This document shows positions 1 through 64,000 of a DNA stretch of 64,000 nt, one piece after another. Source of the DNA: an uncultured Spirochaetaceae bacterium (GTDB taxonomy: Bacteria > Spirochaetota > Spirochaetia > Sphaerochaetales > Sphaerochaetaceae); contig CALXQU010000012.1 in NCBI GenBank assembly GCA_944390725.1, forward strand, positions 1 through 64,000, in the 5' to 3' direction. Each line of letters begins with the position of its first letter. Position 1 is the stretch's first letter. The notes beneath the pieces were generated by a model. That model was given only the letters and a program-made list of their open reading frames with translations. It searched no databases and was not told where the DNA came from. A program made the position numbers and the translations under genes.

Positions 1-138
1 TGCGGCATAGTAGTGGAGGTCCGAGCCGCAGATGCCTACGGCCTCCATCTTTATCAGTACGTCATCCGGGCCGTACTTAGGCATCGGCGCCTCGCCGGCA
101 TCCATCTTCTCAAGCCCTGTAAGGTAGTATGCTTTCAT
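1..138 (-). CDS. Zinc-dependent alcohol/polyol dehydrogenase, N-terminal part (runs off the window)
   Basis: The first 46 codons of a gene that continues beyond base 1. The start ATG is at 138, with a strong ribosome site (GGGAGGAAT) just upstream. The fragment has the GroES-like N-terminus of medium-chain dehydrogenases, with the zinc-binding stretch GICGSDLHYY (Cys near residue 37, His near 42), typical of sorbitol, xylitol or threonine dehydrogenase-like enzymes that oxidise a secondary alcohol with NAD. It is the last visible gene of the sulfatase/ABC operon, 12 bases after the sulfatase stop. From context I infer it may oxidise the alcohol released by the sulfatase. The exact substrate cannot be read from this fragment. 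Confidence 0.85.
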   Translation of the reverse strand, partial: MKAYYLTGLEKMDAGEAPMPKYGPDDVLIKMEAVGICGSDLHYYAA

Positions 139-150
139 CGATTCCTCCCA

Positions 151-1668
151 TTATTCATCTAAATAAGAAGTAAGTCCGACACGGACATACTGTTCAGATG
201 GAGCATCATTTTCCTTCATCAATCTGACCATTTCCCTAATCAGTGTTTCTTCGACAGCCTTATCCTGGATAGGATGCTCCTCATGCGGATCCGTCTTAAG
301 ATCATACAGGAGCGTTCCATATTTGAAGAGATTTATCCTAGTATTCGGAAGCTGTATGATCGGCTGGCCTTCACGAGGGATTTTCAGCATCTTGCATCCC
401 TTGGAGAATCTGAAAGGACCAGCGATGTCTACCTCAGGTCTCTGAAGATCCTCTAATGGATATCTCCTTTCCATTACCGTACACATCGTAGTGTAATTGA
501 ACAGAGGCTGGTTCTCCTGGGTTGCCGGAGCCCTCATATAAACATATCTCCCATCCGTTATATTGATATGACCGCCATGGATACCGAAAAGGACATAGTC
601 ATGGACTTTCTCATCATGGTCGATGGTATTTCTGAGTGGCTTACCTTCCATATCGTCAGGGATAGGCTGATTGAAGAATTCCAATAGCGTTGCAGGAAGA
701 TCGATAGTGGTAACCAAGCTCTTGCGCCGTTCATTCTGCTTTCTGCTGCGAGGGTCCCAGATGAAAAGCGGGGTATGCGCGGTCTCTTCCCACCACGGCA
801 TGATATTCTTCGTCCAATGGTTCTTCTCCCCTAGCATGATACCATGGTCAGTATTGACAATGAGCATAGTGTCTTCCCAGAGGTTCTTCTCGTCCATTAT
901 ATCGAGAACCCTTCCAAGCTGTTCATCGCAAAGGGTGAGCAATGCCGCATACTGATTGCGTATATGCTCGACATCCTCTGGAGTATCCGTATCGTTGAAG
1001 GCTCTGTAATCAGGCCAATCATAAAGCAAGCCACGGTATTTATCAGGGAATTTCTCTATGAATTCCTTAGGAGCATAGAAAGGCTCATGAGGATCGAATG
1101 TCTCAATCTGAAGGAACCAGTTATCTTCCTCACAGTTATTGTTTATAAATTCAATGCCCGCATCAAACGTCTTCACCTGAGGCCAATCATCATGCTGCTT
1201 GATGTACTGCCTATTCACATAGTCATGGGAATATTGGTACGTTACGCGGTTCCTTGTTATCGTCTCAGGCGCGGGAGGGGCTTTTACTATCCCCTTCCAT
1301 GGATCACCCTCCTGTCCACGCACGGCTTCCCACGATGAATACCGATTATGATAATTAGCTCCGCCATCTTCCCAATAATGATAATGATCGCTGACAAGAT
1401 GCGTATAAACACCAGCATTCTTGAGAATCTCGGGCATAGAATCATCCCAGGGTTCCAATGGGCTCCATGCCCTATGGAGGAAATTCAGCCTACCGGTATG
1501 CATCTCCCTTCTTGCAGGCATGCATGGCATACTCCCTACATAACATGTATCGAATGTCACGCTTCTTTCCGCCAAGCGGCAGAAATTCGGAGTCTTGATC
1601 CAATCACATCCATAAGTCTCAAGCATGTGCCGATTCAGGGAATCGTACATGACCATAATAGCTTTCAT
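151..1668 (-). CDS. Sulfatase (type I, formylglycine-dependent)
   Basis: A 505-residue arylsulfatase-family hydrolase expected to release sulfate from an organic sulfate ester. The formylglycine signature C-x-P-x-R is present as CMPAR at residues 49-53, so Cys49 should be the residue converted by a maturase, which is not in this window. A metal-binding DHG occurs near residue 275 (VNTDHGIML). There is no signal peptide, so it should be cytoplasmic, unlike many spirochaete or Bacteroides polysaccharide sulfatases. The ATG at 1668 has a near-perfect AAGGAGGA site. It follows the two ABC ATPase genes by 33 bases and precedes the dehydrogenase, which suggests an imported sulfate ester is cleaved inside the cell. 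Substrate unknown. Confidence 0.9.
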   Translation of the reverse strand: MKAIMVMYDSLNRHMLETYGCDWIKTPNFCRLAERSVTFDTCYVGSMPCMPARREMHTGRLNFLHRAWSPLEPWDDSMPEILKNAGVYTHLVSDHYHYWEDGGANYHNRYSSWEAVRGQEGDPWKGIVKAPPAPETITRNRVTYQYSHDYVNRQYIKQHDDWPQVKTFDAGIEFINNNCEEDNWFLQIETFDPHEPFYAPKEFIEKFPDKYRGLLYDWPDYRAFNDTDTPEDVEHIRNQYAALLTLCDEQLGRVLDIMDEKNLWEDTMLIVNTDHGIMLGEKNHWTKNIMPWWEETAHTPLFIWDPRSRKQNERRKSLVTTIDLPATLLEFFNQPIPDDMEGKPLRNTIDHDEKVHDYVLFGIHGGHINITDGRYVYMRAPATQENQPLFNYTTMCTVMERRYPLEDLQRPEVDIAGPFRFSKGCKMLKIPREGQPIIQLPNTRINLFKYGTLLYDLKTDPHEEHPIQDKAVEETLIREMVRLMKENDAPSEQYVRVGLTSYLDE

Positions 1669-1701
1669 GCTTCCTCCTTTTGAAATAGCAATGTTGTTTA
1701 A

Positions 1702-2445
1702 TTACCACCACTTGATGGAATCAGTTATATGCCTTCTCAATGCAATGAACTGCTCAGAAGAGATATCGCGAGGTCGTGGGAGATCTATCTTTATATTCTC
1801 CTTTATCTTGGCAGGCTTATTCGATAAGACCAGAACCCTCTCTGCTAGATAGACGGCTTCCTCGATGTTGTGCGTTATGAAGATGACCGTACTATTGAAT
1901 TCCTTCCAGAGCTTCAGGACTTCATCTTCAAGATAGAACCTCATCTTCACATCCATCTGGCCATATGGCTCATCCATGAGCAGCAGGTCAGGATATGTGC
2001 TGAAAGCCCTCCCGATTATGACACGCTGCTCTGCGCTGACTGACAATTGCCGTGGATAGGCATCCCGTACATCCTCCATACCAAGAAGCTTCAACAACCT
2101 GTCAATCCTCTTTGCCCTTTCCTCAGGCGGAATCTTCTTTATCTTCATCCCGAATTCGAGATTCTGGGATACCGTAAGCCAAGGCATCGCAGAAGGCTCC
2201 TGGAATGCGAAGGATATGTTATGCTTCTTCGGGTCTGCAGGGATACCATCGATATACAATTCGCCGGACGATGGCTGATATATCCTAGTCAGCAGATTCA
2301 GGAATGTCGTTTTGCCGCAGCCAGTCGGTCCGACGACACAGACGAATTCTCCCTGCTTGACTTCAAAGCTTATATCATCAAGCACAAGCAGGTCCCCGAA
2401 CTTCTTCGTTAGATGGTCAACTCTAATCTTGCTTTCATTTTCCAT
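1702..2445 (-). CDS. ABC transporter ATPase, SsuB/TauB-like, with degenerate signature motif
   Basis: A 247-residue nucleotide-binding subunit of the nitrate/sulfonate/taurine importer family. Walker A is GPTGCGKT at residues 39-46 and Walker B is LLLMDEP at about 154-160. The signature loop, normally LSGGMRQ or similar, reads LSVSAEQ at 134-140, so both signature glycines are missing. It lies in the same operon as a second ATPase with an intact signature (2459-3223). I infer a heterodimeric ATPase pair with one asymmetric nucleotide site. Start ATG at 2445 with GGTGAG upstream. It ends 33 bases before the sulfatase start. Confidence 0.93.
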   Translation of the reverse strand: MENESKIRVDHLTKKFGDLLVLDDISFEVKQGEFVCVVGPTGCGKTTFLNLLTRIYQPSSGELYIDGIPADPKKHNISFAFQEPSAMPWLTVSQNLEFGMKIKKIPPEERAKRIDRLLKLLGMEDVRDAYPRQLSVSAEQRVIIGRAFSTYPDLLLMDEPYGQMDVKMRFYLEDEVLKLWKEFNSTVIFITHNIEEAVYLAERVLVLSNKPAKIKENIKIDLPRPRDISSEQFIALRRHITDSIKWW

Positions 2446-2458
2446 AATCTCACCTTCA

Positions 2459-3223
2459 TCACAGAGCTAGGTCAGTGTTCTCTGATATGACCTTACGCAG
2501 TTCGAGGAAATCCTGGTCCATAGTATCCCTTGGCTTCTTGAATGGGATATCGTAGATTGCCTTTATGGATGCCGGACAGGCAGTAAGGAGGATTATCCTA
2601 TCGCCAAGAAGAAGAGCCTCCTCGATATTATTCGTGACGAATAGGATGCTTCTCTTTTCCTTTTCAGCGAACGACAGTACCTCATTCTCCATGTTGTATC
2701 GGGTCTGGGCATCTAAAGCCCCGAAAGGCTCATCCATAATAAGGACCTTGGGGCTATTCGCATACGCCCTGGCTATCCCGACTCGCTGCTTCATACCGCC
2801 AGACAGCTGGTATGGATAGTGCTTCTCAAACCCTGTCAATCCAACCATGTCGATATAATACTGAGCCTTGGAATATTGCTCGGATTTGTCCACATTCCTC
2901 ATTGAAGGACCAAATCTTACATTATCCATAACAGTAAGCCATGGAAGCAGTCCCGTGCGCTGGAATACCATGCCGAATTCAGGATCAGGAGCCTCGACAT
3001 CCTTCCCGTCGAATGTGATACTCCCGCTGGTTGCAGGCATCAATCCTGAGATGATATTCAGGAGAACCGACTTTCCGCATCTTCCAGGACCAAGAAGCAC
3101 AAGGAACTCATTGTCATATATATCGAATGATATATTATCCAGAACCGGCCTTTCCCTGTTCTTGTCCTTAAAGACCTTGGTTACGTTCCTTACGCTTACT
3201 CTGACTTTATTCCCGTGTTCCAT
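2459..3223 (-). CDS. ABC transporter ATPase, SsuB/TauB-like
   Basis: About 254 residues starting at the ATG at 3223 (MEHGNKVRVS), which has GGAAGG upstream. A longer open frame to 3400 lies inside the permease gene and has no homology-like sequence, so I rejected it. Walker A reads GPGRCGKS, with an unusual Arg in place of the common S/N-G, the signature is LSGGMKQR, and Walker B is VLIMDEPFGALD. It overlaps the 3' end of the permease gene by 28 bases, indicating translational coupling. With the neighbouring ATPase it should energise uptake of a sulfonate, sulfate ester or similar anion. Confidence 0.92.
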   Translation of the reverse strand: MEHGNKVRVSVRNVTKVFKDKNRERPVLDNISFDIYDNEFLVLLGPGRCGKSVLLNIISGLMPATSGSITFDGKDVEAPDPEFGMVFQRTGLLPWLTVMDNVRFGPSMRNVDKSEQYSKAQYYIDMVGLTGFEKHYPYQLSGGMKQRVGIARAYANSPKVLIMDEPFGALDAQTRYNMENEVLSFAEKEKRSILFVTNNIEEALLLGDRIILLTACPASIKAIYDIPFKKPRDTMDQDFLELRKVISENTDLAL

Positions 3224-4029
3224 GGACAAACCTTCCTTTCTATAAAGCTTGTAAGGAAACTCAGGAAAGCCCCTGCCAAGCCGATTGAAACCATTCCTGC
3301 CATAACAAGAGAGATATCGAATACTTCCATTCCCCGATAAACAAGGAATCCCAATCCTGACTTCGCCGCAAGCATTTCCGATGCCAGGACAACCATCCAT
3401 GCAACGCTTGTAGCATTGCGGATTCCTGCGAAGATACTTGGCAAAGCAGCTGGCAAGACAATCTTCATCAGCAATTGCTTCTCGGTAGAAGCGTTGAACA
3501 TCTTTCCGACATCGAGGTACAGGGCAGGAACGAACTTTATGCCTGTATAGGAATTAACGACTATAGGCGTAAGGGCTCCGATGAAAATCATTATCACCTT
3601 TGCCTTCTCGCCAATGCCGAACCACATTATGATCAATGGTATCCAGGCTAGTACCGGGATAGGCCTTATACACTCGAATAAAGCCCCGATAGTGGCACGG
3701 ACAGAACCATTCCAGCCAATCATTACGCCAAGCGGTATCCCGATAAGTATCGCGAATCCAAGACCGCATATGACACGAAGCATGCTCATACCTGCATGCT
3801 GGAGAAGAGTTGCTTTTGCCACTGGATTGAAAAGCATATCTATCATCTTGCGTAAAACAATCAGAGGATTGGGAAAGATCCTGTTGTTATCGCCTGCAGC
3901 AGCAAACCATATGAATACCAGGAGGAAGAGCGACACGAAAGGAGCTATCCTGAAAACGAATGCATAAATGGAACTGTTCTTGCTTGCAGGGTCTTTTCCC
4001 GATTCTACATGATTCTCTACTCTGCTCAT
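3196..4029 (-). CDS. ABC transporter permease, SsuC/TauC-like
   Basis: A 277-residue inner-membrane permease of the binding-protein-dependent family, with an N-terminal helix (about 26-45) and a core of about five further helices. The cytoplasmic EAA-like loop is ALPSIFAGIRNATSVAW, which docks to the ATPase. Start ATG at 4029 overlaps the stop of the upstream permease gene by four bases. Together with the second permease it probably forms a heterodimeric channel matching the heterodimeric ATPases, whereas classic Ssu and Tau systems use homodimers. Substrate is inferred only from the linked sulfatase. Confidence 0.92.
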   Translation of the reverse strand: MSRVENHVESGKDPASKNSSIYAFVFRIAPFVSLFLLVFIWFAAAGDNNRIFPNPLIVLRKMIDMLFNPVAKATLLQHAGMSMLRVICGLGFAILIGIPLGVMIGWNGSVRATIGALFECIRPIPVLAWIPLIIMWFGIGEKAKVIMIFIGALTPIVVNSYTGIKFVPALYLDVGKMFNASTEKQLLMKIVLPAALPSIFAGIRNATSVAWMVVLASEMLAAKSGLGFLVYRGMEVFDISLVMAGMVSIGLAGAFLSFLTSFIERKVCPWNTGIKSE

Positions 4030-4802
4030 ACGCTGCCTCCTTTGTTCACAAAGGCTTCGATGATGTTGAAGATAAAATTAAAAAGGAAACCAAGCAGGCC
4101 TATTACAACCATTCCCAGGACAACGATGTCAGCCCGTCCAAATTGCCTGGCCATGCTGATCATATACCCAAGGCCAGAAGATGCCGCCAGCATCTCCGCA
4201 GCTACAAGAGTTCCCCACGAAGTGGACAAGGCAATCTTCAATCCAGCGAAAATCATCGGTACAGCAGAAGGAATCCCAACATGTATGAATGTATAGAAAT
4301 TCGATGCCCCATAGGTTTTCGCAACATTTATAAGCGCAGGATTCGTCTGGCGGATACCTGTATATGCATTGATGACGCAGGAAACAAAGGCTGCGAAGAA
4401 TATTATCAGTGCTTTTGCTGTAATTCCGACCCCAACCCATACAATCATCAGGGGGATCCATGCGACAGCTGGTATGGGCCTGATGATTTCAAAAATCGGA
4501 TTGATGAATCTGGAAAACAGCTTATACCAGCCCATAAGCAGACCTAATGGAATCCCAACTACTACTGCAATCACGAACCCCACGAAAGATGTATAAAGAC
4601 TTGAAAGGATATTCGTAATAAGCAATGACCCGTCAGGCCCGATGTTATCAAGCTTAAAGAAGAAGGCCTGCAGGACCTCATATGGTGTAGGTGTATAATT
4701 ACCAAGTAAGCCAAGCGATCCTGCAATCTGCCAGACTATCAGGAAAATTATGAATGTTGCTGATGTCAGAAGAGCATAACGATGCTGTTTCCTAGATGCC
4801 AC
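4026..4802 (-). CDS. ABC transporter permease, SsuC/TauC-like
   Basis: A 258-residue permease closely related in layout to its neighbour at 3196-4029: a first helix at about 11-33 and a core with the EAA-like loop GIPSAVPMIFAGLKIALS. The start ATG at 4802 has GAAGGAG upstream and lies 62 bases after the binding-protein gene, separated from it by a 9-bp hairpin at 4817-4837. It overlaps the next permease by four bases. The two permeases probably arose by duplication and form a heterodimeric membrane channel. Confidence 0.92.
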   Translation of the reverse strand: MASRKQHRYALLTSATFIIFLIVWQIAGSLGLLGNYTPTPYEVLQAFFFKLDNIGPDGSLLITNILSSLYTSFVGFVIAVVVGIPLGLLMGWYKLFSRFINPIFEIIRPIPAVAWIPLMIVWVGVGITAKALIIFFAAFVSCVINAYTGIRQTNPALINVAKTYGASNFYTFIHVGIPSAVPMIFAGLKIALSTSWGTLVAAEMLAASSGLGYMISMARQFGRADIVVLGMVVIGLLGFLFNFIFNIIEAFVNKGGSV

Positions 4803-4816
4803 GATGCTTCTCCTTC

Positions 4817-4837
4817 GGCGGGATTGCGAATCCCGCC
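4817..4837 (-). terminator. Hairpin between binding-protein and permease genes (partial terminator or RNA stabiliser)
   Basis: A perfect 9-bp stem (GGCGGGATT / AATCCCGCC) with a 3-base loop, between the binding-protein stop and the ribosome site of the first permease. There is no clear U-tract on the transcribed strand, so full termination is unlikely. I infer it protects the binding-protein mRNA or attenuates downstream expression. Confidence 0.6.
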
Positions 4838-4864
4838 TTGAAAATCCTTACGGAACCCAGCCTC

Positions 4865-6043
4865 TTACTGGTTTCCCATTACCGTATCGATTCCTTCCAT
4901 AGTGAAGATTCTGCTGTCATTCTCAATCATCGTTTCGTGATCCTGGGCAGTATAGTTTCCCTGGGAAACGTAGAAGTCCATTATGCCCTGCAGCCTCGCC
5001 ATAGCTTCACTCATCTCACCATTGGCAGTCGATATCTGAGTCGTGAACATCTCATAGTTTTCATCGATGGTATAGTATTTTGTCTCGGAAAGGTATGCGA
5101 ACATCTCATCAACAGAGGTAACCGCGCCCTCATCCTCACACCATTTTGCGATAATCTCTGCAGCAAACTGCATATTGTCCTCGCTTTCATGCATCCACTG
5201 TTCAGCGGCAAAATGGTATTCAAGTATCTTCATAATCGCTGCATTCTTATCAGCATCTGAAAGGACCTTATCATTGGTCATGAATGCAGTTACAAGGTTT
5301 ATCCCGGCAGGGCCTCCCTCGATTACGGCTTTATACCCCTCCTCTTCCAATGCAGCTGAATAGCAAAGGAAGTTCCAGATTCCCCAGACCTCTCCCTGAT
5401 TTGCATACATAGCAGTATTTACATTGTTGGCATCCATATAGATTGTCTCAACATCCTGCAATGTGAGGCCCAGCTTATCGAGAGCGAAACCAAGGAGATA
5501 CTGAAGCGTAGTACCTGCTGGCAGATAGACTTCTACACCTCTCCAATCATCAGCAGTTCCATAGAATCCTGTTTCTTCATTGAAAGATGTTGATGCAAGA
5601 GGATTCGTATCCTTTACGAAGAACTTCTGCACAACAGAATCATCATTGATATAGCAGAGGACTTTTGAAGTACCCTGGACAGCGCCTACGGCAACACCAG
5701 CTATGCCTGTTCCTACAAGATCGACTTCACCTGCATTCAATGCTTCAATCGATAGCGGACCGGTAGAGGCCGGAATGAAATCAAGGGTGATTCCTGCATC
5801 CTCAAGGCAGCCAGATTCATAGGCTATCCAAAGAGGACTTGACAACTGCAGTCCAACCGTCGCGATGTAACGTACGGTTGCGGGATTCTCCAATGGCTCA
5901 ATATCTGCATACGAATCAAGCAGGCTCTGGAAACGAGGATCCTCCCGAAGAGCATTCTGTGTGCTCTCTGCACTTCCGCCTGCAAATACAAACGAAACCG
6001 AAAGCATAACGCATAGCAATGCAATGAAAACTCTACGTACCAT
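4865..6043 (-). CDS. ABC transporter substrate-binding protein, NMT1/SsuA-like
   Basis: A 392-residue periplasmic binding protein that begins the importer operon. The signal peptide covers about residues 1-21, and the mature protein begins near AGGSAEST. There is no lipobox Cys, so it is either soluble or tethered in another way. The fold resembles SsuA/TauA/NMT1 proteins: an early strand ATVRYIATVG, then LNAGEVDLVGTG. Start ATG at 6043 has GGAGG upstream. Four further helper genes follow (two permeases, two ATPases), then sulfatase and dehydrogenase. The divergent LysR gene at 6186 is the likely regulator. Ligand is inferred to be a sulfonate or sulfate ester, not shown. Confidence 0.9.
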   Translation of the reverse strand: MVRRVFIALLCVMLSVSFVFAGGSAESTQNALREDPRFQSLLDSYADIEPLENPATVRYIATVGLQLSSPLWIAYESGCLEDAGITLDFIPASTGPLSIEALNAGEVDLVGTGIAGVAVGAVQGTSKVLCYINDDSVVQKFFVKDTNPLASTSFNEETGFYGTADDWRGVEVYLPAGTTLQYLLGFALDKLGLTLQDVETIYMDANNVNTAMYANQGEVWGIWNFLCYSAALEEEGYKAVIEGGPAGINLVTAFMTNDKVLSDADKNAAIMKILEYHFAAEQWMHESEDNMQFAAEIIAKWCEDEGAVTSVDEMFAYLSETKYYTIDENYEMFTTQISTANGEMSEAMARLQGIMDFYVSQGNYTAQDHETMIENDSRIFTMEGIDTVMGNQ

Positions 6044-6127
6044 TTACTAACCTCCATTTTTTTCGATGACCCAAACATAGAACTGTCTTTCTCTGGTCCA
6101 AGAAAATTGTAAGAGGCAATCTAACAT

Positions 6128-6140
6128 TAATAAAATATTA
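6128..6140. promoter_or_regulatory. Candidate LysR-type operator in divergent promoter region
   Basis: The AT-rich spacer between the binding-protein gene (minus) and the lysR gene (plus) holds the inverted repeat TAATA-AAA-TATTA, which fits the general T-N11-A pattern of LysR-family sites. The position between divergent genes is typical of autoregulated LysR regulators. The assignment is tentative because the whole spacer is AT-rich. Confidence 0.4.
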
Positions 6141-6185
6141 TTATTTAATCATGTGAATAAAATTTTTCTATGATATAAAGGATAT

Positions 6186-7082
6186 ATGACGATTAGGCAT
6201 TTCAAATTCTTTACAACAGCCTGTGAATGCAAATCAATCACCAAAGCTGCAGAAATACTGCATGTCTCGCAACCATCAGTAAGCATCTCCATCAAAAACC
6301 TGGAAGACTTCTACGATGTCCTATTGATTGACCGGACATCAAAGCAATTCAAGATAACTGCTGCAGGCCAGACACTTTATAAGTGCGCAAAGAAAATCCT
6401 TGAGGATTTTGACAATATCAACCTCACGCTGATTCAGCAGGAGTCTCTTAGCAGGCTGAGCATAGGAGCCGGAATCGCTGTCGGCAAGCTTCTCCTTCCA
6501 CGAATAGTAAAGGGCTTCTGCATAGAGAATCCTTCTACGAATATACACGTGAATATAACGACATCCGAGAATATCGAATCAATGCTTTATGGGAATCTCA
6601 TCGAGATAGCCATACTGGAAAACACCATCAATACGAAGAATCTGGAGAAAATCCAGCTATCCTCCTGTCCGCTTGTCGCAATATGCCATCGGGATAATCC
6701 ATTGACATTGAAGGAGGATATCACAATAGAGGATCTATCAAAGCAGAAACTCCTTCTCCGGGAGAAATTCAGCTCAACACGGAATTCGATAGATAACGTC
6801 TTCAATAAACATGGCTTCGCTGCCGAACCTATATGGGAAAGCGAAAGCGCTCTTGCACTGATTAACGCTGTCAAGGAAGGCTTAGGCATATCGATATTGC
6901 CACTGCAATATATCTATGCATTCAATAGTCCTGAAATAGCCATACTGAACATAGACCTGCAAATCGAAAGGAAGATAAATCTCGTATATACAAGCTCAAG
7001 GGCACTGAGCGACACAGCAAGGAAATTCATCGCATTCATCCGCGAATGGTTTTCCGATACTGAAGGCCAATTCATCTTCTGA
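6186..7082 (+). CDS. LysR-family transcriptional regulator
   Basis: A 298-residue regulator with the usual N-terminal winged helix-turn-helix (ITKAAEILHVSQPSVSISI around residues 18-36) and a C-terminal effector-binding domain resembling periplasmic binding proteins. It is transcribed away from the sulfatase/ABC operon across a 142-base AT-rich spacer, the standard arrangement for a LysR regulator controlling the divergent operon. I infer it senses the imported sulfur compound or a downstream metabolite, as CysB and Cbl do in enterics, but no ligand can be read here. The start ATG at 6186 has an AAAGGA site upstream. Confidence 0.93.
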   Translation: MTIRHFKFFTTACECKSITKAAEILHVSQPSVSISIKNLEDFYDVLLIDRTSKQFKITAAGQTLYKCAKKILEDFDNINLTLIQQESLSRLSIGAGIAVGKLLLPRIVKGFCIENPSTNIHVNITTSENIESMLYGNLIEIAILENTINTKNLEKIQLSSCPLVAICHRDNPLTLKEDITIEDLSKQKLLLREKFSSTRNSIDNVFNKHGFAAEPIWESESALALINAVKEGLGISILPLQYIYAFNSPEIAILNIDLQIERKINLVYTSSRALSDTARKFIAFIREWFSDTEGQFIF

Positions 7083-7093
7083 CAGAATGTATT

Positions 7094-8017
7094 TCAGTCC
7101 TTCAGCGGCACATTGAATGTCATCCTATCCCTAGTAAGCACCGTATTGGGGAAGACGGACTGGGCATCCTTGAGGAGGATCTTCAGCTCCCTGTCGCTGT
7201 AGCGCGGTGAATAATGCTGGAGGCAGAGCATATGGCTGTTGCTGTCACACGCTATCAGGCCTGCTTCATAGCTTGTCATATGCTTCTTCTCCCTGGCTTC
7301 CTCGGAAAGGGCCTTCTCGAACATGCCCTCGCAGAAGAGGATATCGGAATCATGGACATAGTCGGCTATGTGGTCGAAATAGAGGCTGTCGGTGACATAG
7401 CTGATCTTGCGTCCGTCCCTGGCCTGCCCCATCACCATATCGCTCGTGATGACGCGGCCGTCATCAAGGGTGACGGGAGTGCCGCCCTGCAGCGTACCCC
7501 ACAGCTTTCCCTTGGGAATCCCCAGCTCGATGGCCTTCTCAGGGAAGAACTCCCCTTTCCTCTTCTCCTCCACCAGGCAATATCCATAGCATGGCTTGGT
7601 ATGGACCAGCGGGAATGCCTGGACGGAGAACCCATCACCCTGGTACACGATGCCGGTCTCCACGGGAATCACCTTGATCTCGTAGTTTATATACATATCA
7701 AGGATACGGCGCTGCGACTCGACATACTCGGCAAGCTTCTGCGGCCCTATGATATAGAGAGGCTCGACCCTGTCCACCTGGGAAGAGAGCATCAGCATGC
7801 CGGGGAGCCCCGTGACATGGTCCGCATGCATATGGGATATGAAGATAGCGCTGATCTTCTTCCACTTGAGATTGAGCATCTTCATGGAGACCTGGGTCCC
7901 TTCTCCGGAATCGAAGAGGAACAGGTCGCCATCACGCCGTACCAATACAGATGTCAGGAATCTCCCGGGAAGAGGCATCATCCCGCTCGTTCCGATCTGG
8001 AATGCTTCAAGGTTCAC
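7094..8017 (-). CDS. rnz: Ribonuclease Z (tRNase Z)
   Basis: A 307-residue metallo-beta-lactamase-fold endonuclease that trims the 3' trailer of tRNA precursors. The zinc motif is SHMHADH at about residues 61-67, and other expected histidines occur in LVHTKPCYGY and near LCLQHYSP. Length matches the short bacterial RNase Z form. The start codon is GTG at 8017 with only a weak ribosome site; the N-terminus (EAFQIGTSGMMPLPGRFLTS) is family-like, so the start is probably right. It follows the LolE-like permease by 48 bases and may be the last gene of the long upstream block. It converges with lysR. Confidence 0.94.
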   Translation of the reverse strand: MNLEAFQIGTSGMMPLPGRFLTSVLVRRDGDLFLFDSGEGTQVSMKMLNLKWKKISAIFISHMHADHVTGLPGMLMLSSQVDRVEPLYIIGPQKLAEYVESQRRILDMYINYEIKVIPVETGIVYQGDGFSVQAFPLVHTKPCYGYCLVEEKRKGEFFPEKAIELGIPKGKLWGTLQGGTPVTLDDGRVITSDMVMGQARDGRKISYVTDSLYFDHIADYVHDSDILFCEGMFEKALSEEAREKKHMTSYEAGLIACDSNSHMLCLQHYSPRYSDRELKILLKDAQSVFPNTVLTRDRMTFNVPLKD

Positions 8018-8065
8018 GATGAGATTCTACAATTTGATAACAAGCGGTGCAACAACAGCAGAGGG

Positions 8066-9190
8066 CTATGCACCCAGGCTGGATGGCTTCAGCCTCCTGA
8101 GGAATATGGATACCGATACCGATGAGACCGCCAGCATGAGGGCAAGCATCGCGATGAGGGGAAGCGGAGGGATGCTGATCCTGAATGATGTCACGTAATA
8201 TGCCAGGAGCGATGCGTTGCGTGATGCAATCCACGATATCAGGGAAGGGGAAAGGAAGCTAAGGAGGATTCCCGCACCCGTCCCTGCAGCCGAGGCGAGC
8301 GCGACTCCTGCCATCGTTATCATCAGGTATATGCGCCTCAGCCTGCGGTACTGCATGCCCATCATCAGCAGTCCCTCTATATCCTTCCTGTCGCGCGATG
8401 TATATGCCTCCGCGATATCCGAGGAGAAATAGGCAGCAAGGATGGCTACTGCCGCGAGGACGAGATGCATCACGGAAAGCGATGCCCTGATGTTCCTGTA
8501 CGCAGAGCCGTATATCTCCCTGTAGCTGCGGGCGAATACGCCCTCTTCCCTGATCCCGCGCAGCACCTGCGCATCATCCATCCCCTCCGGAAGGAGGATC
8601 TCCCATGTATTGCGGCCATCGACAAGCTCGAGCGGCACATAGATGAGATGCCCGTCAAGCTGCGGATAGACAGAGCAGAAGATGCCGCTGACGGTAAGGA
8701 GATACGGACGTGCCCTCCCTTCCGTATCCATGGCCATCATGGTGAGCCTGTCGCCAGGCTCCAGGCCGAGCGACGAGGCAAGCGAGGATGAGACGACGGA
8801 TGGGTTGAGCATCCCATCGGTCCCTGTCCACTCGATTTCCAGCTCCTCTCCCCTGTAGCCGGAAAAGTAGCCATCCATGACTCCCTTGACTACCGCGGCA
8901 GAGGTGCCATCCGCTGAGTAAAGCAGGCATTCCGATGTGCATGACAGCGAGACCTCCGCGGATTCCGGAAGCGTTTCTGGCACTGCCGCCGAGGCTATGG
9001 AACCTGAGCCAAGCACCTGCAGCATCCTGTCGATCCTTGCCGATACGGAGGTTATGAATACTATCGAGAAGGAAAGCACCGCGGAGATGAGGAAGATGAT
9101 GACGAGCGGCATCAGCGCCGATGCTATATAGCTTCCGGGCATGCCCTCGCCGCATTTGCGCCTGATGTAAATCCTCTCGAGATCAGCCAA
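8066..9190 (-). CDS. FtsX/MacB-type ABC permease (LolE-like)
   Basis: A 374-residue permease with one N-terminal helix (about 25-50), a large periplasmic domain (about 55-245) and three C-terminal helices. This is the layout of LolC/LolE and MacB-type subunits, which move substrates between membrane and periplasm using ATP hydrolysed in the cytoplasm. It overlaps the ATPase gene by eight bases. The order permease-ATPase-permease matches lolCDE, which extracts outer-membrane lipoproteins from the inner membrane. Sequence alone cannot separate a Lol role from another MacB-like export role. Confidence 0.82.
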   Translation of the reverse strand: MADLERIYIRRKCGEGMPGSYIASALMPLVIIFLISAVLSFSIVFITSVSARIDRMLQVLGSGSIASAAVPETLPESAEVSLSCTSECLLYSADGTSAAVVKGVMDGYFSGYRGEELEIEWTGTDGMLNPSVVSSSLASSLGLEPGDRLTMMAMDTEGRARPYLLTVSGIFCSVYPQLDGHLIYVPLELVDGRNTWEILLPEGMDDAQVLRGIREEGVFARSYREIYGSAYRNIRASLSVMHLVLAAVAILAAYFSSDIAEAYTSRDRKDIEGLLMMGMQYRRLRRIYLMITMAGVALASAAGTGAGILLSFLSPSLISWIASRNASLLAYYVTSFRISIPPLPLIAMLALMLAVSSVSVSIFLRRLKPSSLGA

Positions 9191-9860
9191 CGAGCACTCC
9201 TTCCGTGAGCATCAGCGCGCGGTCCGCACGGAGCGCGAACTCACTGTTGTGCGTAACGTAGACCAGGGCGCTTCCTGAGGCCCTCACCGCATCAAGCAGC
9301 AGCGATTCGACAGCCAGCGCGGTCTTCTCATCGAGGGATCCGGTGGGCTCGTCTGCGAATATGATGTCCGGGGAGAGCGCAAGCGCGCGTGCGATGGCGA
9401 CACGCTGCCTCTCACCTCCGGAGAGCGTCCCTGGACGGTGGTCCTTCCTGTCCAGGAGGGAAAGCCCTGCCAAAAGGCTGTCTGCGCGGCTGAAGGCCTC
9501 CTTGCGCTTCGCTCCCTTGATGAGCAGCGGCATCGCGGCATTCTCCTCGGCGGAGAAATCCTCAAGGAGAATCGATGACTGGAAGACGAATCCCATGCTC
9601 TCCAGCCTGAGGCGCTCAATCTCCTTGCCGCTGAGGGCTGAGACGTCGCGCCCGCAATAGCATATCCTGCCGGAATCGGGGGAAAGCAGCAGCGCCGCGA
9701 CGGAAAGCAGCGTGCTCTTGCCGCATCCGCTGCGCCCCCTGATGGATATTACCTCCCCCCTTGAGACGGAGAGGTCCACGCCATTGAGGATGGAGAGCCT
9801 GCCTCCGGGGGCATCATAGCCCTTGCATACGGACTCAAGCCGCAGTACCTCATCTGCCAA
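9183..9860 (-). CDS. ABC transporter ATPase, LolD/MacB-like
   Basis: A 225-residue ATPase with Walker A GRSGCGKS (about residues 39-46), Q-loop VFQSSILL, signature LSGGERQRVAIARALA and Walker B IIFADEPTGSLD. The FADEPTGSLD form is characteristic of the LolD/MacB/FtsE family. It overlaps the permease upstream by 11 bases and the one downstream by eight, so the three proteins are surely made together and form one complex. Probable role: powering lipoprotein release from the inner membrane. Confidence 0.9.
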   Translation of the reverse strand: MADEVLRLESVCKGYDAPGGRLSILNGVDLSVSRGEVISIRGRSGCGKSTLLSVAALLLSPDSGRICYCGRDVSALSGKEIERLRLESMGFVFQSSILLEDFSAEENAAMPLLIKGAKRKEAFSRADSLLAGLSLLDRKDHRPGTLSGGERQRVAIARALALSPDIIFADEPTGSLDEKTALAVESLLLDAVRASGSALVYVTHNSEFALRADRALMLTEGVLVG

Positions 9861-10920
9861 TCAGCACCTCCAGGATATCCTTCCTGCCCTCCTTCCTTTC
9901 CCTGATGAAGGCAATCAGCAGGGAGAAGGCAGCCAGGGCTGCGGAAGCCGAGATGAATTCCCTGATGGGGAACGAGAGCGATGCCTCCCTGAACATAAGC
10001 GAGGAAAGGTATCTTCCGGATACGGCAATCGCCGCGGCAGAGAGGATGACGGCCAGCAGCAGCGAGGCAGCCAGCACTATCATGAATGAGAGCATGAAGG
10101 CCAGTTCCGTCCGACACCTGCCCAGCCCCAGGAGCATGAGCTCCGCCTTCTCGCCCCTTCTTGCCTCATAGAACGACCTGACGCACTCCTTCATCGATAC
10201 AAGCAGGATGAGGAAGAGGAATGAGAGTACGACGACCATCATCGTCTTCTCCGTCATGAATGCCGAATAGAGCACGCTCTCGCTCTCCATCCAGCTCATG
10301 CAGCTGTATCCCATCTCCCTGAGCATATCGGCAGAGCCGGGATCCGCACCCTTGATCGCGGTCTTCATGGCAATGCCCTCGCCAGCGGATGAGAGAGGCA
10401 TGAACACATGGGCGGAATCGAAGGATGAGCCTAGGGCCGTGGCATAGATCCCTGATACAGGGATCCTCTCCGAGGCAGGCACCATCATGCCGCTTCTCCC
10501 CTCGGCAAGCATCGTGATTGATATGTTCCCGTCATCTGAGAGCGAGAGCAGCTGGTAGGAGGCCATCAGCGAGCTGCAGTCGCCGCGAAGCACCTCCAGG
10601 CCGCCGTCATATGATCCGTCTATGAACCTGATATCGACGGCACGGCCTTCCGCCAGCGCTTCGGCCTCGCCATATACGAAGACCGATGCCGCAGGGAAGA
10701 GCTCTTCCATCTGGCTGGCGAAGCTGCCATCGACTACGATATCGAATGACTGGGTATCGCGCAGGCGCTCTATCCTGGCATCCTGCAGGTAATCCATTAT
10801 CGCGATTACGGTGACGAAGACCGCCAGGGAGAGCGCAGCCGTCACCATGATCCTGATGGAACGGCGCCTATGGTGCGCTATCGGGGAGAATGAGTATCTC
10901 AGGGCAAGGCGGAGGATCAT
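9850..10920 (-). CDS. FtsX/MacB-type ABC permease (LolC-like)
   Basis: A 356-residue permease with an N-terminal helix at about 25-46, a periplasmic domain, and three C-terminal helices starting near residues 220, 272 and 325. The cytoplasmic loop RSFYEARRGEKAELMLLGLG is typical of FtsX-like subunits. It overlaps the preceding secreted-protein gene by four bases (ATGA-type coupling) and the ATPase gene by 11. It is only distantly similar to its partner permease at 8066-9190, suggesting a heterodimer. Confidence 0.82.
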   Translation of the reverse strand: MILRLALRYSFSPIAHHRRRSIRIMVTAALSLAVFVTVIAIMDYLQDARIERLRDTQSFDIVVDGSFASQMEELFPAASVFVYGEAEALAEGRAVDIRFIDGSYDGGLEVLRGDCSSLMASYQLLSLSDDGNISITMLAEGRSGMMVPASERIPVSGIYATALGSSFDSAHVFMPLSSAGEGIAMKTAIKGADPGSADMLREMGYSCMSWMESESVLYSAFMTEKTMMVVVLSFLFLILLVSMKECVRSFYEARRGEKAELMLLGLGRCRTELAFMLSFMIVLAASLLLAVILSAAAIAVSGRYLSSLMFREASLSFPIREFISASAALAAFSLLIAFIRERKEGRKDILEVLIGR

Positions 10921-11828
10921 TGCAGGTTCTCCACCTCCAGGACCCTCAGCCCATCGCGGTCAAGCAGTATCCTCGCATAGGGGCTGCCATCCCTGTACCT
11001 CGTCTCCTCTATCAGGCCATCGCTGCGGAACACCCTCTCGGAGACAAGCTCGCCATCCACGGACCTGCGCTCTGAAGCAATGCCGCCATCGCTGAACACC
11101 GTCTCCAGCGTCCTATCGCCTTCCGTACGCAGCGAGGATGCCATATCCCCATCCTCATCATATGTGAATGATATGGACACGGCGCCATCATCCTGGGAAA
11201 GGAGAAGCCCCTCAGGCGAGTACACACGTCTGACTTCCCTGCCATCGACGATGGATGTGCCATGCCATGTGCCATCATCGGAGAGGGTGTAACCAGACGG
11301 AATGGCCTCAGCTGGGCCTTCCTGGCTATGGTACTCCGCCCTGATCGCTTCCCCGTCCCTGATGTACAGATAGTACCCTGGGGTGAAATACCCCTCCTCT
11401 GTCCCGGCAAGGCCGACAAGGTCGCCGGAGGGCGTCTCGACATACTCCGTCATGCTCACGAGGGTACCATCGACCGAATAGGCTACGCTCTTCAGCCTAC
11501 CGCCATCATATGCGTATCTGTATTCCCTGGCGGAGCTTCCGTCATCTATCGTGCGGGAGACCCTCACGCCATCCTCTGCCGTTACTGTCTCCACGGTCCC
11601 ATCCGCGCGGATGGTATAGCCTCCGCTCCCGTCGTCTATCCGCTCCCTGACAAGCTCCCCGTCGAGATAGATCCTCGTGGCATCCCCTTCCCGCTCGCCT
11701 TCATACCCTGAGCCGGTAAGGCCCTCGATAGCACCGAGGTCCTGTCCCAGCGCATTCGAGAGGAACGCGTCAGCCGGGAGCGGCAGGGCAAGCGCCGGGA
11801 TAAGGATCAGCAGGGGGAGCTTCCGCAT
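10917..11828 (-). CDS. Secreted protein with repeated Y-x2-DG-x-L motifs, function unknown
   Basis: A 303-residue protein with a cleavable signal peptide (hydrophobic up to about residue 22, PADAF), no lipobox Cys and no further membrane helix. Most of the mature part consists of short degenerate repeats such as YLDGELVRE, YDGGRLKSV, YSPEGLLLS, YDEDGDMAS and FSDGGIASE. This pattern resembles YD/RHS or MORN-variant beta-repeat proteins. I do not recognise a specific family. It is coupled to the LolC-like gene by a four-base overlap and follows ftsY by three bases, so it may be a periplasmic partner of the LolCDE-like complex, an inference from position only. Confidence 0.78.
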   Translation of the reverse strand: MRKLPLLILIPALALPLPADAFLSNALGQDLGAIEGLTGSGYEGEREGDATRIYLDGELVRERIDDGSGGYTIRADGTVETVTAEDGVRVSRTIDDGSSAREYRYAYDGGRLKSVAYSVDGTLVSMTEYVETPSGDLVGLAGTEEGYFTPGYYLYIRDGEAIRAEYHSQEGPAEAIPSGYTLSDDGTWHGTSIVDGREVRRVYSPEGLLLSQDDGAVSISFTYDEDGDMASSLRTEGDRTLETVFSDGGIASERRSVDGELVSERVFRSDGLIEETRYRDGSPYARILLDRDGLRVLEVENLQ

Positions 11829-11831
11829 AGG

Positions 11832-12710
11832 CTACCTGTCCAGGCCCAGCAGGGACGAGAGGTACTCCTCCTTGTCGAACGGACGGATATCATCATACTT
11901 CTCCCCGACGCAGACGAAGACGACAGGAAGGTCCAGGAGCCTGCCGATCTGCACGAGTGCGCCGCCCTTGGCGGCGCTGTCATACTTGGTGAGGATGACG
12001 CCATCGAGCCTGACTGCCTGGTTGAAGAGCATCGCCTGCTGCAGCCCGTTCTGGCCGGTGGTCGCATCTATCACGAGGAACTTCCTGTAGTTCTCCTCGC
12101 TGATGCCCTTGGCCTTGATGACCTTGTCCATCTTCTGGAGCTCCTTCATGAGGTTCTCCTTGTTATGCATGCGTCCGGCCGTATCGGCGAGGATGAGGTC
12201 ATCGCCCTGGGCCTGCGCGCTTGTGATGGCATCGAAGACGACAGCTCCCGGATCGGAGCCCATCTTCTGCTTCACGATGCGCATGCCGAGGCGCTCCGCA
12301 TGGATATCGAGCTGGTCGACTGCGGCAGCACGGAACGTATCGCCCGCTGCCAGCAGGACCCTGAGCCCCTTCTGCGTATAGTACTTCGCCATCTTGGCGA
12401 TGGTCGTCGTCTTGCCGACGCCGTTGACGCCGAGGATCATGAATACGCTCAGCTCGCCTTTCGGCGGCAGGGCATCATAGCTCCTGACATACTGGCTGAG
12501 GATGTCCCTCATCCTGGACTGCAGGTCAGCAGCCTCCGTCAGCCCCTCCTTCTTCGCGATATCCCTCAGCGACTGCACGATCTCATCTGTCAGCCTCGCG
12601 CCGAGGTCTCCCTCGATGAGGGTATCCTCGAGCTCCTCGAAGAACTCCTCGTTTATCTTCCTTCCCCCGAAAAGGGTCTTTATCTTCTCACCGAACTTCC
12701 TGAAGAACAT
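11832..12710 (-). CDS. ftsY: Signal recognition particle receptor FtsY
   Basis: A 292-residue SRP GTPase that docks SRP-bound ribosomes at the inner membrane for co-translational protein insertion. The NG domain is complete: G1 GVNGVGKTT (about 94-102), the DTFRAAAVDQL stretch, G3 DTAGR and G4 TKYD. The acidic A domain found in E. coli FtsY is absent, as in many bacteria with short FtsY. Start ATG at 12710 has GGGAGGGAG upstream. It sits in the packed prfB block, nine bases after the preceding stop. Confidence 0.96.
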   Translation of the reverse strand: MFFRKFGEKIKTLFGGRKINEEFFEELEDTLIEGDLGARLTDEIVQSLRDIAKKEGLTEAADLQSRMRDILSQYVRSYDALPPKGELSVFMILGVNGVGKTTTIAKMAKYYTQKGLRVLLAAGDTFRAAAVDQLDIHAERLGMRIVKQKMGSDPGAVVFDAITSAQAQGDDLILADTAGRMHNKENLMKELQKMDKVIKAKGISEENYRKFLVIDATTGQNGLQQAMLFNQAVRLDGVILTKYDSAAKGGALVQIGRLLDLPVVFVCVGEKYDDIRPFDKEEYLSSLLGLDR

Positions 12711-12719
12711 ACTCCCTCC

Positions 12720-13958
12720 CTACATGCCCAGGCTGGCTGCCTGGAAGTAATCGAACATCGCATCGACCATCTCCACAAGCTGGACTATGCTGATGCCGGC
12801 CATAGCCGTCGCGACGGGCGCGATGCTGTATTCCGGATAGATATTCGTGACTGCGTTCGCGGCGACATGGACCCCGAAGGTGATCAATGTGCCCAGAAGC
12901 GCATTGTAGAACCTGGTCTTCGCATCCGCCACCAGGTCGACATCCTCCATCCAGCCGGGCCTGAGCATGATGGTCAGGTTGTCGGTCAGCCTCGTGGACT
13001 GGATCGAGAATGGCGCGAAGCCCTCGGCTGATGCCGTGATGGAGAACGGAACCGTGCCGTTCATGGCCATATGGTCCTCGACCTTCACCCCCTGATAGTA
13101 TATCTCGGCATCGAAAGGCACCGAGGAGACGATGGCAGGGCCAGAGAACAATGGCTGCAGGACAGGCTCTATCCTGTATCCCTCATCGACCGTGACAGTC
13201 TCCTCCAGGTTCATGAAGGCGGGGGATGTATACCTCATCTCATGCTCCCCCTTCTCCAGCACCGTATAGCCGTATACGAGCGGGACCGATCCGCCATCGA
13301 CTGTCAGGGAGACGTTTGACGGCATCGACACGGGGACTATGATATAGTCCTCTGACTTGATATACGGCAGGAGCGATTCCGTCAGCGGCAGGAACTGGTC
13401 ATTCTCCTCCGAGGCGATATATGCCGCACGGTGGACGAGGTCGCCATTGGCATAGACGCTCACCTCGCTCAGAAGCCCTTCATCGGCAGTCTCCGCGGCG
13501 ATTATGAGGTCGAGATCCTGCACAAGGCGGATATAATCGAATGCATCCCTATCGCCTGCAAGCAGGAACGGGCGCTCCGCATCCTGCACCTCGGCCTCGA
13601 CGACCTCCAGCACGAGGCTGCCGTCATCAGCAGCGGCTTCCGCGGCCTCCTCCTGCGCAAGGTAGGACTCGAGCCCGGAGAGGTTCTCGGATGTGATATA
13701 GCCGGATATCGCGGCCTCCCTCGCGATCCGCTCCTCATCGGCTGCCTTCCTGCCGTATTCCTCTATGGCAGCAGGCGCGGTCACCTCCCCCGAGAGGAGG
13801 GAGAGCGATGAGAGGATAAGCGAGGCGATGCCCTCATCATCGGATACGACAAGGGTGCGGTATGAAGCCGCTCCTGCCGGCAGGGGCAGGAGCATGATCA
13901 GCATGATGGCAAGGCTAAGCCTCTTTCTGAAAATGCAGATACGCTTCGATGAAGTCAT
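12720..13958 (-). CDS. Secreted or membrane-anchored protein with PEGA-like domain, function unknown
   Basis: A 412-residue protein with a basic N-terminus followed by a signal-peptide-like segment ending near PAGAASYR. The middle is acidic and Ala-rich (about 85-130). Residues about 205-330 look like tandem PEGA-type beta domains (SNVSLTVDGGSVPLVYGYTV, then SSVPFDAEIYYQGVKV). Two hydrophobic segments lie near residues 345-395. The ATG at 13958 overlaps prfB by 44 bases and has no clear ribosome site; an internal ATG at 13904 after the prfB stop is possible but would lose the basic n-region of the signal peptide. Position suggests an envelope protein co-expressed with ftsY. Confidence 0.75.
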   Translation of the reverse strand: MTSSKRICIFRKRLSLAIMLIMLLPLPAGAASYRTLVVSDDEGIASLILSSLSLLSGEVTAPAAIEEYGRKAADEERIAREAAISGYITSENLSGLESYLAQEEAAEAAADDGSLVLEVVEAEVQDAERPFLLAGDRDAFDYIRLVQDLDLIIAAETADEGLLSEVSVYANGDLVHRAAYIASEENDQFLPLTESLLPYIKSEDYIIVPVSMPSNVSLTVDGGSVPLVYGYTVLEKGEHEMRYTSPAFMNLEETVTVDEGYRIEPVLQPLFSGPAIVSSVPFDAEIYYQGVKVEDHMAMNGTVPFSITASAEGFAPFSIQSTRLTDNLTIMLRPGWMEDVDLVADAKTRFYNALLGTLITFGVHVAANAVTNIYPEYSIAPVATAMAGISIVQLVEMVDAMFDYFQAASLGM

Positions 13959-15013
13959 CTATACCACCATCCATCACTGCCGTGATATTCCCCGTGCTGC
14001 ACCCCGTACGATGGTCCTTCACCATCGTATACGGCTGGAACACATAGCTCCTGATCTGGTTGCCCCAGGAGATATCCTTCTTGGCGATGGCATCCTTCTC
14101 CTTCTCCTTCTCGCGCTCCTTCTGATAGTACTCGTAAAGCCTGGAACGGAGCATCTTGAAAGCCACGTCCTTGTTCATGTACTGGCTGCGCTCATTCTGG
14201 CACTGGACGACGATTCCCGTCGCATAGTGGGTGATCCTGACGGCACTGTCGGTCTTGTTGACGTGCTGGCCGCCGGCTCCGCCTGCGCGGTACGTATCGA
14301 GCCTGTAGTCCTCAGGCTTGAGCTCTATCTCGATATCGTCATCGAGCTCAGGGGAGGCATAGACGGAAGCGAACGAGGTGTGGCGCCGCTTGGCTGCATC
14401 GAAGGGGCTGATCCTGACGAGGCGGTGCACGCCTGCCTCCCCCTTGAGATAGCCGAACGCATACGGGCCGGAGATCTTCAGGGAGACGCTCTTCAGCCCT
14501 CCCTCATCCTCCTGCATGTCGAGCACCTCGCACTTGAAGCCATGGCGCTCCGCCCAGCGCGTATACATGCGCGTAAGCATCTGGGTCCAGTCCGAGGCCT
14601 CGTTGCCGCCGGCCCCTGCGTGGACGGAGAGATACACGTTGTTCTTGTCGTTCTTGCCATCGAGCAGCGTCTTGAGCTTGAGCGGCCTGAACTTCTCGGC
14701 CAAGGCCGTGATCTGCCCTTCCAGCTCCTGCCTGAGGCCCTCGTCATCCTCTGACGAGTAGAGCTCTATGAGCTCGGAGAGGTCATCGACCTCGCCGATG
14801 ATCTCCTTCCATGGGAGATAGCCCTCCTTGAGCGCATTGAGCTTGCCGAATGTCTTCTCCGCCTTATCGGGATCCGACCAGAAATCAGGCGCGGAGGTCT
14901 CCTCCTCGAGGGTCCTTATCTTATCTTCAGTCCCGGCCTGTTCAAAGACGCCTCCATACTGTGTAGGCTTCTTCCTTTATATCCTCGAATTCCGCTCTGT
15001 TCTCTATAAACAT
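13915..15013 (-). CDS. prfB: Peptide chain release factor 2, with programmed +1 frameshift
   Basis: RF2 recognises UGA and UAA stops and releases the finished chain. The gene begins at the ATG at 15013 (AAGGAG upstream), reads 23 codons to CTT, then meets an in-frame TGA at 14944-14942. Skipping one base (14944) continues in the frame that runs to 13915, giving 365 residues, the same length as E. coli RF2. The RF2-specific SPF anticodon motif (RISPFDAAKR) and the catalytic GGQ (GGAGGQHVNK) are present. Just before the shift site are GGAGG, a 3-base gap and CTT TGA, as in the classical RF2 autoregulatory site. The GH57-like gene ends two bases upstream. Confidence 0.96.
14942..14955 (-). promoter_or_regulatory. 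prfB programmed frameshift site (SD-like GGAGG, CTT TGA)
   Basis: On the coding strand this reads GGAGG-CGT-CTT-TGA. The internal Shine-Dalgarno-like sequence sits three bases before the CTT codon, exactly as in known RF2 genes, where low RF2 lets the ribosome slip by +1 at CTT T and so complete RF2. The base after TGA is A rather than the more usual C. Confidence 0.93.
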
Positions 15014-15014
15014 A

Positions 15015-16829
15015 TCATTGCTCCTTATCCTTTGAAGAGTTATCGCTGATCCTGGCTATGAAGCGGAAGCTGTACGCCTCCCCCGCCTTCAGATCCAGGG
15101 GGAAGGAGAAGGAAAGCTCCGTATACAGGTCGAATGACTCGAGCCCCAGCGACGTATACTGGCTCTGCTTCACCTTGTTCTCCCTCAGGGAGAATCCTTC
15201 CGTGGATGAGAACGACATCGTCAGCCCGGATGCTGAGTCAGTATATCTGACGGTACGGACATCTTCAAGAAGGCTCAGCAGCATCAGCTTGCGCTGGTCA
15301 GGCGACTGCAGGCCCATATCCGTAATCGCCAGGTAGACAGGCACGGTATACCTGCCGGCAGCATCCTCCGATGCGGTGACCGTCGTCTCCATCACCAGCG
15401 TCTGAGCCCTGAGCTTGAACAGCTTGGAGACGGTGAAGATGCCTGATGACGCGGAGAACTGGTACTCCCCGCGCGTCTTCGATATGACGGAAGCATCATA
15501 GATAAGGCCGCGCCCGTCGAAGCTGCCGCTGCCCGTCCTGATGATATCAGTGAACGACTTCAGCAGCGGCACATAGGGGAATGCCCTGTCGAAAGGCGGA
15601 CGCGTATCGATCATATTCATCAGCGCAGGCTTGTAGCAGAACTCGGCGACCCCGCCGCCCTTAGGGCTGAATACGGCCGAGTATACCTTGTTGCGCGCGA
15701 TATAGTCGTTCTGCCCTATCTCCTCAAGGTCATACTCACGATAGAGCGACTGCGGGTCCTGCTCGAAGAAGCGCTTCTCGCATTCCAGCAGGGACTTCCA
15801 GTAGAGCCTGCGCTCGGAGAGCCTGAGCGGCGTGCACTGAGCATCATGGATGAAGAGCGGCCCGAGCGACATATGGAAGAGCTCCGACTCGGCATCCCTC
15901 TTCAGCGCCTTGTCCTTCTTGTATCCTGAGATCTGGTCCGAAAGCGATACGAACCTGTTCAGGAGGTATCTGTAGTTCTCGTTCCTGACGAAGAGGTCAT
16001 TGAACGACCTGAGGCCGCAGGCCCAGGCATCCCTGCCATACCATCCTGCGTCGAGATAGCCTGGATGGGACACATCCATCTGGGGAAGGAGCGAGAGCTC
16101 ATGGCCATGCCGCTCGAAGATGGAGATGAGAAGCTCCCCTATCCTGTCCTCGCAGGCAGCGCGCACGGCTCCCTGCACGAGCTGGTCTATGTTCAGGAAG
16201 ACGGCGATGTCATCCTCAGACGAGGAGATTACCTGCTCGAGGCCTTCCTTCAGGCCATCGAAGCCGACCAGCCCCTGGGCGAAATGGGAGACCAGCGCCG
16301 CCGCCTCATCCGATATGACGTGGATGCGCACGCGCTTGCCGAGCTCGTTCATCATGAATGAGAGATGCTCGCACTTCTCGCGCTGGGTAGCCTTGTATGC
16401 GGATATCACGACGGAGGATATGCCGGAGGCCTTCAGCGCGTGCACGTAAAGCGGCGACCAGATCTGGCCGTAGAAGAAGCATGATGTCGCCCTCACGCCG
16501 TAATAGCGGCGGATGAGCGTCGTCATCTTCTCTATCTGGTAGCTTCTGTCCTTGGGAGGATTGAGCGAGATGACCGTCTGGCTGTATGAGCCGGTGATGA
16601 GCTCGAGGTCCTGCCGCCTGGCAAGGGATGCTATGAGGAGGTTCATCTCCGGGGAGCTATTGTCGATATGCTTCATCATCGCCGTGCTCTGGTACAGGGA
16701 CATCTTCAGCCCCGGGTTGTTGTAGAGATACGAGAGCACGGGAGTGTATATGACAGACAGTGCCCGTCTGAATGCGGGCACCGGAGATGATGCGGTAAGC
16801 TCAGTATATAGACCAAGCGCCAATCTCAA
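15015..16829 (-). CDS. GH57-like glycoside hydrolase homologue, probably lacking the catalytic glutamate
   Basis: A 604-residue protein resembling family GH57 alpha-amylase/4-alpha-glucanotransferases with DUF1925/DUF1926-type C-terminal beta domains (about 290-600). The second GH57 motif is recognisable (LITGSYSQTV near 77-86). In the third motif, where active enzymes have a-E-R-v-W-e-P with the nucleophile Glu, this protein has YGQIWSP at 120-126, so the Glu aligns with Gly121. It may therefore be one of the inactive GH57-like homologues, or act by another mechanism. The start is TTG at 16829 with GAGGAG upstream, eight bases after rnfB. The stop overlaps the prfB ribosome site, suggesting coupling. 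Confidence 0.8.
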   Translation of the reverse strand: MRLALGLYTELTASSPVPAFRRALSVIYTPVLSYLYNNPGLKMSLYQSTAMMKHIDNSSPEMNLLIASLARRQDLELITGSYSQTVISLNPPKDRSYQIEKMTTLIRRYYGVRATSCFFYGQIWSPLYVHALKASGISSVVISAYKATQREKCEHLSFMMNELGKRVRIHVISDEAAALVSHFAQGLVGFDGLKEGLEQVISSSEDDIAVFLNIDQLVQGAVRAACEDRIGELLISIFERHGHELSLLPQMDVSHPGYLDAGWYGRDAWACGLRSFNDLFVRNENYRYLLNRFVSLSDQISGYKKDKALKRDAESELFHMSLGPLFIHDAQCTPLRLSERRLYWKSLLECEKRFFEQDPQSLYREYDLEEIGQNDYIARNKVYSAVFSPKGGGVAEFCYKPALMNMIDTRPPFDRAFPYVPLLKSFTDIIRTGSGSFDGRGLIYDASVISKTRGEYQFSASSGIFTVSKLFKLRAQTLVMETTVTASEDAAGRYTVPVYLAITDMGLQSPDQRKLMLLSLLEDVRTVRYTDSASGLTMSFSSTEGFSLRENKVKQSQYTSLGLESFDLYTELSFSFPLDLKAGEAYSFRFIARISDNSSKDKEQ

Positions 16830-16836
16830 AGCAGGC

Positions 16837-17631
16837 TCAGCTCCTCTTGATTATGCACTTCTGCGGACAGAGCTCCGCAGCCTTGGCCGCGGCGTCCTGG
16901 GGTGCATGGTAGTCATTGACGGAAAGGAAGTCCTCGACCTTGAAAGGCGATCCTTCCACCTTCACCTGGCATATCTTACAGCCTATGCATCCGACCTGGC
17001 AAGCTTTCCTTACCTGGGCGCCGTTCTGGTGGTTATTGCAGGCGACGATATACTCCGCGCTGTAGGGGACCATCCTTATGACGCCGTTGGGGCATACCTG
17101 CGTGCACTTGCCGCAGCCGATGCACTTCTCCTTGTCGACGACGATATTCCCTTCCTCCGTCTTGGAGATAGCTCCTACCGGGCAGACGCTTATGCATGAG
17201 CCCATATGGAGGCACCCTTCCTTGCAGGCAGAGGGACCGCCCTGGAGCAGCGATGCCGCATTGCAGTCCTGGATACCGGAATAGACATAGTCGCTCTTAG
17301 TCGTATTGAGGTTGCCGCGGCAGAAGACGAATGCGACCATCCGCTCCTTTGCCTCGACTTCGACGCCGAGGATCTCGCCCATCCTCTTCGCCAGCGCCTC
17401 TCCGCCGGGGGAGCAGAGCCCAGGAGCCGCCTCGCCCTTGTAGACAGCCTCAGCATAGGCCTGGCATCCCGCATAGCCGCAGCCGCCGCAGTTGGCGCCC
17501 GGCATCGCCTCTTCCAGCGCTATGAGCTTCTCATCCTTCTCCACCTGGAACTTCTTGTCCGCGATGGCCAGCCCGATGCCGAGGACAAGCCCTAGGATAC
17601 CGACGATCAGGAATGCGATCAATATAGCCAT
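16837..17631 (-). CDS. rnfB: Rnf complex subunit RnfB (iron-sulfur protein)
   Basis: A 264-residue electron-transfer subunit of the ferredoxin:NAD oxidoreductase. An N-terminal membrane anchor (2-24) is followed by a 4Fe-4S cluster domain (Cys48, Cys51, Cys56 and Cys73 region, GANCGGCGYAGC). Two ferredoxin-type clusters come next (CLHMGSCISVCP and CIGCGKCTQVCP), then a further cysteine-rich stretch (CQVGCIGCKICQ) and CPQKC near the end. RnfB is thought to accept electrons from reduced ferredoxin and pass them to the membrane subunits. It is the last rnf gene; the order C-D-G-E-A-B is that of clostridial-type rnf operons. Confidence 0.96.
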   Translation of the reverse strand: MAILIAFLIVGILGLVLGIGLAIADKKFQVEKDEKLIALEEAMPGANCGGCGYAGCQAYAEAVYKGEAAPGLCSPGGEALAKRMGEILGVEVEAKERMVAFVFCRGNLNTTKSDYVYSGIQDCNAASLLQGGPSACKEGCLHMGSCISVCPVGAISKTEEGNIVVDKEKCIGCGKCTQVCPNGVIRMVPYSAEYIVACNNHQNGAQVRKACQVGCIGCKICQVKVEGSPFKVEDFLSVNDYHAPQDAAAKAAELCPQKCIIKRS

Positions 17632-17640
17632 AGACCCTCC

Positions 17641-18234
17641 TTATACCAGGCCGAGGTTCGAAAGCAGGCTCTTGTCGAACATCATGAACGCAAGCGCCAT
17701 AAGCCCCGCCGAGATGAATGCGATAGGAACGCCCCTGAAGACGCGCCTGACAGGTGTCATCTCGAGCTTCTCGCGGATGCAGCTCATGAGGATGATGGCC
17801 ATCGTGAAGCCAAGTCCCGCAGCAAGCCCCGCCGTGAATGACTCGAGCAGATTGTATGCATTGTCGATATTGATGATCGCGATGCCGAGCACTGCGCAGT
17901 TCGTGGTGATCAGCGGCAGGTAGATGCCGAGGGCCTTGTACAGTCCCGGGCTCATCTTCCTGATGACCATCTCGACCAGCTGCACCAGCGATGCGATGAC
18001 GAGGATGAAGGCAATCGTCCTGAGGTACTCAAGCCCGAACGGGGCGAGGAGGAACTCATAGACGGCCCAGCAGACTACGGATGCGATTGCCGTCACGAAC
18101 GTTACGGCAGCGCCCATGCCCACTGCGCTTTCCGTGTTCCTGGAGACGCCGATGAACGGGCAGAGCCCCATGAACTGGACGAGGATGAAGTTCTGGATGA
18201 AAACGTATGTGAGGAGTATACCGATATAGCTCAT
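17641..18234 (-). CDS. rnfA: Rnf complex subunit RnfA
   Basis: A 197-residue integral membrane subunit with six predicted helices, homologous to RnfE and NqrE. The start ATG at 18234 (MSYIGILLTYVF) overlaps the rnfE stop by four bases and has GAGAGGAAGG upstream; an upstream in-frame start at 18255 is less likely. Conserved elements include QFMGLCPFIGVSR, whose Cys helps hold the intramembrane FeS centre shared between RnfA and RnfE (family knowledge). It ends nine bases before rnfB. Confidence 0.95.
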   Translation of the reverse strand: MSYIGILLTYVFIQNFILVQFMGLCPFIGVSRNTESAVGMGAAVTFVTAIASVVCWAVYEFLLAPFGLEYLRTIAFILVIASLVQLVEMVIRKMSPGLYKALGIYLPLITTNCAVLGIAIINIDNAYNLLESFTAGLAAGLGFTMAIILMSCIREKLEMTPVRRVFRGVPIAFISAGLMALAFMMFDKSLLSNLGLV

Positions 18235-18851
18235 GCCTTCCTCTCCCCCTTCCATGCGAAGAATGCCTTCAGATAGCCCATCAGAAGGAGCGCGCCTGCG
18301 GCAAGCGTCATGACCCTCACCGGGGACTCGGAGATGCCGGGCAGCGTAATCGTGCCGGAGAACGAGCCCATCGGGAAGAGCGTGATCGTGCCGGCGCCGA
18401 TGACTTCCCTGATAAGCGCTATCAGGGTGAGGGAAAGGGTGAAGCCGATTCCCATGCCGATGCCATCGAGGGCGCTGGCGACGACGCCGTTCTTGCCTGC
18501 GAATGCCTCTGCGCGTCCGAGGATGATGCAGTTGACGACGATGAGCGGGAGATAGACTCCCAGCGCATCATAGACTGCAGGCACGAATGCATGCAGGACC
18601 ATCTCCACGATCGTGACGAACGAGGCGATGATGACGATGTAGCAGGGAATCCTGACAGCATCAGGGATGATCTTCCTGCATAGCGATATGAATATGTTCG
18701 AGCAGGTCAGCACGAAGATGACGCTTGCTCCCATGCCGAGCGCATTCGACACCTGCGTCGATACGCCGAGCGTCGGGCACATGCCCAGCATGATTATGAA
18801 TACAGGGTTCTCCCTGAAGATACCCTTCGTAAGTTCCTTCATCTGGCTCAT
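18231..18851 (-). CDS. rnfE: Rnf complex subunit RnfE
   Basis: A 206-residue membrane subunit related to RnfA, with six helices. The segment MLGMCPTLGVSTQVSNALGM carries the conserved Cys that should complete the intramembrane FeS centre with RnfA. It overlaps rnfG by four bases at its start and rnfA by four at its end, so the subunits are translationally coupled. Confidence 0.95.
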   Translation of the reverse strand: MSQMKELTKGIFRENPVFIIMLGMCPTLGVSTQVSNALGMGASVIFVLTCSNIFISLCRKIIPDAVRIPCYIVIIASFVTIVEMVLHAFVPAVYDALGVYLPLIVVNCIILGRAEAFAGKNGVVASALDGIGMGIGFTLSLTLIALIREVIGAGTITLFPMGSFSGTITLPGISESPVRVMTLAAGALLLMGYLKAFFAWKGERKA

Positions 18852-19408
18852 ATACTGCCTCCCAGGCCTTTTACGTATTCAGAGCCGGCCGCGAGCGCCG
18901 AAGAGACTCCCGTGAACGTGATGGTGGCTCCGGAGACCTGCGCATTGAGGTCAGCCGGAAGCATCGACTTCGCAGTCGGGATAGGCTCTGTCCCGCCCTT
19001 GCCCTGGAACATCGCCATATACCAGTCCTCCTCAGCCTTCTTGCCCAGTCCCGGCGTCTCGGAATCAGCCATGAGCTTGGCACCGAGGAGGGTGCCATCG
19101 AGCGAATACGATGCCACGATTGTCATCTCGCCGCCGTATCCGGAGGAGGAGAGCTGGAGGATGCAGCCAGCAGTCTTGCCGCTCTCATCGGCAAGCGGGA
19201 TCACGTATGCGATATCGCCTCCGTTGCCTTCCTGCTCCTTGCCGATCGTATACCCGGCCGCCACGGCCTCGAGTGCCTCCAGCCTCGTCTTCTCGGTATT
19301 CTGGGCGATGGCGGGAGCCGTGACCTCATTCACCACAGCGCAGAGCGCCGTGCATACCGCGGAGATAGCGAAGAGGACCAGGGCTATCCTGGCTATATGC
19401 TTCATCAT
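18848..19408 (-). CDS. rnfG: Rnf complex subunit RnfG (covalent FMN protein)
   Basis: A 186-residue subunit starting at the ATG at 19408 (MMKHIARIAL), preceded by AAAGGAGG. The open frame upstream of this is antisense-like low-complexity sequence overlapping rnfD and is not part of the protein. One N-terminal helix anchors a periplasmic FMN-binding domain. The flavinylation motif S-G-A-T is present in NAQVSGATITFTGVSSAL, whose Thr should carry FMN through a phosphoester bond. The flavin transferase ApbE is not in this window. Confidence 0.94.
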   Translation of the reverse strand: MMKHIARIALVLFAISAVCTALCAVVNEVTAPAIAQNTEKTRLEALEAVAAGYTIGKEQEGNGGDIAYVIPLADESGKTAGCILQLSSSGYGGEMTIVASYSLDGTLLGAKLMADSETPGLGKKAEEDWYMAMFQGKGGTEPIPTAKSMLPADLNAQVSGATITFTGVSSALAAGSEYVKGLGGSI

Positions 19409-20469
19409 GCCTTCGCCTCCTTTGCCTTCTTCTCCGGCTTCACGTATCCGAACCTCTTCACCCTGGTGGCCTTCTCGATGAGGGGTACCGTGATGTTCAT
19501 GAGTATGATCGCCAGCGATACGCCCTCCGGAAGCGAGCCGAAATACCTGATGAGGAATGTGAAGAAGCCGCAGCCGATCGCGAAGACGATCTCGCCCTTC
19601 GGCGTCGTCGGGGTCGTGACCCAGTCCGTCGCCATGAAGAACGCACCCAGCATCAGGCCGCCTGAGAAGACAGGCAGGAGGATCTCGCCATGGAAGGCAC
19701 CGAGCCCATATGGGATGCCGCCGAACATCCAGGAGAGGATGGCGAACGAGCCTATATAGACGACGGGGATGCGCCATGTGATGATGCCCCTCCAGAGAAG
19801 GAAGAGCCCGCCGAGCAGCAGGAGCACAGCCGATACCTCGCCTATGCACCCTGCCCTGTTGCCGAGGAACGCATCGACGGCATACGGGGATATGTCGAGC
19901 TTATCGGCGACGTTCTGGGCGAATTCCGTGACAGGGAGCGCCAGCAGCTCGCTGCTCCTTCCGGCAGCGCCTGCAGTCATCGCAGTCTTCATCGCCGAAA
20001 GCGGCGTAGCAGAGGAAAGCGAATCAACCGAGAGCGTGCGCGGCAGGATGAACGAGGACATCTGCGACGTGAAGGAGAAGAATACGAATACCCTTCCCGC
20101 CAGCGCCGGATTCATCCAGTTGCAGCCAAGGCCGCCGAATGTCCACTTGACGACCGTGATGGCGAATGCCGATGCGATAAGCGGTATATAGAACTGATGA
20201 TATGCCAGCGGCGGCATATTCATGCCGACGAGGAGCCCCGTGACAAGCGCGGACCCGTCGCGGAGCGTGGACTCATGCGAGACCTTGCCGAGCAGGAACT
20301 CAGTCAGGAGGGACGATGCGATGGCGACGATGAGCGTGAAGAGCGCCCTGAAGCCGAACGCATAGACACCCCACAAGGCGGCAGGCAGGAGGGCGATGGT
20401 GACCATCAGCATCGCCTTGTCAGTCCTGAGAGGCCCATGGATGTGAGGACTGGATTTCACGGTATTCAT
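19405..20469 (-). CDS. rnfD: Rnf complex subunit RnfD (ion-translocating membrane subunit)
   Basis: A 354-residue membrane protein with about ten helices, homologous to NqrB. The likely covalent FMN site is the Thr in SSATPLSAMKTA (near residue 155), matching the S-x-A-T-P pattern of RnfD/NqrB. RnfD is thought to carry the Na+ or H+ path. It overlaps rnfC by four bases and rnfG by four. The coupling ion cannot be settled from the sequence alone. Confidence 0.95.
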   Translation of the reverse strand: MNTVKSSPHIHGPLRTDKAMLMVTIALLPAALWGVYAFGFRALFTLIVAIASSLLTEFLLGKVSHESTLRDGSALVTGLLVGMNMPPLAYHQFYIPLIASAFAITVVKWTFGGLGCNWMNPALAGRVFVFFSFTSQMSSFILPRTLSVDSLSSATPLSAMKTAMTAGAAGRSSELLALPVTEFAQNVADKLDISPYAVDAFLGNRAGCIGEVSAVLLLLGGLFLLWRGIITWRIPVVYIGSFAILSWMFGGIPYGLGAFHGEILLPVFSGGLMLGAFFMATDWVTTPTTPKGEIVFAIGCGFFTFLIRYFGSLPEGVSLAIILMNITVPLIEKATRVKRFGYVKPEKKAKEAKA

Positions 20470-21779
20470 TTCTTAAGCCTCCTTGCCATCTTCTTGCCGA
20501 GCTTGAAGCCCTGCACCAGAGGAAGCTGGGACGGGCATGTATAGGCGCAGCATCCACACTCCTTGCAGTCCATGAGCCCAAGGTCGACAGCCACCTGGTA
20601 GTTGCCGTATTTGATATTCCTGAACATCAGGTTGGGCTGCAGCCCCATCGGGCAGTGCTGCACGCACTTGCCGCAGAGCACGCAGGGGAAGGAAGCCTCC
20701 TCGTACATCCTCGGCAGGAGCAGCAGGCCGCCGGAGCCCTTCACCATCGGCGTATCGGGGTCTGCTATGGCGAATCCCATCATCGGGCCGCCTGCGACTA
20801 TCGACACGAGGTCAGGCCTCTCGCCTCCGCAGAAGGCAATCAGGTCGGAGAACTTCGTCCCGATTGGGGCAAGTACGTTCTTCGGCTCGTTCAAAGACTC
20901 GCCGGAGACGGTGCAGATACGCTCGATCAGCGGCTTATGGAAGCGGACGGCCTCGTAGACCGCATAGGCCGTGGAGGCGTTCATGACGATGGCGCCTACA
21001 TCAAGGGGCAGCTTGCCGGAAGGCACTTCCCTGCCCAGCACGGCCTGGATGAGCTGCTTCTCATCTCCCTGCGGATAGCGCACGCGGAGCCTTATGACCT
21101 CGATCGGATAGCCATGCTCCCTTATCCTCGCCTCGATATGGTCGGCAGCATCGGGCTTGTTGGCCTCGATGCCGATATAGATCCTCTCGGGGGATGCGAT
21201 CCTCGCGGCAGCCATGGCGCCCTCAAGGAGGCCATCAGCCCTTTCCATCATCAGCCTGTAGTCAGATGTCAGGTACGGCTCGCACTCGACGCCGTTGATG
21301 ATGAGCGCATCGACCTTCTTCCCCATCGGGACATTGAGCTTCACATCGGTCGGGAACGTAGCGCCGCCCATGCCGACGATACCCATCGAGCGCACCGTCT
21401 TGAGCAGGTCCTCAGGGCTCTGCGACTGCCAGTCGAACTCCTCGGCGAAGGAAGTCTCCTGCACCTCGGCAGGCTTTATTACGATAGCATCCGCGACAGC
21501 TCCCGCTGCGACACGGACACGGCGGATATCGACGACGGTGCCGTCGACAGGGCTATGGACATCGGCGGATACATAGGATGCGGCTGTGCCGATCACCTCT
21601 CCGCGCCTGACCTCATCGCCCTTCTTCTTAGCAGGGACGGCAGGCGCACCGAGATGCTGCGACATCGAGACCACAAGCTCGGAAGGCATCGGCAGGACTT
21701 CTATCGCCTTATCCTTCGAGAGTCTCTTCTTGTCATCGGGATGCACGCCTCCCCTTTTGAAACCAGCTAGCTTAACCAC
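20466..21779 (-). CDS. rnfC: Rnf complex subunit RnfC (NADH-binding, FeS protein)
   Basis: A 437-residue peripheral subunit with an FMN/NADH-binding domain related to complex I NuoF (GMGGATFPTDVKL near residue 135, then NGVECEPYLTSDYRLM) and two 4Fe-4S motifs near the C-terminus (CVLCGKCVQHCP and CKECGCCAYTCP). It starts with GTG at 21779, with GGAGAG upstream, and is the first gene of the rnf operon. It transfers electrons to NAD. About 180 bases upstream separate it from the RND pump gene and contain inverted repeats (see separate entries). Confidence 0.95.
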   Translation of the reverse strand: MVKLAGFKRGGVHPDDKKRLSKDKAIEVLPMPSELVVSMSQHLGAPAVPAKKKGDEVRRGEVIGTAASYVSADVHSPVDGTVVDIRRVRVAAGAVADAIVIKPAEVQETSFAEEFDWQSQSPEDLLKTVRSMGIVGMGGATFPTDVKLNVPMGKKVDALIINGVECEPYLTSDYRLMMERADGLLEGAMAAARIASPERIYIGIEANKPDAADHIEARIREHGYPIEVIRLRVRYPQGDEKQLIQAVLGREVPSGKLPLDVGAIVMNASTAYAVYEAVRFHKPLIERICTVSGESLNEPKNVLAPIGTKFSDLIAFCGGERPDLVSIVAGGPMMGFAIADPDTPMVKGSGGLLLLPRMYEEASFPCVLCGKCVQHCPMGLQPNLMFRNIKYGNYQVAVDLGLMDCKECGCCAYTCPSQLPLVQGFKLGKKMARRLKK

Positions 21780-21825
21780 GAGTCTCTCCAGAAAAATTTA
21801 TTACAATGATACCTCTCTTTACCCC

Positions 21826-21839
21826 CGTTGTGAACAACG
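21826..21839. promoter_or_regulatory. Palindrome CGTTGT-GA-ACAACG upstream of rnfC
   Basis: A 6-bp-arm inverted repeat about 50 bases before the rnfC start codon. It contains TTGTGAACAA, which resembles half of a Rex redox-repressor site but lacks the 18-base two-half-site form. It could be an operator or a short RNA hairpin in the leader. Function not established. Confidence 0.4.
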
Positions 21840-21842
21840 GAA

Positions 21843-21866
21843 TGCAAAGAAAGTGCCTGCTTTGCA
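21843..21866. repeat. Inverted repeat TGCAAAG...CTTTGCA in rnf leader
   Basis: Perfect 7-bp arms around a 10-base spacer, 64-87 bases upstream of rnfC. With the neighbouring palindrome at 21826 it suggests a structured 5' leader. I compared it by eye with common riboswitch cores (TPP, FMN, glycine, cobalamin) and with SRP RNA and saw no match. Confidence 0.45.
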
Positions 21867-21930
21867 CCAAGTAGGGGATGCCTCCTTGCCGCAGCCCTGC
21901 AGATCCATGCATTGCCCCCATAAAGCAGGA

Positions 21931-21950
21931 TCCGCTGCCGAAGCAGCGGA
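21931..21950 (-). terminator. UUCG-capped hairpin just upstream of the RND gene
   Basis: On the minus strand the sequence is TCCGCTGC-TTCG-GCAGCGGA: an 8-bp perfect stem closed by the very stable C(UUCG)G tetraloop, eight bases before the position where the RND pump gene ends. It lies directly 3' of the RND stop codon (21958), so it should end the pump operon transcript. The U-tract is weak (TCCTGCTTTATGG). Confidence 0.75.
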
Positions 21951-21957
21951 CCTGTGA

Positions 21958-24900
21958 TCAGAGCATGCTGTCTATGTGGGCCATACGCCTCATATCGTAT
22001 TCCCTCAGCTGGTTGGTCAGCGATTCGGGATCGTCGAACCTCTTCTCCCTCCTGCTGTTGAATATCGAATAGAGTACGGGCGAGAGAAGCAGCGTGAGGA
22101 ACGCACCCGTGAGGATGCCTCCGGTGAACGTCAGCGCGATAGGCTGCAGCATCTCCGCGCCCTCTCCCGGGAAGAATGCCATCGGGATAAGGCCGAGGAT
22201 GGTCGTCAGCGTCGTCATCAGGATAGGCCTGAGACGGCCGTAGGCAGCCTGGAGGCAGGCCTGGCGTACAGGGACCTTCTGCCTGACGAGCCTGTTGATG
22301 CAGTCGATAAGCACGATTCCGTTGTTGACGACGACGCCGATGAGGGCGACGATGCCGACGATCGAGAAGAGCGAGAATGACTGGCCATAGGCAAGATGTA
22401 TGCCGATTACGCCGATCATCAGCAGCGGGATCGTCGCGAAGATGATGAACGGATCGACAAGCGACTCGAACTGCGCAGCCATGACAGCGTAGACGAGGAA
22501 AAGCGCCAGGAGCACGATGCCGATAAGCGTCGGGGCGTAGTTCATCATCTCGCTCATCTGCCCGCCCTGCTCGATGGAGACGCCCTCAGGAAGGACGAGA
22601 TACTCGGAGAGAGCCCTGTCAAGCGCGCTCTGGACAACGCTCGATGCATATCCGTCGCGGACATCGGCGGTGACGTGGTTGATCCTCACCCTGTTCTCCC
22701 TGATGATGGATACCGGCGTCGTGGTGCGTTCGAACTGAGCGATCGTATCGAGCCTTATCATGCCGGAAGACGATGGGATAAGCAGCTGCCCGAGCTGGTC
22801 CACGGTCTCGATAGAATCAGGAGCGACCTCGACGATGACATCATATGTCTCGGAGCTGCTGAACGTGGAGATCGTGGAGGCAGTGGAGCCGGAGATGGCC
22901 GTCTGCAGGACGCTCGTGACCGTCGATACGCTGATGCCGTAATCGGCCGCGAGGTCCTTATCGATGACGACGCTGACCTTCGGCGTGCCGCTGTCCGCAT
23001 CGGTATCTATGTTGATAGCTCCAGGCACATGCTCCTGCATGATCGCCATGATCTGGTCAGAGACATACTGGGCATCGCCCGTATCCTCGCTGTGGATTTC
23101 CACATCGATCGCGCTGATGCTGCCCGCCTGCGACGTCTCGAAGAGCCACGGGGCGTTCGGGTCCTCGTTCATGAACGGCCTGATGAGGTCCTGGACCTCA
23201 AGGGCGCTGACCGTCTGCTCGGTGATGTCAGGAAGCTTGATGAGGATGGAACCGGAGTTCTCGCTCGTCGTCATCATGCCCGTACCGATATAGAGCTGGA
23301 TGCTCTCGTACGAATCCTCCGGCAGCACGCTGAGGACCTTATCGTACATATCCATCACGTACTCCCTCGTCACGTCGATCGACGTGCCCTGCTCGAGCTC
23401 AAGGGACATCTCGACCTCATCGTCCGTCGTCTGCTGCGGCATAAGGTCGAATCCCAGCAGCGGGAAGAGCTTGAGGCAGACCGCGAGGAGAAGGATAAGG
23501 AGGACGATCAGCAGCAGCCTGTGCCTCATGAAGTATGCCAGCACGCGGACATATCCCCTCTTCATCGAATCCTCGAAGGCGATGCAGGCATCGTCAATCT
23601 TCTTCATCCAGCGGATCTTCAGCGGCTTCTGCGTCCTTGTGTTGATTCTGAGGATCGATCCGCAGAGCGCTGGTACGAGCGTGACGGCCACGAAGAGCGA
23701 GCACGCGAGGGAGATGCAGATCGTTATTACGATATCCTGGAACATGATGCCGAGGAACTCGAGGTCATTCTTGAAGATGATGATGGGGACGAATACGCAG
23801 ATCGTCGTAAGCGTGGAGGCGAAGATGGCATTGAACATGTTCTTGCTTCCGAGAATCGCAGCGACAGCGCTCTTCTGCCCCAGCAGCCTGTATGAATAAG
23901 TATTCTCAAGGATGACGATGGAGGCATCGACTATCATTCCGATGCCGAGGATGAGGCCCGACATCGACATGGCGTTGATCGTCACGTCGAAAATCGACAT
24001 GAGCATCATCGTAATCAGTACGCAGATAGGCATCGAAAGCGAGATGATGACCGTCGTCTTGATGCCCCTGAGGAAGAGCCAGATGATGAGCGCAGCGAGG
24101 ATGACGCCCTGATAGAGGGAGTTGAATGCCTCGCTCATCGTGCTCCTGATCATCTCCGTCGAATCCCTGAGGAGGCTGATGGAGACAGTGTCCGGAATCT
24201 CCGCCCTTATGCTGTCAAGCTCGGCAAGGACTGCCGTCGCGACCGTAGTTGCATTGCTGTCGGAGTCATTGGTGACGGAAATAGTGACGATCCTCTCGTT
24301 ACCGAGATATGATTCGCTCCTGGCGTTCCTGTCAGCTCCCCTGACCACGGTCGCGACATCGTTCACGCGGATAGGGGTGCCATCAATCGTCGTGATGACT
24401 GTATTGCCGATATCGCTGAACGTGACATACCTGGCATCAGCCGCCACCTGGAGGTTCATGCCGCCTTCCGTGATCTGGCCGCCTGTGGCCTGGATGTTGT
24501 CGGAGGAGATGGCGCTGATGATCTGCGTCAGCGAGAGGTTGTAGGCCTCAAGCCTGTTCGGGTCGACATCGATATGGTACTCGACATCGCTTCCGCCCCT
24601 GACCGATACCTGGCCTACCCCGTCGATCCTCTCGATAAGCGGCGAGATCGTCGTCTCACCGAGCATCTTCAGGTCATCAAGCGACAGGGAGTCGCTAGTG
24701 AGCGAAAGGGTCACCGCGGAGGATGCGCCCATCGAGTCAAGCCTGAAGTACTGCGGGGTCTCGGTCCATGATGGCAGGATCTGGGACAGGATCGTGATTG
24801 CCGAGTTCAGGTCCCTCTCCGAGTCATCAAGGTCTGTGCCATAGTCATACTGCAGGATGGCCATGCAGGTTCCATCGCTGGAGATGGTCATGATCTCATC

Positions 24901-25131
24901 GAGGTTCTCGAGGGAGCTGAAGCGGTCCTCGAGCTCCTTCGCGACCTGCTGCTCGATCTCCTCAGGACCTGCGTCATTGCAGTCGACGAAGACCGTGATG
25001 ACCGGCATATCTATATCAGGATAGAGCGCGATCTCCATCCTGGGAAGGAAGACCATCGCTATGACCATGATCAGTATGTAGATCATGGTCATCAGCACAG
25101 GCCGCCTTACTGACAGTTCCGATAGAGTCAT
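21958..25131 (-). CDS. RND efflux pump inner-membrane transporter (HAE1-like)
   Basis: A 1057-residue proton-driven resistance-nodulation-division transporter with 12 helices and two large periplasmic loops, related to AcrB/MexB and especially to the shorter anaerobe-type pumps. In helix 4 the relay motif reads GMIVDASIVILEN, keeping one of the two adjacent acids of AcrB. In helix 10 VVNNGIVLIDCIN has Asn where AcrB has Lys. Both variants are known in this subfamily. It is the last gene of the tolC-adaptor-pump operon, 10 bases after the adaptor stop. Substrates could be drugs, bile salts or hydrophobic compounds; this cannot be read from sequence. Confidence 0.94.
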   Translation of the reverse strand: MTLSELSVRRPVLMTMIYILIMVIAMVFLPRMEIALYPDIDMPVITVFVDCNDAGPEEIEQQVAKELEDRFSSLENLDEIMTISSDGTCMAILQYDYGTDLDDSERDLNSAITILSQILPSWTETPQYFRLDSMGASSAVTLSLTSDSLSLDDLKMLGETTISPLIERIDGVGQVSVRGGSDVEYHIDVDPNRLEAYNLSLTQIISAISSDNIQATGGQITEGGMNLQVAADARYVTFSDIGNTVITTIDGTPIRVNDVATVVRGADRNARSESYLGNERIVTISVTNDSDSNATTVATAVLAELDSIRAEIPDTVSISLLRDSTEMIRSTMSEAFNSLYQGVILAALIIWLFLRGIKTTVIISLSMPICVLITMMLMSIFDVTINAMSMSGLILGIGMIVDASIVILENTYSYRLLGQKSAVAAILGSKNMFNAIFASTLTTICVFVPIIIFKNDLEFLGIMFQDIVITICISLACSLFVAVTLVPALCGSILRINTRTQKPLKIRWMKKIDDACIAFEDSMKRGYVRVLAYFMRHRLLLIVLLILLLAVCLKLFPLLGFDLMPQQTTDDEVEMSLELEQGTSIDVTREYVMDMYDKVLSVLPEDSYESIQLYIGTGMMTTSENSGSILIKLPDITEQTVSALEVQDLIRPFMNEDPNAPWLFETSQAGSISAIDVEIHSEDTGDAQYVSDQIMAIMQEHVPGAINIDTDADSGTPKVSVVIDKDLAADYGISVSTVTSVLQTAISGSTASTISTFSSSETYDVIVEVAPDSIETVDQLGQLLIPSSSGMIRLDTIAQFERTTTPVSIIRENRVRINHVTADVRDGYASSVVQSALDRALSEYLVLPEGVSIEQGGQMSEMMNYAPTLIGIVLLALFLVYAVMAAQFESLVDPFIIFATIPLLMIGVIGIHLAYGQSFSLFSIVGIVALIGVVVNNGIVLIDCINRLVRQKVPVRQACLQAAYGRLRPILMTTLTTILGLIPMAFFPGEGAEMLQPIALTFTGGILTGAFLTLLLSPVLYSIFNSRREKRFDDPESLTNQLREYDMRRMAHIDSML

Positions 25132-25141
25132 CGCAGCCTCC

Positions 25142-26134
25142 TTACTCGAGCACGTTGACGGCGCTTCCGTCAGCGACCGTTCCGGCAGTGATTACCACGT
25201 CGCCGGGCTGGAGTCCGGATGTGATGACCGTCTCGCTTTCGTTCCTGCTTCCCACGGTCACGTTCCTCACCGAGGCCCTGCCGTCCTCGACGACATACAC
25301 GATATTGCCATCAAGGGTCTCCGTGATCGCAGAGGAAGGAATCGCTATGACATCCTGCTGCTCCTCGGTCACGAGGTCGATGGTGACGTACATGCCTTCC
25401 CTCAGCTTCTCGGCTCCGCTCGTGATGGCGAGCTCGATATCGGCGGTGCGGTTCGTCGTCTTCACGTTCGGCGAGATGAACGAGAGCTCAGCGGTGAATG
25501 TCTCGCCGGGATAGGCGACGCTGGTGAAGTCCGCAGCCATGCCTACCGCGGCCGTGCCGATATAGCGCTCGGGAAGCGACGCCTCGATATAGAGCGTCTT
25601 GTCACCGGAGATGGTGGCGATCGTCGTCGCCGAGCTTACCTGCTGGCCGAGCGAAACGGGAATCGATGTGATCATGCCGTCAACAGGGCTCTCGACCGGG
25701 TTCTCCTTGAAGTTCTGGCCAGGGCGCGATGGGTCGATATAGGCAATCACATCGCCGGCCTTCACCATATCGCCGCGCTTGACGAGCATCGAGACGATAT
25801 TGCCTGCCGTATCAGGCACGATGGCGACATCGCTGTTATCGCTGCCGATGCCGCCGTTGAGCCTCGTATAGTTCCTGAACGTGCCAGGCTGCACGGCCTC
25901 GGCCCTGACGTTTATCCTGGTATCGACGGCCTGCTCTTCCACGGCAGCCTGCCTGGTCCCGACGGAGCCGAATATGACATAGGCAGCCATCGCTATACAG
26001 ATCGCGAGCAGTATGATCGTGGTGACCCTATCGAAAACGGATGGCTTCTGCGTCTTGCTCGCCAGTTCCTTGAAGGAGATCTTCGCATCCTCTACCTGTT
26101 CGGTCTTATCGACATTGTTATCATCGTATTCCAT
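25142..26134 (-). CDS. RND efflux periplasmic adaptor (membrane fusion protein)
   Basis: A 330-residue adaptor with one N-terminal membrane helix (about 37-58) and no lipobox, followed by lipoyl-like and beta-barrel domains: KRGDMVKAGDVIAYIDPSRP and DGMITSIPVSLGQQVSSATT are the two lipoyl half-motifs. The hairpin between the half-motifs is very short, so the coiled-coil arm of AcrA is largely missing. It bridges the pump and TolC-like channel. Its ATG overlaps the tolC stop by one base. Confidence 0.92.
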   Translation of the reverse strand: MEYDDNNVDKTEQVEDAKISFKELASKTQKPSVFDRVTTIILLAICIAMAAYVIFGSVGTRQAAVEEQAVDTRINVRAEAVQPGTFRNYTRLNGGIGSDNSDVAIVPDTAGNIVSMLVKRGDMVKAGDVIAYIDPSRPGQNFKENPVESPVDGMITSIPVSLGQQVSSATTIATISGDKTLYIEASLPERYIGTAAVGMAADFTSVAYPGETFTAELSFISPNVKTTNRTADIELAITSGAEKLREGMYVTIDLVTEEQQDVIAIPSSAITETLDGNIVYVVEDGRASVRNVTVGSRNESETVITSGLQPGDVVITAGTVADGSAVNVLE

Positions 26135-27492
26135 CAGTTTTCCTCTCCTGTGGTCATGTACTTGGTCTGAAGGCTCTCGATGCTGATGCCCAGCATGTAT
26201 GAGAGATCGTAGGAGGCGACAAGCTGGTCAAGCTGCGCCGAAAGGAGCGATAGCTCCGCCGAAAGGAGGCTGTTGCGCCTCGTATTGAGGTCAGAAGCGG
26301 TGATGAGGCCAGCGGAGAATGACTCCTGGGCAAGCTCGTAGCTGCGTTTCGCCGTCTCGAACCTGGCTGTCTCCATCGATATCGTCTTCTGTGACTGCTC
26401 AATCGTCATCACCGACTGCCTGATGCCCTCAAGGAGCGTATCCTGCGCACTCTGCAGCGCAAGCGAGGCAAGGCTTACCGCATCGCCGGCATCCTTGCGC
26501 AGCATGTCGGCTTCGCTGCCCGGTATCATCGAGCTGATGGGAAGCGTAAGGGTGACGCCGCCTGTCAGGGCATGCGTCTGATGGCTGTAGTCCCATACCC
26601 CGCCGGCTCCTGTGCTGCCGGCATAGTTATAGTTGACGTTTACCGCGAGGACAGGCACGAATGATGCGACATTGGCCGTATCGAGGCCGTTCTGCGCATT
26701 CAGCAGGTCATTGCGTGCCGTGCGGATATCGAGGGAGCCCTCAGCATATTCATCGAAGAGATCTTCCGGGGAAGGGAGGTCAAGCATGACCGTGCCCGGC
26801 ATCGGCTCGGTGGTGAAGTCATCCTTGAGGCCTGTCGCGTTCATGAATGCCGACTTCGTCAGCGCGTTGGCATCGCTGAGGGTCTGCACCTGGATCTCCG
26901 CCTGCTGGATCATCAGCTCGGCATCGCGCAGCGTGAGCTCATCGGCAAGCCCTGCCTCATACATCTCCTTTGCAGAATCATAGCTGACCATCGCATTCTC
27001 AAGGCTGAGGCGCGCGCTCTGCTCCGAGGCATCGCCTGCCGCTATGCTCCAGTATGCATCGACTATGGAGCTCTCCATATCGCGATGGGCGGAGGCGTAA
27101 TCGAGGGTTGCGCCTTCCTTGGCGATCCTCCTCCCTGCCCCATCTGTTATCATCGTGCCGTCGAATGTGAAAGATGCGGCCACGCCTGCGGAGACATTCA
27201 GTCCCGTGAACATCGTGGATTCAACCGCTGCCTCACCCAGTACATGCCCGGGGAATACAGCTCCTGTCGACAGTCCGGCAGTCAGGGCAAGATCCGGCAT
27301 GAAAGTGGTCATCACCGCATCCTGATTCCTCACCGTCTGGTCAAGCTTTATCCTCGCCTGCTGCAGGCCTATGCTGTTGGCCTCAGCTGATGCCAGCGCC
27401 TCGTCCAGCGTGACGACCGGTAGGTCATCCGCGGCGGCAGCCGGCGCAAGGAAGAATGCCAGCGACAGCAGAAACGCAAGAACATTCCTCAT
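26134..27492 (-). CDS. TolC-family outer membrane efflux channel
   Basis: A 452-residue outer-membrane channel beginning at the ATG at 27492 (MRNVLAFLLSLAFF), which has AGGAG upstream; the longer frame to 27642 crosses the promoter and was rejected. Signal peptide about 1-20. Two repeats of a coiled-coil-rich half follow, each with the pattern typical of TolC/OEP (LDEALASAEANSIGLQQAR and, in the second half, ARNDLLNAQNGLDTA). First gene of the three-gene efflux operon, so the order is tolC, adaptor, pump. Confidence 0.9.
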   Translation of the reverse strand: MRNVLAFLLSLAFFLAPAAAADDLPVVTLDEALASAEANSIGLQQARIKLDQTVRNQDAVMTTFMPDLALTAGLSTGAVFPGHVLGEAAVESTMFTGLNVSAGVAASFTFDGTMITDGAGRRIAKEGATLDYASAHRDMESSIVDAYWSIAAGDASEQSARLSLENAMVSYDSAKEMYEAGLADELTLRDAELMIQQAEIQVQTLSDANALTKSAFMNATGLKDDFTTEPMPGTVMLDLPSPEDLFDEYAEGSLDIRTARNDLLNAQNGLDTANVASFVPVLAVNVNYNYAGSTGAGGVWDYSHQTHALTGGVTLTLPISSMIPGSEADMLRKDAGDAVSLASLALQSAQDTLLEGIRQSVMTIEQSQKTISMETARFETAKRSYELAQESFSAGLITASDLNTRRNSLLSAELSLLSAQLDQLVASYDLSYMLGISIESLQTKYMTTGEEN

Positions 27493-27543
27493 ATCTATCG
27501 TTCTCCTAAAAACGGATTTTCTATTCCGATTGTACGTTACCAA

Positions 27544-27588
27544 ACCAATGTGTAAAACGAATATCCCCATTGGTGAAGTTATTGTCAA
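27544..27588 (-). promoter_or_regulatory. Promoter of the efflux operon with an inverted repeat around the -10 box
   Basis: On the minus strand TTGACA (27588-27583), a 17-base spacer and GATATT (27565-27560) form a plausible sigma-70 promoter about 70 bases before the tolC start. The arms ACCAATG (27544-27550) and CATTGGT (27568-27574) bracket the -10 box, as expected for a repressor operator. No TetR- or MarR-type gene is adjacent. Confidence 0.55.
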
Positions 27589-27676
27589 GAAGTGTGAAGC
27601 CTTCTTCATATTGCAGAGACGCGGTTGGCACGTAATCTTCACATGGAATACATAATCGGGGGAAGGAAAAGGAAAA

Positions 27677-27706
27677 CGGGGCCTCCCGCAAATGGAAGAA
27701 GCCCCG
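27677..27706 (-). terminator. Intrinsic terminator after gnd
   Basis: The minus strand reads CGGGGC, an 18-base loop region with some additional pairing, GCCCCG, then TTTTCCTTTTCC. This stem with a T-rich tail 26 bases beyond the gnd stop fits a Rho-independent terminator. Confidence 0.75.
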
Positions 27707-27731
27707 ATCGGAATGAGCTGCAGCCGGCTTC

Positions 27732-29189
27732 CTATACAGAATATGTCGAAGCCGCGGTCGTGCCGCCCTCCCCTGTCCAGTTGGAGTGGAAGAAGCGGCC
27801 CCTCTCGCAGTCCAGGCGCTCATAGGTATGGGCGCCGAAGTAGTCCCTCTGGGCCTGTATCAGGTTCGCGGGAAGCGTCCTGGAGGTATACCCGTCGAAA
27901 TAGCTCAGCGCCGCAGAGAACGCCGGAGCGGGGATGCCATGCAATGCAGCTGCGGAGACCACCCTGCGCCATGATGGGATGAGCGTGGCCATCACCGAGC
28001 GGAAATACGGGTCGAGAAGCAGGTTCTCCAGCTGCGGGTCGCGGTCATACGCCTCCTTGATCCTGCCGAGGAATGTCGACCTGATTATGCAGCCGCCCCG
28101 CCACATCAGCGCGATGCCGCCGTAGTTGAGGTTCCAGCCATACGTGGTATCGGCAGCCCTCATCAGGGCATATCCCTGGCCGTATGAGATGATCTTGGAG
28201 GCAAGGAGCGCCTTCCTGATATCCTCTATCATGCCAGCCTTATCGCCGGTGTATGGCGCCCTTCCGACCCCATAGGCCTCGGCGGCCCTGACGCGCTCTT
28301 CCTTCATCGATGAAAGGCAGCGCGCGAATACGGCTTCCGCGATCAGCGTAAGGGGGACGCCTTCCTCGAGCGCGGCCTCGCCCGTCCACTTGCCGGTACC
28401 CTTCTGTCCGGCCGAATCGAGGATCTTGTCCACCAACGGCAGGCCATCATCATCCTTCTTGCGGAGGATATCGCTCGTTATGCCGATAAGGTAGCTGTCG
28501 AGCTCGGTCCTGTTCCATGCCTCGAAGATATCGCCCATCTCATCGCAGCCCAGCCCCAGGAGGTTCCTCATGAGGTGGTAGGACTCGCTGATAAGCTGCA
28601 TATCGCCATACTCGATGCCGTTGTGGACCATCTTGACGAAGTGCCCGGCGCCGCCTGTACCGACCCAGTCGCAGCAGGGAGTGCCGTCCTCGACCTTGGC
28701 GGCTACCGCCTGGAAGATCGGCTTCACGAACGGCCATGCGGCCGCAGAGCCGCCAGGCATCATGCTAGGCCCCTTGAGCGCTCCCTCCTCGCCTCCGGAG
28801 ATTCCGGTACCGATGAAGAGAAGCCCCTTGCTCTCCACATACTCCGTGCGCCTGATTGTATCCTTATAATAGCTGTTGCCGCTGTCGATGATTATATCGC
28901 CAGGCTCCAGGACCTCCAGGAGCTTCCCTATATAATCATCGACCGGAGCCCCGGCCTTCACCAGGAGGATGACCTTCCTGGGCCGCTCAAGCGAGTCGGC
29001 AAGCTCCTTAAGGCTGTGCACACCTATGATATTCCGGCCCTTGGCACGGCCCTCGATGAACCTGTCGACCTTCTCCAGCGTCCTGTTGTAGACAGCCACG
29101 CTGAATCCCTTCGACTCCATGTTGATCACGAGATTCTCGCCCATTACGGCAAGACCGATTAAACCTACATCCTTCTTTGCTGTATCCAT
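27732..29189 (-). CDS. gnd: 6-phosphogluconate dehydrogenase (decarboxylating)
   Basis: A 485-residue oxidoreductase of the oxidative pentose-phosphate pathway, converting 6-phosphogluconate to ribulose 5-phosphate and CO2 with NADP or NAD. The N-terminal Rossmann fold has GLAVMGENLVINMESKGF. The catalytic region includes GISGGEEGALKGPSMMPGG and VKMVHNGIEYGDMQL (Lys and His-Asn). The C-terminal tail is of the long dimeric form (about 470-485 residues). Start ATG at 29189. It follows the Fbp/Afu-type transporter operon on the same strand at a 148-base distance containing two hairpins, so it may be read separately. Confidence 0.96.
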   Translation of the reverse strand: MDTAKKDVGLIGLAVMGENLVINMESKGFSVAVYNRTLEKVDRFIEGRAKGRNIIGVHSLKELADSLERPRKVILLVKAGAPVDDYIGKLLEVLEPGDIIIDSGNSYYKDTIRRTEYVESKGLLFIGTGISGGEEGALKGPSMMPGGSAAAWPFVKPIFQAVAAKVEDGTPCCDWVGTGGAGHFVKMVHNGIEYGDMQLISESYHLMRNLLGLGCDEMGDIFEAWNRTELDSYLIGITSDILRKKDDDGLPLVDKILDSAGQKGTGKWTGEAALEEGVPLTLIAEAVFARCLSSMKEERVRAAEAYGVGRAPYTGDKAGMIEDIRKALLASKIISYGQGYALMRAADTTYGWNLNYGGIALMWRGGCIIRSTFLGRIKEAYDRDPQLENLLLDPYFRSVMATLIPSWRRVVSAAALHGIPAPAFSAALSYFDGYTSRTLPANLIQAQRDYFGAHTYERLDCERGRFFHSNWTGEGGTTAASTYSV

Positions 29190-29263
29190 GACAAAATCCA
29201 GTTCTTTGCTGCAGCAGGCACCGGGCCATCATGCCCAGATGATGACCGCTGCCCATATATCGG

Positions 29264-29323
29264 CCTCCGGTATCCTCAGATACGGAGCATGGATCCCTGG
29301 CTGCGGGGAACCTGCAGCCGGGG
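29264..29323 (-). terminator. Two hairpins between the importer operon and gnd
   Basis: 29264-29287 forms a 9-bp stem with one bulge (CTCC-GTATC type) and a CTCA loop. 29295-29323 forms a 10-bp stem (CCCTGGCTGC / GCAGCCGGGG, one G-T pair). They lie 15 bases beyond the binding-protein stop. Neither has a strong U-tract on the minus strand, so termination may be partial. Confidence 0.5.
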
Positions 29324-29337
29324 AATACCATCGATGC

Positions 29338-30375
29338 TTACATGTAGATGCTTGCGTAGAGAGCGTTCCACTTCTCGAGGATCGCGTCCTTCTTCTCGGT
29401 GAGCTCCGCGACAGGCCTGCTGACCCACTTTATCTCGCTTGTCTTCCCAAGCTGGAATGAATCAGGCTCAGATACAAGCGAGTTGGTGAAGCGGACGCCG
29501 CCATACATCGAGTACATGAGCTCAGTCCCTTCCTTGGATGTCATGGCCTCGACGAATGCCTTCGCGGCTTCAGGATGCTTGCAGTTGGCGATGATGGCGA
29601 AGCAGGAATCCTTGCCGGACGTGCCGTTCTCCGGATAGCGCATCTCATAGTCAGGCGCGCCAAGCATGGTAACGGCGCCATTGTCGTACGTAAGGCCTAC
29701 GACATACTCGCCGTTCGCCACGTCCTTGAAGCACTTGGAGGAGGATGAGCCTACGACCATGCCGTTCTTCATGAGCCCTTCGATGATCGCCCAGGCCTCA
29801 TCGGTATCGACGCCATAGACGGAGAAGATATTGCAGAGGTTGTTCCATGCAGCCGATGAGCTGTTGGGATCGGAGAAGATGATCCTGCCCTTGAGCTTCG
29901 GGTCAAGCAGGTCCTCGTATGAGCGGATATCGAGGCCGAGCTCCTTCTCAAGCCTCGTGTTGACGGCGAAGCATACCGTCGACATGCCGTATACGCTGTA
30001 GTAGCCGTTAGTGGCAGGGGCTATCTGCTCATCATTGTGCGTGGATGTATACTCCATGAAGTATGACTCGTACGTATCGCCATCTGTCGAGGAAAGCCCT
30101 CCGAGCATGATGTCAGCGACGGGGTCATCCTTCTCGGCCTGGAGACGCGCGAACAGCTCTCCGAAGCTTCCGTTGACGATCTCGATCTCCACATCCGGGT
30201 AGAGCGCCTGGAAAGGAGCCGTCATGGCCGCGATTTCAGCTTCCGTGTTGGAAGTGTAGATCACGAGGCTGTCGCCGATTCCGGATGCGGATGCGGAAGC
30301 CTCCTTGGATCCCGATGCGAACACGCCTGAAAGCGAAATGAGCACGACAAGAAGCGTGACGATGAATTTTCTCAT
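29338..30375 (-). CDS. ABC transporter substrate-binding protein, FbpA/AfuA-like
   Basis: A 345-residue periplasmic binding protein of the iron(III)/thiamine/2-aminoethylphosphonate/hexose-phosphate group. A signal peptide ends near VFASGSKE, with no lipobox Cys. The mature start SLVIYTSNTEAEIAAMTAPF is characteristic of the family. The Tyr pair used by FbpA to hold ferric iron is not evident, so a sugar phosphate or other anionic ligand is as likely as iron. It is the third gene of its operon, after the ATPase and permease, which is an unusual order. Start ATG at 30375 with GGAGG upstream. Confidence 0.88.
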   Translation of the reverse strand: MRKFIVTLLVVLISLSGVFASGSKEASASASGIGDSLVIYTSNTEAEIAAMTAPFQALYPDVEIEIVNGSFGELFARLQAEKDDPVADIMLGGLSSTDGDTYESYFMEYTSTHNDEQIAPATNGYYSVYGMSTVCFAVNTRLEKELGLDIRSYEDLLDPKLKGRIIFSDPNSSSAAWNNLCNIFSVYGVDTDEAWAIIEGLMKNGMVVGSSSSKCFKDVANGEYVVGLTYDNGAVTMLGAPDYEMRYPENGTSGKDSCFAIIANCKHPEAAKAFVEAMTSKEGTELMYSMYGGVRFTNSLVSEPDSFQLGKTSEIKWVSRPVAELTEKKDAILEKWNALYASIYM

Positions 30376-30405
30376 ATAACCTCCAATTTTTCTCTATATC
30401 GGTTC

Positions 30406-30422
30406 CTCTGACTTCATCAGAG
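30406..30422 (-). terminator. Small hairpin overlapping the permease stop
   Basis: A perfect 6-bp stem (CTCTGA / TCAGAG) with a 5-base loop, spanning the permease stop codon and preceding the binding-protein gene. It is too short to be a convincing terminator but may set relative expression of permease and binding protein. Confidence 0.35.
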
Positions 30423-32081
30423 CCTGATATCCTCGGACTTGCTGATCTTCAGATAGATAAGCAGCGATATAATCGTCATCACGGTGAGGATGGCGGCGAA
30501 AGCGGCTGCCATGCCCTCGTTGCCGCGGGTTATGGCGACGTACGCGGAAATCGTCATCGTTATGCTGCGGTTGTTGTAGAGGATGATCGCGCTCGATACC
30601 TCCGTGAGTATCGCAACCCAGCTGAGGATCGCGCCGGAGAGGATGCCGCTGCTCATCATCGGCACCGTTATCCTAGTAAGCGTCTTGAGCTTCGATGCGC
30701 CGAGGCTTATCGAGGCCTCCTCTATGCTCATCGGTATCTGCGAAAGCGTGGCGGTAGCCGACCGTATCGTATATGGCAGCCTCCTGATTATGACGGCCAG
30801 GAGCATGATCGTGAACGTGCCCGTGAGCTTGAACGGCTTGTGGCCGAAAGCCGTGAGGAGGGCGATGCCTATGACGACTCCCGGCATGATGTACGGGATC
30901 ATCGAGAAGGTATCGATCGTGTCATTGAGCACGTTCTTCCTGCGCACGGTAAGATACGAGATCATGATCGCTATGACGATGATGAACAGCAGTGCCAGCA
31001 GGCCGAGCTTGACGGTGTTGCCCATCGACCTCATCAGCAGCCTGCTCATCGCCGCCCGGTAGCTGCAGAGCGAATAGCCATCCACGAAGATCGTGCCCGC
31101 GGCATTCGTGTTCCTGAAGGAAAGGTAGATTATGAATACCTGCGGCATGAATGCTATTATGCAGACGAGGTAGCAGTAGGCATGCATCAGGAAGCCGCCG
31201 ATGCCCTTCGCTTCCTTCTTCTCCACAGGATGGAGGGAGTTGAGGGAGAAGCTGAATTTCCTGGTGGCCCACTTCTGCGCCAGGAAGACAAGCGCCGTGA
31301 CGGCTATGGCGATGACGGAGATTGCGGAGGCGAAGCCGTAGTCCGCGCCGTTCTCATTGACGAACTCACGGTATATGAGCACGGGGAACGTCATGTATCC
31401 CTCGCCGATGACGACAGGGGTGCCGAAGTCTGCGAAGGCCCTCATGAAGACGAGCAGCGACGCAGCCAGGACAGTGGGCATCACCAGGGCGAGCACGACG
31501 GTGAAGAGCCTCTTGAGCCCTGTGCAGCCCAGGTTGGCCGAGGCCTCCATCAGCGAGTTGTCTATGTTCCTGAAGGCTCCGTTCATATAGATGAACACGA
31601 GCGGGAAGAACTTAAGCGTCTGCACGAGCAGGATGCCGCCGAAGCCATAGATGTTGCCGATATCGATGCCGAACGAACTGCGGAAGAACGTGGTGATGAC
31701 ACCGCTCCTGCCGAGGAGGAGTATCCAGGAATAGGCACCCAGGAACGGCGCGCTCATGCAGCAGAGGATGCTGATCGTGAAGACTAGCTTGGACAGCCTC
31801 AGCCGGTAGAACGAGTAGAAGTACGACATCGGGATGCCGACAAGGAGCGAGCATGCAGTCACCGCCAGGGTGACCTTGAGGCTGTTCGATATCGTGTTCG
31901 TGTAGTACTTCTGGCTGAAGAACTTGCGGAACTGCGCAAGCGTGAAGCCTCCGTCCTCCGCGATTACCGACTGCTTCATGATCTGGAAGAGCGGGAATAT
32001 CAGGAAGACGAGGAACAGCAGGAAGAGGACGGCAGAGACTGCAATCCACATATCGGGTCTTCTCTTCTCTTTCATGCTCAT
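30417..32081 (-). CDS. ABC transporter permease with two fused channel domains, FbpB/AfuB-like
   Basis: A 554-residue permease with about 12 helices, made of two binding-protein-dependent transport domains in one chain (about 60-270 and 345-545), as in FbpB, SfuB and AfuB. Each half has an EAA-like loop (SLMEASANLGCTGLKRLFTVVL and SIEEASISLGASKLKTLTRITV). It overlaps the ATPase gene by four bases and is followed by the binding protein. A single fused permease pairs with an ATPase homodimer. Confidence 0.93.
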   Translation of the reverse strand: MSMKEKRRPDMWIAVSAVLFLLFLVFLIFPLFQIMKQSVIAEDGGFTLAQFRKFFSQKYYTNTISNSLKVTLAVTACSLLVGIPMSYFYSFYRLRLSKLVFTISILCCMSAPFLGAYSWILLLGRSGVITTFFRSSFGIDIGNIYGFGGILLVQTLKFFPLVFIYMNGAFRNIDNSLMEASANLGCTGLKRLFTVVLALVMPTVLAASLLVFMRAFADFGTPVVIGEGYMTFPVLIYREFVNENGADYGFASAISVIAIAVTALVFLAQKWATRKFSFSLNSLHPVEKKEAKGIGGFLMHAYCYLVCIIAFMPQVFIIYLSFRNTNAAGTIFVDGYSLCSYRAAMSRLLMRSMGNTVKLGLLALLFIIVIAIMISYLTVRRKNVLNDTIDTFSMIPYIMPGVVIGIALLTAFGHKPFKLTGTFTIMLLAVIIRRLPYTIRSATATLSQIPMSIEEASISLGASKLKTLTRITVPMMSSGILSGAILSWVAILTEVSSAIILYNNRSITMTISAYVAITRGNEGMAAAFAAILTVMTIISLLIYLKISKSEDIRL

Positions 32082-33199
32082 GCCTCCATCGCGTTGTCGT
32101 TCACTACTCCTGCAAGCAGATTGGCAGAACCATCCTCGGAGAAGATATTCACCTTCTCGGTATTCACCGTCAGGCGGATCCTGGTACCAGGCTCGATTAT
32201 CGAATCTATCGACGACTCCTGGATTATCTCCGCCTCCTCGCCCGTGGAAAGCGTCACGAAGTAATGGGTATTCAGCCCGAGGAACACCGAATCGCGGATC
32301 GTAGCGGAAATGCCGTCCCCGCCATCATCGACCTTCAGCCTGAACTCCTCAGGACGCACCGAGATCACGATATCCCTGTCCGAGGCATAGCCCGACAGCA
32401 CTCCGCGGATCTCCGCCCTGTATCCGTCATGCGTCTCGATGAACGTGCGCCCCGACTCTGCCAGGAGCCTGCCTTTGAGGACATTGGTACGGCCGATGAA
32501 TGTCGCGACGAAGAGGTTCGCAGGACGCTGGTAGATGTTCTTAGGCGTGCCGATATGCTGTATGACGCCATCATTCATGACCGCAATCCTGTCGGAGACG
32601 GCCATGGCCTCCTCCTGGTCATGCGTGACGTATACGGTCGTGATGCCAACCTTGTTCTGTATCTCCTTGATCACCGAGCGCATCTCCACCCTCAGCTTGG
32701 CATCGAGATTGGATAGCGGCTCGTCCATGAGGAGCACATCGGGCGTGATGGCCAGTGCCCTGGCCAGGGCGACGCGCTGCTGCTGTCCGCCGGAGAGCCT
32801 GTCAGGGAGGCGGTCGGCGTACTCATCGACATGCATGAGGTGCATGAACTTCTCAGCCTGCGCCCTCACCTCCTCCTTCGGGAGCTTGCGGTTCCTGAGG
32901 CCGAACTCTATGTTCTTCCTCACGGTCAGGTTCGGGAATATGGCATAGTTCTGGAAGACCATGCCTATATTCCTCTTCGCCGGGTCCATGTCGTTGATGC
33001 GCGTGTCGTTGAAGAAGAAATCACCACCCTCGATGCTGTTGAAGCCGGCAATCATCCTCAGGAGGGTCGTCTTGCCGCAGCCTGAGGGGCCGAGAAGGGT
33101 GAAGAACTCGCCTTCCCTGACGAAAAGGCTGAGGTCGTGGATGACTGTGCTGTTGCCGTATCTCTTGACTGCGTGCTGGATGCTGATGTTCTTTCTCAT
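32078..33199 (-). CDS. ABC transporter ATPase, PotA/FbpC-like
   Basis: A 373-residue ATPase starting at the ATG at 33199 (MRKNISIQHAV) with AGAGG upstream. Walker A GPSGCGKT, signature LSGGQQQRVALARAL and Walker B VLLMDEPLSNLDAKLR are all intact. The C-terminal third (about 240-373) is a TOBE-type regulatory domain, as in FbpC and PotA. First gene of the importer operon, behind a recognisable promoter at 33220-33247. Confidence 0.93.
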   Translation of the reverse strand: MRKNISIQHAVKRYGNSTVIHDLSLFVREGEFFTLLGPSGCGKTTLLRMIAGFNSIEGGDFFFNDTRINDMDPAKRNIGMVFQNYAIFPNLTVRKNIEFGLRNRKLPKEEVRAQAEKFMHLMHVDEYADRLPDRLSGGQQQRVALARALAITPDVLLMDEPLSNLDAKLRVEMRSVIKEIQNKVGITTVYVTHDQEEAMAVSDRIAVMNDGVIQHIGTPKNIYQRPANLFVATFIGRTNVLKGRLLAESGRTFIETHDGYRAEIRGVLSGYASDRDIVISVRPEEFRLKVDDGGDGISATIRDSVFLGLNTHYFVTLSTGEEAEIIQESSIDSIIEPGTRIRLTVNTEKVNIFSEDGSANLLAGVVNDNAMEA

Positions 33200-33219
33200 G
33201 TATCTGGCCTCTTGCAACT

Positions 33220-33261
33220 AGATTACATCGAGAACATCATTTGTCAAACTTTTGTTACAAA
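33220..33261 (-). promoter_or_regulatory. Promoter and palindromic operator of the Fbp/Afu-type importer
   Basis: The minus strand has TTGACA (33247-33242), a 16-base spacer and TAATCT (33225-33220), just ahead of the ATPase gene. Directly upstream of the -35 box lies the palindrome TTTGTTACAAA (33251-33261). The DeoR-family gene immediately upstream is the obvious candidate regulator. The binding assignment is an inference from position. Confidence 0.6.
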
Positions 33262-33290
33262 TTTTATCTAGAATGTTCCAGATTTGATAA

Positions 33291-34061
33291 TCACTCAGGC
33301 TTTTCCACCATCACGACCTCTACATTCATATGCTGGAATGCCTCCAGATAGGCACCAGGGATCCCATCATCCGTGATGATTATGTCGATATCCGAAAGCT
33401 TCCCGACCACGGCAGGCTTCGCCTTCCCGAACTTCGAGCTGTCGGCAAGGAGGATCACCTTCTTGGAATGCCTCATGAGCTTATTGCAGAGCGATGCCGT
33501 CTGGTGGTAGAAGTTCGTCAGCCCGAAATCGAAGGAAATCCCGGCAACACCGATGAAGGCTATGTCCGCGCAGTACTTCTCCACCTCGGCCTCGGTGCCG
33601 GCACCGAGGAAGGCATGGTTCTCCCTCTTGAGCTCGCCGCCGAGCGAATAGACGGTTATGTCATCGTATTTCTCGAGCTCATTCACGACAGGGATGGAGC
33701 ATGTTATGACGGAAAGGCGGCTCTTGCCCTCCAGGTACCTGGAGACGCTCAGGACGGTGGTCCCGAGGTCCAGGAATATGGTATCGCCATCATGGATGAA
33801 CTCCACGGCCCTGCGCGCGATCAGGCCCTTGGTGATGCTGTTTATCGCGGCACGCGGGAAGTACGGCTTATTCAGCTCCTCCTCATTGAGGACCGCGCCG
33901 CCATACACGCGCTTGATGTACTTCTTCTCCTCGAGCTCGGCGAGGTCGCGCCGTATCGTCATCACCGAGACATCGAAAAGCTCGGTAAGGTCGGTGATCT
34001 GCACGCTCCTGTTCCTTGACACCAGCTCGAGTATCCTCTTCTTCCTTTCTGCGTTGGTCAT
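33291..34061 (-). CDS. DeoR/GlpR-family transcriptional regulator
   Basis: A 256-residue regulator with an N-terminal DeoR helix-turn-helix (NRSVQITDLTELFDVSVMTI, about 15-34) and a C-terminal sugar-phosphate-binding domain with the family motifs DGDTIFLDLGTT and LADSSKFGK. Proteins of this family usually repress sugar-use genes and are relieved by a phosphorylated intermediate. It lies between the GH43 operon upstream and the Fbp/Afu-type importer downstream, and is 91 bases from the importer ATPase start; either could be its target. Start ATG at 34061. Confidence 0.93.
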   Translation of the reverse strand: MTNAERKKRILELVSRNRSVQITDLTELFDVSVMTIRRDLAELEEKKYIKRVYGGAVLNEEELNKPYFPRAAINSITKGLIARRAVEFIHDGDTIFLDLGTTVLSVSRYLEGKSRLSVITCSIPVVNELEKYDDITVYSLGGELKRENHAFLGAGTEAEVEKYCADIAFIGVAGISFDFGLTNFYHQTASLCNKLMRHSKKVILLADSSKFGKAKPAVVGKLSDIDIIITDDGIPGAYLEAFQHMNVEVVMVEKPE

Positions 34062-34130
34062 GTGCTCCCCTCAGGCCATGGCATATCCTGGCCACATGGA
34101 AATGATAGCATATGATACGGCAGAAGAAGA

Positions 34131-34148
34131 GGCTGCCCGTCGGCAGCC
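34131..34148 (-). terminator. Terminator after the GH43 gene
   Basis: A 7-bp perfect stem (GGCTGCC / GGCAGCC) with a CGTC loop. It is followed on the minus strand by CTCTTCTTCT, a pyrimidine-rich tail. It sits eight bases beyond the GH43 stop, so it probably ends the sugar importer/GH43 transcript. Confidence 0.65.
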
Positions 34149-34155
34149 CCATGAT

Positions 34156-35670
34156 TCATATTATGTCGACCCTGCTGAAGTCCGCATATCCTGAGGATGC
34201 GGCACCTTCCTTCTGCACTGCCCAGAGGCAGAGCTTGGCGCCCGTCCAGGTCGCGCGGTCCAGCCTGAAGGACGGCCCGATAGGCCTGAATGAGCTGCCA
34301 TCCTCCGAGTAGGAGAACGTATAGGCCTTGTCCTCCCCCAGCGAGAGCCTCAGCACGGCGGAAGGCGACTGCAGCTTCGCTTCGGCGACCATGGCCTCCT
34401 CCGCCTTGCCGCGGAACTCCTCCTCGGTCACATGGCCCCTGAAGCACTGCAGGCGGTAGCCGCTGCCGTCATAGCAGATGGCGAGATAGCCGTACTCATG
34501 GCCGATGATGCCGATACCCGCGCTGTCTCCCGCCTCCCTGCCTGCCAGCTCAAGCGATGCCGCCATCGTGAGGCTGCGGGCCTGCGGTATCTGGGTAAGC
34601 GCATTGGGAGCATACCACAGCAGAGGCTCGCGCTCCTCGTTCCTGATGCATCTCAGGCGCAGATGGCCGGGATTCTCGGAAAGGGAATAGAAGGCATCAT
34701 CCGGATTGGCCTGCCACTGCCACTGCAGACCCAGCTCAGGAGATGAGAAGTCATCGGATGTCTGGATGGCGTACTGCGGCGCATCCTTGACCGGGACCTC
34801 CCATTCCTGCACGGGCTCGCCGATCCCGTCCCCGTTGATATCCATGCCGATATAGGGCCAGCCCTGGAAGAAGCACATCGGCTGCAGGTGCGTGATCCTG
34901 CCGAGCTCGATGACATCCTGGAAGTGCACGAACCAGCCGCGCCCGTCCGGAGCCGTCACCCATGCGCCCTGATGGGGCCCGTTGACATCGGTCTTGCCCT
35001 GGTTCATGAGGATCTTATACTCGAACGGGCCATCGAGCGACGTGGAGCGGATGGCAGCCTGCCAGCCCGTGGCGACTCCCCCTGCCGGGAAGAAGATATA
35101 GTACATGCCATCCTTCTTATAGGCCTTGGGGCCCTCGCATGTATGGGCTGTCTGCGTACCGTCGAATATGAGCCTCTCCTTGCCTATCGTCTTCCTGCAC
35201 TCGCTGTCGATCTCGATCATCATCAGCTTGTGCTTGAGGCCGCAGCGGCTCCTGGCATAGGCGAAGAACATATAGGCCCTGCCGTCATCGTCCCAGAGCG
35301 GGCATGGATCGATCCAGCCGGCTGTATGGGTAAGCATGTTCAGCTCGAACTCGCCGTATATGTCATTGCTCCTTGCCACCATGATCCCCTCATCTACCAG
35401 GGGGATGAATACGTAGAACGTACCCTCATGGTACCTGATCGATGGCGCCCAGGTCCCTGACCCGTGGCTCGGCTCCCTGTACTTATCGAACGGGAGCGAG
35501 CGTACGACATGGTTGATGATATGCCAGTGGACGAGGTCCTTCGAATGGAGGATGGGCACTCCGGGGATATAGGTGAATGACGATGCGACCATGTAGAAAT
35601 CATCCCCGACGCATATCACGTCGGGATCTGAATAGTCTGCATGGATAATCGGGTTGCGATAGGTATCCAT
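34156..35670 (-). CDS. Glycoside hydrolase family 43 (beta-xylosidase/alpha-arabinofuranosidase type)
   Basis: A 504-residue inverting glycosidase starting at the ATG at 35670 (MDTYRNPIIHADYSDP) with AGGAG upstream; the extension to 35985 belongs to the permease gene. The five-bladed propeller spans about residues 1-310. The catalytic base is expected in ADYSDPDVI, the pKa-modulating Asp in WIDPCPLWDDDGRAY, and the general acid Glu in HTCEGPKAYKKDG. Residues about 325-504 form a C-terminal beta-sandwich as in GH43_12-type enzymes. No signal peptide, so it acts on oligosaccharides imported by the adjacent CUT1 transporter. Confidence 0.93.
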   Translation of the reverse strand: MDTYRNPIIHADYSDPDVICVGDDFYMVASSFTYIPGVPILHSKDLVHWHIINHVVRSLPFDKYREPSHGSGTWAPSIRYHEGTFYVFIPLVDEGIMVARSNDIYGEFELNMLTHTAGWIDPCPLWDDDGRAYMFFAYARSRCGLKHKLMMIEIDSECRKTIGKERLIFDGTQTAHTCEGPKAYKKDGMYYIFFPAGGVATGWQAAIRSTSLDGPFEYKILMNQGKTDVNGPHQGAWVTAPDGRGWFVHFQDVIELGRITHLQPMCFFQGWPYIGMDINGDGIGEPVQEWEVPVKDAPQYAIQTSDDFSSPELGLQWQWQANPDDAFYSLSENPGHLRLRCIRNEEREPLLWYAPNALTQIPQARSLTMAASLELAGREAGDSAGIGIIGHEYGYLAICYDGSGYRLQCFRGHVTEEEFRGKAEEAMVAEAKLQSPSAVLRLSLGEDKAYTFSYSEDGSSFRPIGPSFRLDRATWTGAKLCLWAVQKEGAASSGYADFSRVDII

Positions 35671-35678
35671 ACTCTCTC

Positions 35679-36524
35679 CTAGTTCTTCATGCCTGTGGTG
35701 GCGATGCCCTCGACGAAGTACCTCTGGCCGGCGAAGAAGAGGATGATCAGCGGAAGGATCGAGACAAGGCCCATGGCCATGATCTGGTTCCACTGTATCG
35801 ATGACGTGGTATCGATGCTCATCCTGAGCGCCAGCGACATCGGGAACTTCGAGTTGGAGTTGATGTAGATGTTCGTGTTGAAGAAGTCGTTCCACGTCCA
35901 GAGGAACTGGAAGAGCGCCGCGGAGAAGATAGCGGGCTTGAGGAGCGGGACGAGGATCTGCACGAAGCACCTGAACGATGTGCATCCATCCATATATGCC
36001 GACTCATCAAGGTCCTTGGGGATGCCCCTGAGGAACTGCACCATCATGAACACGAAGAATGGGTAGCATGCGAAGATCGCCGGTACCCAGTATGTCAGGT
36101 ACGAGTCGAGCCAGTGCAGCTTGTTGAAGAGCGCATAGCGGGGGATGATGATGACCGAGTTGGGCAGCATCAGCGTCGTTATGAGGACCATGAAGAGCAC
36201 GTTCTTGCTCTTGAACTCGAAGCGGGCGAAGCCGTACGCGACGAGCGAGCAGGAGACTATCGTGAATATGACGGTCGGGACGACGAGGAGGAACGTATTT
36301 GAGAAGTAGCGCGTATACGTGAACGTGCCTGTCGTCTGCCAGCCTTTGGCGAATGCCTCGAAGCTCCATGATGACGGCAGGAGCTTAAGGCTTCCGAAGA
36401 TCTCGTTGTTTGTCTTGAAGCATGCGAGGAACATCCAGAATACCGGGAAGAGCATAACGACACCGACAGCGACGAGGATGATATACATCACCGTTGACCT
36501 GATTTCCTTTTGCCTGTTTGTCAT
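35679..36524 (-). CDS. Sugar ABC transporter permease, MalG/CUT1-type
   Basis: A 281-residue permease with six helices and the CUT1 EAA loop (DLDESAYMDGCTSFRCFVQI). The C-terminus ends KNxxx-like after the last helix, as in MalG-type subunits. It follows the MalF-type permease by ten bases and precedes GH43 by eight. Together with the partner permease it should form the channel for an oligosaccharide. No ATPase gene is in this operon; CUT1 systems in spirochaetes and Gram-positives often share one MsmK-type ATPase. Confidence 0.94.
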   Translation of the reverse strand: MTNRQKEIRSTVMYIILVAVGVVMLFPVFWMFLACFKTNNEIFGSLKLLPSSWSFEAFAKGWQTTGTFTYTRYFSNTFLLVVPTVIFTIVSCSLVAYGFARFEFKSKNVLFMVLITTLMLPNSVIIIPRYALFNKLHWLDSYLTYWVPAIFACYPFFVFMMVQFLRGIPKDLDESAYMDGCTSFRCFVQILVPLLKPAIFSAALFQFLWTWNDFFNTNIYINSNSKFPMSLALRMSIDTTSSIQWNQIMAMGLVSILPLIILFFAGQRYFVEGIATTGMKN

Positions 36525-36534
36525 ACCATCCTCC

Positions 36535-37452
36535 TCAATTATCGTAATAGACCCACTTCTTGGACGAAGCGAAGAGGGCGAGCGTCATCACGAGCATCAT
36601 CGCGAACATGATCCATGATGTCGCGCAGGCATAGCCCATCCTGAAGTTCCTGAAGGCATCGGTATAGAGCTTCATGCCCAGCACGTAGGTGGCCTTCGAA
36701 GGTCCGCCGTTGGTGACGACGAATGCCGAGGTGAAGTTCTGCAGCGCCTGGATGAGCTGCATGATGATGTTGAAGAAGGCTACGGATGAAATCATCGGCA
36801 GCGTGATCTTGAAGAATACCGTTCCCTTCCTGGCGCCATCGATGGTAGCGGCCTCGTAAAGCGAGGTCGGCACCTGCTTGAGGGCTGAGAGGAAGAGGAC
36901 CATCGACGAGCCGAACTGCCAGATCTCGAGGAGGCAGATCGTCATCAGCGCCGTATGGGTCGAGCCGAGCCATGGGATCGACGGCAGATGGATAGCGGTC
37001 AGGAGGCTGTTGATGAATCCGTCATTCATGAAGAGGACCTTCCAGAGGATGGACACAGCCACGGAACCGCTGAGCAGCGATGGGATATAGTAGATCGTCC
37101 TGACGTAGTTGACGCCCTTGAGCTTCTTGTTGAGAAGCATGGCGATGAAGAGGGCAAGGATGACTTTGCCCGGAACGGTGATGAAGGTGTACTGCAGCGT
37201 GACCTTCATCGAGTTCATGAAGTCAGGGTCGATGGTGAACAGCTCCACATAGTTCTTGAACCCGACGAATGCCGGAGCCTTGAAGATGCTGTAATCCGTG
37301 AATGAGTAGTAAAGCGATGTGATGAATGGATAAAGCTGGAAGAGAGCGAAGCCGATAAGCCAGATGCTTACGTAATACAGTCCCGTCCTGTTCCTCTTTC
37401 CCCAATGGCCCTTCCTGAGCTTGACACCAGCATCAAGTGATTTGACAGCCAT
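36535..37452 (-). CDS. Sugar ABC transporter permease, MalF/CUT1-type
   Basis: A 305-residue permease with six helices and the EAA loop SLYEAATIDGARKGTVFFKI. The N-terminus is basic and cytoplasmic, followed by the first helix at about 27-47 (YYVSIWLIGFALFQLYPF). The start ATG at 37452 has GGGGGAA upstream. It is separated from the binding-protein gene by 66 bases that contain a hairpin. Confidence 0.94.
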   Translation of the reverse strand: MAVKSLDAGVKLRKGHWGKRNRTGLYYVSIWLIGFALFQLYPFITSLYYSFTDYSIFKAPAFVGFKNYVELFTIDPDFMNSMKVTLQYTFITVPGKVILALFIAMLLNKKLKGVNYVRTIYYIPSLLSGSVAVSILWKVLFMNDGFINSLLTAIHLPSIPWLGSTHTALMTICLLEIWQFGSSMVLFLSALKQVPTSLYEAATIDGARKGTVFFKITLPMISSVAFFNIIMQLIQALQNFTSAFVVTNGGPSKATYVLGMKLYTDAFRNFRMGYACATSWIMFAMMLVMTLALFASSKKWVYYDN

Positions 37453-37476
37453 AGATATTCCCCCTAAGGATGATAA

Positions 37477-37499
37477 GGCAGCCCCCTATCGGAGCTGCC
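37477..37499 (-). terminator. Hairpin between CUT1 binding-protein and permease genes
   Basis: The minus strand forms a 9-bp stem (GGCAGCTCC / GGGGCTGCC, one G-T pair) with a 5-base loop just beyond the binding-protein stop. The 3' tail is TTATCATCC, not a full U-tract. It probably lowers permease expression relative to the binding protein or stabilises the upstream mRNA. Confidence 0.6.
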
Positions 37500-37518
37500 C
37501 ATGAGATTTCGATTGCGA

Positions 37519-38802
37519 TTACTGCCTGCTGAGGAAGTTCTCGAGAAGGACGATAGCCTGGTCTGCAGCCTCTTCCGGGGTTGCCGTGCCGTAGGCTACG
37601 CTCTCGATGGCATCTTCCTGGATCTGGATGACCTCAGGGTTCGTCGAAAGGCCCTTGTCGCTCGTTCCGTTCATGCCCTGCGCATAGTCGACAGCCTGCA
37701 TGATGACAGGATTGAGGATTCCCTGCTCGGCGCAGTACGCCCTTGCAGTGGATGTAGGAGGAACGGACCTGACGTCCTTGAGGATGGCCTGTGCCTCAGG
37801 GTTGTTGTAGAAGTAGTTGAGGAACTTGATAGCTTCCTCGACATTCTTCGAGCCGGTATATACCGTCATGTACTGCGGGGTATCGACGAAGTAGGCATCG
37901 GTGACCCTGTCCTCAGCGAGCGGGAGCCTGACAGCCGTGAAGGAGCCGCCGGGGATGGCTTCCATGAGGAGGTTGGCGTTCGAGGATGCCGCGAAGCCGA
38001 ATACGAACCTGCCATTCATCCATGCCGGGTTGTTCTGGGTCTGCTGCTTGAACGTAGCGCTCTCGGCTGCAGGCTGGAACACGCCCTGCTTATAGCACTG
38101 GTCGATATACGAGAGGGCCTCCACGAGCTGGTCGCGCGTGAAGCCGAGCTCCTTGGTCTCGTCTACCAGGAACTTCTCGCCCGTGATCTGCCTGAGGTAT
38201 GGCCTGAGGACATACTCGGCAAGGATCTTCGTATCGACATTGGCATAGTAGTAGTCAGGATGCTCCTGATGGAGCTTGGCGCCATCGGCGAGCATGCTGT
38301 CCCAGGAGATCTGCTTCGTAAGGTCGATGCCGCAGGTCTCTGCCGCCGCGTTGTTGGCGATCATCGCAAGTCCGGAGACGCCTGTAGGAACGGCAAGGAG
38401 CTTGCCATCGAACGTACCGAAGGATGCGAGGAAGCTGGGCTCGAATCCAGATGTGTCGAAGAGCTCTGGATACTGGTAGAGGTCGACGAAGAAGTCTCCG
38501 CGCGAGACGAAGTCAGGGACCGCGTCGACGTTCTGCTGCATGATGTCAGGTGCAGTGCCGCTAGAGAGCATGACAGCTACCTTGTCGATATATCCTGAAT
38601 CGCTGTTGATCTCAGCTGCGATCTCGATGCCAGGATTCTCCTCCATGTACTTGTTGATCACCTCGATGGTCGCGGCATTGCGAGCATCACCGCCCCACCA
38701 CATGAAGCGAAGGGAATTCGAAGAGCCTTCCTTGGAACCGCCGGCGAAGACCATGGCGGCGGAAAGGGCAGCTACCGCGAAAATTGAAAGCGCCTTTTTC
38801 AT
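37519..38802 (-). CDS. Sugar ABC transporter substrate-binding protein (CUT1)
   Basis: A 427-residue binding protein starting at the ATG at 38802 (MKKALSIFAVAAL) with GGAGG upstream. The signal peptide ends near MVFAGGSKE, again with no lipobox Cys. The body has the bacterial extracellular solute-binding family 1 pattern, for instance YMEENPGIEIAAEINS and later MNGRFVFGFAASSNA. First gene of the operon with two permeases and GH43, so its ligand is probably a xylo- or arabino-oligosaccharide. Confidence 0.92.
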   Translation of the reverse strand: MKKALSIFAVAALSAAMVFAGGSKEGSSNSLRFMWWGGDARNAATIEVINKYMEENPGIEIAAEINSDSGYIDKVAVMLSSGTAPDIMQQNVDAVPDFVSRGDFFVDLYQYPELFDTSGFEPSFLASFGTFDGKLLAVPTGVSGLAMIANNAAAETCGIDLTKQISWDSMLADGAKLHQEHPDYYYANVDTKILAEYVLRPYLRQITGEKFLVDETKELGFTRDQLVEALSYIDQCYKQGVFQPAAESATFKQQTQNNPAWMNGRFVFGFAASSNANLLMEAIPGGSFTAVRLPLAEDRVTDAYFVDTPQYMTVYTGSKNVEEAIKFLNYFYNNPEAQAILKDVRSVPPTSTARAYCAEQGILNPVIMQAVDYAQGMNGTSDKGLSTNPEVIQIQEDAIESVAYGTATPEEAADQAIVLLENFLSRQ

Positions 38803-38823
38803 ATATCCTCCATAAACTGATAA

Positions 38824-38872
38824 TGTGCTCGAGCACACAAATCCAGTATAAATCACATTGATGGGTTGTCAA
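38824..38872 (-). promoter_or_regulatory. Promoter and 14-bp palindromic operator of the CUT1/GH43 operon
   Basis: On the minus strand TTGACA (38872-38867), a 16-base spacer and TATACT (38850-38845) form a strong promoter. The perfect palindrome TGTGCTCGAGCACA (38837-38824) sits at the expected transcription start, where a repressor would block initiation. Its form fits LacI-family operators. No LacI-type gene lies in this window. Confidence 0.72.
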
Positions 38873-38877
38873 TCGAT

Positions 38878-38938
38878 TTTTCCGCTGACATGGAACCCAT
38901 CCTCAATACTGCCATTATATGATACCCTCAGCGGAAAA
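38878..38938. repeat. Long inverted repeat with 11-bp arms between DUF2130 and the CUT1 operon
   Basis: The arms TTTTCCGCTGA (38878-38888) and TCAGCGGAAAA (38928-38938) are perfect complements separated by 39 bases. It lies just beyond the DUF2130 stop (38957) and right upstream of the CUT1 -35 box. It could terminate the DUF2130 transcript (the arm ends in AAAA/TTTT) or bind a regulator. Confidence 0.6.
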
Positions 38939-38956
38939 TCTCCTTTTCCAGAGGCC

Positions 38957-40447
38957 TTACTCCCCATTATTCCCGTTTTCCTTCAGCTCCTCGAACATCG
39001 CCTTCATCGTCGGGTTGCCCCTCGTGAGCCGCTTTATCGTCAGGTCCTCGGCCTTGTCGTTGGCAAGGCGGAGGTTGTCCTCTGACCTGAGCAGGTTCTC
39101 GCGGATCTTCTGCAGGTGCTGGATGCTCTTGTCGATCTCATCAATCGCCGCCTTGAAGCGCTCGCTTGCCAGCCTGTAATTCCTGCCGAACCTGTCCTTG
39201 AAGTCATTGAGGGAAGACTCGAAGTTCGCTATGTCGATATTCTGGCTGCGGACCTCGGCAAGCTGCCTGCGGTAGGAAGCGGAGCTGGCAGCCGCATTGC
39301 GCAATATGGTGATCATCTGGATGAAGAACTGCGGCCTGATGACATACATCTTCTCATAGCGGTACGAGACATCGACGATGCCTACGTTATACAGGTCGCT
39401 ATCGGGCTCCAGCAGCGAGACGAGGATGGCATACTCGCATCCCTTCTCGCGGCGGTCCTTGTCGAGCTCCTTGAGGAAGTCCTCATTGCGGTGCTTCGTC
39501 TGCGTGGTATCCATCTCGTTCTTCATCTCGAACATGATGGAGATGATCTCCTCGCCGTCTATCCAGTCGCGGAAGATGAAATCGCCCTTGCTGCCGGTGC
39601 GGGCATCATTGTCCTTCTCGAAATAGGCATTGGGGAATGCCGCGGCCCTGATCTGGCTGAACTGGTTATGGCAGTAGACTTCCAGCGACTCCCCCACCAT
39701 CTTGGTCGACTGCCTGGCCTTGAAGTCCCTGTAGCGCTCTATCTCCTCATCCTTGGCCTTGATGAGGAAGGCGTACTTGTCGCCTTCGGTCTTGATGGCG
39801 AGCTCCATCTCGGCCTGCTTGGCCGCAAGGTCACCCCTCAGCTTTGCGATCTCGATGTCCTTGGCGGAGGCAAGCTCCCCTGCCTCGCCCCTGGCCTTCT
39901 CCAGGGCAAGCCGCATCTCGGCATCCTTGGCCTTCATGGAGGCCTCAAGCCTGGCGACCTCCTCCGCCTTGCCTGCGACAGCAGCCTTGATCTCCGTGTC
40001 CCTGGCATCCTTCTCTGCCTTCAGGCCCAGGCTCAGCTCCTGGATCCTCAGCTCAGCCTCGCCAAGGAGCCTGCCGCTCTCCTTCCTCTCGGCTGCAAGC
40101 GCGGCATCGACCGCTACCCTGATATCCTTCTCGCGTGATGACTTCTCAGCCTCGAGCTTCTGGCTGAGGACGGCGTTCTCCGCCTCCTTATCGCGTAGCT
40201 GCAATGCCGCATCCTGGCGTGCGGAGGCAAGCTCATCCTTCAGGGAGGCAATCGCCTCGTCCTTGGCACCGAGCCTCTCGGCCAGGAGGCGCTCGGCATT
40301 GAGGTCCGATTCCGTCCTGAACTGCTTCTCGAGCCTCTCCAGCTCCTTCCTGAACTCCGCATCCCTCACCTGCTTGGCTATCGATGCGTATCCTGATTCC
40401 TCGACGGTGAACACGGTACCGCAGCTCGGGCACTTCAGCTGTTCCAT
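38957..40447 (-). CDS. DUF2130 coiled-coil protein
   Basis: A 496-residue cytoplasmic protein. It begins with a small zinc-ribbon-like segment (CPSCGTVF), then a long charged coiled coil (about 20-265, rich in E, K, A, L), then the conserved DUF2130 domain (about 270-430). That domain shows patterns such as [20 protein letters not shown] and [10 protein letters not shown], reminiscent of a restriction-endonuclease-like fold. A second coiled stretch ends the protein. Function of the family is not established, though a nuclease-like core has been suggested by its motif pattern. Start ATG at 40447 with GGGAGG upstream; it follows tyrS with two strong hairpins between them. Confidence 0.88.
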
Positions 40448-40468
40448 CTAACCTCCCTTATGATGGCA

Positions 40469-40492
40469 ATCGGCATGGTCGCCCATGCCGAT
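40469..40492 (-). terminator. 10-bp perfect hairpin between tyrS and DUF2130
   Basis: ATCGGCATGG / CCATGCCGAT with a 4-base loop. It lies 27 bases beyond the tyrS stop on the minus strand and probably ends the aminoacyl-tRNA synthetase transcript, although the U-tract is poor. Confidence 0.6.
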
Positions 40493-40501
40493 ATATGACA
40501 G

Positions 40502-40527
40502 GCGGAGTATGGATGCCCTTACTCCGC
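40502..40527 (-). terminator. Hairpin spanning the tyrS stop codon
   Basis: Perfect 8-bp arms GCGGAGTA / TACTCCGC around a 10-base loop, including the tyrS stop codon. It may act with the hairpin at 40469-40492 in transcript ending or stability. Confidence 0.45.
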
Positions 40528-41769
40528 TATGATGCGCATGAAGCGCTTCTTGCCGGCCTTGAGCAGCAGCTCGCCATCGCCGTCAAGCTCTCCGGACGTG
40601 ATGATGGTCTTCGGGTCCGTGACCTTCCTGCCGTTGACTTCCGCGCCGCCCTGCGTGACAAGGCGCCTTGCCTCACCGTTGGATGACGAGAGCCCTGAGC
40701 GGGTGAAGAGGTCAAGCACGCCGATGCCGCTGTCGAGATCCGCCTTCGATACCACGATGGAGGGAACGCCCTCCTTGCTGGCGCCAGAGACGGCGGAGAA
40801 GAGGTTCCTCGCGGCGTTGAGCGCCTTATCGGCCTCCTCCTCGCCATGGATGATCCTCGTCACCTCGTATGCGAGCCTCTCCTTCGTCTCGTTGATGTTC
40901 CTCTGCGGATCCTCGTACTCGGCGATCTCGTCAAGGGAGAGGAAGGTGAAGAGCTTCATGAACCTGACCGCATCGGCATCAGCGACATTCCTCCAGTACT
41001 GGAAGAAGTCATACGGCGAATAGAGTTCCGGGGAAAGGAACACCGCCCCCTTCTCGCTCTTGCCCATCTTCTTGCCGTCGGCCCTCATGATGAGGTTGAA
41101 CGTGAGGCCATAGCACTGCTCGCCGCCCATGCGCTGGATGAGGTCGATGCCCGCCACGATATTGCCCCACTGGTCGGCCCCGCCGATCTGCAGCCGGCAG
41201 CCGGTGAGGTCATTGAGCATGCGGTAGTCATAGGACTGCAGCAGCTGGTAGTTGAACTCGATGAAGGAGAGCCCCCTCTCAAGGCGCTGCTTCACGCCCT
41301 CGAACGTCAGCATCCTGTTGACTGAGAAGTAGACGCCCACATCCCTGAGGAACCTTATGTAGTTCAGGTCGACGAGCCAGTCCGCGTTGTTCATCATCCT
41401 GGCCCTGCCGAGCCCGGGAGCCGGCTCCTGGGAGAAATCGACAATCTTGCCCAGCTGGCCCTTAATCCTCTCGGCATTGTCGCGGATGGTCTCCTCGGAG
41501 AGGATCTTCCTCATCTCCGTCTTGCCTGAGGGATCGCCGATCAGGCCTGTCCCGCCGCCAACGAGGGCAATCGGGTTATGGCCGGCTTCCTGCAGGTGAT
41601 GCATGGCGAAGAACGGCACGATATGGCCCACATGGAGCGATGGCCCTGTCGGGTCGACCCCGCAGTAGAATGTCACGGGGCCCCTGTCCATCAGGTCCGA
41701 GAGCCCGTCCCAGTCGGTGCAGTCCTTGACGAATCCCCTGTCTATGAGAACCTTGAGAGCCTTGTTCAT
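40519..41769 (-). CDS. tyrS: Tyrosyl-tRNA synthetase
   Basis: A 416-residue class I synthetase that charges tRNA-Tyr. The HIGH-type motif is LHVGH (about residue 44-48) and the KMSKS-type loop is KKMGKSEKG. The C-terminal S4-like RNA-binding domain is present (TSSGEARRLVTQGGAEVNGR region). The start ATG is at 41769, three bases after the glycyl-tRNA synthetase stop. Part of the compact gltX-glyQS-tyrS set. Confidence 0.96.
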   Translation of the reverse strand: MNKALKVLIDRGFVKDCTDWDGLSDLMDRGPVTFYCGVDPTGPSLHVGHIVPFFAMHHLQEAGHNPIALVGGGTGLIGDPSGKTEMRKILSEETIRDNAERIKGQLGKIVDFSQEPAPGLGRARMMNNADWLVDLNYIRFLRDVGVYFSVNRMLTFEGVKQRLERGLSFIEFNYQLLQSYDYRMLNDLTGCRLQIGGADQWGNIVAGIDLIQRMGGEQCYGLTFNLIMRADGKKMGKSEKGAVFLSPELYSPYDFFQYWRNVADADAVRFMKLFTFLSLDEIAEYEDPQRNINETKERLAYEVTRIIHGEEEADKALNAARNLFSAVSGASKEGVPSIVVSKADLDSGIGVLDLFTRSGLSSSNGEARRLVTQGGAEVNGRKVTDPKTIITSGELDGDGELLLKAGKKRFMRIIAE

Positions 41770-41772
41770 CTA

Positions 41773-43101
41773 TCACACCCTCTTGTAGTTCTTCATCGCA
41801 TCATGGATGAACGTGGCAAGCTGGTCGGCGCTGACCCTGACCTGCTCCATGGAATCGCGGAAGCGGACGGTGACGGTATGGTCCTCAAGCGTCTGGTAAT
41901 CGACAGTCACGCAGTACGGCGTACCGATCTCATCCATCCTCCTGTACCTCCTGCCCACGGCGCCGGACTGGTCGTAGAAGGTGAAGAAATCAGAGCGAAG
42001 GCCATGCTCGAGCTTCGAGGCATACTCTGCCAGCCCATCCTTCTTCACGAGAGGAAGGACCGCGACCTTGACAGGCGCGATGGCCGGATGGAAGTGGAGG
42101 ACCGTCCTCGTATCGCCTTCCGGAGTCGCCTCCTCGTCATATGCATCGCAGAGCGCCATCAGGACGTTCCTCGTCAGGCCTGCCGATGTCTCGACGACAT
42201 ACGGCACATACCTCTCCTGCGTCTCCGGGTCGAGGTACGTGAGGTCCTTGCCGGAGAACTTCTGGTGCTGCGTGAGGTCATAGTCGGTCCTGGAATGGAC
42301 GCCCTCGAGCTCCTGCCAGCCCATCGGGAAGAGGAACTGGATGTCGTATGCATCCTTGGCATAGAACGCCAGCTCATCCGGTCCGTGCTGATGCCACCTG
42401 AGGCTTTCGGGATGGATGCCCATCTTCTTGTAGAACTCCATCCTCTGCTCCCTCCAGTACGGGAACCATTCCTCATCGGTGCCAGGCTTGCAGAAGAACT
42501 GCATCTCCATCTGCTCGAACTCGCAGGAGCGGAAGATGAAGTTCTTCGTCGTGATCTCGTTCCTGAACGACTTGCCTACCTGGGCTATGCCGAAGGGGAG
42601 CTTCACCCTCGACGACTGGAGGACGTTCTTGAAGTTGACGTAGATACCCTGCGCTGTCTCAGGCCTCAGGTAGACTACCGATGCCTCATCGGCATTGGCG
42701 CCGATATGCGTCTGGAACATCAGGTTGAAATTGCGGGGAGCGGTGAACGTACCCTTGTTGCCGCAAACCGGGCAGGCACCCTCAAGGTCGATCTGGTCAG
42801 CGCGGAAGCGTGACTTGCAGACCTTGCAGTCCACCATCGGGTCGGTGAAGTTGGAGACATGGCCTGAAGCCTCCCAGACCCTCGGATGCATGAGGATGGA
42901 GGCATCGAGCCCCACGATGTTGTCATGCATCTGGATCATCTCCTTCCACCAGAAGTCCCTGATATTGTTCTTGAGCTCCACACCCATCGGACCGTAGTCA
43001 TAGGCTCCGTTCAGTCCGCCATAGATCTCGCTGGACTGGAAGATGAAGCCGCGGCGGCGGCAGAGCGATACGATCTTATCCATTGTTGCTGCTTGTGACA
43101 T
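41773..43101 (-). CDS. glyQS: Glycyl-tRNA synthetase (single-chain, dimeric type)
   Basis: A 442-residue class II synthetase of the alpha2 type found in eukaryotes, archaea and some bacteria including spirochaetes. Motifs visible: YDYGPMGVELKNNI near residue 30, the zinc-like CKVCKSRFRADQ and CPVCGNKG, motif 2 RNEITTKNFIFRSCEFEQMEMQ region (in part), and LTRNVLMALCDAYDEE near the C-terminal core. The start ATG at 43101 abuts the gltX stop. The anticodon-binding domain closes the protein. Confidence 0.95.
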   Translation of the reverse strand: MSQAATMDKIVSLCRRRGFIFQSSEIYGGLNGAYDYGPMGVELKNNIRDFWWKEMIQMHDNIVGLDASILMHPRVWEASGHVSNFTDPMVDCKVCKSRFRADQIDLEGACPVCGNKGTFTAPRNFNLMFQTHIGANADEASVVYLRPETAQGIYVNFKNVLQSSRVKLPFGIAQVGKSFRNEITTKNFIFRSCEFEQMEMQFFCKPGTDEEWFPYWREQRMEFYKKMGIHPESLRWHQHGPDELAFYAKDAYDIQFLFPMGWQELEGVHSRTDYDLTQHQKFSGKDLTYLDPETQERYVPYVVETSAGLTRNVLMALCDAYDEEATPEGDTRTVLHFHPAIAPVKVAVLPLVKKDGLAEYASKLEHGLRSDFFTFYDQSGAVGRRYRRMDEIGTPYCVTVDYQTLEDHTVTVRFRDSMEQVRVSADQLATFIHDAMKNYKRV

Positions 43102-44583
43102 TTACTGTTTCTCCTCGAGTATTGAAAGGCCGCGGCGGAGACGCCTCTCCGTCTCGTCGAGCCCAAGTAATCCGATTGAATCGAAAAGCGGAAGCGATAC
43201 GGCGGAATTGGTTATCGCGACCCTTATCGGCTGGAAGACGCCATTGACCTTGATGCCGAGCTCGCCTGCCAGCGCCGCAAGGTCCTCCTCTATCGCCGCC
43301 TGCTCCCTGCCTGACCTGAGGCCGGCAAGCAGTATCTCGCTGCCGCGGGAGAGAGCCTCCACGGTCTTCTCCTCATCAGAGCCCTTGGCCACGTATACGG
43401 ACCTGTCCATCACAGGCTCGTCCCTGAAGATGAAGGCTGAAAGCGGCACCGCATCGGAGAGCACCTTCATCCTCTCCTTCACAGGCGGGACAAGGCGGGC
43501 GATGAGCGCCTTCTCGTCCTCCGTGGCCGGATCATGGATGAATCCCGCTTCCTGCAGATAAGGCGTCACCAGGTCAGCTATGCGCTCATCGGAAGCCGCG
43601 CGGATATACTGGCCATTGAACCAGTCAAGCTTCTTGTAGTCGAACACGGCCGGGGACTTGTGTATGCCGGAGAGCGTGAAGCACTTCTCCAGCTCCTCGC
43701 GGGTGAAGAACTCGGTCGAGCCGTCAAGTGACCAGCCTACGAGCGTCACGTAGTTGATGATCGCCTCGGGAAGGTAGCCCTTGGCACGGAAGTCGCGCAC
43801 GGCGGTGGAGCCATGGCGCTTCGAGAGCTTCTGGCCGTCCTTGCCCATCACCATCGGCAGATGGCAGTACTGCGGGACATCCCAGCCGAAGGCCTGGTAC
43901 AGGAGGACATGGAGCGGTCCGGACGGGATCCACTCCTGGGCCCTCATTATATGGGTGATGCCCATCAGGTGGTCATCGATGACATTGGCAAGATGGTACG
44001 TGGGGAACCCATCGCTCTTGAGGATGATGGGGTCCGGGGAGATATCGCGGTTGCGGCGCGTGATATCTCCCATGAGGATATCATGGAAGGTCGTCTTCCC
44101 CTCGGTCGGGACGCGGAAGCGGATGACGGGCTTTATCCCCTGCCTCTCATACTCCGCCCTCTCCTCATCGGTGAGATGGGCGCAGTGCCTGTCGTATCCC
44201 TGGTACTCGCTCTTGCTCTCGGCCTGCTGCTTCCTGACCTCCTCAAGGCGCTCGGCGGAGCAGTAGCAGTAATATGCCTTGCCTTCCCTTACGAGCTGCT
44301 CTGCATACTCCCTGTAGAGATCGAACCTCTCCGACTGGATATACGGGCCGCAGGGGCCTCCCACGACGGGACCCTCGTCCCATCTGATGCCGAGCCAGTC
44401 AAGCGTCGAATAGAGGTCCTCAAGCGATTCGTCTGAGTACCTTTCCCTATCGGTATCCTCCACGCGGAGGATGAAACTGCCTCCCTGGGAGCGTGCGAAG
44501 AAGTAGTTGTAGAGCGCAGTGCGGATCCCTCCGATATGCTGCAGCCCTGTCGGTGATGGGGCATAGCGAACACGAACGTCCAT
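43102..44583 (-). CDS. gltX: Glutamyl-tRNA synthetase
   Basis: A 493-residue class I synthetase beginning at the ATG at 44583 (MDVRVRYAPSPTG) with AGGAGA upstream; an extension to 44700 has no family similarity. HIGH-type motif TGLQHIGGIR (about 12-21) and KMSKS-type motif KLSKRHGS are intact. In many bacteria it charges both tRNA-Glu and, for later amidation, tRNA-Gln; no evidence here either way. It follows the alpha/beta hydrolase gene by 52 bases. Confidence 0.96.
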   Translation of the reverse strand: MDVRVRYAPSPTGLQHIGGIRTALYNYFFARSQGGSFILRVEDTDRERYSDESLEDLYSTLDWLGIRWDEGPVVGGPCGPYIQSERFDLYREYAEQLVREGKAYYCYCSAERLEEVRKQQAESKSEYQGYDRHCAHLTDEERAEYERQGIKPVIRFRVPTEGKTTFHDILMGDITRRNRDISPDPIILKSDGFPTYHLANVIDDHLMGITHIMRAQEWIPSGPLHVLLYQAFGWDVPQYCHLPMVMGKDGQKLSKRHGSTAVRDFRAKGYLPEAIINYVTLVGWSLDGSTEFFTREELEKCFTLSGIHKSPAVFDYKKLDWFNGQYIRAASDERIADLVTPYLQEAGFIHDPATEDEKALIARLVPPVKERMKVLSDAVPLSAFIFRDEPVMDRSVYVAKGSDEEKTVEALSRGSEILLAGLRSGREQAAIEEDLAALAGELGIKVNGVFQPIRVAITNSAVSLPLFDSIGLLGLDETERRLRRGLSILEEKQ

Positions 44584-44635
44584 ATTCTCTCCTAAAACGT
44601 GTCCAATCTTAATATCTTTGGCCCCATAAGGCAAC

Positions 44636-45490
44636 CTAAGGACCGAAGAAGGAGACCACCGCCGATACGGCTTCCTCCTCTGCCTCCTTGTCCTTGTCAT
44701 AGAGCATGTAATGGGTCGCTCCGGCTACCGGCACAAGCCGTTTCCTGCAGGGTATGGCGGCATAGAGCGCATCGGTCCATCCCGCCGGGATGATGGCATC
44801 CTTCCCTGCCGTCACCAGCAGCGCATCGCCCGTGAGCCCTGCTGCCGCATCCATGGCGGAGCGCGAGAGCCTGAAGAGGTCCCTGAGCTGGCGGAAGTAT
44901 ATCCACGACCAGTACTCAGCGCCGAGATGCATGTCATCGGCAGGGGCGTCCTCATAGTACATCGAATAGCCGGGGTCGTTATTCCACGGAACAGGCTTCC
45001 TGCGGGAGAAGATGCCGGCAAGCGTGAGCCTGGCTATCGGGAGGCGGGCATCATGCGGCGCGGCGGCAGGTGCGAGCAGCGCGGTCTTCCCCAGCCCCTC
45101 CCTGGCGGAGGCGATGATGGCAAGGGCCCCTCCCATCGAATGGCCGGCGATGAAGACCTCGTCGTATCTTGTCCTGAGGTCACGGACGGCATTGAGCACC
45201 AGGCCAAGCCAGTCATCCATCCCCGTCCTGGCGAAATCCGCGCCCGATGTGCCATGTCCCGGCAGGCGCGGCGCATAGACATCATAGCCCAGCGCATAGA
45301 GCTCGCGTGCAGGCCTTACGACCTCGCCCGGATAGCCCGTGTAGCCATGGACGACGAGGATGCAGCGCCTAGGGCGGAGGGAATGCGCAAGCGTGAATGG
45401 CCGCCCGGCCTTGCAGGGCTCCGACTTGTCATGGTAGAGCCCGCCATACCAGCACTGCGGCACGGAGTATCTGAAGGGAACATCGTTCAC
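44636..45490 (-). CDS. Alpha/beta hydrolase (carboxylesterase-like)
   Basis: A 284-residue serine hydrolase. The oxyanion region is CILVVHGYTGYPGE (43-56), the nucleophile elbow is GHSMGG with Ser118, the acid Asp is in TAGKDAIIPAGW and the His in AGATHYMLYDKDKE. The layout resembles monoacylglycerol lipase/Est30-type carboxylesterases. The GTG start at 45490 overlaps the LuxR stop by four bases, so it is translationally coupled to the RloA-RloB-LuxR operon. A role in the defence-like operon is not established; it might also be an ordinary lipid esterase. Confidence 0.88.
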   Translation of the reverse strand: MNDVPFRYSVPQCWYGGLYHDKSEPCKAGRPFTLAHSLRPRRCILVVHGYTGYPGEVVRPARELYALGYDVYAPRLPGHGTSGADFARTGMDDWLGLVLNAVRDLRTRYDEVFIAGHSMGGALAIIASAREGLGKTALLAPAAAPHDARLPIARLTLAGIFSRRKPVPWNNDPGYSMYYEDAPADDMHLGAEYWSWIYFRQLRDLFRLSRSAMDAAAGLTGDALLVTAGKDAIIPAGWTDALYAAIPCRKRLVPVAGATHYMLYDKDKEAEEEAVSAVVSFFGP

Positions 45491-46383
45491 CAGGAGGCCT
45501 CCTGCAGGAGATTGAGCAGGTCTATCCTGCTACGCACCTCGGTCTTGCCGAAGATGTTCGCTATATGGTTGTTGACGGTATTGACCGATATGCTGAGCTC
45601 GTATGCGATCTCCTTGTTGGTGCAGCCCTTCTTTATCAGGCAGATCACCTCAAGCTCCCTGTCCGTGATATGGTACCGCTCCTGGATGATCTCAGAGGAA
45701 AGGGGCTCCTTCCTGGCATCGGCGGAAGCACTTTCCTGATGCGCCGTGGCGATGAAGAGGAAGACGAGTATGGCAATCGAGTATGCCATGGCGACGACTG
45801 CGATCACGGCATCGCGGAGCCAGGCATAGATGCAGGTCAGTATCAGCAGGGGCATCAGCGAGAGGGAGATGATTGCCAGCGTGCGGCACATCAGCTGCAC
45901 GGACTTGTCCGCGACATTGCGCGAGAACGCCAGCGCGATGACTATGCAGTAGGCGGCCACGGCAGCCCAGATCAGGTACTGCAGGAGCGAAAGGACCTGC
46001 AGGCCGAAGACCGTGTATGAGACGGAGACTGCCAGGTAGATGCACGCGACAGCCGTCGAGAGCACCTTCTCCGCAGGATGCATGGGACGGGCGACGATCC
46101 AGCAGGCGAAGAACGGCAGCATCGCCAGGATGAACGTGCTGTCGGCGACAAGGAGCGATTCCCAGATGTACAGCAGGATCTCGCGCGCCTGGCCCGAGAA
46201 TGCATATGAGGAGTACTGGGCAAGCACGAACGCCACGACGGCGCCCATCAGCGATGCAGTAAAAACTATGCAGGTGCGCGACCAGCTGTATCGCGCCCTG
46301 CGGTTCCAGATTATCGAGAGCGCAAGGTCCATGCTCACAATGGCAAGGGCCCCTAGGCTCAGGAGAAGAGGGACTGCCTCCAT
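45487..46383 (-). CDS. Seven-helix membrane protein with C-terminal LuxR helix-turn-helix
   Basis: A 298-residue protein with about seven hydrophobic segments (roughly 4-24, 40-60, 72-94, 106-126, 134-155, 165-186, 192-213) followed by a LuxR/GerE DNA-binding domain (about 233-295; TDRELEVICLIKKGCTNKEI, then SISVNTVNNHIANIFGK). This membrane-tethered LuxR design appears in various gut bacteria, where signals are largely unknown. Its ATG abuts the RloB stop. I infer it senses an envelope or small-molecule signal and regulates genes by contact with nearby DNA. Confidence 0.88.
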   Translation of the reverse strand: MEAVPLLLSLGALAIVSMDLALSIIWNRRARYSWSRTCIVFTASLMGAVVAFVLAQYSSYAFSGQAREILLYIWESLLVADSTFILAMLPFFACWIVARPMHPAEKVLSTAVACIYLAVSVSYTVFGLQVLSLLQYLIWAAVAAYCIVIALAFSRNVADKSVQLMCRTLAIISLSLMPLLILTCIYAWLRDAVIAVVAMAYSIAILVFLFIATAHQESASADARKEPLSSEIIQERYHITDRELEVICLIKKGCTNKEIAYELSISVNTVNNHIANIFGKTEVRSRIDLLNLLQEASW

Positions 46384-47013
46384 CTACCTTCTTACCCTCT
46401 GGTTATGCGACATGTCCGCGGTTCCGCAGATTGCCGTCACATCCTCCAGCAGAAGGGAGATGCGGCTTGCGTCGATGCCTGTCGCCTGCCTTGCGACGGC
46501 ATTGTAGTTCCTGGCATTGATGTCCGCTGCCGCGCGCCTCGGGAAGAGGCGGATATCGACATTGAGGCCCTTTGTCAGGAAGTACTCAGGCGTCAGGGCA
46601 AACCCGGGGAACGATTCCCTGAGCTTGTTCATATACGGCGAGAGATCGGCCGTGAACGAAGAGGGAGCTGCGAGATGGAGCGCAAACCAAAGCTCGAATG
46701 AGGGGTTGAACCAGCAGAGCTTCACCTTCTTTCGCTCCGCATACTCCTCCATCTCCTTCAGCACGCCGGCATCCGCCGATACATCATCGAATCCGAATAG
46801 CGCCCAGGCCGAATCGAAGCGGCCATGGGACCTTTCCCTGCCGGTGAAGTCAATCATCGACTTCAGGTCCTTCTTCGGGGATGTGAGCACTGTCAGGTTC
46901 ACATACCTGCAGTCCTTCCTCATCTGCGAGAAGTACAGGGTCTCCGCCTCCGTGGCGCAGACGATGAGCATCGTCTGCTTGGGATCTGTTATGTTCTTCC
47001 TGCGCTTGATCAT
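46384..47013 (-). CDS. RloB-like protein (AbiLii-type)
   Basis: A 209-residue protein matching the RloB family, whose known members pair with an AAA ATPase. Family landmarks are present with substitutions: CATEAETLYF (19-28) for the usual C-E-G-E-K-T-E-x-x-Y-F, FGFDD (73-77) for an aspartate motif such as F-D-R-D-D, and NPSFELWFALHL (103-114) intact. The fold is probably Toprim-like and may be a nuclease. Its ATG overlaps the RloA stop by four bases (ATGA). Together they resemble AbiLi/AbiLii of lactococcal abortive infection; function here is inferred. Confidence 0.82.
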   Translation of the reverse strand: MIKRRKNITDPKQTMLIVCATEAETLYFSQMRKDCRYVNLTVLTSPKKDLKSMIDFTGRERSHGRFDSAWALFGFDDVSADAGVLKEMEEYAERKKVKLCWFNPSFELWFALHLAAPSSFTADLSPYMNKLRESFPGFALTPEYFLTKGLNVDIRLFPRRAAADINARNYNAVARQATGIDASRISLLLEDVTAICGTADMSHNQRVRR

Positions 47014-48290
47014 TCGGATACCTCCTGCTCATTGGTAGGCGCCTGGGCAGGCGTCCCATCGTGTACGAAGTAGAATTCGCTCAGGATCGGCAGCGAACCG
47101 AATGCACCCTGCATGTATCTCTGCGAAGTCGGGATCCTCGAGCGGGCTCCCTTGAAGTCGGACAGGGAGAAGTACTCGGTGGAGCTTTCGGAATCCTTCT
47201 GCGCGAACCAGATGGCATCGCGCCTCAGGAGGCCATCGCGCAGAAGCGACGGGTTGCAGTCCACGACGAGCATCTGGCTCTCCTTGTCGCAGTTCTCGAA
47301 GATCTCCACGATATGGCAGAGCACATCGGGATGGAGAAGCTGCCCGAAGTCATCGATGACCAGCGTCTTCTGGGTGATGAACGCCTCGAAGAACGCGAAG
47401 CCGATGGCGGTAAGCCTCCTCAGCGAGAGGCTCTCGCCCTGGAACATGTTGGCATATCCCTCCGCCTTCTTGTCATTGACGTAGATGTGCGTATACCTCA
47501 GGTGGTCCTCGCCATGGTCGTTCGTCTTCACCTCTATCCTGCTGATATCCGTGATATCCAGGGCCCAGAGGTAGTTCACGAACTGCTCGCCCCAGCCCGG
47601 ATGCGCCTTCAGCATCTCGCAGACATAGGCCTCCGCCTTGCTGCTGACGCCCATCGGCAGGATGTTGAGGCGGTTCTCAAACCAGCCATAGAGCTCACTG
47701 GATGTCTGGCCGCCCTTCCTGGCGGACCCTGCGAGGAACGTCCTGTTCTCTGGGAGCTTGGCAGCCTGCCTCTTCTTCTCGCCCCTGTAGAGCTTGCCGA
47801 AGCGGTATGCATACGCGCCGTCATCGCCGAGAATCCTCTCGAACATCAGCTTCTTCGAGGAGCCGAGGATGTAGTAGAGGCTCTCCTCGAAGATCCTCTC
47901 CTTATTGGCGCGGAGCGTGTACCTGGCGATGACCGATGGATGCTCGTCGGTGCCATCGCCCTTGTCGAGCAGCACCTCGATCTGTATCGTAGCGGGCGTG
48001 GCCTTGTCGATGCCGTATGCGAATGTCGTTCCGGTCAATGCGCTCTGGAGCGGGTTCTCGGGGCCATCAGGGGCCATCACGATCCTCTTGAGCACCTCGA
48101 GGGCGCGCACGAATGAGCTCTTGCCTGCCCCATTCGGGCCTATGATGGCGCTCGTCTTGATGACCTTGAGCTTATCGTTCACCGCCACGACCTTCGACTC
48201 AGGAAGGCGCGAATCGCGCACAGCCTGGAAGCTTATCGTCTGTGGGGACTTTACGGACTTGAAGTTCGCAATAGTCATGTTCAGCAGCAT
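47010..48290 (-). CDS. RloA/AbiLi-like AAA ATPase
   Basis: A 426-residue ABC/SMC-type AAA ATPase starting at the ATG at 48290 with GGAGG upstream. Walker A is GPNGAGKSS at 51-59. Walker B reads LVIDDFGQLLHP (310-321), with Asp where the family normally has a catalytic Glu (DE). The switch region, usually TTHNxxLL, reads VVDCNPSLL (342-350). The downstream LRRDAIWFAQKDSE and SLSDFKGAR patterns are typical of RloA-type proteins. First gene of the four-gene operon; its promoter is recognisable at 48340-48368. Confidence 0.87.
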   Translation of the reverse strand: MLLNMTIANFKSVKSPQTISFQAVRDSRLPESKVVAVNDKLKVIKTSAIIGPNGAGKSSFVRALEVLKRIVMAPDGPENPLQSALTGTTFAYGIDKATPATIQIEVLLDKGDGTDEHPSVIARYTLRANKERIFEESLYYILGSSKKLMFERILGDDGAYAYRFGKLYRGEKKRQAAKLPENRTFLAGSARKGGQTSSELYGWFENRLNILPMGVSSKAEAYVCEMLKAHPGWGEQFVNYLWALDITDISRIEVKTNDHGEDHLRYTHIYVNDKKAEGYANMFQGESLSLRRLTAIGFAFFEAFITQKTLVIDDFGQLLHPDVLCHIVEIFENCDKESQMLVVDCNPSLLRDGLLRRDAIWFAQKDSESSTEYFSLSDFKGARSRIPTSQRYMQGAFGSLPILSEFYFVHDGTPAQAPTNEQEVSE

Positions 48291-48339
48291 CTGCCACCTC
48301 CTTAAGCACGGGCCGCTGCCCCTGCATATACTGTTCCCG

Positions 48340-48368
48340 ATTATAGCAAGCAGCAGCCCAAACTGCAA
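48340..48368 (-). promoter_or_regulatory. Promoter of the RloA-RloB-LuxR-hydrolase operon
   Basis: The minus strand has TTGCAG (48368-48363), a 17-base spacer and a perfect TATAAT (48345-48340) with the extended TG element (TGCTATAAT). Transcription should start near 48333, giving a 40-odd-base leader with the strong GGAGGTGG ribosome site. Confidence 0.78.
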
Positions 48369-48424
48369 AAATTATCCGCAGAAGCGCAGGACGGGGCAAT
48401 CAATAGCCTGAGAATAGACTTAGA

Positions 48425-48496
48425 ATATCCCAAAAACGATGGAATAATTAAATAAAACCTGCATTTTGAATGCTTCTACCATCGCTTCTGGGATAT
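48425..48496. repeat. Nested AT-rich inverted repeat (possible structured RNA or terminator)
   Basis: Outer arms ATATCCCA (48425-48432) and TGGGATAT (48489-48496), inner arms CGATGG (48437-48442) and CCATCG (48479-48484), separated by 4-base bulges on each side. Inside the 36-base loop lies another hairpin, GCATT-TTG-AATGC (48461-48473). The flanking sequence is much more AT-rich than the genes. It lies 23 bases beyond the stop of the 123-residue gene, so it might terminate that transcript, or encode a small RNA for the neighbouring operon. Confidence 0.6.
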
Positions 48497-48519
48497 CAAA
48501 TGAAATAATTTTTCAAAAA

Positions 48520-48891
48520 CTAGTTTATATTCATCAATATATTCGTCAATTCGAACGGGGTCTCGACCTCCCTGTACGGCCCGGCGGCCTTATCAGGGTC
48601 CTTCGTGCCCGTGATGACGACCACGGGCATGCCGGGCTCCGAGAGGTGGTCGGAGAGCCATGCAAGCCCCGATGGCTTGATATCCTGCATCACATCGGTG
48701 AAGCCGGAAAGCACTATCACGCTGAATGCCGACGAGCTGATGAACCTCTTCAGCACCTCCATGCCGTTGTTCGGCGATGAAGCGGCCTGCATCCTGCCGG
48801 CCTTCACCGCGGACCTGCCGGAGAACGCTATGCATGCGCTCTTCCTGGACGAAAGGTCCGGTACCATCATCTCATCCCTTACGAACAGCAT
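48520..48891 (-). CDS. Hypothetical protein, 123 residues
   Basis: A 123-residue open frame four bases after the lipoprotein gene on the same strand, so probably co-transcribed with it. It looks like a compact alpha/beta protein with a repeated hydrophobic-strand pattern (ACIAFSGRSAV, SVIVLSGFTDVM, MPVVVITGTKDPDKA). There is no signal peptide, membrane helix or recognised motif. The start ATG at 48891 lacks a strong ribosome site but may be coupled to the upstream stop. Real but unrecognised. Confidence 0.65.
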   Translation of the reverse strand: MLFVRDEMMVPDLSSRKSACIAFSGRSAVKAGRMQAASSPNNGMEVLKRFISSSAFSVIVLSGFTDVMQDIKPSGLAWLSDHLSEPGMPVVVITGTKDPDKAAGPYREVETPFELTNILMNIN

Positions 48892-48894
48892 AGG

Positions 48895-50010
48895 CTACCT
48901 CACCAGATACTCGTAGATGGAGTCATCCCTCCACTCTTCCGGTATGACGATGGACTGGGCAGCGGCAGCCATCTGGGCCTGGGCCTGCTTATCCTGCTGC
49001 GAGACCGCGGTCAGGTCGGAGATGACGCGCGGGATATCGCCGGACGGGGAGATGGCCTGGACCTTCCTGAGGATATCGATAGCCTCATCGTACCTGCCCT
49101 GCGCCGCGATCATCAGCGCCGCGTTGTAGCCTGACGGGGCATGGCTGTATGTATTCCAGCATGAGGTGAAGATGGAAAGCGCCGTCTGGAAATCGCCATT
49201 GGACGCGGCATCATATGCCGGCGCGGCGGCATCGAGGGAGGGATTGTTGTCCATCAGCGAGACGCTGTAGTACGCCGTCGTCGGGATGAAGAGGCGCACG
49301 ACACCCTGCTGGAAGTCCCTGATCATGCGGCGGAAGTAGTACTCGGAATCATTGAAGGACGGCCAGTCTGGATCGAACGTCTCGGTGAAGCTGGTCGAAT
49401 CGGAGAAGGTCTTCGTCGTGACGATCCTCTCCGTAGCCGTATCCACCACGGTGACCGTGTATGTGATCGAGATCCTCCTCCTGAGATGGTACTCGTATTC
49501 GTAGTCATCGATGTAGCCGCCGAAATAGGGATCGTAGTACGTGACCGGATTGACGGTCGTATAGATGCTCTCATCGACATTCATCGCATCGATCCTCGGG
49601 ATCATGATGGCATCATAGCCCATCCTCCTCAGCTCCCTGGATACATTGACAGGGGCATAGAGGATAGCATCGGTCTGCGATGGCGAGAGCAGGTTATAGT
49701 AGCCAGACGAGCTGAGCGTGGACCACAGCTGCTCGGTTGCATACGATGCGACAGCCGCGACGGTATTGGAGCCCCATGTGGGATGGATCATGACGCCGAA
49801 GCCTGCGGCATCCACCGGTATCCAGCCGCCGGCAAGCCCCGGCCCGATATAGCCGCGGTAAGGAACCGTCGAGGCCACCGCGAGATTGCGGTAGCGCCCC
49901 ATGTTGACCTCTGAAGGCCTGGTGTATGGAATCGAGACCTGCGTCGCGCAGGAAGCAAGCAGAAGCACGGCTATCAGGAGCAGTGCGGCCCTGGCTGTAA
50001 TTCTCTTCAT
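48895..50010 (-). CDS. Outer-membrane-type lipoprotein with C-terminal TPR-like helices
   Basis: A 371-residue lipoprotein with a lipobox L-A-S-C ending at Cys21, so it should be lipidated after signal peptidase II cleavage. Residues about 25-110 contain strands and a TolB/CsgG-like N-terminal pattern (PYRGYIGPGLAGGWIPVD). The middle is rich in Tyr and Asp (PYFGGYIDDYEYEYHL). Residues 270-345 form two or three TPR-like helical pairs (FQTALSIFTSCWNTY, GRYDEAIDILRKV). Exact function unknown; such proteins often help envelope assembly. Start ATG at 50010. Confidence 0.83.
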   Translation of the reverse strand: MKRITARAALLLIAVLLLASCATQVSIPYTRPSEVNMGRYRNLAVASTVPYRGYIGPGLAGGWIPVDAAGFGVMIHPTWGSNTVAAVASYATEQLWSTLSSSGYYNLLSPSQTDAILYAPVNVSRELRRMGYDAIMIPRIDAMNVDESIYTTVNPVTYYDPYFGGYIDDYEYEYHLRRRISITYTVTVVDTATERIVTTKTFSDSTSFTETFDPDWPSFNDSEYYFRRMIRDFQQGVVRLFIPTTAYYSVSLMDNNPSLDAAAPAYDAASNGDFQTALSIFTSCWNTYSHAPSGYNAALMIAAQGRYDEAIDILRKVQAISPSGDIPRVISDLTAVSQQDKQAQAQMAAAAQSIVIPEEWRDDSIYEYLVR

Positions 50011-50053
50011 AAGAACCTATGGCAATATACGGATAATCGCCATTCCTCCATAT

Positions 50054-50096
50054 CGGCAGCGTCCGGCTGCCGGTCTTATAGACGCTCGACGAGCGT
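50054..50096 (-). terminator. Paired hairpins after the PdxA-like gene
   Basis: Two stems: CGGCAGC / GCTGCCG with a 5-base loop (50054-50072) and ACGCTC / GAGCGT with a 3-base loop (50082-50096). They lie 27 and more bases beyond the PdxA-like stop (50123) and before the lipoprotein start, so they probably end the upstream transcript. Confidence 0.5.
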
Positions 50097-50122
50097 TAGT
50101 ACCTGCGCCATGCAGGATGGAT

Positions 50123-51136
50123 TCAGACCATGAAGCCCGTATCACGGAGCCTCAGCGCCTCCGACACGGCCTTGAGCATCCCCTTTATGCAGGCCATATC
50201 CTTTCCAGCTTCGGCAAACCCGGCATCGCCCACAAGCCCGATCCTCAGGAACGGAAGGCCCCACGAGAGTATGAGGGTCTCATCAGGCGCTGCCGCGGAA
50301 CAAGCGGCGAAGCCCTCCCCGCTTGTCATAACCAGTATAGCCGCATATTCCCCTTTCGCGCCATTCGAGAATACCGCTTCTGGCGAAACAGGCCCCACGA
50401 CATCCATGCCGAGCTTCCTGGCGACCTCCACGGCAGGTATGATGGCCTCCTCTTCCTCCGGGCCTGTCCAGCTCCCATCGGGGAACAGGGGATTGAGCGA
50501 GCATACGGCCAGCGGCTTCCCCTTCTCGAAATAGGGCGAGACGCGGAGCGCATCGATCTTGATGATGGCTTCGATTATCCTTTCCCTCGTCACCTCCGCG
50601 ATTGCCGAGCGCAGCGAGCGCCTGTGCGTCAGGCCGAAGATGTTCATGCGGCCGGCGAAGAGCATGTTCTCGAGCCTGTCCGTGGAAGCGAACGTCCTCA
50701 GCAGCCCATGGACAGACCTCTCCTGGTATCCTGCGGCCTCAAGCGACAGGCCGCTGACCGGGCATGTGACAAGCGAGCGGCCCATGCCGTTCTGTATGAT
50801 ATCCACGGCGGCATGCAGCGCCTTATAGGAGGCATCGCCTGCCTCCGCTGAAAGGCTGCCATATGCGAATGAACCGAGGTCCATGGACGAGGACGAGAGG
50901 AATATGAACGGCTCCCTCCTCCTCTCCGCCTGCATGAGGTCCGCCTCGTCATCGGCGAAATACGTGAATGGCAGAGGCATCGAAAGGTCTGCGGCTGTCC
51001 TCCTGAAGACCCCGGCATCGCCTACTACCACGATGGTAGCGTCGGGCGACGAGGACAGGGCCTCGACCGTCTTGATGATTATCTCAGGAGATGTACCGCA
51101 CGGATCACCCATGGAAAGAACGGTATACGTGAGCAT
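50123..51136 (-). CDS. Divergent PdxA homologue (4-hydroxythreonine-4-phosphate dehydrogenase family)
   Basis: A 337-residue protein with the PdxA outline: MGDPCGTSPEI at the N-terminus, TCPVSGLSLEAAGYQERSVH in place of the substrate loop, GLTHRRSLRSAI with His171 (equivalent to the first Zn ligand), SLNPLFPDGSWTGPEEE, and WGLPFLRIGLV. Two of the three metal-ligand histidines are replaced: Leu in LNPLFPDG and Ser/Gly in VMTSGEG. The usual HGTA loop near the end is altered too (GDAGFAEAG). So it may use another substrate or be metal-independent. Start ATG at 51136. No other vitamin B6 gene is nearby. Confidence 0.85.
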   Translation of the reverse strand: MLTYTVLSMGDPCGTSPEIIIKTVEALSSSPDATIVVVGDAGVFRRTAADLSMPLPFTYFADDEADLMQAERRREPFIFLSSSSMDLGSFAYGSLSAEAGDASYKALHAAVDIIQNGMGRSLVTCPVSGLSLEAAGYQERSVHGLLRTFASTDRLENMLFAGRMNIFGLTHRRSLRSAIAEVTRERIIEAIIKIDALRVSPYFEKGKPLAVCSLNPLFPDGSWTGPEEEEAIIPAVEVARKLGMDVVGPVSPEAVFSNGAKGEYAAILVMTSGEGFAACSAAAPDETLILSWGLPFLRIGLVGDAGFAEAGKDMACIKGMLKAVSEALRLRDTGFMV

Positions 51137-51194
51137 GCCCTGATTCTAGCACAACACCTGCCATATGAACAGGAATGGGGCTATAATCAGGGGC

Positions 51195-51323
51195 ATGGAA
51201 GAAGATGAGGAGCTGGAGGAAGACGTCCTCTACACGATTATCCCTTATATAGATGATGGCATAGCGGAGGAAAGCGGGATGTACGAGGACGAGGAGGATG
51301 AGGAACTCGACCTCGATTTCTGA
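51195..51323 (+). CDS. Possible small acidic protein, 42 residues
   Basis: An open frame from the ATG at 51195 to TGA at 51323, coding for a 42-residue protein. More than half its residues are Asp or Glu, with a hydrophobic core segment (VLYTIIPYID). A perfect TATAAT (51182-51187) lies just eight bases before the ATG, with no -35 box of note and no separate ribosome site; an in-frame ATG at 51165 is an alternative start. It is divergent from the PdxA-like gene and upstream of the TrpX-type promoter. Could be a chance open frame. Confidence 0.4.
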   Translation: MEEDEELEEDVLYTIIPYIDDGIAEESGMYEDEEDEELDLDF

Positions 51324-51342
51324 TGTTTCTGCAAATAGTATC

Positions 51343-51388
51343 TTGACATCGGACTGATTACTCCCTAGAGTAGCATCAACGTTACTAC
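51343..51388 (+). promoter_or_regulatory. Promoter and inverted repeat ahead of the first TrpX-type gene
   Basis: TTGACA (51343-51348), a 17-base spacer and TAGAGT (51366-51371) form a strong promoter. An inverted repeat GTAG...CTAC (51370-51373 and 51385-51388, around AACGTT) overlaps the -10 and start region. The TAG/CTA half-sites resemble tryptophan-repressor half-sites, though spacing differs. Regulator assignment is inference. Confidence 0.6.
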
Positions 51389-51400
51389 AAGGAGTATCAC

Positions 51401-52342
51401 ATGAGAAGGATATACGCATTTGCCATCATGCTGATTGCCGCAGCCGCCCTCTGCGCGCAGGGAAGCGGCGAGGAGGACGGGACGCTGAGGATCGGCATCT
51501 CAAAGCTGATGGCCCACCCTGCCCTTGATGACATCGAGCGTGGGATCATCGACTATCTGGAAGAGAACGGCATCGATGCCGAGTATGACATCCAGAATGC
51601 CAACGGAGACATCTCGACCGCGGCATCGATTGCCAATGTATTCAGCACCGAAGGCGTCGACATCGCCATAGGCATCGCCACGCCGACGGCACAGGCGCTC
51701 GCGAATGCCTTCGAGGACATCCCTGTCGTCTTCGCGACCGTAACCGATGTGGAAGCTGCCGGACTGGCAGGGCTGGACAATGTGGCGGGGACATCCGATG
51801 AAGTCCCCATCAGGGAGCATTTCAGCCTCATCGAGCGCCTTACGGGAGCCAGGTCCATCGGCATGGTATACACATCAGGCGAAGCCAATGGCATATCGAG
51901 CATGGAGAAGATGAAGGCCGTATGCGAGGAGAACGGCGTGCAGCTCGTCACCGCGGCCGTGGCGAACTCGGCAGAGGTGAGGATGGCGGCACTGTCGATC
52001 GCTGGCAGGGTCGACGCCATGTACGTTGCGACTGACAACACCGTGATATCGGCGATAGCATCGCTCTCCGAGGTCTGCATGGACAGCGGCATCCCCCTCT
52101 TCAGCGCCGATACGACATCATCGTTCGGAACCGATGTCATGGTTGCCGGCGGCTTCGACTACTACCGCTCTGGACGCCAGACAGGCGAGATCGCCAGCCG
52201 CATACTCAACGGGGAGAGCCCCGCATCGATAGGGACCGTCCTGCTGACGGACCTGGAGCTGTATATCAATACCGAGGCTGCCGATGAGCTTGGCATCACG
52301 ATTCCGGAGGATATGCTGGCAGAAGCAGCCTACGTAATCTGA
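51401..52342 (+). CDS. ABC transporter substrate-binding protein, TrpX-like (first copy)
   Basis: A 313-residue binding protein of the ABC_sub_bind (PF04392-type) family used by tryptophan/tyrosine importers in Firmicutes and spirochaetes. Signal peptide ends near ALCAQGSGEE. Sequence landmarks include NANGDISTAASIA, PVVFATVTDVEAAGL and LAGLDNVAGTSDEVP. It has its own promoter and is about half identical by eye to the second copy 105 bases downstream. Start ATG at 51401 with AAGGAG upstream. It lacks a dedicated permease and presumably shares the one at 53529. Confidence 0.9.
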   Translation: MRRIYAFAIMLIAAAALCAQGSGEEDGTLRIGISKLMAHPALDDIERGIIDYLEENGIDAEYDIQNANGDISTAASIANVFSTEGVDIAIGIATPTAQALANAFEDIPVVFATVTDVEAAGLAGLDNVAGTSDEVPIREHFSLIERLTGARSIGMVYTSGEANGISSMEKMKAVCEENGVQLVTAAVANSAEVRMAALSIAGRVDAMYVATDNTVISAIASLSEVCMDSGIPLFSADTTSSFGTDVMVAGGFDYYRSGRQTGEIASRILNGESPASIGTVLLTDLELYINTEAADELGITIPEDMLAEAAYVI

Positions 52343-52387
52343 AAGGAATATTTCCTGAATATTTATTCATGCTTTGAATCCGCAACA

Positions 52388-52429
52388 TTGAATCCACCGG
52401 AACCTTCCTGCTATAGTTCGAATAACTAT
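52388..52429 (+). promoter_or_regulatory. Promoter and operator ahead of the second TrpX-type gene
   Basis: TTGAAT (52388-52393), an 18-base spacer and TATAGT (52412-52417), with a perfect inverted repeat ATAGTT (52413-52418)-CGAAT-AACTAT (52424-52429) overlapping the -10 box. This placement is typical of a repressor. The AGTT...AACT arms are like those of TrpR operators but the centre is longer. Confidence 0.6.
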
Positions 52430-52446
52430 CAGGGAGGTATTTTCAT

Positions 52447-53448
52447 ATGAAGAGGATAATCTCACTTCTTGCAGTCCTTGCTGCATCGTTTGCCCTCATC
52501 GCAGGAGGATCTGCCGAAGCCGCTGATGACGGCTCGATCCTCATCGGCGTCTCGAAGCTGCTTTCCCATGCAGCCCTTGATGCGGTCGAGGAAGGCATGC
52601 AGGACTACCTTGCCACCACGGACCTCAATGTCAGATATGACTTCCAGAATGCCAATGGTGATATCTCCACGGCCGCCTCTATCGCCCAGCAGTTCAAGAG
52701 CGAAGGCGCCGACATGGTCCTCGGCATCGGAACGGCCTCGGCGCAGGCGCTGGCCAATGTCTTCACCGATATCCCCGTGCTCTTCGCGGCAGTCACCGAT
52801 CCCCAGGATTCCGGGCTCGTCGCCGATAACTATGCCGCGGATCCCGCAAGCAACGTATGCGGCGTCAGCGACATGAACCCCGTAGAGTCGCAGATACAGC
52901 TGCTTGTGGACATCACAGGCGCCAAGACAATCGGCAACGTATACTCCTCCGGCGAGCAGAACGGCATCGTGCTCATGGAGCAGGCCAAGGCGGCATGCGA
53001 GAAGATCGGCGTGGATTTCGTCGAGGTAGCGGTCACGAACTCCTCCGAGGTCATGATGGCCACGCAGTCGATCATCGACAGGGTCGATGCGGTCTATATC
53101 GCGACTGACAACAACGTCATCTCCGCGCTCTCCGCGGTAGCAGATGTCTGCGACGGCGCCGGAAAGGCCCTCTTCGCGGCAGACCCGTCAGGCGTGGACG
53201 GCCTCCCGTTCCTCATCTCCTGGGGCTTCAACTACCATTCGATCGGCGTAGAGGTCGGCAGGCTCATAGAGCAGATCGCCAATGGCGCCAACCCGGGCTC
53301 GCTCGGCACTGTCTTCCTCTCGGATCCGGCGGATTTCGAGCTCTGGTATAACCTCGATACGGCGAAGAAGCTCGGCATCGAGATCCCCCAGGAGCAGCTC
53401 GACAGCGCCATGGTGATCATCGAGAACGGCGTGAAGACAACGCGCTGA
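52447..53448 (+). CDS. ABC transporter substrate-binding protein, TrpX-like (second copy)
   Basis: A 333-residue paralogue of the upstream binding protein, with the same landmarks (NANGDISTAASIAQQF, PVLFAAVTDPQDSGLV). The signal peptide ends near LIAGGSAEAA, without a lipobox Cys. It has a longer loop after the ITD-like region (NYAADPASNVCGVSDMN). A 10-bp hairpin after its stop separates it from the permease. The two copies may bind different amino acids or act under different regulation, since each has a distinct promoter and operator. Confidence 0.9.
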   Translation: MKRIISLLAVLAASFALIAGGSAEAADDGSILIGVSKLLSHAALDAVEEGMQDYLATTDLNVRYDFQNANGDISTAASIAQQFKSEGADMVLGIGTASAQALANVFTDIPVLFAAVTDPQDSGLVADNYAADPASNVCGVSDMNPVESQIQLLVDITGAKTIGNVYSSGEQNGIVLMEQAKAACEKIGVDFVEVAVTNSSEVMMATQSIIDRVDAVYIATDNNVISALSAVADVCDGAGKALFAADPSGVDGLPFLISWGFNYHSIGVEVGRLIEQIANGANPGSLGTVFLSDPADFELWYNLDTAKKLGIEIPQEQLDSAMVIIENGVKTTR

Positions 53449-53465
53449 TATTCTGCTATGCTTAT

Positions 53466-53489
53466 GAAGGCCGCCGCGTGGCGGTCTTC
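53466..53489 (+). terminator. Hairpin between TrpX-type and permease genes
   Basis: GAAGGCCGCC / GGCGGTCTTC, a 10-bp stem with one G-T pair and a GCGT loop, followed by TGCTTTT. It looks like a partly efficient intrinsic terminator that would give more binding protein than permease. Confidence 0.7.
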
Positions 53490-53528
53490 TGCTTTTAGGA
53501 AAAAACAACTTACGGACGGTAATCGTTT

Positions 53529-54464
53529 ATGATTGAAGGTATTTTCGTAGAAGGCCTGATCTTCTCGATAATGGTGCTCGGCATCCTGATAAGCTACAGG
53601 ATCCTCGATTTCGCGGACCTCACCTGCGATGGCTCTGTCGCCACGGGCGCGGCAGTGGCGACGATGTGCATCGTCAACGGGCTCGGCATAACGGTCGGCC
53701 TCATCCTCGCCTTCGCCGTCGGCGTGCTCTGCGGGCTCGTGACGGCGACAATCCACAACAGGCTCCGCATCCCCGGGCTGCTTGCAGGTATCCTGACGAT
53801 GACGATGCTCTACTCCATCAACCTGAGGATCCTCGGCAACAAGGCCAATGTCTCGCTCGTCAGGGTCGATACGCTCTACAGGCTCTTCCCCGAGGCATTC
53901 CCGTTCCTATCGAGCGCCCTTGCCTCGCTTGCAGGCACGCTCCTCTTCGTACTCGTGGTCAAGATACTCCTCGACCTCTTCTTCCGCACCGACCTCGGCC
54001 TTGCGCTGGGCGCGCTCGGCGGCAATGAGCAGGTCATCATCTCGCAGGGGATGAACCCGTCGGTACTCAAGCTGATCGGCGTCGGCCTCTCCAATGGGCT
54101 CATCGCCCTTTCCGGCGGCCTCCTCGCGCAGTACCAGGGATTCGCGGACGCGAACCTCGGCACCGGCATGGTCGTGCAGGGGCTGGCGGCGATAATGCTC
54201 GGCGAGTTCCTCTTCTCCTCCAACAGGATCTCCCTGATAACCCTGAGGGCGATACTCGGCGGCATCATCTACAAGGCCCTGATGTTCCTCGGCAGGAAAT
54301 ACGGATACCTTATCGGCATCACGCCGAATGACTTCAAGCTGCTGACCGGCATCCTCGTCATCATCTCGCTCGCCATCGCGCAGACAAGGGCCATGGCAGC
54401 GGCCGGCAATGCGAGGAAGAAGGCGCTGTCGAAGCTTGAGAACGGAGGTGCTGCAAATGCTTGA
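53529..54464 (+). CDS. ABC transporter permease, TrpY-like
   Basis: A 311-residue permease with about eight to nine helices of the branched-chain-amino-acid-like fold. Conserved family segments are DFADLTCDGSVATGAAVAT at the N-terminus and ALGGNEQVIISQGMNPSVLK in the middle. It should form a homodimer with the following ATPase and receive substrate from the two TrpX-type proteins. Its 3' end overlaps the ATPase start by eight bases. Start ATG at 53529 lacks a strong ribosome site; the family-like N-terminus supports it. Confidence 0.92.
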   Translation: MIEGIFVEGLIFSIMVLGILISYRILDFADLTCDGSVATGAAVATMCIVNGLGITVGLILAFAVGVLCGLVTATIHNRLRIPGLLAGILTMTMLYSINLRILGNKANVSLVRVDTLYRLFPEAFPFLSSALASLAGTLLFVLVVKILLDLFFRTDLGLALGALGGNEQVIISQGMNPSVLKLIGVGLSNGLIALSGGLLAQYQGFADANLGTGMVVQGLAAIMLGEFLFSSNRISLITLRAILGGIIYKALMFLGRKYGYLIGITPNDFKLLTGILVIISLAIAQTRAMAAAGNARKKALSKLENGGAANA

Positions 54465-55245
54465 CATCGAACACGTAACCAAGGTCTTCTTCCCGGGGAC
54501 CGTCAATGAGAAAGTCGCGCTGGAGAACATCAACCTCCATGTGAATCCAGGCGATGTCATCTGCGTGATCGGCTCCAATGGCTCCGGCAAGTCCACCCTC
54601 TTCAACATGATCGCGGGGACATTCCCAGTCACGTCAGGCACGATCAGGCTCGATGGCAAGGACATCACCAATGCGCCGGAATACAGGCGCGCATTCATGA
54701 TCGGCAGGATCTTCCAGGACCCGACGAAGGGAACCAGCGCCAACATGTCGGTGGAGGACAATATGAACCTTGCCTCCTCGAAGGGCATGAAGGGGCTGAA
54801 GTACAGCCTCACGAAGGAGAGGAGGAAATACTTCCAGGAGCTGCTGGGGACAATCGGGCTGGACAGCAGGATGGCTGACAACGTAGGCCTCCTCTCCGGC
54901 GGCCAGCGCCAGGCGCTCACGCTGCTGATGGCGACGCTCTCCCATCCGAAGCTGATGCTGCTTGATGAGCATACGGCGGCGCTCGACCCGAGGAACGCGG
55001 AGATCGTCATGGACCTCACGAAGGAGTACATCAAGCGCGACAGCCTCACGGCGATGATGGTCACGCACAACATGCAGTTCGCCATCGACTACGGCAACAG
55101 GCTCATCATGATGGATGAAGGGCATATCATCCTGGACCTGGCTGGCGATGACAAGAAAGGCCTCACGGTACAGAGCCTGATCGATGAGTTCAGGCACATC
55201 AGGAAGAAGGATTTCGACTCGGACGAAGGCCTCCTTACCAGCTGA
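54457..55245 (+). CDS. ABC transporter ATPase, TrpZ-like
   Basis: A 262-residue ATPase starting at the ATG at 54457 (MLDIEHVTKVFF) with GGAGGTG upstream; the frame upstream of it is inside the permease gene. Walker A GSNGSGKST, signature LSGGQRQALTLLMA and Walker B LMLLDEHTAALDPR. The DEH instead of DEP is usual in this family. It ends the four-gene plus-strand transporter operon and is followed by a strong terminator. Confidence 0.93.
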   Translation: MLDIEHVTKVFFPGTVNEKVALENINLHVNPGDVICVIGSNGSGKSTLFNMIAGTFPVTSGTIRLDGKDITNAPEYRRAFMIGRIFQDPTKGTSANMSVEDNMNLASSKGMKGLKYSLTKERRKYFQELLGTIGLDSRMADNVGLLSGGQRQALTLLMATLSHPKLMLLDEHTAALDPRNAEIVMDLTKEYIKRDSLTAMMVTHNMQFAIDYGNRLIMMDEGHIILDLAGDDKKGLTVQSLIDEFRHIRKKDFDSDEGLLTS

Positions 55246-55253
55246 GGACACAG

Positions 55254-55280
55254 GGACCGCCGCAGGGAAAGCGGCGGTCC
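55254..55280 (+). terminator. Terminator after the TrpXYZ-like operon
   Basis: Perfect 10-bp arms GGACCGCCGC / GCGGCGGTCC with a 7-base loop, followed by GCTTTCAC, nine bases beyond the ATPase stop. It also lies just beyond the convergent lipoprotein gene stop (55285), so it may serve both directions. Confidence 0.75.
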
Positions 55281-55284
55281 GCTT

Positions 55285-56262
55285 TCACTCCACCCTTTCC
55301 AGGGTATACCAGTACTCGTTAACCTCATATGGCCTGATGCCGGGCGACGGGTTCTTCTTCAGGAAGCTGTTGGCGATTCCCGGCGACATGCTGTTATGGA
55401 AGATCAGGTAATCCACCCCATCCTTCTCATGGAAGAGGTAATGGACATCGGACTCCGCCGTGAAGCCGAGCGCGACTGATGCCACCAGCGTATGTATCAC
55501 GTCACCGGTATCCGTCTCCTGCGGCCTGACATAGGCGATCCTGGAAGGCGTCATCGAGCCGGTGTTCCACTTGGAGTTGGTCCACTTATATCCCTCAGGC
55601 GCATCGCGGTACTTCATCTCATCAAGCGATGGCTCTCCCCTGTCGATAAGCGGTGCGATCCTTATCTCCCTCTCCCCATAGCCCTCAGGGAAGGCGGAAT
55701 CCTGCGGGTCAAGGTAGATATAGTACCTGTAGTCAGAGCCGGCAGGGGCCTCCTCGGCAAGGAGGAAGAACGGCTCGGCTTCGCTGCCATCTGCAGGCTG
55801 CCAGCTGTATCTGCCGGCGAATGAGCCTGTCCGGATATCATAGGGAGCCGTAACGGCCTCGCCATCATAGGCAAGGGAGATGCTGTAGGATGAGAGGCTC
55901 TCCAGCTCCGACACCGTTACCTCGGCCGCTGTGCCGCTTCCCCTGATAGCGGTTATCCTGCCGCCGCCCTCGACCGAGAGGAGCGCAGGATCCGTCCCTT
56001 TGGGGAACTGCACGGACAGTATTGCGGACTGCTCCCGTGGCTGGGCTGAGATGATTGCGAAATCGACGGCGGGCTCCTCTGCAGCAGCTTCCGCCTCCCC
56101 TTCCGGAGCCTCATCAGCCACAGCTGCAGCAGGCTCCTCCATGACGATCACAAGGGATGCAGCCTCCTCTTCCAGAGCCTCATAGGGGCTCTCCTCCGAT
56201 ACAGTGGCGCATGAAGCAAGCAGGACCGCTGCCAGGATAGCGATTGGACAATATCTTCTCAT
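55285..56262 (-). CDS. Lipoprotein with acidic N-terminal region, function unknown
   Basis: A 325-residue lipoprotein with the lipobox L-A-S-C ending at Cys18. Residues about 22-68 are very rich in Glu and Ala (an extended linker). The rest shows a beta-rich pattern, including one immunoglobulin-like section around 70-140 (ILSVQFPKGTDPALLSVEGG) and a C-terminal part with many Tyr and Asp residues (YRYYIYLDPQDSAF). I do not recognise a family. Convergent with the ATPase operon, start ATG at 56262. Confidence 0.78.
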   Translation of the reverse strand: MRRYCPIAILAAVLLASCATVSEESPYEALEEEAASLVIVMEEPAAAVADEAPEGEAEAAAEEPAVDFAIISAQPREQSAILSVQFPKGTDPALLSVEGGGRITAIRGSGTAAEVTVSELESLSSYSISLAYDGEAVTAPYDIRTGSFAGRYSWQPADGSEAEPFFLLAEEAPAGSDYRYYIYLDPQDSAFPEGYGEREIRIAPLIDRGEPSLDEMKYRDAPEGYKWTNSKWNTGSMTPSRIAYVRPQETDTGDVIHTLVASVALGFTAESDVHYLFHEKDGVDYLIFHNSMSPGIANSFLKKNPSPGIRPYEVNEYWYTLERVE

Positions 56263-56461
56263 ATGGCTGCCTCCATCAATAGTTTAAGCCGTTTTAATCG
56301 GAAGATGGATGGAGAATTGCTGTATCTGCAGTCCTCATGGTTTCCCCTGGAGACCGGAATGCTTCAAGATCCCATACAAGCTGATCCATAATCCTGTCCT
56401 TTTCCCATATTTTCGGGAAAGCGGCTTGTATCCTGCTGGGAAAAGACTTACAGTCTTCTCA

Positions 56462-57820
56462 ATGCGCCCCCTGAAGATAGACAAATCCGAGCTGATGTTC
56501 GACAGCAGGTTCCTCAAGTCCCTGATCATACCTCTCCTGATAGAGACTCTCCTTTCCGTCACCATAGGGCTGATGGATACGATAATGGTAGCCGGGGTCG
56601 GCGAGCATGCGGTATCGGGGGTATCGCTGATCGACAGCATCAGCGCGCTGTTCATCTTCCTCTTCTCTGCGTTCGCCACCGGAGGCGCGGTGGTCGCATC
56701 GCAGTATCTCGGCAAGAAGGAGCCGGAGAATGCCAGATACTCGGCAAAGCAGCTGATGTACCTCTCGATAGGATTCTCCGTAGCGGTATCGGCCCTGCTC
56801 TTCGTGTTCAGGACGCAGGTCCTCCACCTCATCTACGGCACGATCGATGCCGATGTGATGGACTCGGCTGTGATGTATTTCGAGCCGATACTTATCTCCT
56901 TCCCATTCCTCGCGGTGCTCAACAGCGCCAATGCCCTCTTCAGGTCGATGGGCAAGAGCAGGATCACGATGATTGTCTCGATCATCATGAATGTGATAAA
57001 CGTCACCGGCAACTACATCCTGATAAACATCGTCGGGCTCGAGACCCTGGGCGCAGGCATCGCATCCCTCGCATCCCGCGCGGTCGCCTGCTTCTACATG
57101 GTCTATAAGGTGACGAGGCCCCAGGAGGTGATACATATCGAGGACCCGCTGAGGTTCGACTTCAGCCTGCCGATGATAAGGAGGGTCCTCAGGGTTGCCC
57201 TCCCCTCAGGCATCGAGAACAGCATGTTCCATATCGGCAAGATCCTCATCAGCTCGACTATAGCATCGTTCGGTACGGCCAGCATCGCGGCAAGCGCGGT
57301 GTTCAATGCGGTATCGACGATGGCGAATATCCCGGGCACGGCCATCGGAATGGCCTCGGTAACGGTCATCGGGCAGTGCTGCGGGGCCGGGAAGACGGAC
57401 CAAGCCGAATACTACGGCAGGAAGCTGATGGCGCTTACGTACATGATGATGGGAGCCACCTGCCTGCTCATCTTCATAGCGGCGAAGCCTCTTGCGGAGA
57501 TGTACAACCTCTCCGCGGCTGCGGAAGCGCTGGCAATCGAGAGCACCAGGCTCAATATGCTGCAGACATTCCTCATCTGGCCCCTTGCCTTCACGCTGCC
57601 GAACTACCTCAGGGCAGCAGGCGATGTCAGGTTCACTATGTTCGTGTCGGTCGCCTCGATGTGGATATTCCGCGTCCTGCTCTCCGTGCTCCTCGGCACG
57701 GTGCTGGGACTGGGCTTCATCGGCGTCTGCTGGGGGATGTTCATAGACTGGTACTGCCGTGCGGCATTCTTCGTCTACCGCTTCCTCAAAGGCGGCTGGA
57801 AGACGAAGAAGGTAGTCTGA
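56462..57820 (+). CDS. MATE family efflux transporter
   Basis: A 452-residue 12-helix multidrug and toxic compound extrusion protein. I place the start at the ATG at 56462 (MRPLKIDKSELMF) because the family-like N-terminus begins there. An open frame reaches back to 56309 but the extra part looks non-coding. No strong ribosome site is visible for either start. The family pattern is seen in LMDTIMVAGVGEHAVSGVSL and in the second half GTASIAASAVFNAVSTMANI. It ends abutting the rsfS stop from the opposite strand. Substrate unknown. Confidence 0.88.
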   Translation: MRPLKIDKSELMFDSRFLKSLIIPLLIETLLSVTIGLMDTIMVAGVGEHAVSGVSLIDSISALFIFLFSAFATGGAVVASQYLGKKEPENARYSAKQLMYLSIGFSVAVSALLFVFRTQVLHLIYGTIDADVMDSAVMYFEPILISFPFLAVLNSANALFRSMGKSRITMIVSIIMNVINVTGNYILINIVGLETLGAGIASLASRAVACFYMVYKVTRPQEVIHIEDPLRFDFSLPMIRRVLRVALPSGIENSMFHIGKILISSTIASFGTASIAASAVFNAVSTMANIPGTAIGMASVTVIGQCCGAGKTDQAEYYGRKLMALTYMMMGATCLLIFIAAKPLAEMYNLSAAAEALAIESTRLNMLQTFLIWPLAFTLPNYLRAAGDVRFTMFVSVASMWIFRVLLSVLLGTVLGLGFIGVCWGMFIDWYCRAAFFVYRFLKGGWKTKKVV

Positions 57821-58162
57821 TCAGAGGGCCTCGGTAGCCTTCCAGAGCTTCTCGAGGTTATAGAAGTCCCTCAGCTCCTGGCTCATCAGGTGTATGACGA
57901 TATCGCCGCAGTCGATGAGTTCCCAGCCATCCGAGCCAGGCGACTTGTGGCGGTTGTTGACATCCATCCCCAGGTCGATGAGCTCATTCCAGATCTGGTG
58001 GACGACGCCCCTGAGGTGCCCGACCGAAGTCACGGTCGCGATGATGAACGCATCGGTCCAGGAGCACTCCTTCTCCATATCGACGATCACGACATCCGAA
58101 CATCTGTGGTCTTCAAGGAAAGCCTTGAGCTTCCCGCATTTCTCTTTTATATCTTCTCTCAT
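57821..58162 (-). CDS. rsfS: Ribosome silencing factor RsfS
   Basis: A 113-residue protein of the RsfS/Iojap family, which binds ribosomal protein L14 and blocks subunit joining when nutrients are scarce. The family core is present: DVVIVDMEKECSWTDAFIIA, then VNNRHKSPGSDGWELIDCGD and IVIHLMSQELRDFYNLEKLW. The start ATG at 58162 overlaps the upstream MATE stop by four bases. It is often near nadD in other bacteria; here it sits behind a MATE gene instead. Confidence 0.95.
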   Translation of the reverse strand: MREDIKEKCGKLKAFLEDHRCSDVVIVDMEKECSWTDAFIIATVTSVGHLRGVVHQIWNELIDLGMDVNNRHKSPGSDGWELIDCGDIVIHLMSQELRDFYNLEKLWKATEAL

Positions 58163-59601
58163 AGTCTTTCTTCAGGCCCGATGATATCCGATACGCCCGT
58201 CTTGACCAACCCCCTGCCCCACAGCTGCGTGGAGAGGGCATGATGCATCCTGTAGGCCTTGTCCCGCATGATGAAGTATGCGCTCAGCACGGCAGTGCCG
58301 GTAATCACCCAGGAAATAGGATATACGGCAAGGAGGACATCGAAGCGCGGCCAGATCCTGCATACTACCCATACCCAGAAGAGGCGGAACACGCAGGTGC
58401 CGAAGACGGTAAGGACTGCCGGCGTCAGCGAATGCCCCAATCCCCTCAGCGCCGATCCGCTGATCTCATAGCTGCAGAGCACGAAATAGAGGCCGAGGAC
58501 GATGCAGATCCTCAGCCTGGCATAGCGTCCGACCTCCGGATCGTCCGTGAATACCGATGTGAAGAATCCCCTGCCGAGGATGAAGGCCCAGCTCATGATG
58601 ATGGCTGAGATGACCGCGAAGAGCATGCTCAGCCTGAATATCCTGTTGCATCGCCTGTATTGGCCTGCTCCGAAGTTCTGGCTCGTGAAAGTGACCACGG
58701 CCTGGCAGAATGCCGACACGACGAAATAGGTGAAGTTCTCGTAGTTCAGCGCTACGGCAGACCCCGCGACGGCATTGGTCCCGAAGCCATTGAGCACGCT
58801 CTGGATGATAACGTTGGATACGGAGAATACCATCGACTGCAGCCCCGCGGGCAGGCCTATCGCCATGATGCGCTTCATATCCCCCGTATCGATGCGGAGC
58901 TTCCTGGCATCGAGCCTGATCTCGCTCTCCTCATGGGTGAGGAAATGCCAGACAAGGCCGGCACTGACCGCATTCGATGCGACAGTGGCAATAGCGACGC
59001 CTGCGACATCAAGATGGAAGACGACGACCATGATGATATTCAGGATAGCATTGATGACCCCGGAAAGCGTAAGGCAGTAGAGCGGACGCCGGGTATCGCC
59101 TATGCACCTGAGGATGGCCGAGCCGAAGTTGTATACCATGATCACAGGCATGCCGATGGAATAGATCCTGAGATACTCCACGGCATATGGCAGCACGTCC
59201 TCCGGGGTATCCATCAGCTCCAGGATAGGCCTTGATACGGCAAGCCCGATAAAGAGGAGCAGGAAGCCCGAGGCGAGCGCGATAGCCATGGCACTGTGTA
59301 CCGCCCTGTTCGCCCCTTCCCTGTCCTGGTGCCCTATGAAGCCCGAGACGACTACATTGGCACCTACCGAGACGCCGACGAACAGATTGACTATCAGATT
59401 GATGACAGGGCCATTGCATCCCACAGCGGCCGTAGCCTGCGCCTGGTTGGCCGCGAAATGGCCGACGACAGCCACATCAACGGCATTGAACAGCTGCTGC
59501 AGTATGCTGCTCGCGGCAAGCGGAAGGGCAAAGGCGATTATCTTCCCTGCCAGCGGTCCGCTGAGCATATCCATCTTCCTGCTTTGTCCCATCTTCGGCA
59601 T
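58159..59601 (-). CDS. MATE family efflux transporter
   Basis: A 480-residue 12-helix exporter starting at the ATG at 59601 (MPKMGQSRKMDML), with GGGAGA upstream; an in-frame TTG at 59622 is less likely. The family pattern includes LQQLFNAVDVAVVGHFAANQ and, in the second half, ALNYENFTYFVVSAFCQAVV. It belongs to the DinF/NorM-like branch found in Bacteroides and spirochaetes. It converges on the other MATE gene with only rsfS between. Substrate unknown. Confidence 0.9.
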   Translation of the reverse strand: MPKMGQSRKMDMLSGPLAGKIIAFALPLAASSILQQLFNAVDVAVVGHFAANQAQATAAVGCNGPVINLIVNLFVGVSVGANVVVSGFIGHQDREGANRAVHSAMAIALASGFLLLFIGLAVSRPILELMDTPEDVLPYAVEYLRIYSIGMPVIMVYNFGSAILRCIGDTRRPLYCLTLSGVINAILNIIMVVVFHLDVAGVAIATVASNAVSAGLVWHFLTHEESEIRLDARKLRIDTGDMKRIMAIGLPAGLQSMVFSVSNVIIQSVLNGFGTNAVAGSAVALNYENFTYFVVSAFCQAVVTFTSQNFGAGQYRRCNRIFRLSMLFAVISAIIMSWAFILGRGFFTSVFTDDPEVGRYARLRICIVLGLYFVLCSYEISGSALRGLGHSLTPAVLTVFGTCVFRLFWVWVVCRIWPRFDVLLAVYPISWVITGTAVLSAYFIMRDKAYRMHHALSTQLWGRGLVKTGVSDIIGPEERL

Positions 59602-59737
59602 CGCATGAATCTCCCAAGACAATAGCGATTCTATACCCCGATTCCCAGGTTGTTAACACATCTCTTTACGGAAAAACACAGGCTGTAGACAGCCGCGGCA
59701 TCTGGTGTAGCATCTGGTGTAGCAAAAGGAGGAGAAC

Positions 59738-61253
59738 ATGGCAATTCCTGTGAGAATCGAATCGATACTGAGCAACAGGATCGTGGAAAGCTCACGTATA
59801 GATTACAAATCCGACTGGAATCCTGAGCCGATTATCCATACGATTACAGCCTTCGCGAATGATATAGACAAACCAGGGCGGCGGCTATATCGTCATCGGT
59901 GCGGAAGATGAGGATGGCATGCCTAAATTCCCCATAAAGGGACTGGAGAAATCCTCCATAGACCGCATCCATAAGGAACTGGTCAGCAAATGCAATCTCA
60001 TAGAACCCCGCTATATACCGCAGATAGACAATGTCTCCTACGAAGGGAAGGACCTGATCCTCATCTGGGTACCGGGAGGGAACGACAGGCCATACAGATA
60101 CCCTGGCGCATTCCCGAATGAGGAAGGCAGGAAAACAGATAAGGCATATTTCATAAGGAAGGGATCCGTCACGGTAAAGGCTAACCAGAATGAGGTCAGG
60201 GAGCTTTTCGCCCTTGCTGACAATATCCCCTTCGATGACAGGCCGAACGCGAATGCTTCACTCGATGACATCCAGGACAATCTGATTTCCTCGTTCCTCT
60301 ATTCCGTAGACAGCAAGCTGCAGCTGCAGATCAAGACGCTCCCCTTCCTGGAGAAAATCAAGGCGATGCATCTTGTCGGAGGCCCGGAAGAGGATCTCAG
60401 GCCCTTGAACGTAGCCCTGATGTTCTTCAATGAGAATCCCGAGAGATTCTTCCCATATGCGAGGATTGATATCGTAGAGAAGCCGGACCCCACAGGCATA
60501 GGAATGACTGAACGGTCATTCCGTGGTCCGCTTGACCAGCAGCTGAAGGATGCGCTCCGCTTCATGCAGAACAGCGTAATCGCGGAAAAGATATTCAAGC
60601 TGCCAGACCAGGCTGAGGCGCTGCGCTTCTCCAGCTATCCTTTCCCGGCAATAGAGGAAGCGCTTTCCAATGCGGTGTACCACAAATCATACCAGATACA
60701 TGAACCTATCACGGTGATGATACTGCCTGACAGGATCGAAATCACAAGCGTCCCAGGCCCTGACAGGTCAATCTCCGATGATGACCTGAGGAACCTGCGC
60801 ATGGTCTCAAGGACGAACCGCAACCGCAGGATCGGTGATTATCTCAAGGAACTCAAGCTTGCCGAGGGCCGGAACACCGGCATACCTACGCTCGTCCGCT
60901 CGATGCGTGAGAACTCATCCCCTGATCCGATATTCCTTACCGACGGGGACCGCAGCTATTTCACCGTCATACTGCCGATCAATGAGGCATTCAAAGGAGA
61001 AAGGCCTGCCAATGCCAATACAGGCAGGCGGACAATCAGGAAGCCGAACGAGGTGCGGTCCACGGTCATCAGGCTCCTGGAGGAGAATGGAGAGATGTCG
61101 GCAAATGAGCTTGCGGTCGCGCTGGGATATCCGAGGGTCGTCAATTCGCTATCACTGGCTATCAAGTCACTGATCGAGGAGGGGAAGATCGACTATACGG
61201 ACAAAACCAACCGCTTCTCAAGAATGCAGAAGCTCCATCTGGCTGGACGATAA
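59738..61253 (+). pseudogene. AlbA_2 domain ATP-binding protein, frameshifted (pseudogene or sequence error)
   Basis: A gene for a protein of about 504 residues with AlbA_2 (Schlafen-like) DNA-binding, a HATPase_c_4-like part (about 300-360: SNAVYHKSYQIHEPITVMIL) and a C-terminal winged helix. The ATG at 59738 has AAAGGAGGAG upstream. The first 46 codons encode a good AlbA_2 start (ESSRIDYKSDWNPEPIIHTI), then the frame breaks at GGG (59876-59878). A single extra G there would restore GGGYIVIGAED, the family pattern. As it stands the first frame stops at 59911 and the rest runs from about 59877 to 61253. Such proteins are often helicase- or regulator-like genes with roles in defence or mobile regions. 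Confidence 0.8.
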
Positions 61254-61363
61254 CAAGCCAGCTTCCATTGCTTCCTGACTATGGGCCATCAGGCCTGCTT
61301 ACCGCTGGTCTCTTGTCTGCCTATATCCCAGAATCATAGCCAGCAATGATTGAGTATGATAAG

Positions 61364-61762
61364 TCAGGAAGCGAGGATATGCTCCAGCACGTATGCCGCG
61401 ATTTCCGCATCCGAGCCGCCGAAGTCCAGCAAGGCGAGCTCATCCCTGCCTACGTAGCGGATATCCGTATGGACAGAGAGGCTGAAGGCATCGGAAAGCG
61501 GGAAGACAAGGTAGCACCTGAGATGGTAGAGCATGTCCTTGTTCGTGAACTCCGATGCGAAGACCTCCCCGCCCACCTCGATATCCACGCCGAGCTCTTC
61601 CTTCCATTCGCGCCTCAGCGTGTCGGCCACGCTCTCCCCATAGCGGTTCTTGCCGCCCGGGAACTCCCATTTGCCGGAAAGGGCGCCGCCTGCGACCCTC
61701 CTGGCCACGAGCACGCGGCCGTCCTTGACAGCTATGCCTGCAGTAGTGATCCTTTCGCCCAT
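61364..61762 (-). CDS. NUDIX hydrolase (MutT-like)
   Basis: A 132-residue protein with the NUDIX box G-x5-E-x7-R-E-x2-E-E-x-G: GGKNRYGESV then LRREWKEELG (about 40-62). The N-terminus (TTAGIAVKDGRVLVARRVAG) and FPGGKN are like MutT/8-oxo-dGTPase enzymes, which clean the nucleotide pool; other nucleotide substrates are possible. Start ATG at 61762, seven bases after the membrane-protein stop; third gene of the nnr operon. Confidence 0.9.
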   Translation of the reverse strand: MGERITTAGIAVKDGRVLVARRVAGGALSGKWEFPGGKNRYGESVADTLRREWKEELGVDIEVGGEVFASEFTNKDMLYHLRCYLVFPLSDAFSLSVHTDIRYVGRDELALLDFGGSDAEIAAYVLEHILAS

Positions 61763-61769
61763 ACGATGA

Positions 61770-62174
61770 TTATATCAGGACAATGGCAGGAAAGAGGAAA
61801 TGAACCGCGGCAATGGATGCCGAGATGATGCCCATCGTGCGCATCCTGGCAAGGCTGACCGTATCGAGATAGACCTCGCCGTCCTTGATCCTCCTGTTCG
61901 AATAGAGCATGCGGAAGAAGAATGCCGAATGGATGATCCACAGCGAGGGAAGCAGGTCACCGAGCACGATGGGGCCCGGAGCGACCGGGCAGACGAGGGA
62001 GAGGAATGCGATAGCCAGCCCTGCGATGAAGAAGGACGTCAGCGCGCCGCGCCTCTCCTGCAGCGCCCCCTTGATGAGGATGACGAAGGAGAGCTCCCTC
62101 CTGTATGAGTCCACCAGGTAGAGAGCCGCGACGATGAACAGATAGATAACCGAAAGGCAGTATGCCTGGATCAT
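61770..62174 (-). CDS. Hypothetical membrane protein, four helices
   Basis: A 134-residue protein with about four hydrophobic segments (roughly 5-22, 45-65, 70-88 and 112-132). No recognised family motif. The ATG at 62174 overlaps the Nnr stop by four bases, and its own stop is seven bases before NUDIX. It is probably co-translated with Nnr, but nothing links it to metabolite repair except position. Confidence 0.75.
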   Translation of the reverse strand: MIQAYCLSVIYLFIVAALYLVDSYRRELSFVILIKGALQERRGALTSFFIAGLAIAFLSLVCPVAPGPIVLGDLLPSLWIIHSAFFFRMLYSNRRIKDGEVYLDTVSLARMRTMGIISASIAAVHFLFPAIVLI

Positions 62175-63523
62175 CTAAGCCTCCCGACCTCAAGTATAAG
62201 CCCTTCCGCAGGATAGTAGCCATACTCGGCATGAGCCTTCCTGCCAGCCCTCTGGTGGAGTATGACGCCATCCATTGCTGCCGCCAGCGGTTCCTCGCCC
62301 TGGGCAAGGAGCGTGCCGATGATGCCGGCGAGGACATCACCCGATCCTGCGACGCCCAGCGACGGGTTGGCGCCATCATAGATATATATGCCATCTGCAT
62401 CGGCAATCCATACCGATGCGGCCTTGAGGACGATGACGGCCTCAAGCATGGCAGATGCCCTGCGCAGGGACTGCACCAGCGAATCCGCATCCCCAAGCCC
62501 GTCCTCAAGCCCGAGTCCTCTCATCAGCGAGCGGTACTCGCCTACATGCGGAGTCAGCACGGCATGCCAGCCGAAGCGGTGGCCGGGAACGAACCTGAGG
62601 GCATCCGCATCGATGGCCATGGGCCTAGCGGAAGAGACTGCCATATCGAATATATCCCGATGGCCCTCATCCCAGCCAGGTCCGATGGCTATGGAGGAGA
62701 ACCCGGCGAAATCCGATCCATGATACGGTATCAGGGAAGGATGCTCCGTAAAGACCGACTTCTCATCGGTAAGCACCGTAACGAGGCCCGCGCCTGCCGC
62801 GAAGCATGAGCGGCAGAGGAGCCTCAGCGCCCCCGGATAGCGACAGGACCCCCCGATAGCCAGCACATGGCCCCTGGTATTCTTGAAATCAGCGATGCCA
62901 ATCTGATGGATCGATGAGTCATCATCGCCAAGGAGATGGATGCTTCCTCCGCAGAGCCCCTCCTCCGGAAAGCCAGGGTTGAAGTGGAGGATCTCTCCGC
63001 ACTTCCCCCTGTTCGATGGCAGATACATCTCTGCCTTGGGGGCCATGAAGCAGACAGTCGCATCTGCCTTCAGCGAGAATCCGGTCGGGACATCGAGGGC
63101 GATGACAGCTGCCTTGGGAGGTATATCCCTGACCACCTCCAGATACTCCGTCCTGGAAGGATCGATCCCGAAGCCGAAGAGCGCGTCGACCACGGTATCG
63201 AAGCCAGCCAGCGATGAGACGACGGGGATGGCTGGGTCAAGCGCCTTCCGCCTCCTCATGTTCTCAGCATTGCCCTTGGGCGAGAGATACAGCACGGAGA
63301 CATCATAGCCGCTGCGGTGGAGCAGCGCTGCCAGCTCGATGCCATCGGAACCGTTGTTGCCAGGCCCTACGGCTATGGCTATGCGGCCGGCAAGGAAGCT
63401 TCCAGCGAGACGGAAGGCCCCCATTGCCGCGCTATCTATCAGGGATGCCTCGCAAAGGCCGTATCGCCCGATAAGCTCCCTATCCTTCTCCCCTGCCTCC
63501 GCAAGCGTGTAAACCGGTCTCAT
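62171..63523 (-). CDS. nnr: Bifunctional NAD(P)H-hydrate epimerase/dehydratase
   Basis: A 450-residue metabolite-repair enzyme starting at the ATG at 63523 (MRPVYTLAEAGEKDR). The N-terminal half (about 1-210) is YjeF_N-like, an epimerase for NAD(P)HX with VGPGNNGSDGIELA and FGIDPSR. The C-terminal half is a YjeF_C/CARKD-type dehydratase with the ATP/ADP motif VAGSGDVLAGIIG near the end and TPHVGEYRSLM. It repairs hydrated NADH and NADPH. First gene of nnr-membrane protein-NUDIX. Divergent from the TPP riboswitch/thiB gene. Confidence 0.94.
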   Translation of the reverse strand: MRPVYTLAEAGEKDRELIGRYGLCEASLIDSAAMGAFRLAGSFLAGRIAIAVGPGNNGSDGIELAALLHRSGYDVSVLYLSPKGNAENMRRRKALDPAIPVVSSLAGFDTVVDALFGFGIDPSRTEYLEVVRDIPPKAAVIALDVPTGFSLKADATVCFMAPKAEMYLPSNRGKCGEILHFNPGFPEEGLCGGSIHLLGDDDSSIHQIGIADFKNTRGHVLAIGGSCRYPGALRLLCRSCFAAGAGLVTVLTDEKSVFTEHPSLIPYHGSDFAGFSSIAIGPGWDEGHRDIFDMAVSSARPMAIDADALRFVPGHRFGWHAVLTPHVGEYRSLMRGLGLEDGLGDADSLVQSLRRASAMLEAVIVLKAASVWIADADGIYIYDGANPSLGVAGSGDVLAGIIGTLLAQGEEPLAAAMDGVILHQRAGRKAHAEYGYYPAEGLILEVGRLR

Positions 63524-63680
63524 AGCCTGATGATAGCCCGCATGCGCAATCGGGACAATCGCCATCGGCGGCATGGCAGGGGAAGATACAACGCATATGC
63601 ATATGGCAGAACGGGATAATATGATGCCAGAGGGATGCGGGGGAATGCGGTGGTTGACGAGCCATGCAGGAAATCGTAGG

Positions 63681-63761
63681 CTTTTCCATGTCTAGGGGTG
63701 GCAGGAAGCCTGAGAACATACCCTCGAACCTGAACTGGGCAACGCCAGCGTAGGAAAGGCA
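63681..63761 (+). ncRNA. TPP riboswitch
   Basis: The TPP-riboswitch core is clear: GGGGTGG...CCTGAGAA (63696-63718), then ACCCTCGAACCTGAACTGGG (63721-63740) and CGCCAGCGTAGGAA. The outer P1 stem is formed by GCTTTTCC (63681-63688) and GGAAAGGC (63754-63761). Thiamine pyrophosphate binding normally lowers expression of the downstream gene. It sits 29 bases before the start codon of the thiamine-binding protein and likely controls ribosome access. This is the best-supported RNA element in the window. Confidence 0.93.
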
Positions 63762-63790
63762 TCCGTCCCTCAAGATGAGAGGAGACAGCA

Positions 63791-64000
63791 ATGAAGAGGA
63801 GAATCGCCTTAGCAGCGCTTATCGCTGCCATCGCGGCGCTGCCAGCCATGGCACAGGCCGCTGCGGAGGAAGACGCGCTCACGGTATACGCATATGATTC
63901 ATTCTCCGGGGAATGGGGGCCGGCAGGTGACCTTATCCCGCTTTTCGAGGAGAAGACAGGCATAAAGGTCAACCTCGTCGGCGGCGGTGATGCAGTCGAG
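63791..64000 (+). CDS. thiB: Thiamine ABC transporter substrate-binding protein (partial at 3' end)
   Basis: The first 70 codons of a binding protein that runs off the window. The signal peptide covers about 1-23 (ALPAMAQAAAEE). The mature part begins LTVYAYDSFSGEWGPAGDLI, which is typical of ThiB/TbpA. The upstream TPP riboswitch strongly supports a thiamine ligand. The remaining part and the presumed permease (ThiP) and ATPase (ThiQ) genes lie outside. Start ATG at 63791 with GAGAGGAGA upstream. Confidence 0.9.
   Translation, partial: MKRRIALAALIAAIAALPAMAQAAAEEDALTVYAYDSFSGEWGPAGDLIPLFEEKTGIKVNLVGGGDAVE

Follow-up and report, generated by a model that had tools for sequence, protein, structure and literature searches.

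The window analysed here, 64,000 nucleotides of a contig from an uncultured Spirochaetaceae bacterium (CALXQU010000012.1), carries four adjacent genes whose first two products recall the abortive-infection pair AbiLi/AbiLii and whose last two are a membrane LuxR-type protein and a hydrolase. Is this a phage-defence module with built-in sensing or a domesticated variant of one, the two options left by a reading of the sequence alone, and do the four genes make up a single system?

A coupled operon with an AbiL-type pair

The four genes form an operon on the minus strand (48290-44636), with all of its members coupled. The features of the locus, in the direction of transcription, are as follows.

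48895..50010, minus strand: TPR/CsgG-like lipoprotein gene, constant upstream neighbour (synteny)
48340..48369, minus strand: promoter, sigma-70-type, TTTGCA-18-TATAAT (consensus scan; TATAATC conserved in an alignment of 23 relatives)
47010..48290, minus strand: core RloA, AbiLi-like ABC/AAA ATPase, 426 aa (PADLOC AbiLi, Pfam AAA_21; motif residues invariant in 82 orthologues)
46384..47013, minus strand: core RloB, TOPRIM-type, 209 aa (Pfam RloB, PADLOC AbiLii, AlphaFold2, structural comparison, residue counts)
45487..46383, minus strand: seven-transmembrane LuxR-type regulator with GerE HTH, 298 aa (Pfam GerE; AlphaFold2)
44636..45490, minus strand: alpha/beta hydrolase, monoacylglycerol lipase / Est30-like (Pfam Hydrolase_4; PDB profile search; triad conserved)
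41773..44583, minus strand: gltX and glyS, aminoacyl-tRNA synthetases, constant downstream neighbours (synteny in genus and family)

The rloA stop and the rloB ATG overlap by 4 bases (47010-47013), luxR starts one base beyond the rloB stop (46384/46383, overlap 0), and the luxR stop overlaps the GTG of the hydrolase gene by 4 bases (45487-45490). Four tightly coupled genes behind one promoter (48369-48340), as the sequence-only reading had described them, are therefore present. That reading was right about the RloA-like ATPase gene and wrong about its start, which it had put at 48368: the start codon is ATG 48290, with the Shine-Dalgarno sequence AAGGAGG. TTG 48368 was ruled out as a start because the promoter and the Shine-Dalgarno sequence sit downstream of it; the promoter falls within the longer frame, and its TATAATC is near-invariant in the 23 relatives.

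The assignment of the first two proteins to the AbiLi/AbiLii families is supported. RloA matches the PADLOC AbiLi model with E 1.7e-60 and Pfam AAA_21, and RloB matches Pfam RloB (E 7.9e-14; 52.7 bits, cut-off 31.5) and PADLOC AbiLii (E 5e-11), with no other PADLOC match and none to AriB. The AlphaFold2 model of RloB (pLDDT 90.9) alternates strands and helices in the order of a TOPRIM domain. In structural comparison OLD nucleases top its list with Z 7.9 and 7.5, values below the level that would be decisive alone; a Foldseek search with the model returned nothing below E 0.001, and a PDB sequence search with the RloB profile gave no match. The NetFlax authors likewise relate RloB to OLD_TOPRIM and show an RloB-AAA pair as toxin and neutraliser (PMC10440598).

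The LuxR protein matches Pfam GerE (E 2.5e-15), and its AlphaFold2 model (pLDDT 83.6) has seven long helices and the HTH domain, which bears out its earlier description as a seven-helix protein; its likeness to GPCR-type seven-helix bundles is one of general shape only. The hydrolase matches Pfam Hydrolase_4 (E 4e-21), and its best match in a PDB profile search is a thermostable monoacylglycerol lipase (E 2.6e-26), its nearest kin being monoacylglycerol lipases and Est30 carboxylesterases. The triad Ser118-Asp231-His260 is kept in 67-68 of 69 copies, the remainder being gaps.

Several elements were noted upstream of rloA. The palindrome TACTTAAxAATRTTAAGTA was considered as a LuxR operator and rejected, as it encodes the C-terminal end of the upstream gene's product (..NYLxNIK stop). 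This 123-aa gene (48520-48891) has no Pfam match, is fast evolving, has a C-terminus NYLxNIK that is conserved in relatives, and occupies the place of cobO/cpsB in other genera; it could represent a degenerate remnant or a novel gene. An inverted repeat at 48424-48498, with arms of about 20 bases, is predicted to form a hairpin of -29.7 kcal/mol (z -4.9; z -5.7 in the sister genome L050). It does not stand out across the genus and gave no consensus fold and no Rfam match; wider conservation is seen for two blocks, GATATCC and ATTCCATC.

Replaced catalytic residues in the core pair

To describe the pair at this locus, hereafter the core pair, we compared its orthologues with 34 ordinary copies, drawn from 31 further RloB loci of the phylum and five accessory pairs of Sphaerochaetaceae, minus L277 (a core copy) and L265 (a duplicate). 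In core RloB the TOPRIM Glu (EGxTE) is absent from 83/83 sequences (Ala in 69, Ser in 9, others) and the first Asp of DxD from 80/83, whereas the ordinary copies carry this Glu in 97% and the Asp in 100%. Core RloA keeps the Walker A motif (GPNGAGKSS in the window) in 83/83, with Lys and Ser retained; its Walker B reads DD instead of DE (82/82), its switch DCNP (82/82; VVDCNP in the window) instead of TTH/TSH, and its ABC signature ESLS[LM] (ESLSL in the window) where ordinary copies have ESxGT. All ordinary RloA copies have DE, the signature Gly and a switch His or Gln. The Walker B DD, the VVDCNPSLL switch and the altered RloB acid motifs picked out beforehand in the window are thus (near-)invariant in 82-83 orthologues, and for that reason reflect neither chance nor sequencing error.

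We conclude from these alignments that RloB has had its predicted TOPRIM nuclease residues replaced family-wide, and RloA its catalytic Glu, signature and H-switch, with Walker A kept. The defining residues of nuclease action and of normal ATP hydrolysis are, by the same comparison, lost from the core pair.

Instead of being a pure scaffold, RloB could nevertheless still be, or have again become, an enzyme whose chemistry has changed. Acidic residues persist near the lost site (Glu24 in 74/83, Asp76 in 55/83) and could in principle rebuild a metal site; core RloB has also gained invariant residues (Lys33, Asp34, Arg36, Gly197 and Asp200). The remaining acids, however, are not invariant, so that no complete metal site is common to the family, and Gly21, Ser102 and Glu107 of ordinary RloB are lost as well. 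We regard such an activity as unlikely.

The genome of the window also holds, outside the window, an ordinary RloAB pair (locus L081, G000:C14:36188-38001) with TOPRIM acids, DE and TSH motifs intact, a candidate for a conventional AbiL-like system beside the core pair. Such co-residence, seen in some other genomes too, would suit a decoy or immunity function, in which the silent pair binds without cutting and so neutralises ordinary RloAB systems or phage anti-defence proteins; catalytic death with a preserved fold is the picture expected of a decoy. Yet core and ordinary RloA share only about 24-28% identity, which makes mixed complexes unlikely, the core copy occurs regardless of whether the genome yields an ordinary pair, and the strong purifying selection described below is not the pattern of an arms race. 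A decoy is therefore quite improbable.

Vertical inheritance and the unit of conservation

Every one of the 48 genomes of the genus has an orthologous RloA, with 52-94% identity. In Sphaerochaetaceae, a family of round bacteria akin to spirochaetes, it was found in 125 of the 139 genomes at E <= 1e-40, many of them metagenome bins with contig ends. At 1e-20 the count is 126, the extra genome (G120) having an ordinary pair only; the order-level search gave the same 139 genomes as the family. A phylum sample of 393 genomes yielded RloA matches in 35, including the window's own, all of them Sphaerochaetaceae, and none at E <= 1e-32 in the approximately 357 other genomes of the sample. Beyond the phylum the search was one pattern scan of named genomes, and its best 80 loci carried only Spirochaetales or Sphaerochaetaceae-type labels; among them were Candidatus Ornithospirochaeta, Bullifex porci, Pleomorphochaeta and Sphaerochaeta, including Sphaerochaeta halotolerans. 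These labels place the window in Sphaerochaetaceae, close to Ornithospirochaeta. The plasmids and phages searched contained no core RloA, only relatives of 22-34% identity, and none was found in IMG/VR viral contigs. With this near-universal presence in genus and family, and its absence from the mobile elements searched, the core pair does not show the sporadic, mobile distribution typical of AbiL.

All core RloA sequences group in a single clade, and so do all core RloB sequences; both clades have support 1.0 and sit on long stems (branch lengths 1.25 for RloA and 1.10 for RloB). The RloA tree shares 27 of its 34 well-supported splits with a GltX+GlyS tree, and the patristic correlation is 0.83. 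Across the family the gene order is pdxA-lipoprotein-(cobO-cpsB)-rloA-rloB-luxR-hyd-gltX-glyS in one chromosomal place. The core pair is thereby shown to be inherited mainly vertically, in a single syntenic place.

Pairwise dN/dS ranges from 0.007 to 0.032 for rloA and from 0.006 to 0.063 for rloB; in the same genomes glyS gives 0.012-0.031 and gltX 0.026-0.073. Individual values are rough, as most pairs have a high dS; L034/L075, a pair whose dS is about 0.2-0.3, gives ratios in line with them (0.010 for rloA, 0.006 for rloB). Purifying selection on RloA is as strict as on aminoacyl-tRNA synthetases, and pseudogene decay is excluded by these ratios. As the catalytic residues have been replaced while conservation of the sequence matches the strictness seen in housekeeping genes, the pair has probably been turned to a cellular job.

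These results bear on whether the locus is a working AbiL-like abortive-infection system, in which RloA would sense phage and free RloB, RloB would kill by cutting nucleic acid, and the LuxR protein and hydrolase would add sensing. The PADLOC annotation as AbiLi/AbiLii and the neutralisation of ordinary RloB toxins by their AAA partner (PMC10440598) favour it. Against it, the TOPRIM Glu and Asp are replaced in essentially all copies, and the related AriB, the PARIS effector and an active tRNA nuclease, loses its activity through the Toprim mutation E26A (PMC12409363); moreover, the pair is core and vertical with housekeeping dN/dS, and not mobile in the plasmids, phages and viral contigs searched. 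We consider this system very improbable. Of the two options left by the sequence-only reading, the defence module with built-in sensing is accordingly set aside for a vertically inherited core operon that has its nuclease and ATPase residues replaced throughout and is absent from the mobile elements searched, and the domesticated variant is favoured by the same findings.

Whether the four genes belong together is a separate matter. Within the genus the order lipoprotein-rloA-rloB-luxR-hydrolase-gltX-glyS is constant, with gene distances of -14 to +3, -1 to +3 and -7 to -1 bases (the last with three exceptions; one frameshifted and some truncated copies set aside). Most other genera have CobO adenosyltransferase and CpsB/CapC phosphatase genes between the lipoprotein gene and rloA. 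Our survey covered 96 loci that carry one or more of the four genes; all four are present in 67, although 15 of the 96 had entered the survey on account of a missing or cut rloA. The co-occurrence of the four in synteny is thus real. The idea of an obligate four-gene unit fares worse. rloA and rloB occur together at every locus except where contig ends cut them, and the pair is hence the unit, LuxR and hydrolase being frequent but separable companions. In small genomes (genera g3, g4, g8, g14 and g18) rloAB is missing and LuxR is still there, mostly beside gltX; the pair is therefore dispensable. Genus g22 (1.2-2 Mb) has rloA-rloB immediately in front of gltX, LuxR and hydrolase both being absent; g21 is missing the hydrolase, and two loci of g12 have no LuxR. 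The TPR/CsgG-like lipoprotein gene stays as an operon neighbour in the family even where rloAB is lost. More distant LuxR relatives elsewhere in the phylum adjoin unrelated genes. By the test proposed with the sequence-only reading, an obligate four-part system fails, and we conclude that the four genes are a conserved operon.

They might even do nothing in common and merely lie side by side in a long housekeeping operon. LuxR-gltX without rloAB, rloAB-gltX without LuxR and hydrolase, the losses in g21 and g12 and the unrelated surroundings of distant LuxR homologues all point that way, while two observations argue for a common function: about 45 genomes of the genus retain the close translational coupling, and at least 67 loci have all four genes together. 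We hold mere adjacency to be a serious possibility, somewhat short of even odds. Operon structure is the one line that would link LuxR and hydrolase to rloAB, each of the two having been lost independently.

Two arrangements elsewhere in the family are worth recording. At L103, L104 and L105, loci of the reduced genus g22, rloB and gltX touch or overlap, which couples rloAB to the glutamyl-tRNA synthetase gene. In Sphaerochaeta, a paralogue of the 7-TM LuxR gene at locus L233 likewise has an alpha/beta hydrolase gene behind it (5018-5968 and 3831-4907), hinting that LuxR and hydrolase may be a recurring pair.

Possible function and relation to known systems

Our preferred explanation, to which we give a probability of roughly 0.7, is that an AbiL-type RloA/RloB pair has been domesticated in Sphaerochaetaceae as a non-cleaving, ATP-binding complex. 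The pair would have been captured on the chromosome of a Sphaerochaetaceae ancestor and then domesticated. RloA may still bind ATP, switching slowly or locked in the bound state, and would assemble and hold RloB. RloB, its cutting lost, may present a nucleic-acid- or protein-binding surface through its newly conserved blocks RKDCRY and CGxADMSHNQ, and the complex could act as a nucleotide- or tRNA-responsive scaffold or sensor. More tentatively, its output might in most members be tied to the co-transcribed membrane LuxR regulator, which might in turn sense an envelope or lipid ligand made or removed by the lipase-like hydrolase. The fuller proposal is speculative, and we lean against it: a phage-defence ATPase/nuclease pair would have been exapted family-wide to serve as an ATP-gated signalling complex that does not cleave and that cooperates with a seven-helix membrane transcription factor and a lipase-like enzyme. 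If true, it would be a new kind of housekeeping regulatory system made from an abortive-infection module.

Among known systems the closest is AbiL (AbiLi/AbiLii; RloA/RloB), a Lactococcus plasmid abortive-infection system that likewise couples an AAA/ABC ATPase gene to an OLD-type TOPRIM RloB gene. The core pair differs from it in being chromosomal, family-wide and vertical, in having the TOPRIM acids, Walker B Glu, ABC signature and switch His replaced, and in sitting in an operon with LuxR, hydrolase and gltX-glyS. The NetFlax D29 AAA : D44 TOPRIM_OLD (RloB) toxin-antitoxin pairs (PMC10440598) unite the same two protein families in a two-gene system, but RloB there is a toxin neutralised by the AAA protein, whereas core RloB is without catalytic residues. 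PARIS (AriA/AriB) also has an ABC ATPase and a TOPRIM effector in separate genes, and its AriA model matches RloA weakly (E 1.7e-11); the core pair, in contrast, has no AriB match, and the catalytic acids are missing from its RloB. Nucleases of the OLD family (P2 Old, GajA of Gabija) combine ABC ATPase and TOPRIM domains, the latter resembled by the RloB model, but the domains are fused in OLD and separate in the core pair, and the OLD active site is intact.

A literature search found no publication on RloA/RloB in Sphaerochaetaceae. The core pair is a clear case of a defence module made a core gene with both catalytic centres altered, and it poses a tractable question, what a catalytically silent AbiL does, in a family some of whose members can be cultured. 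Where a genome holds an ordinary pair as well, the two offer a ready comparison for studying effector taming.

The PADLOC AbiLii model still matched 15 of 19 catalytically degenerate core RloB proteins (46384-47013 and 18 relatives). Automatic annotation would, on this count, probably report AbiL in nearly all Sphaerochaetaceae, and defence-finding tools would thus count a family-wide housekeeping pair as AbiL.
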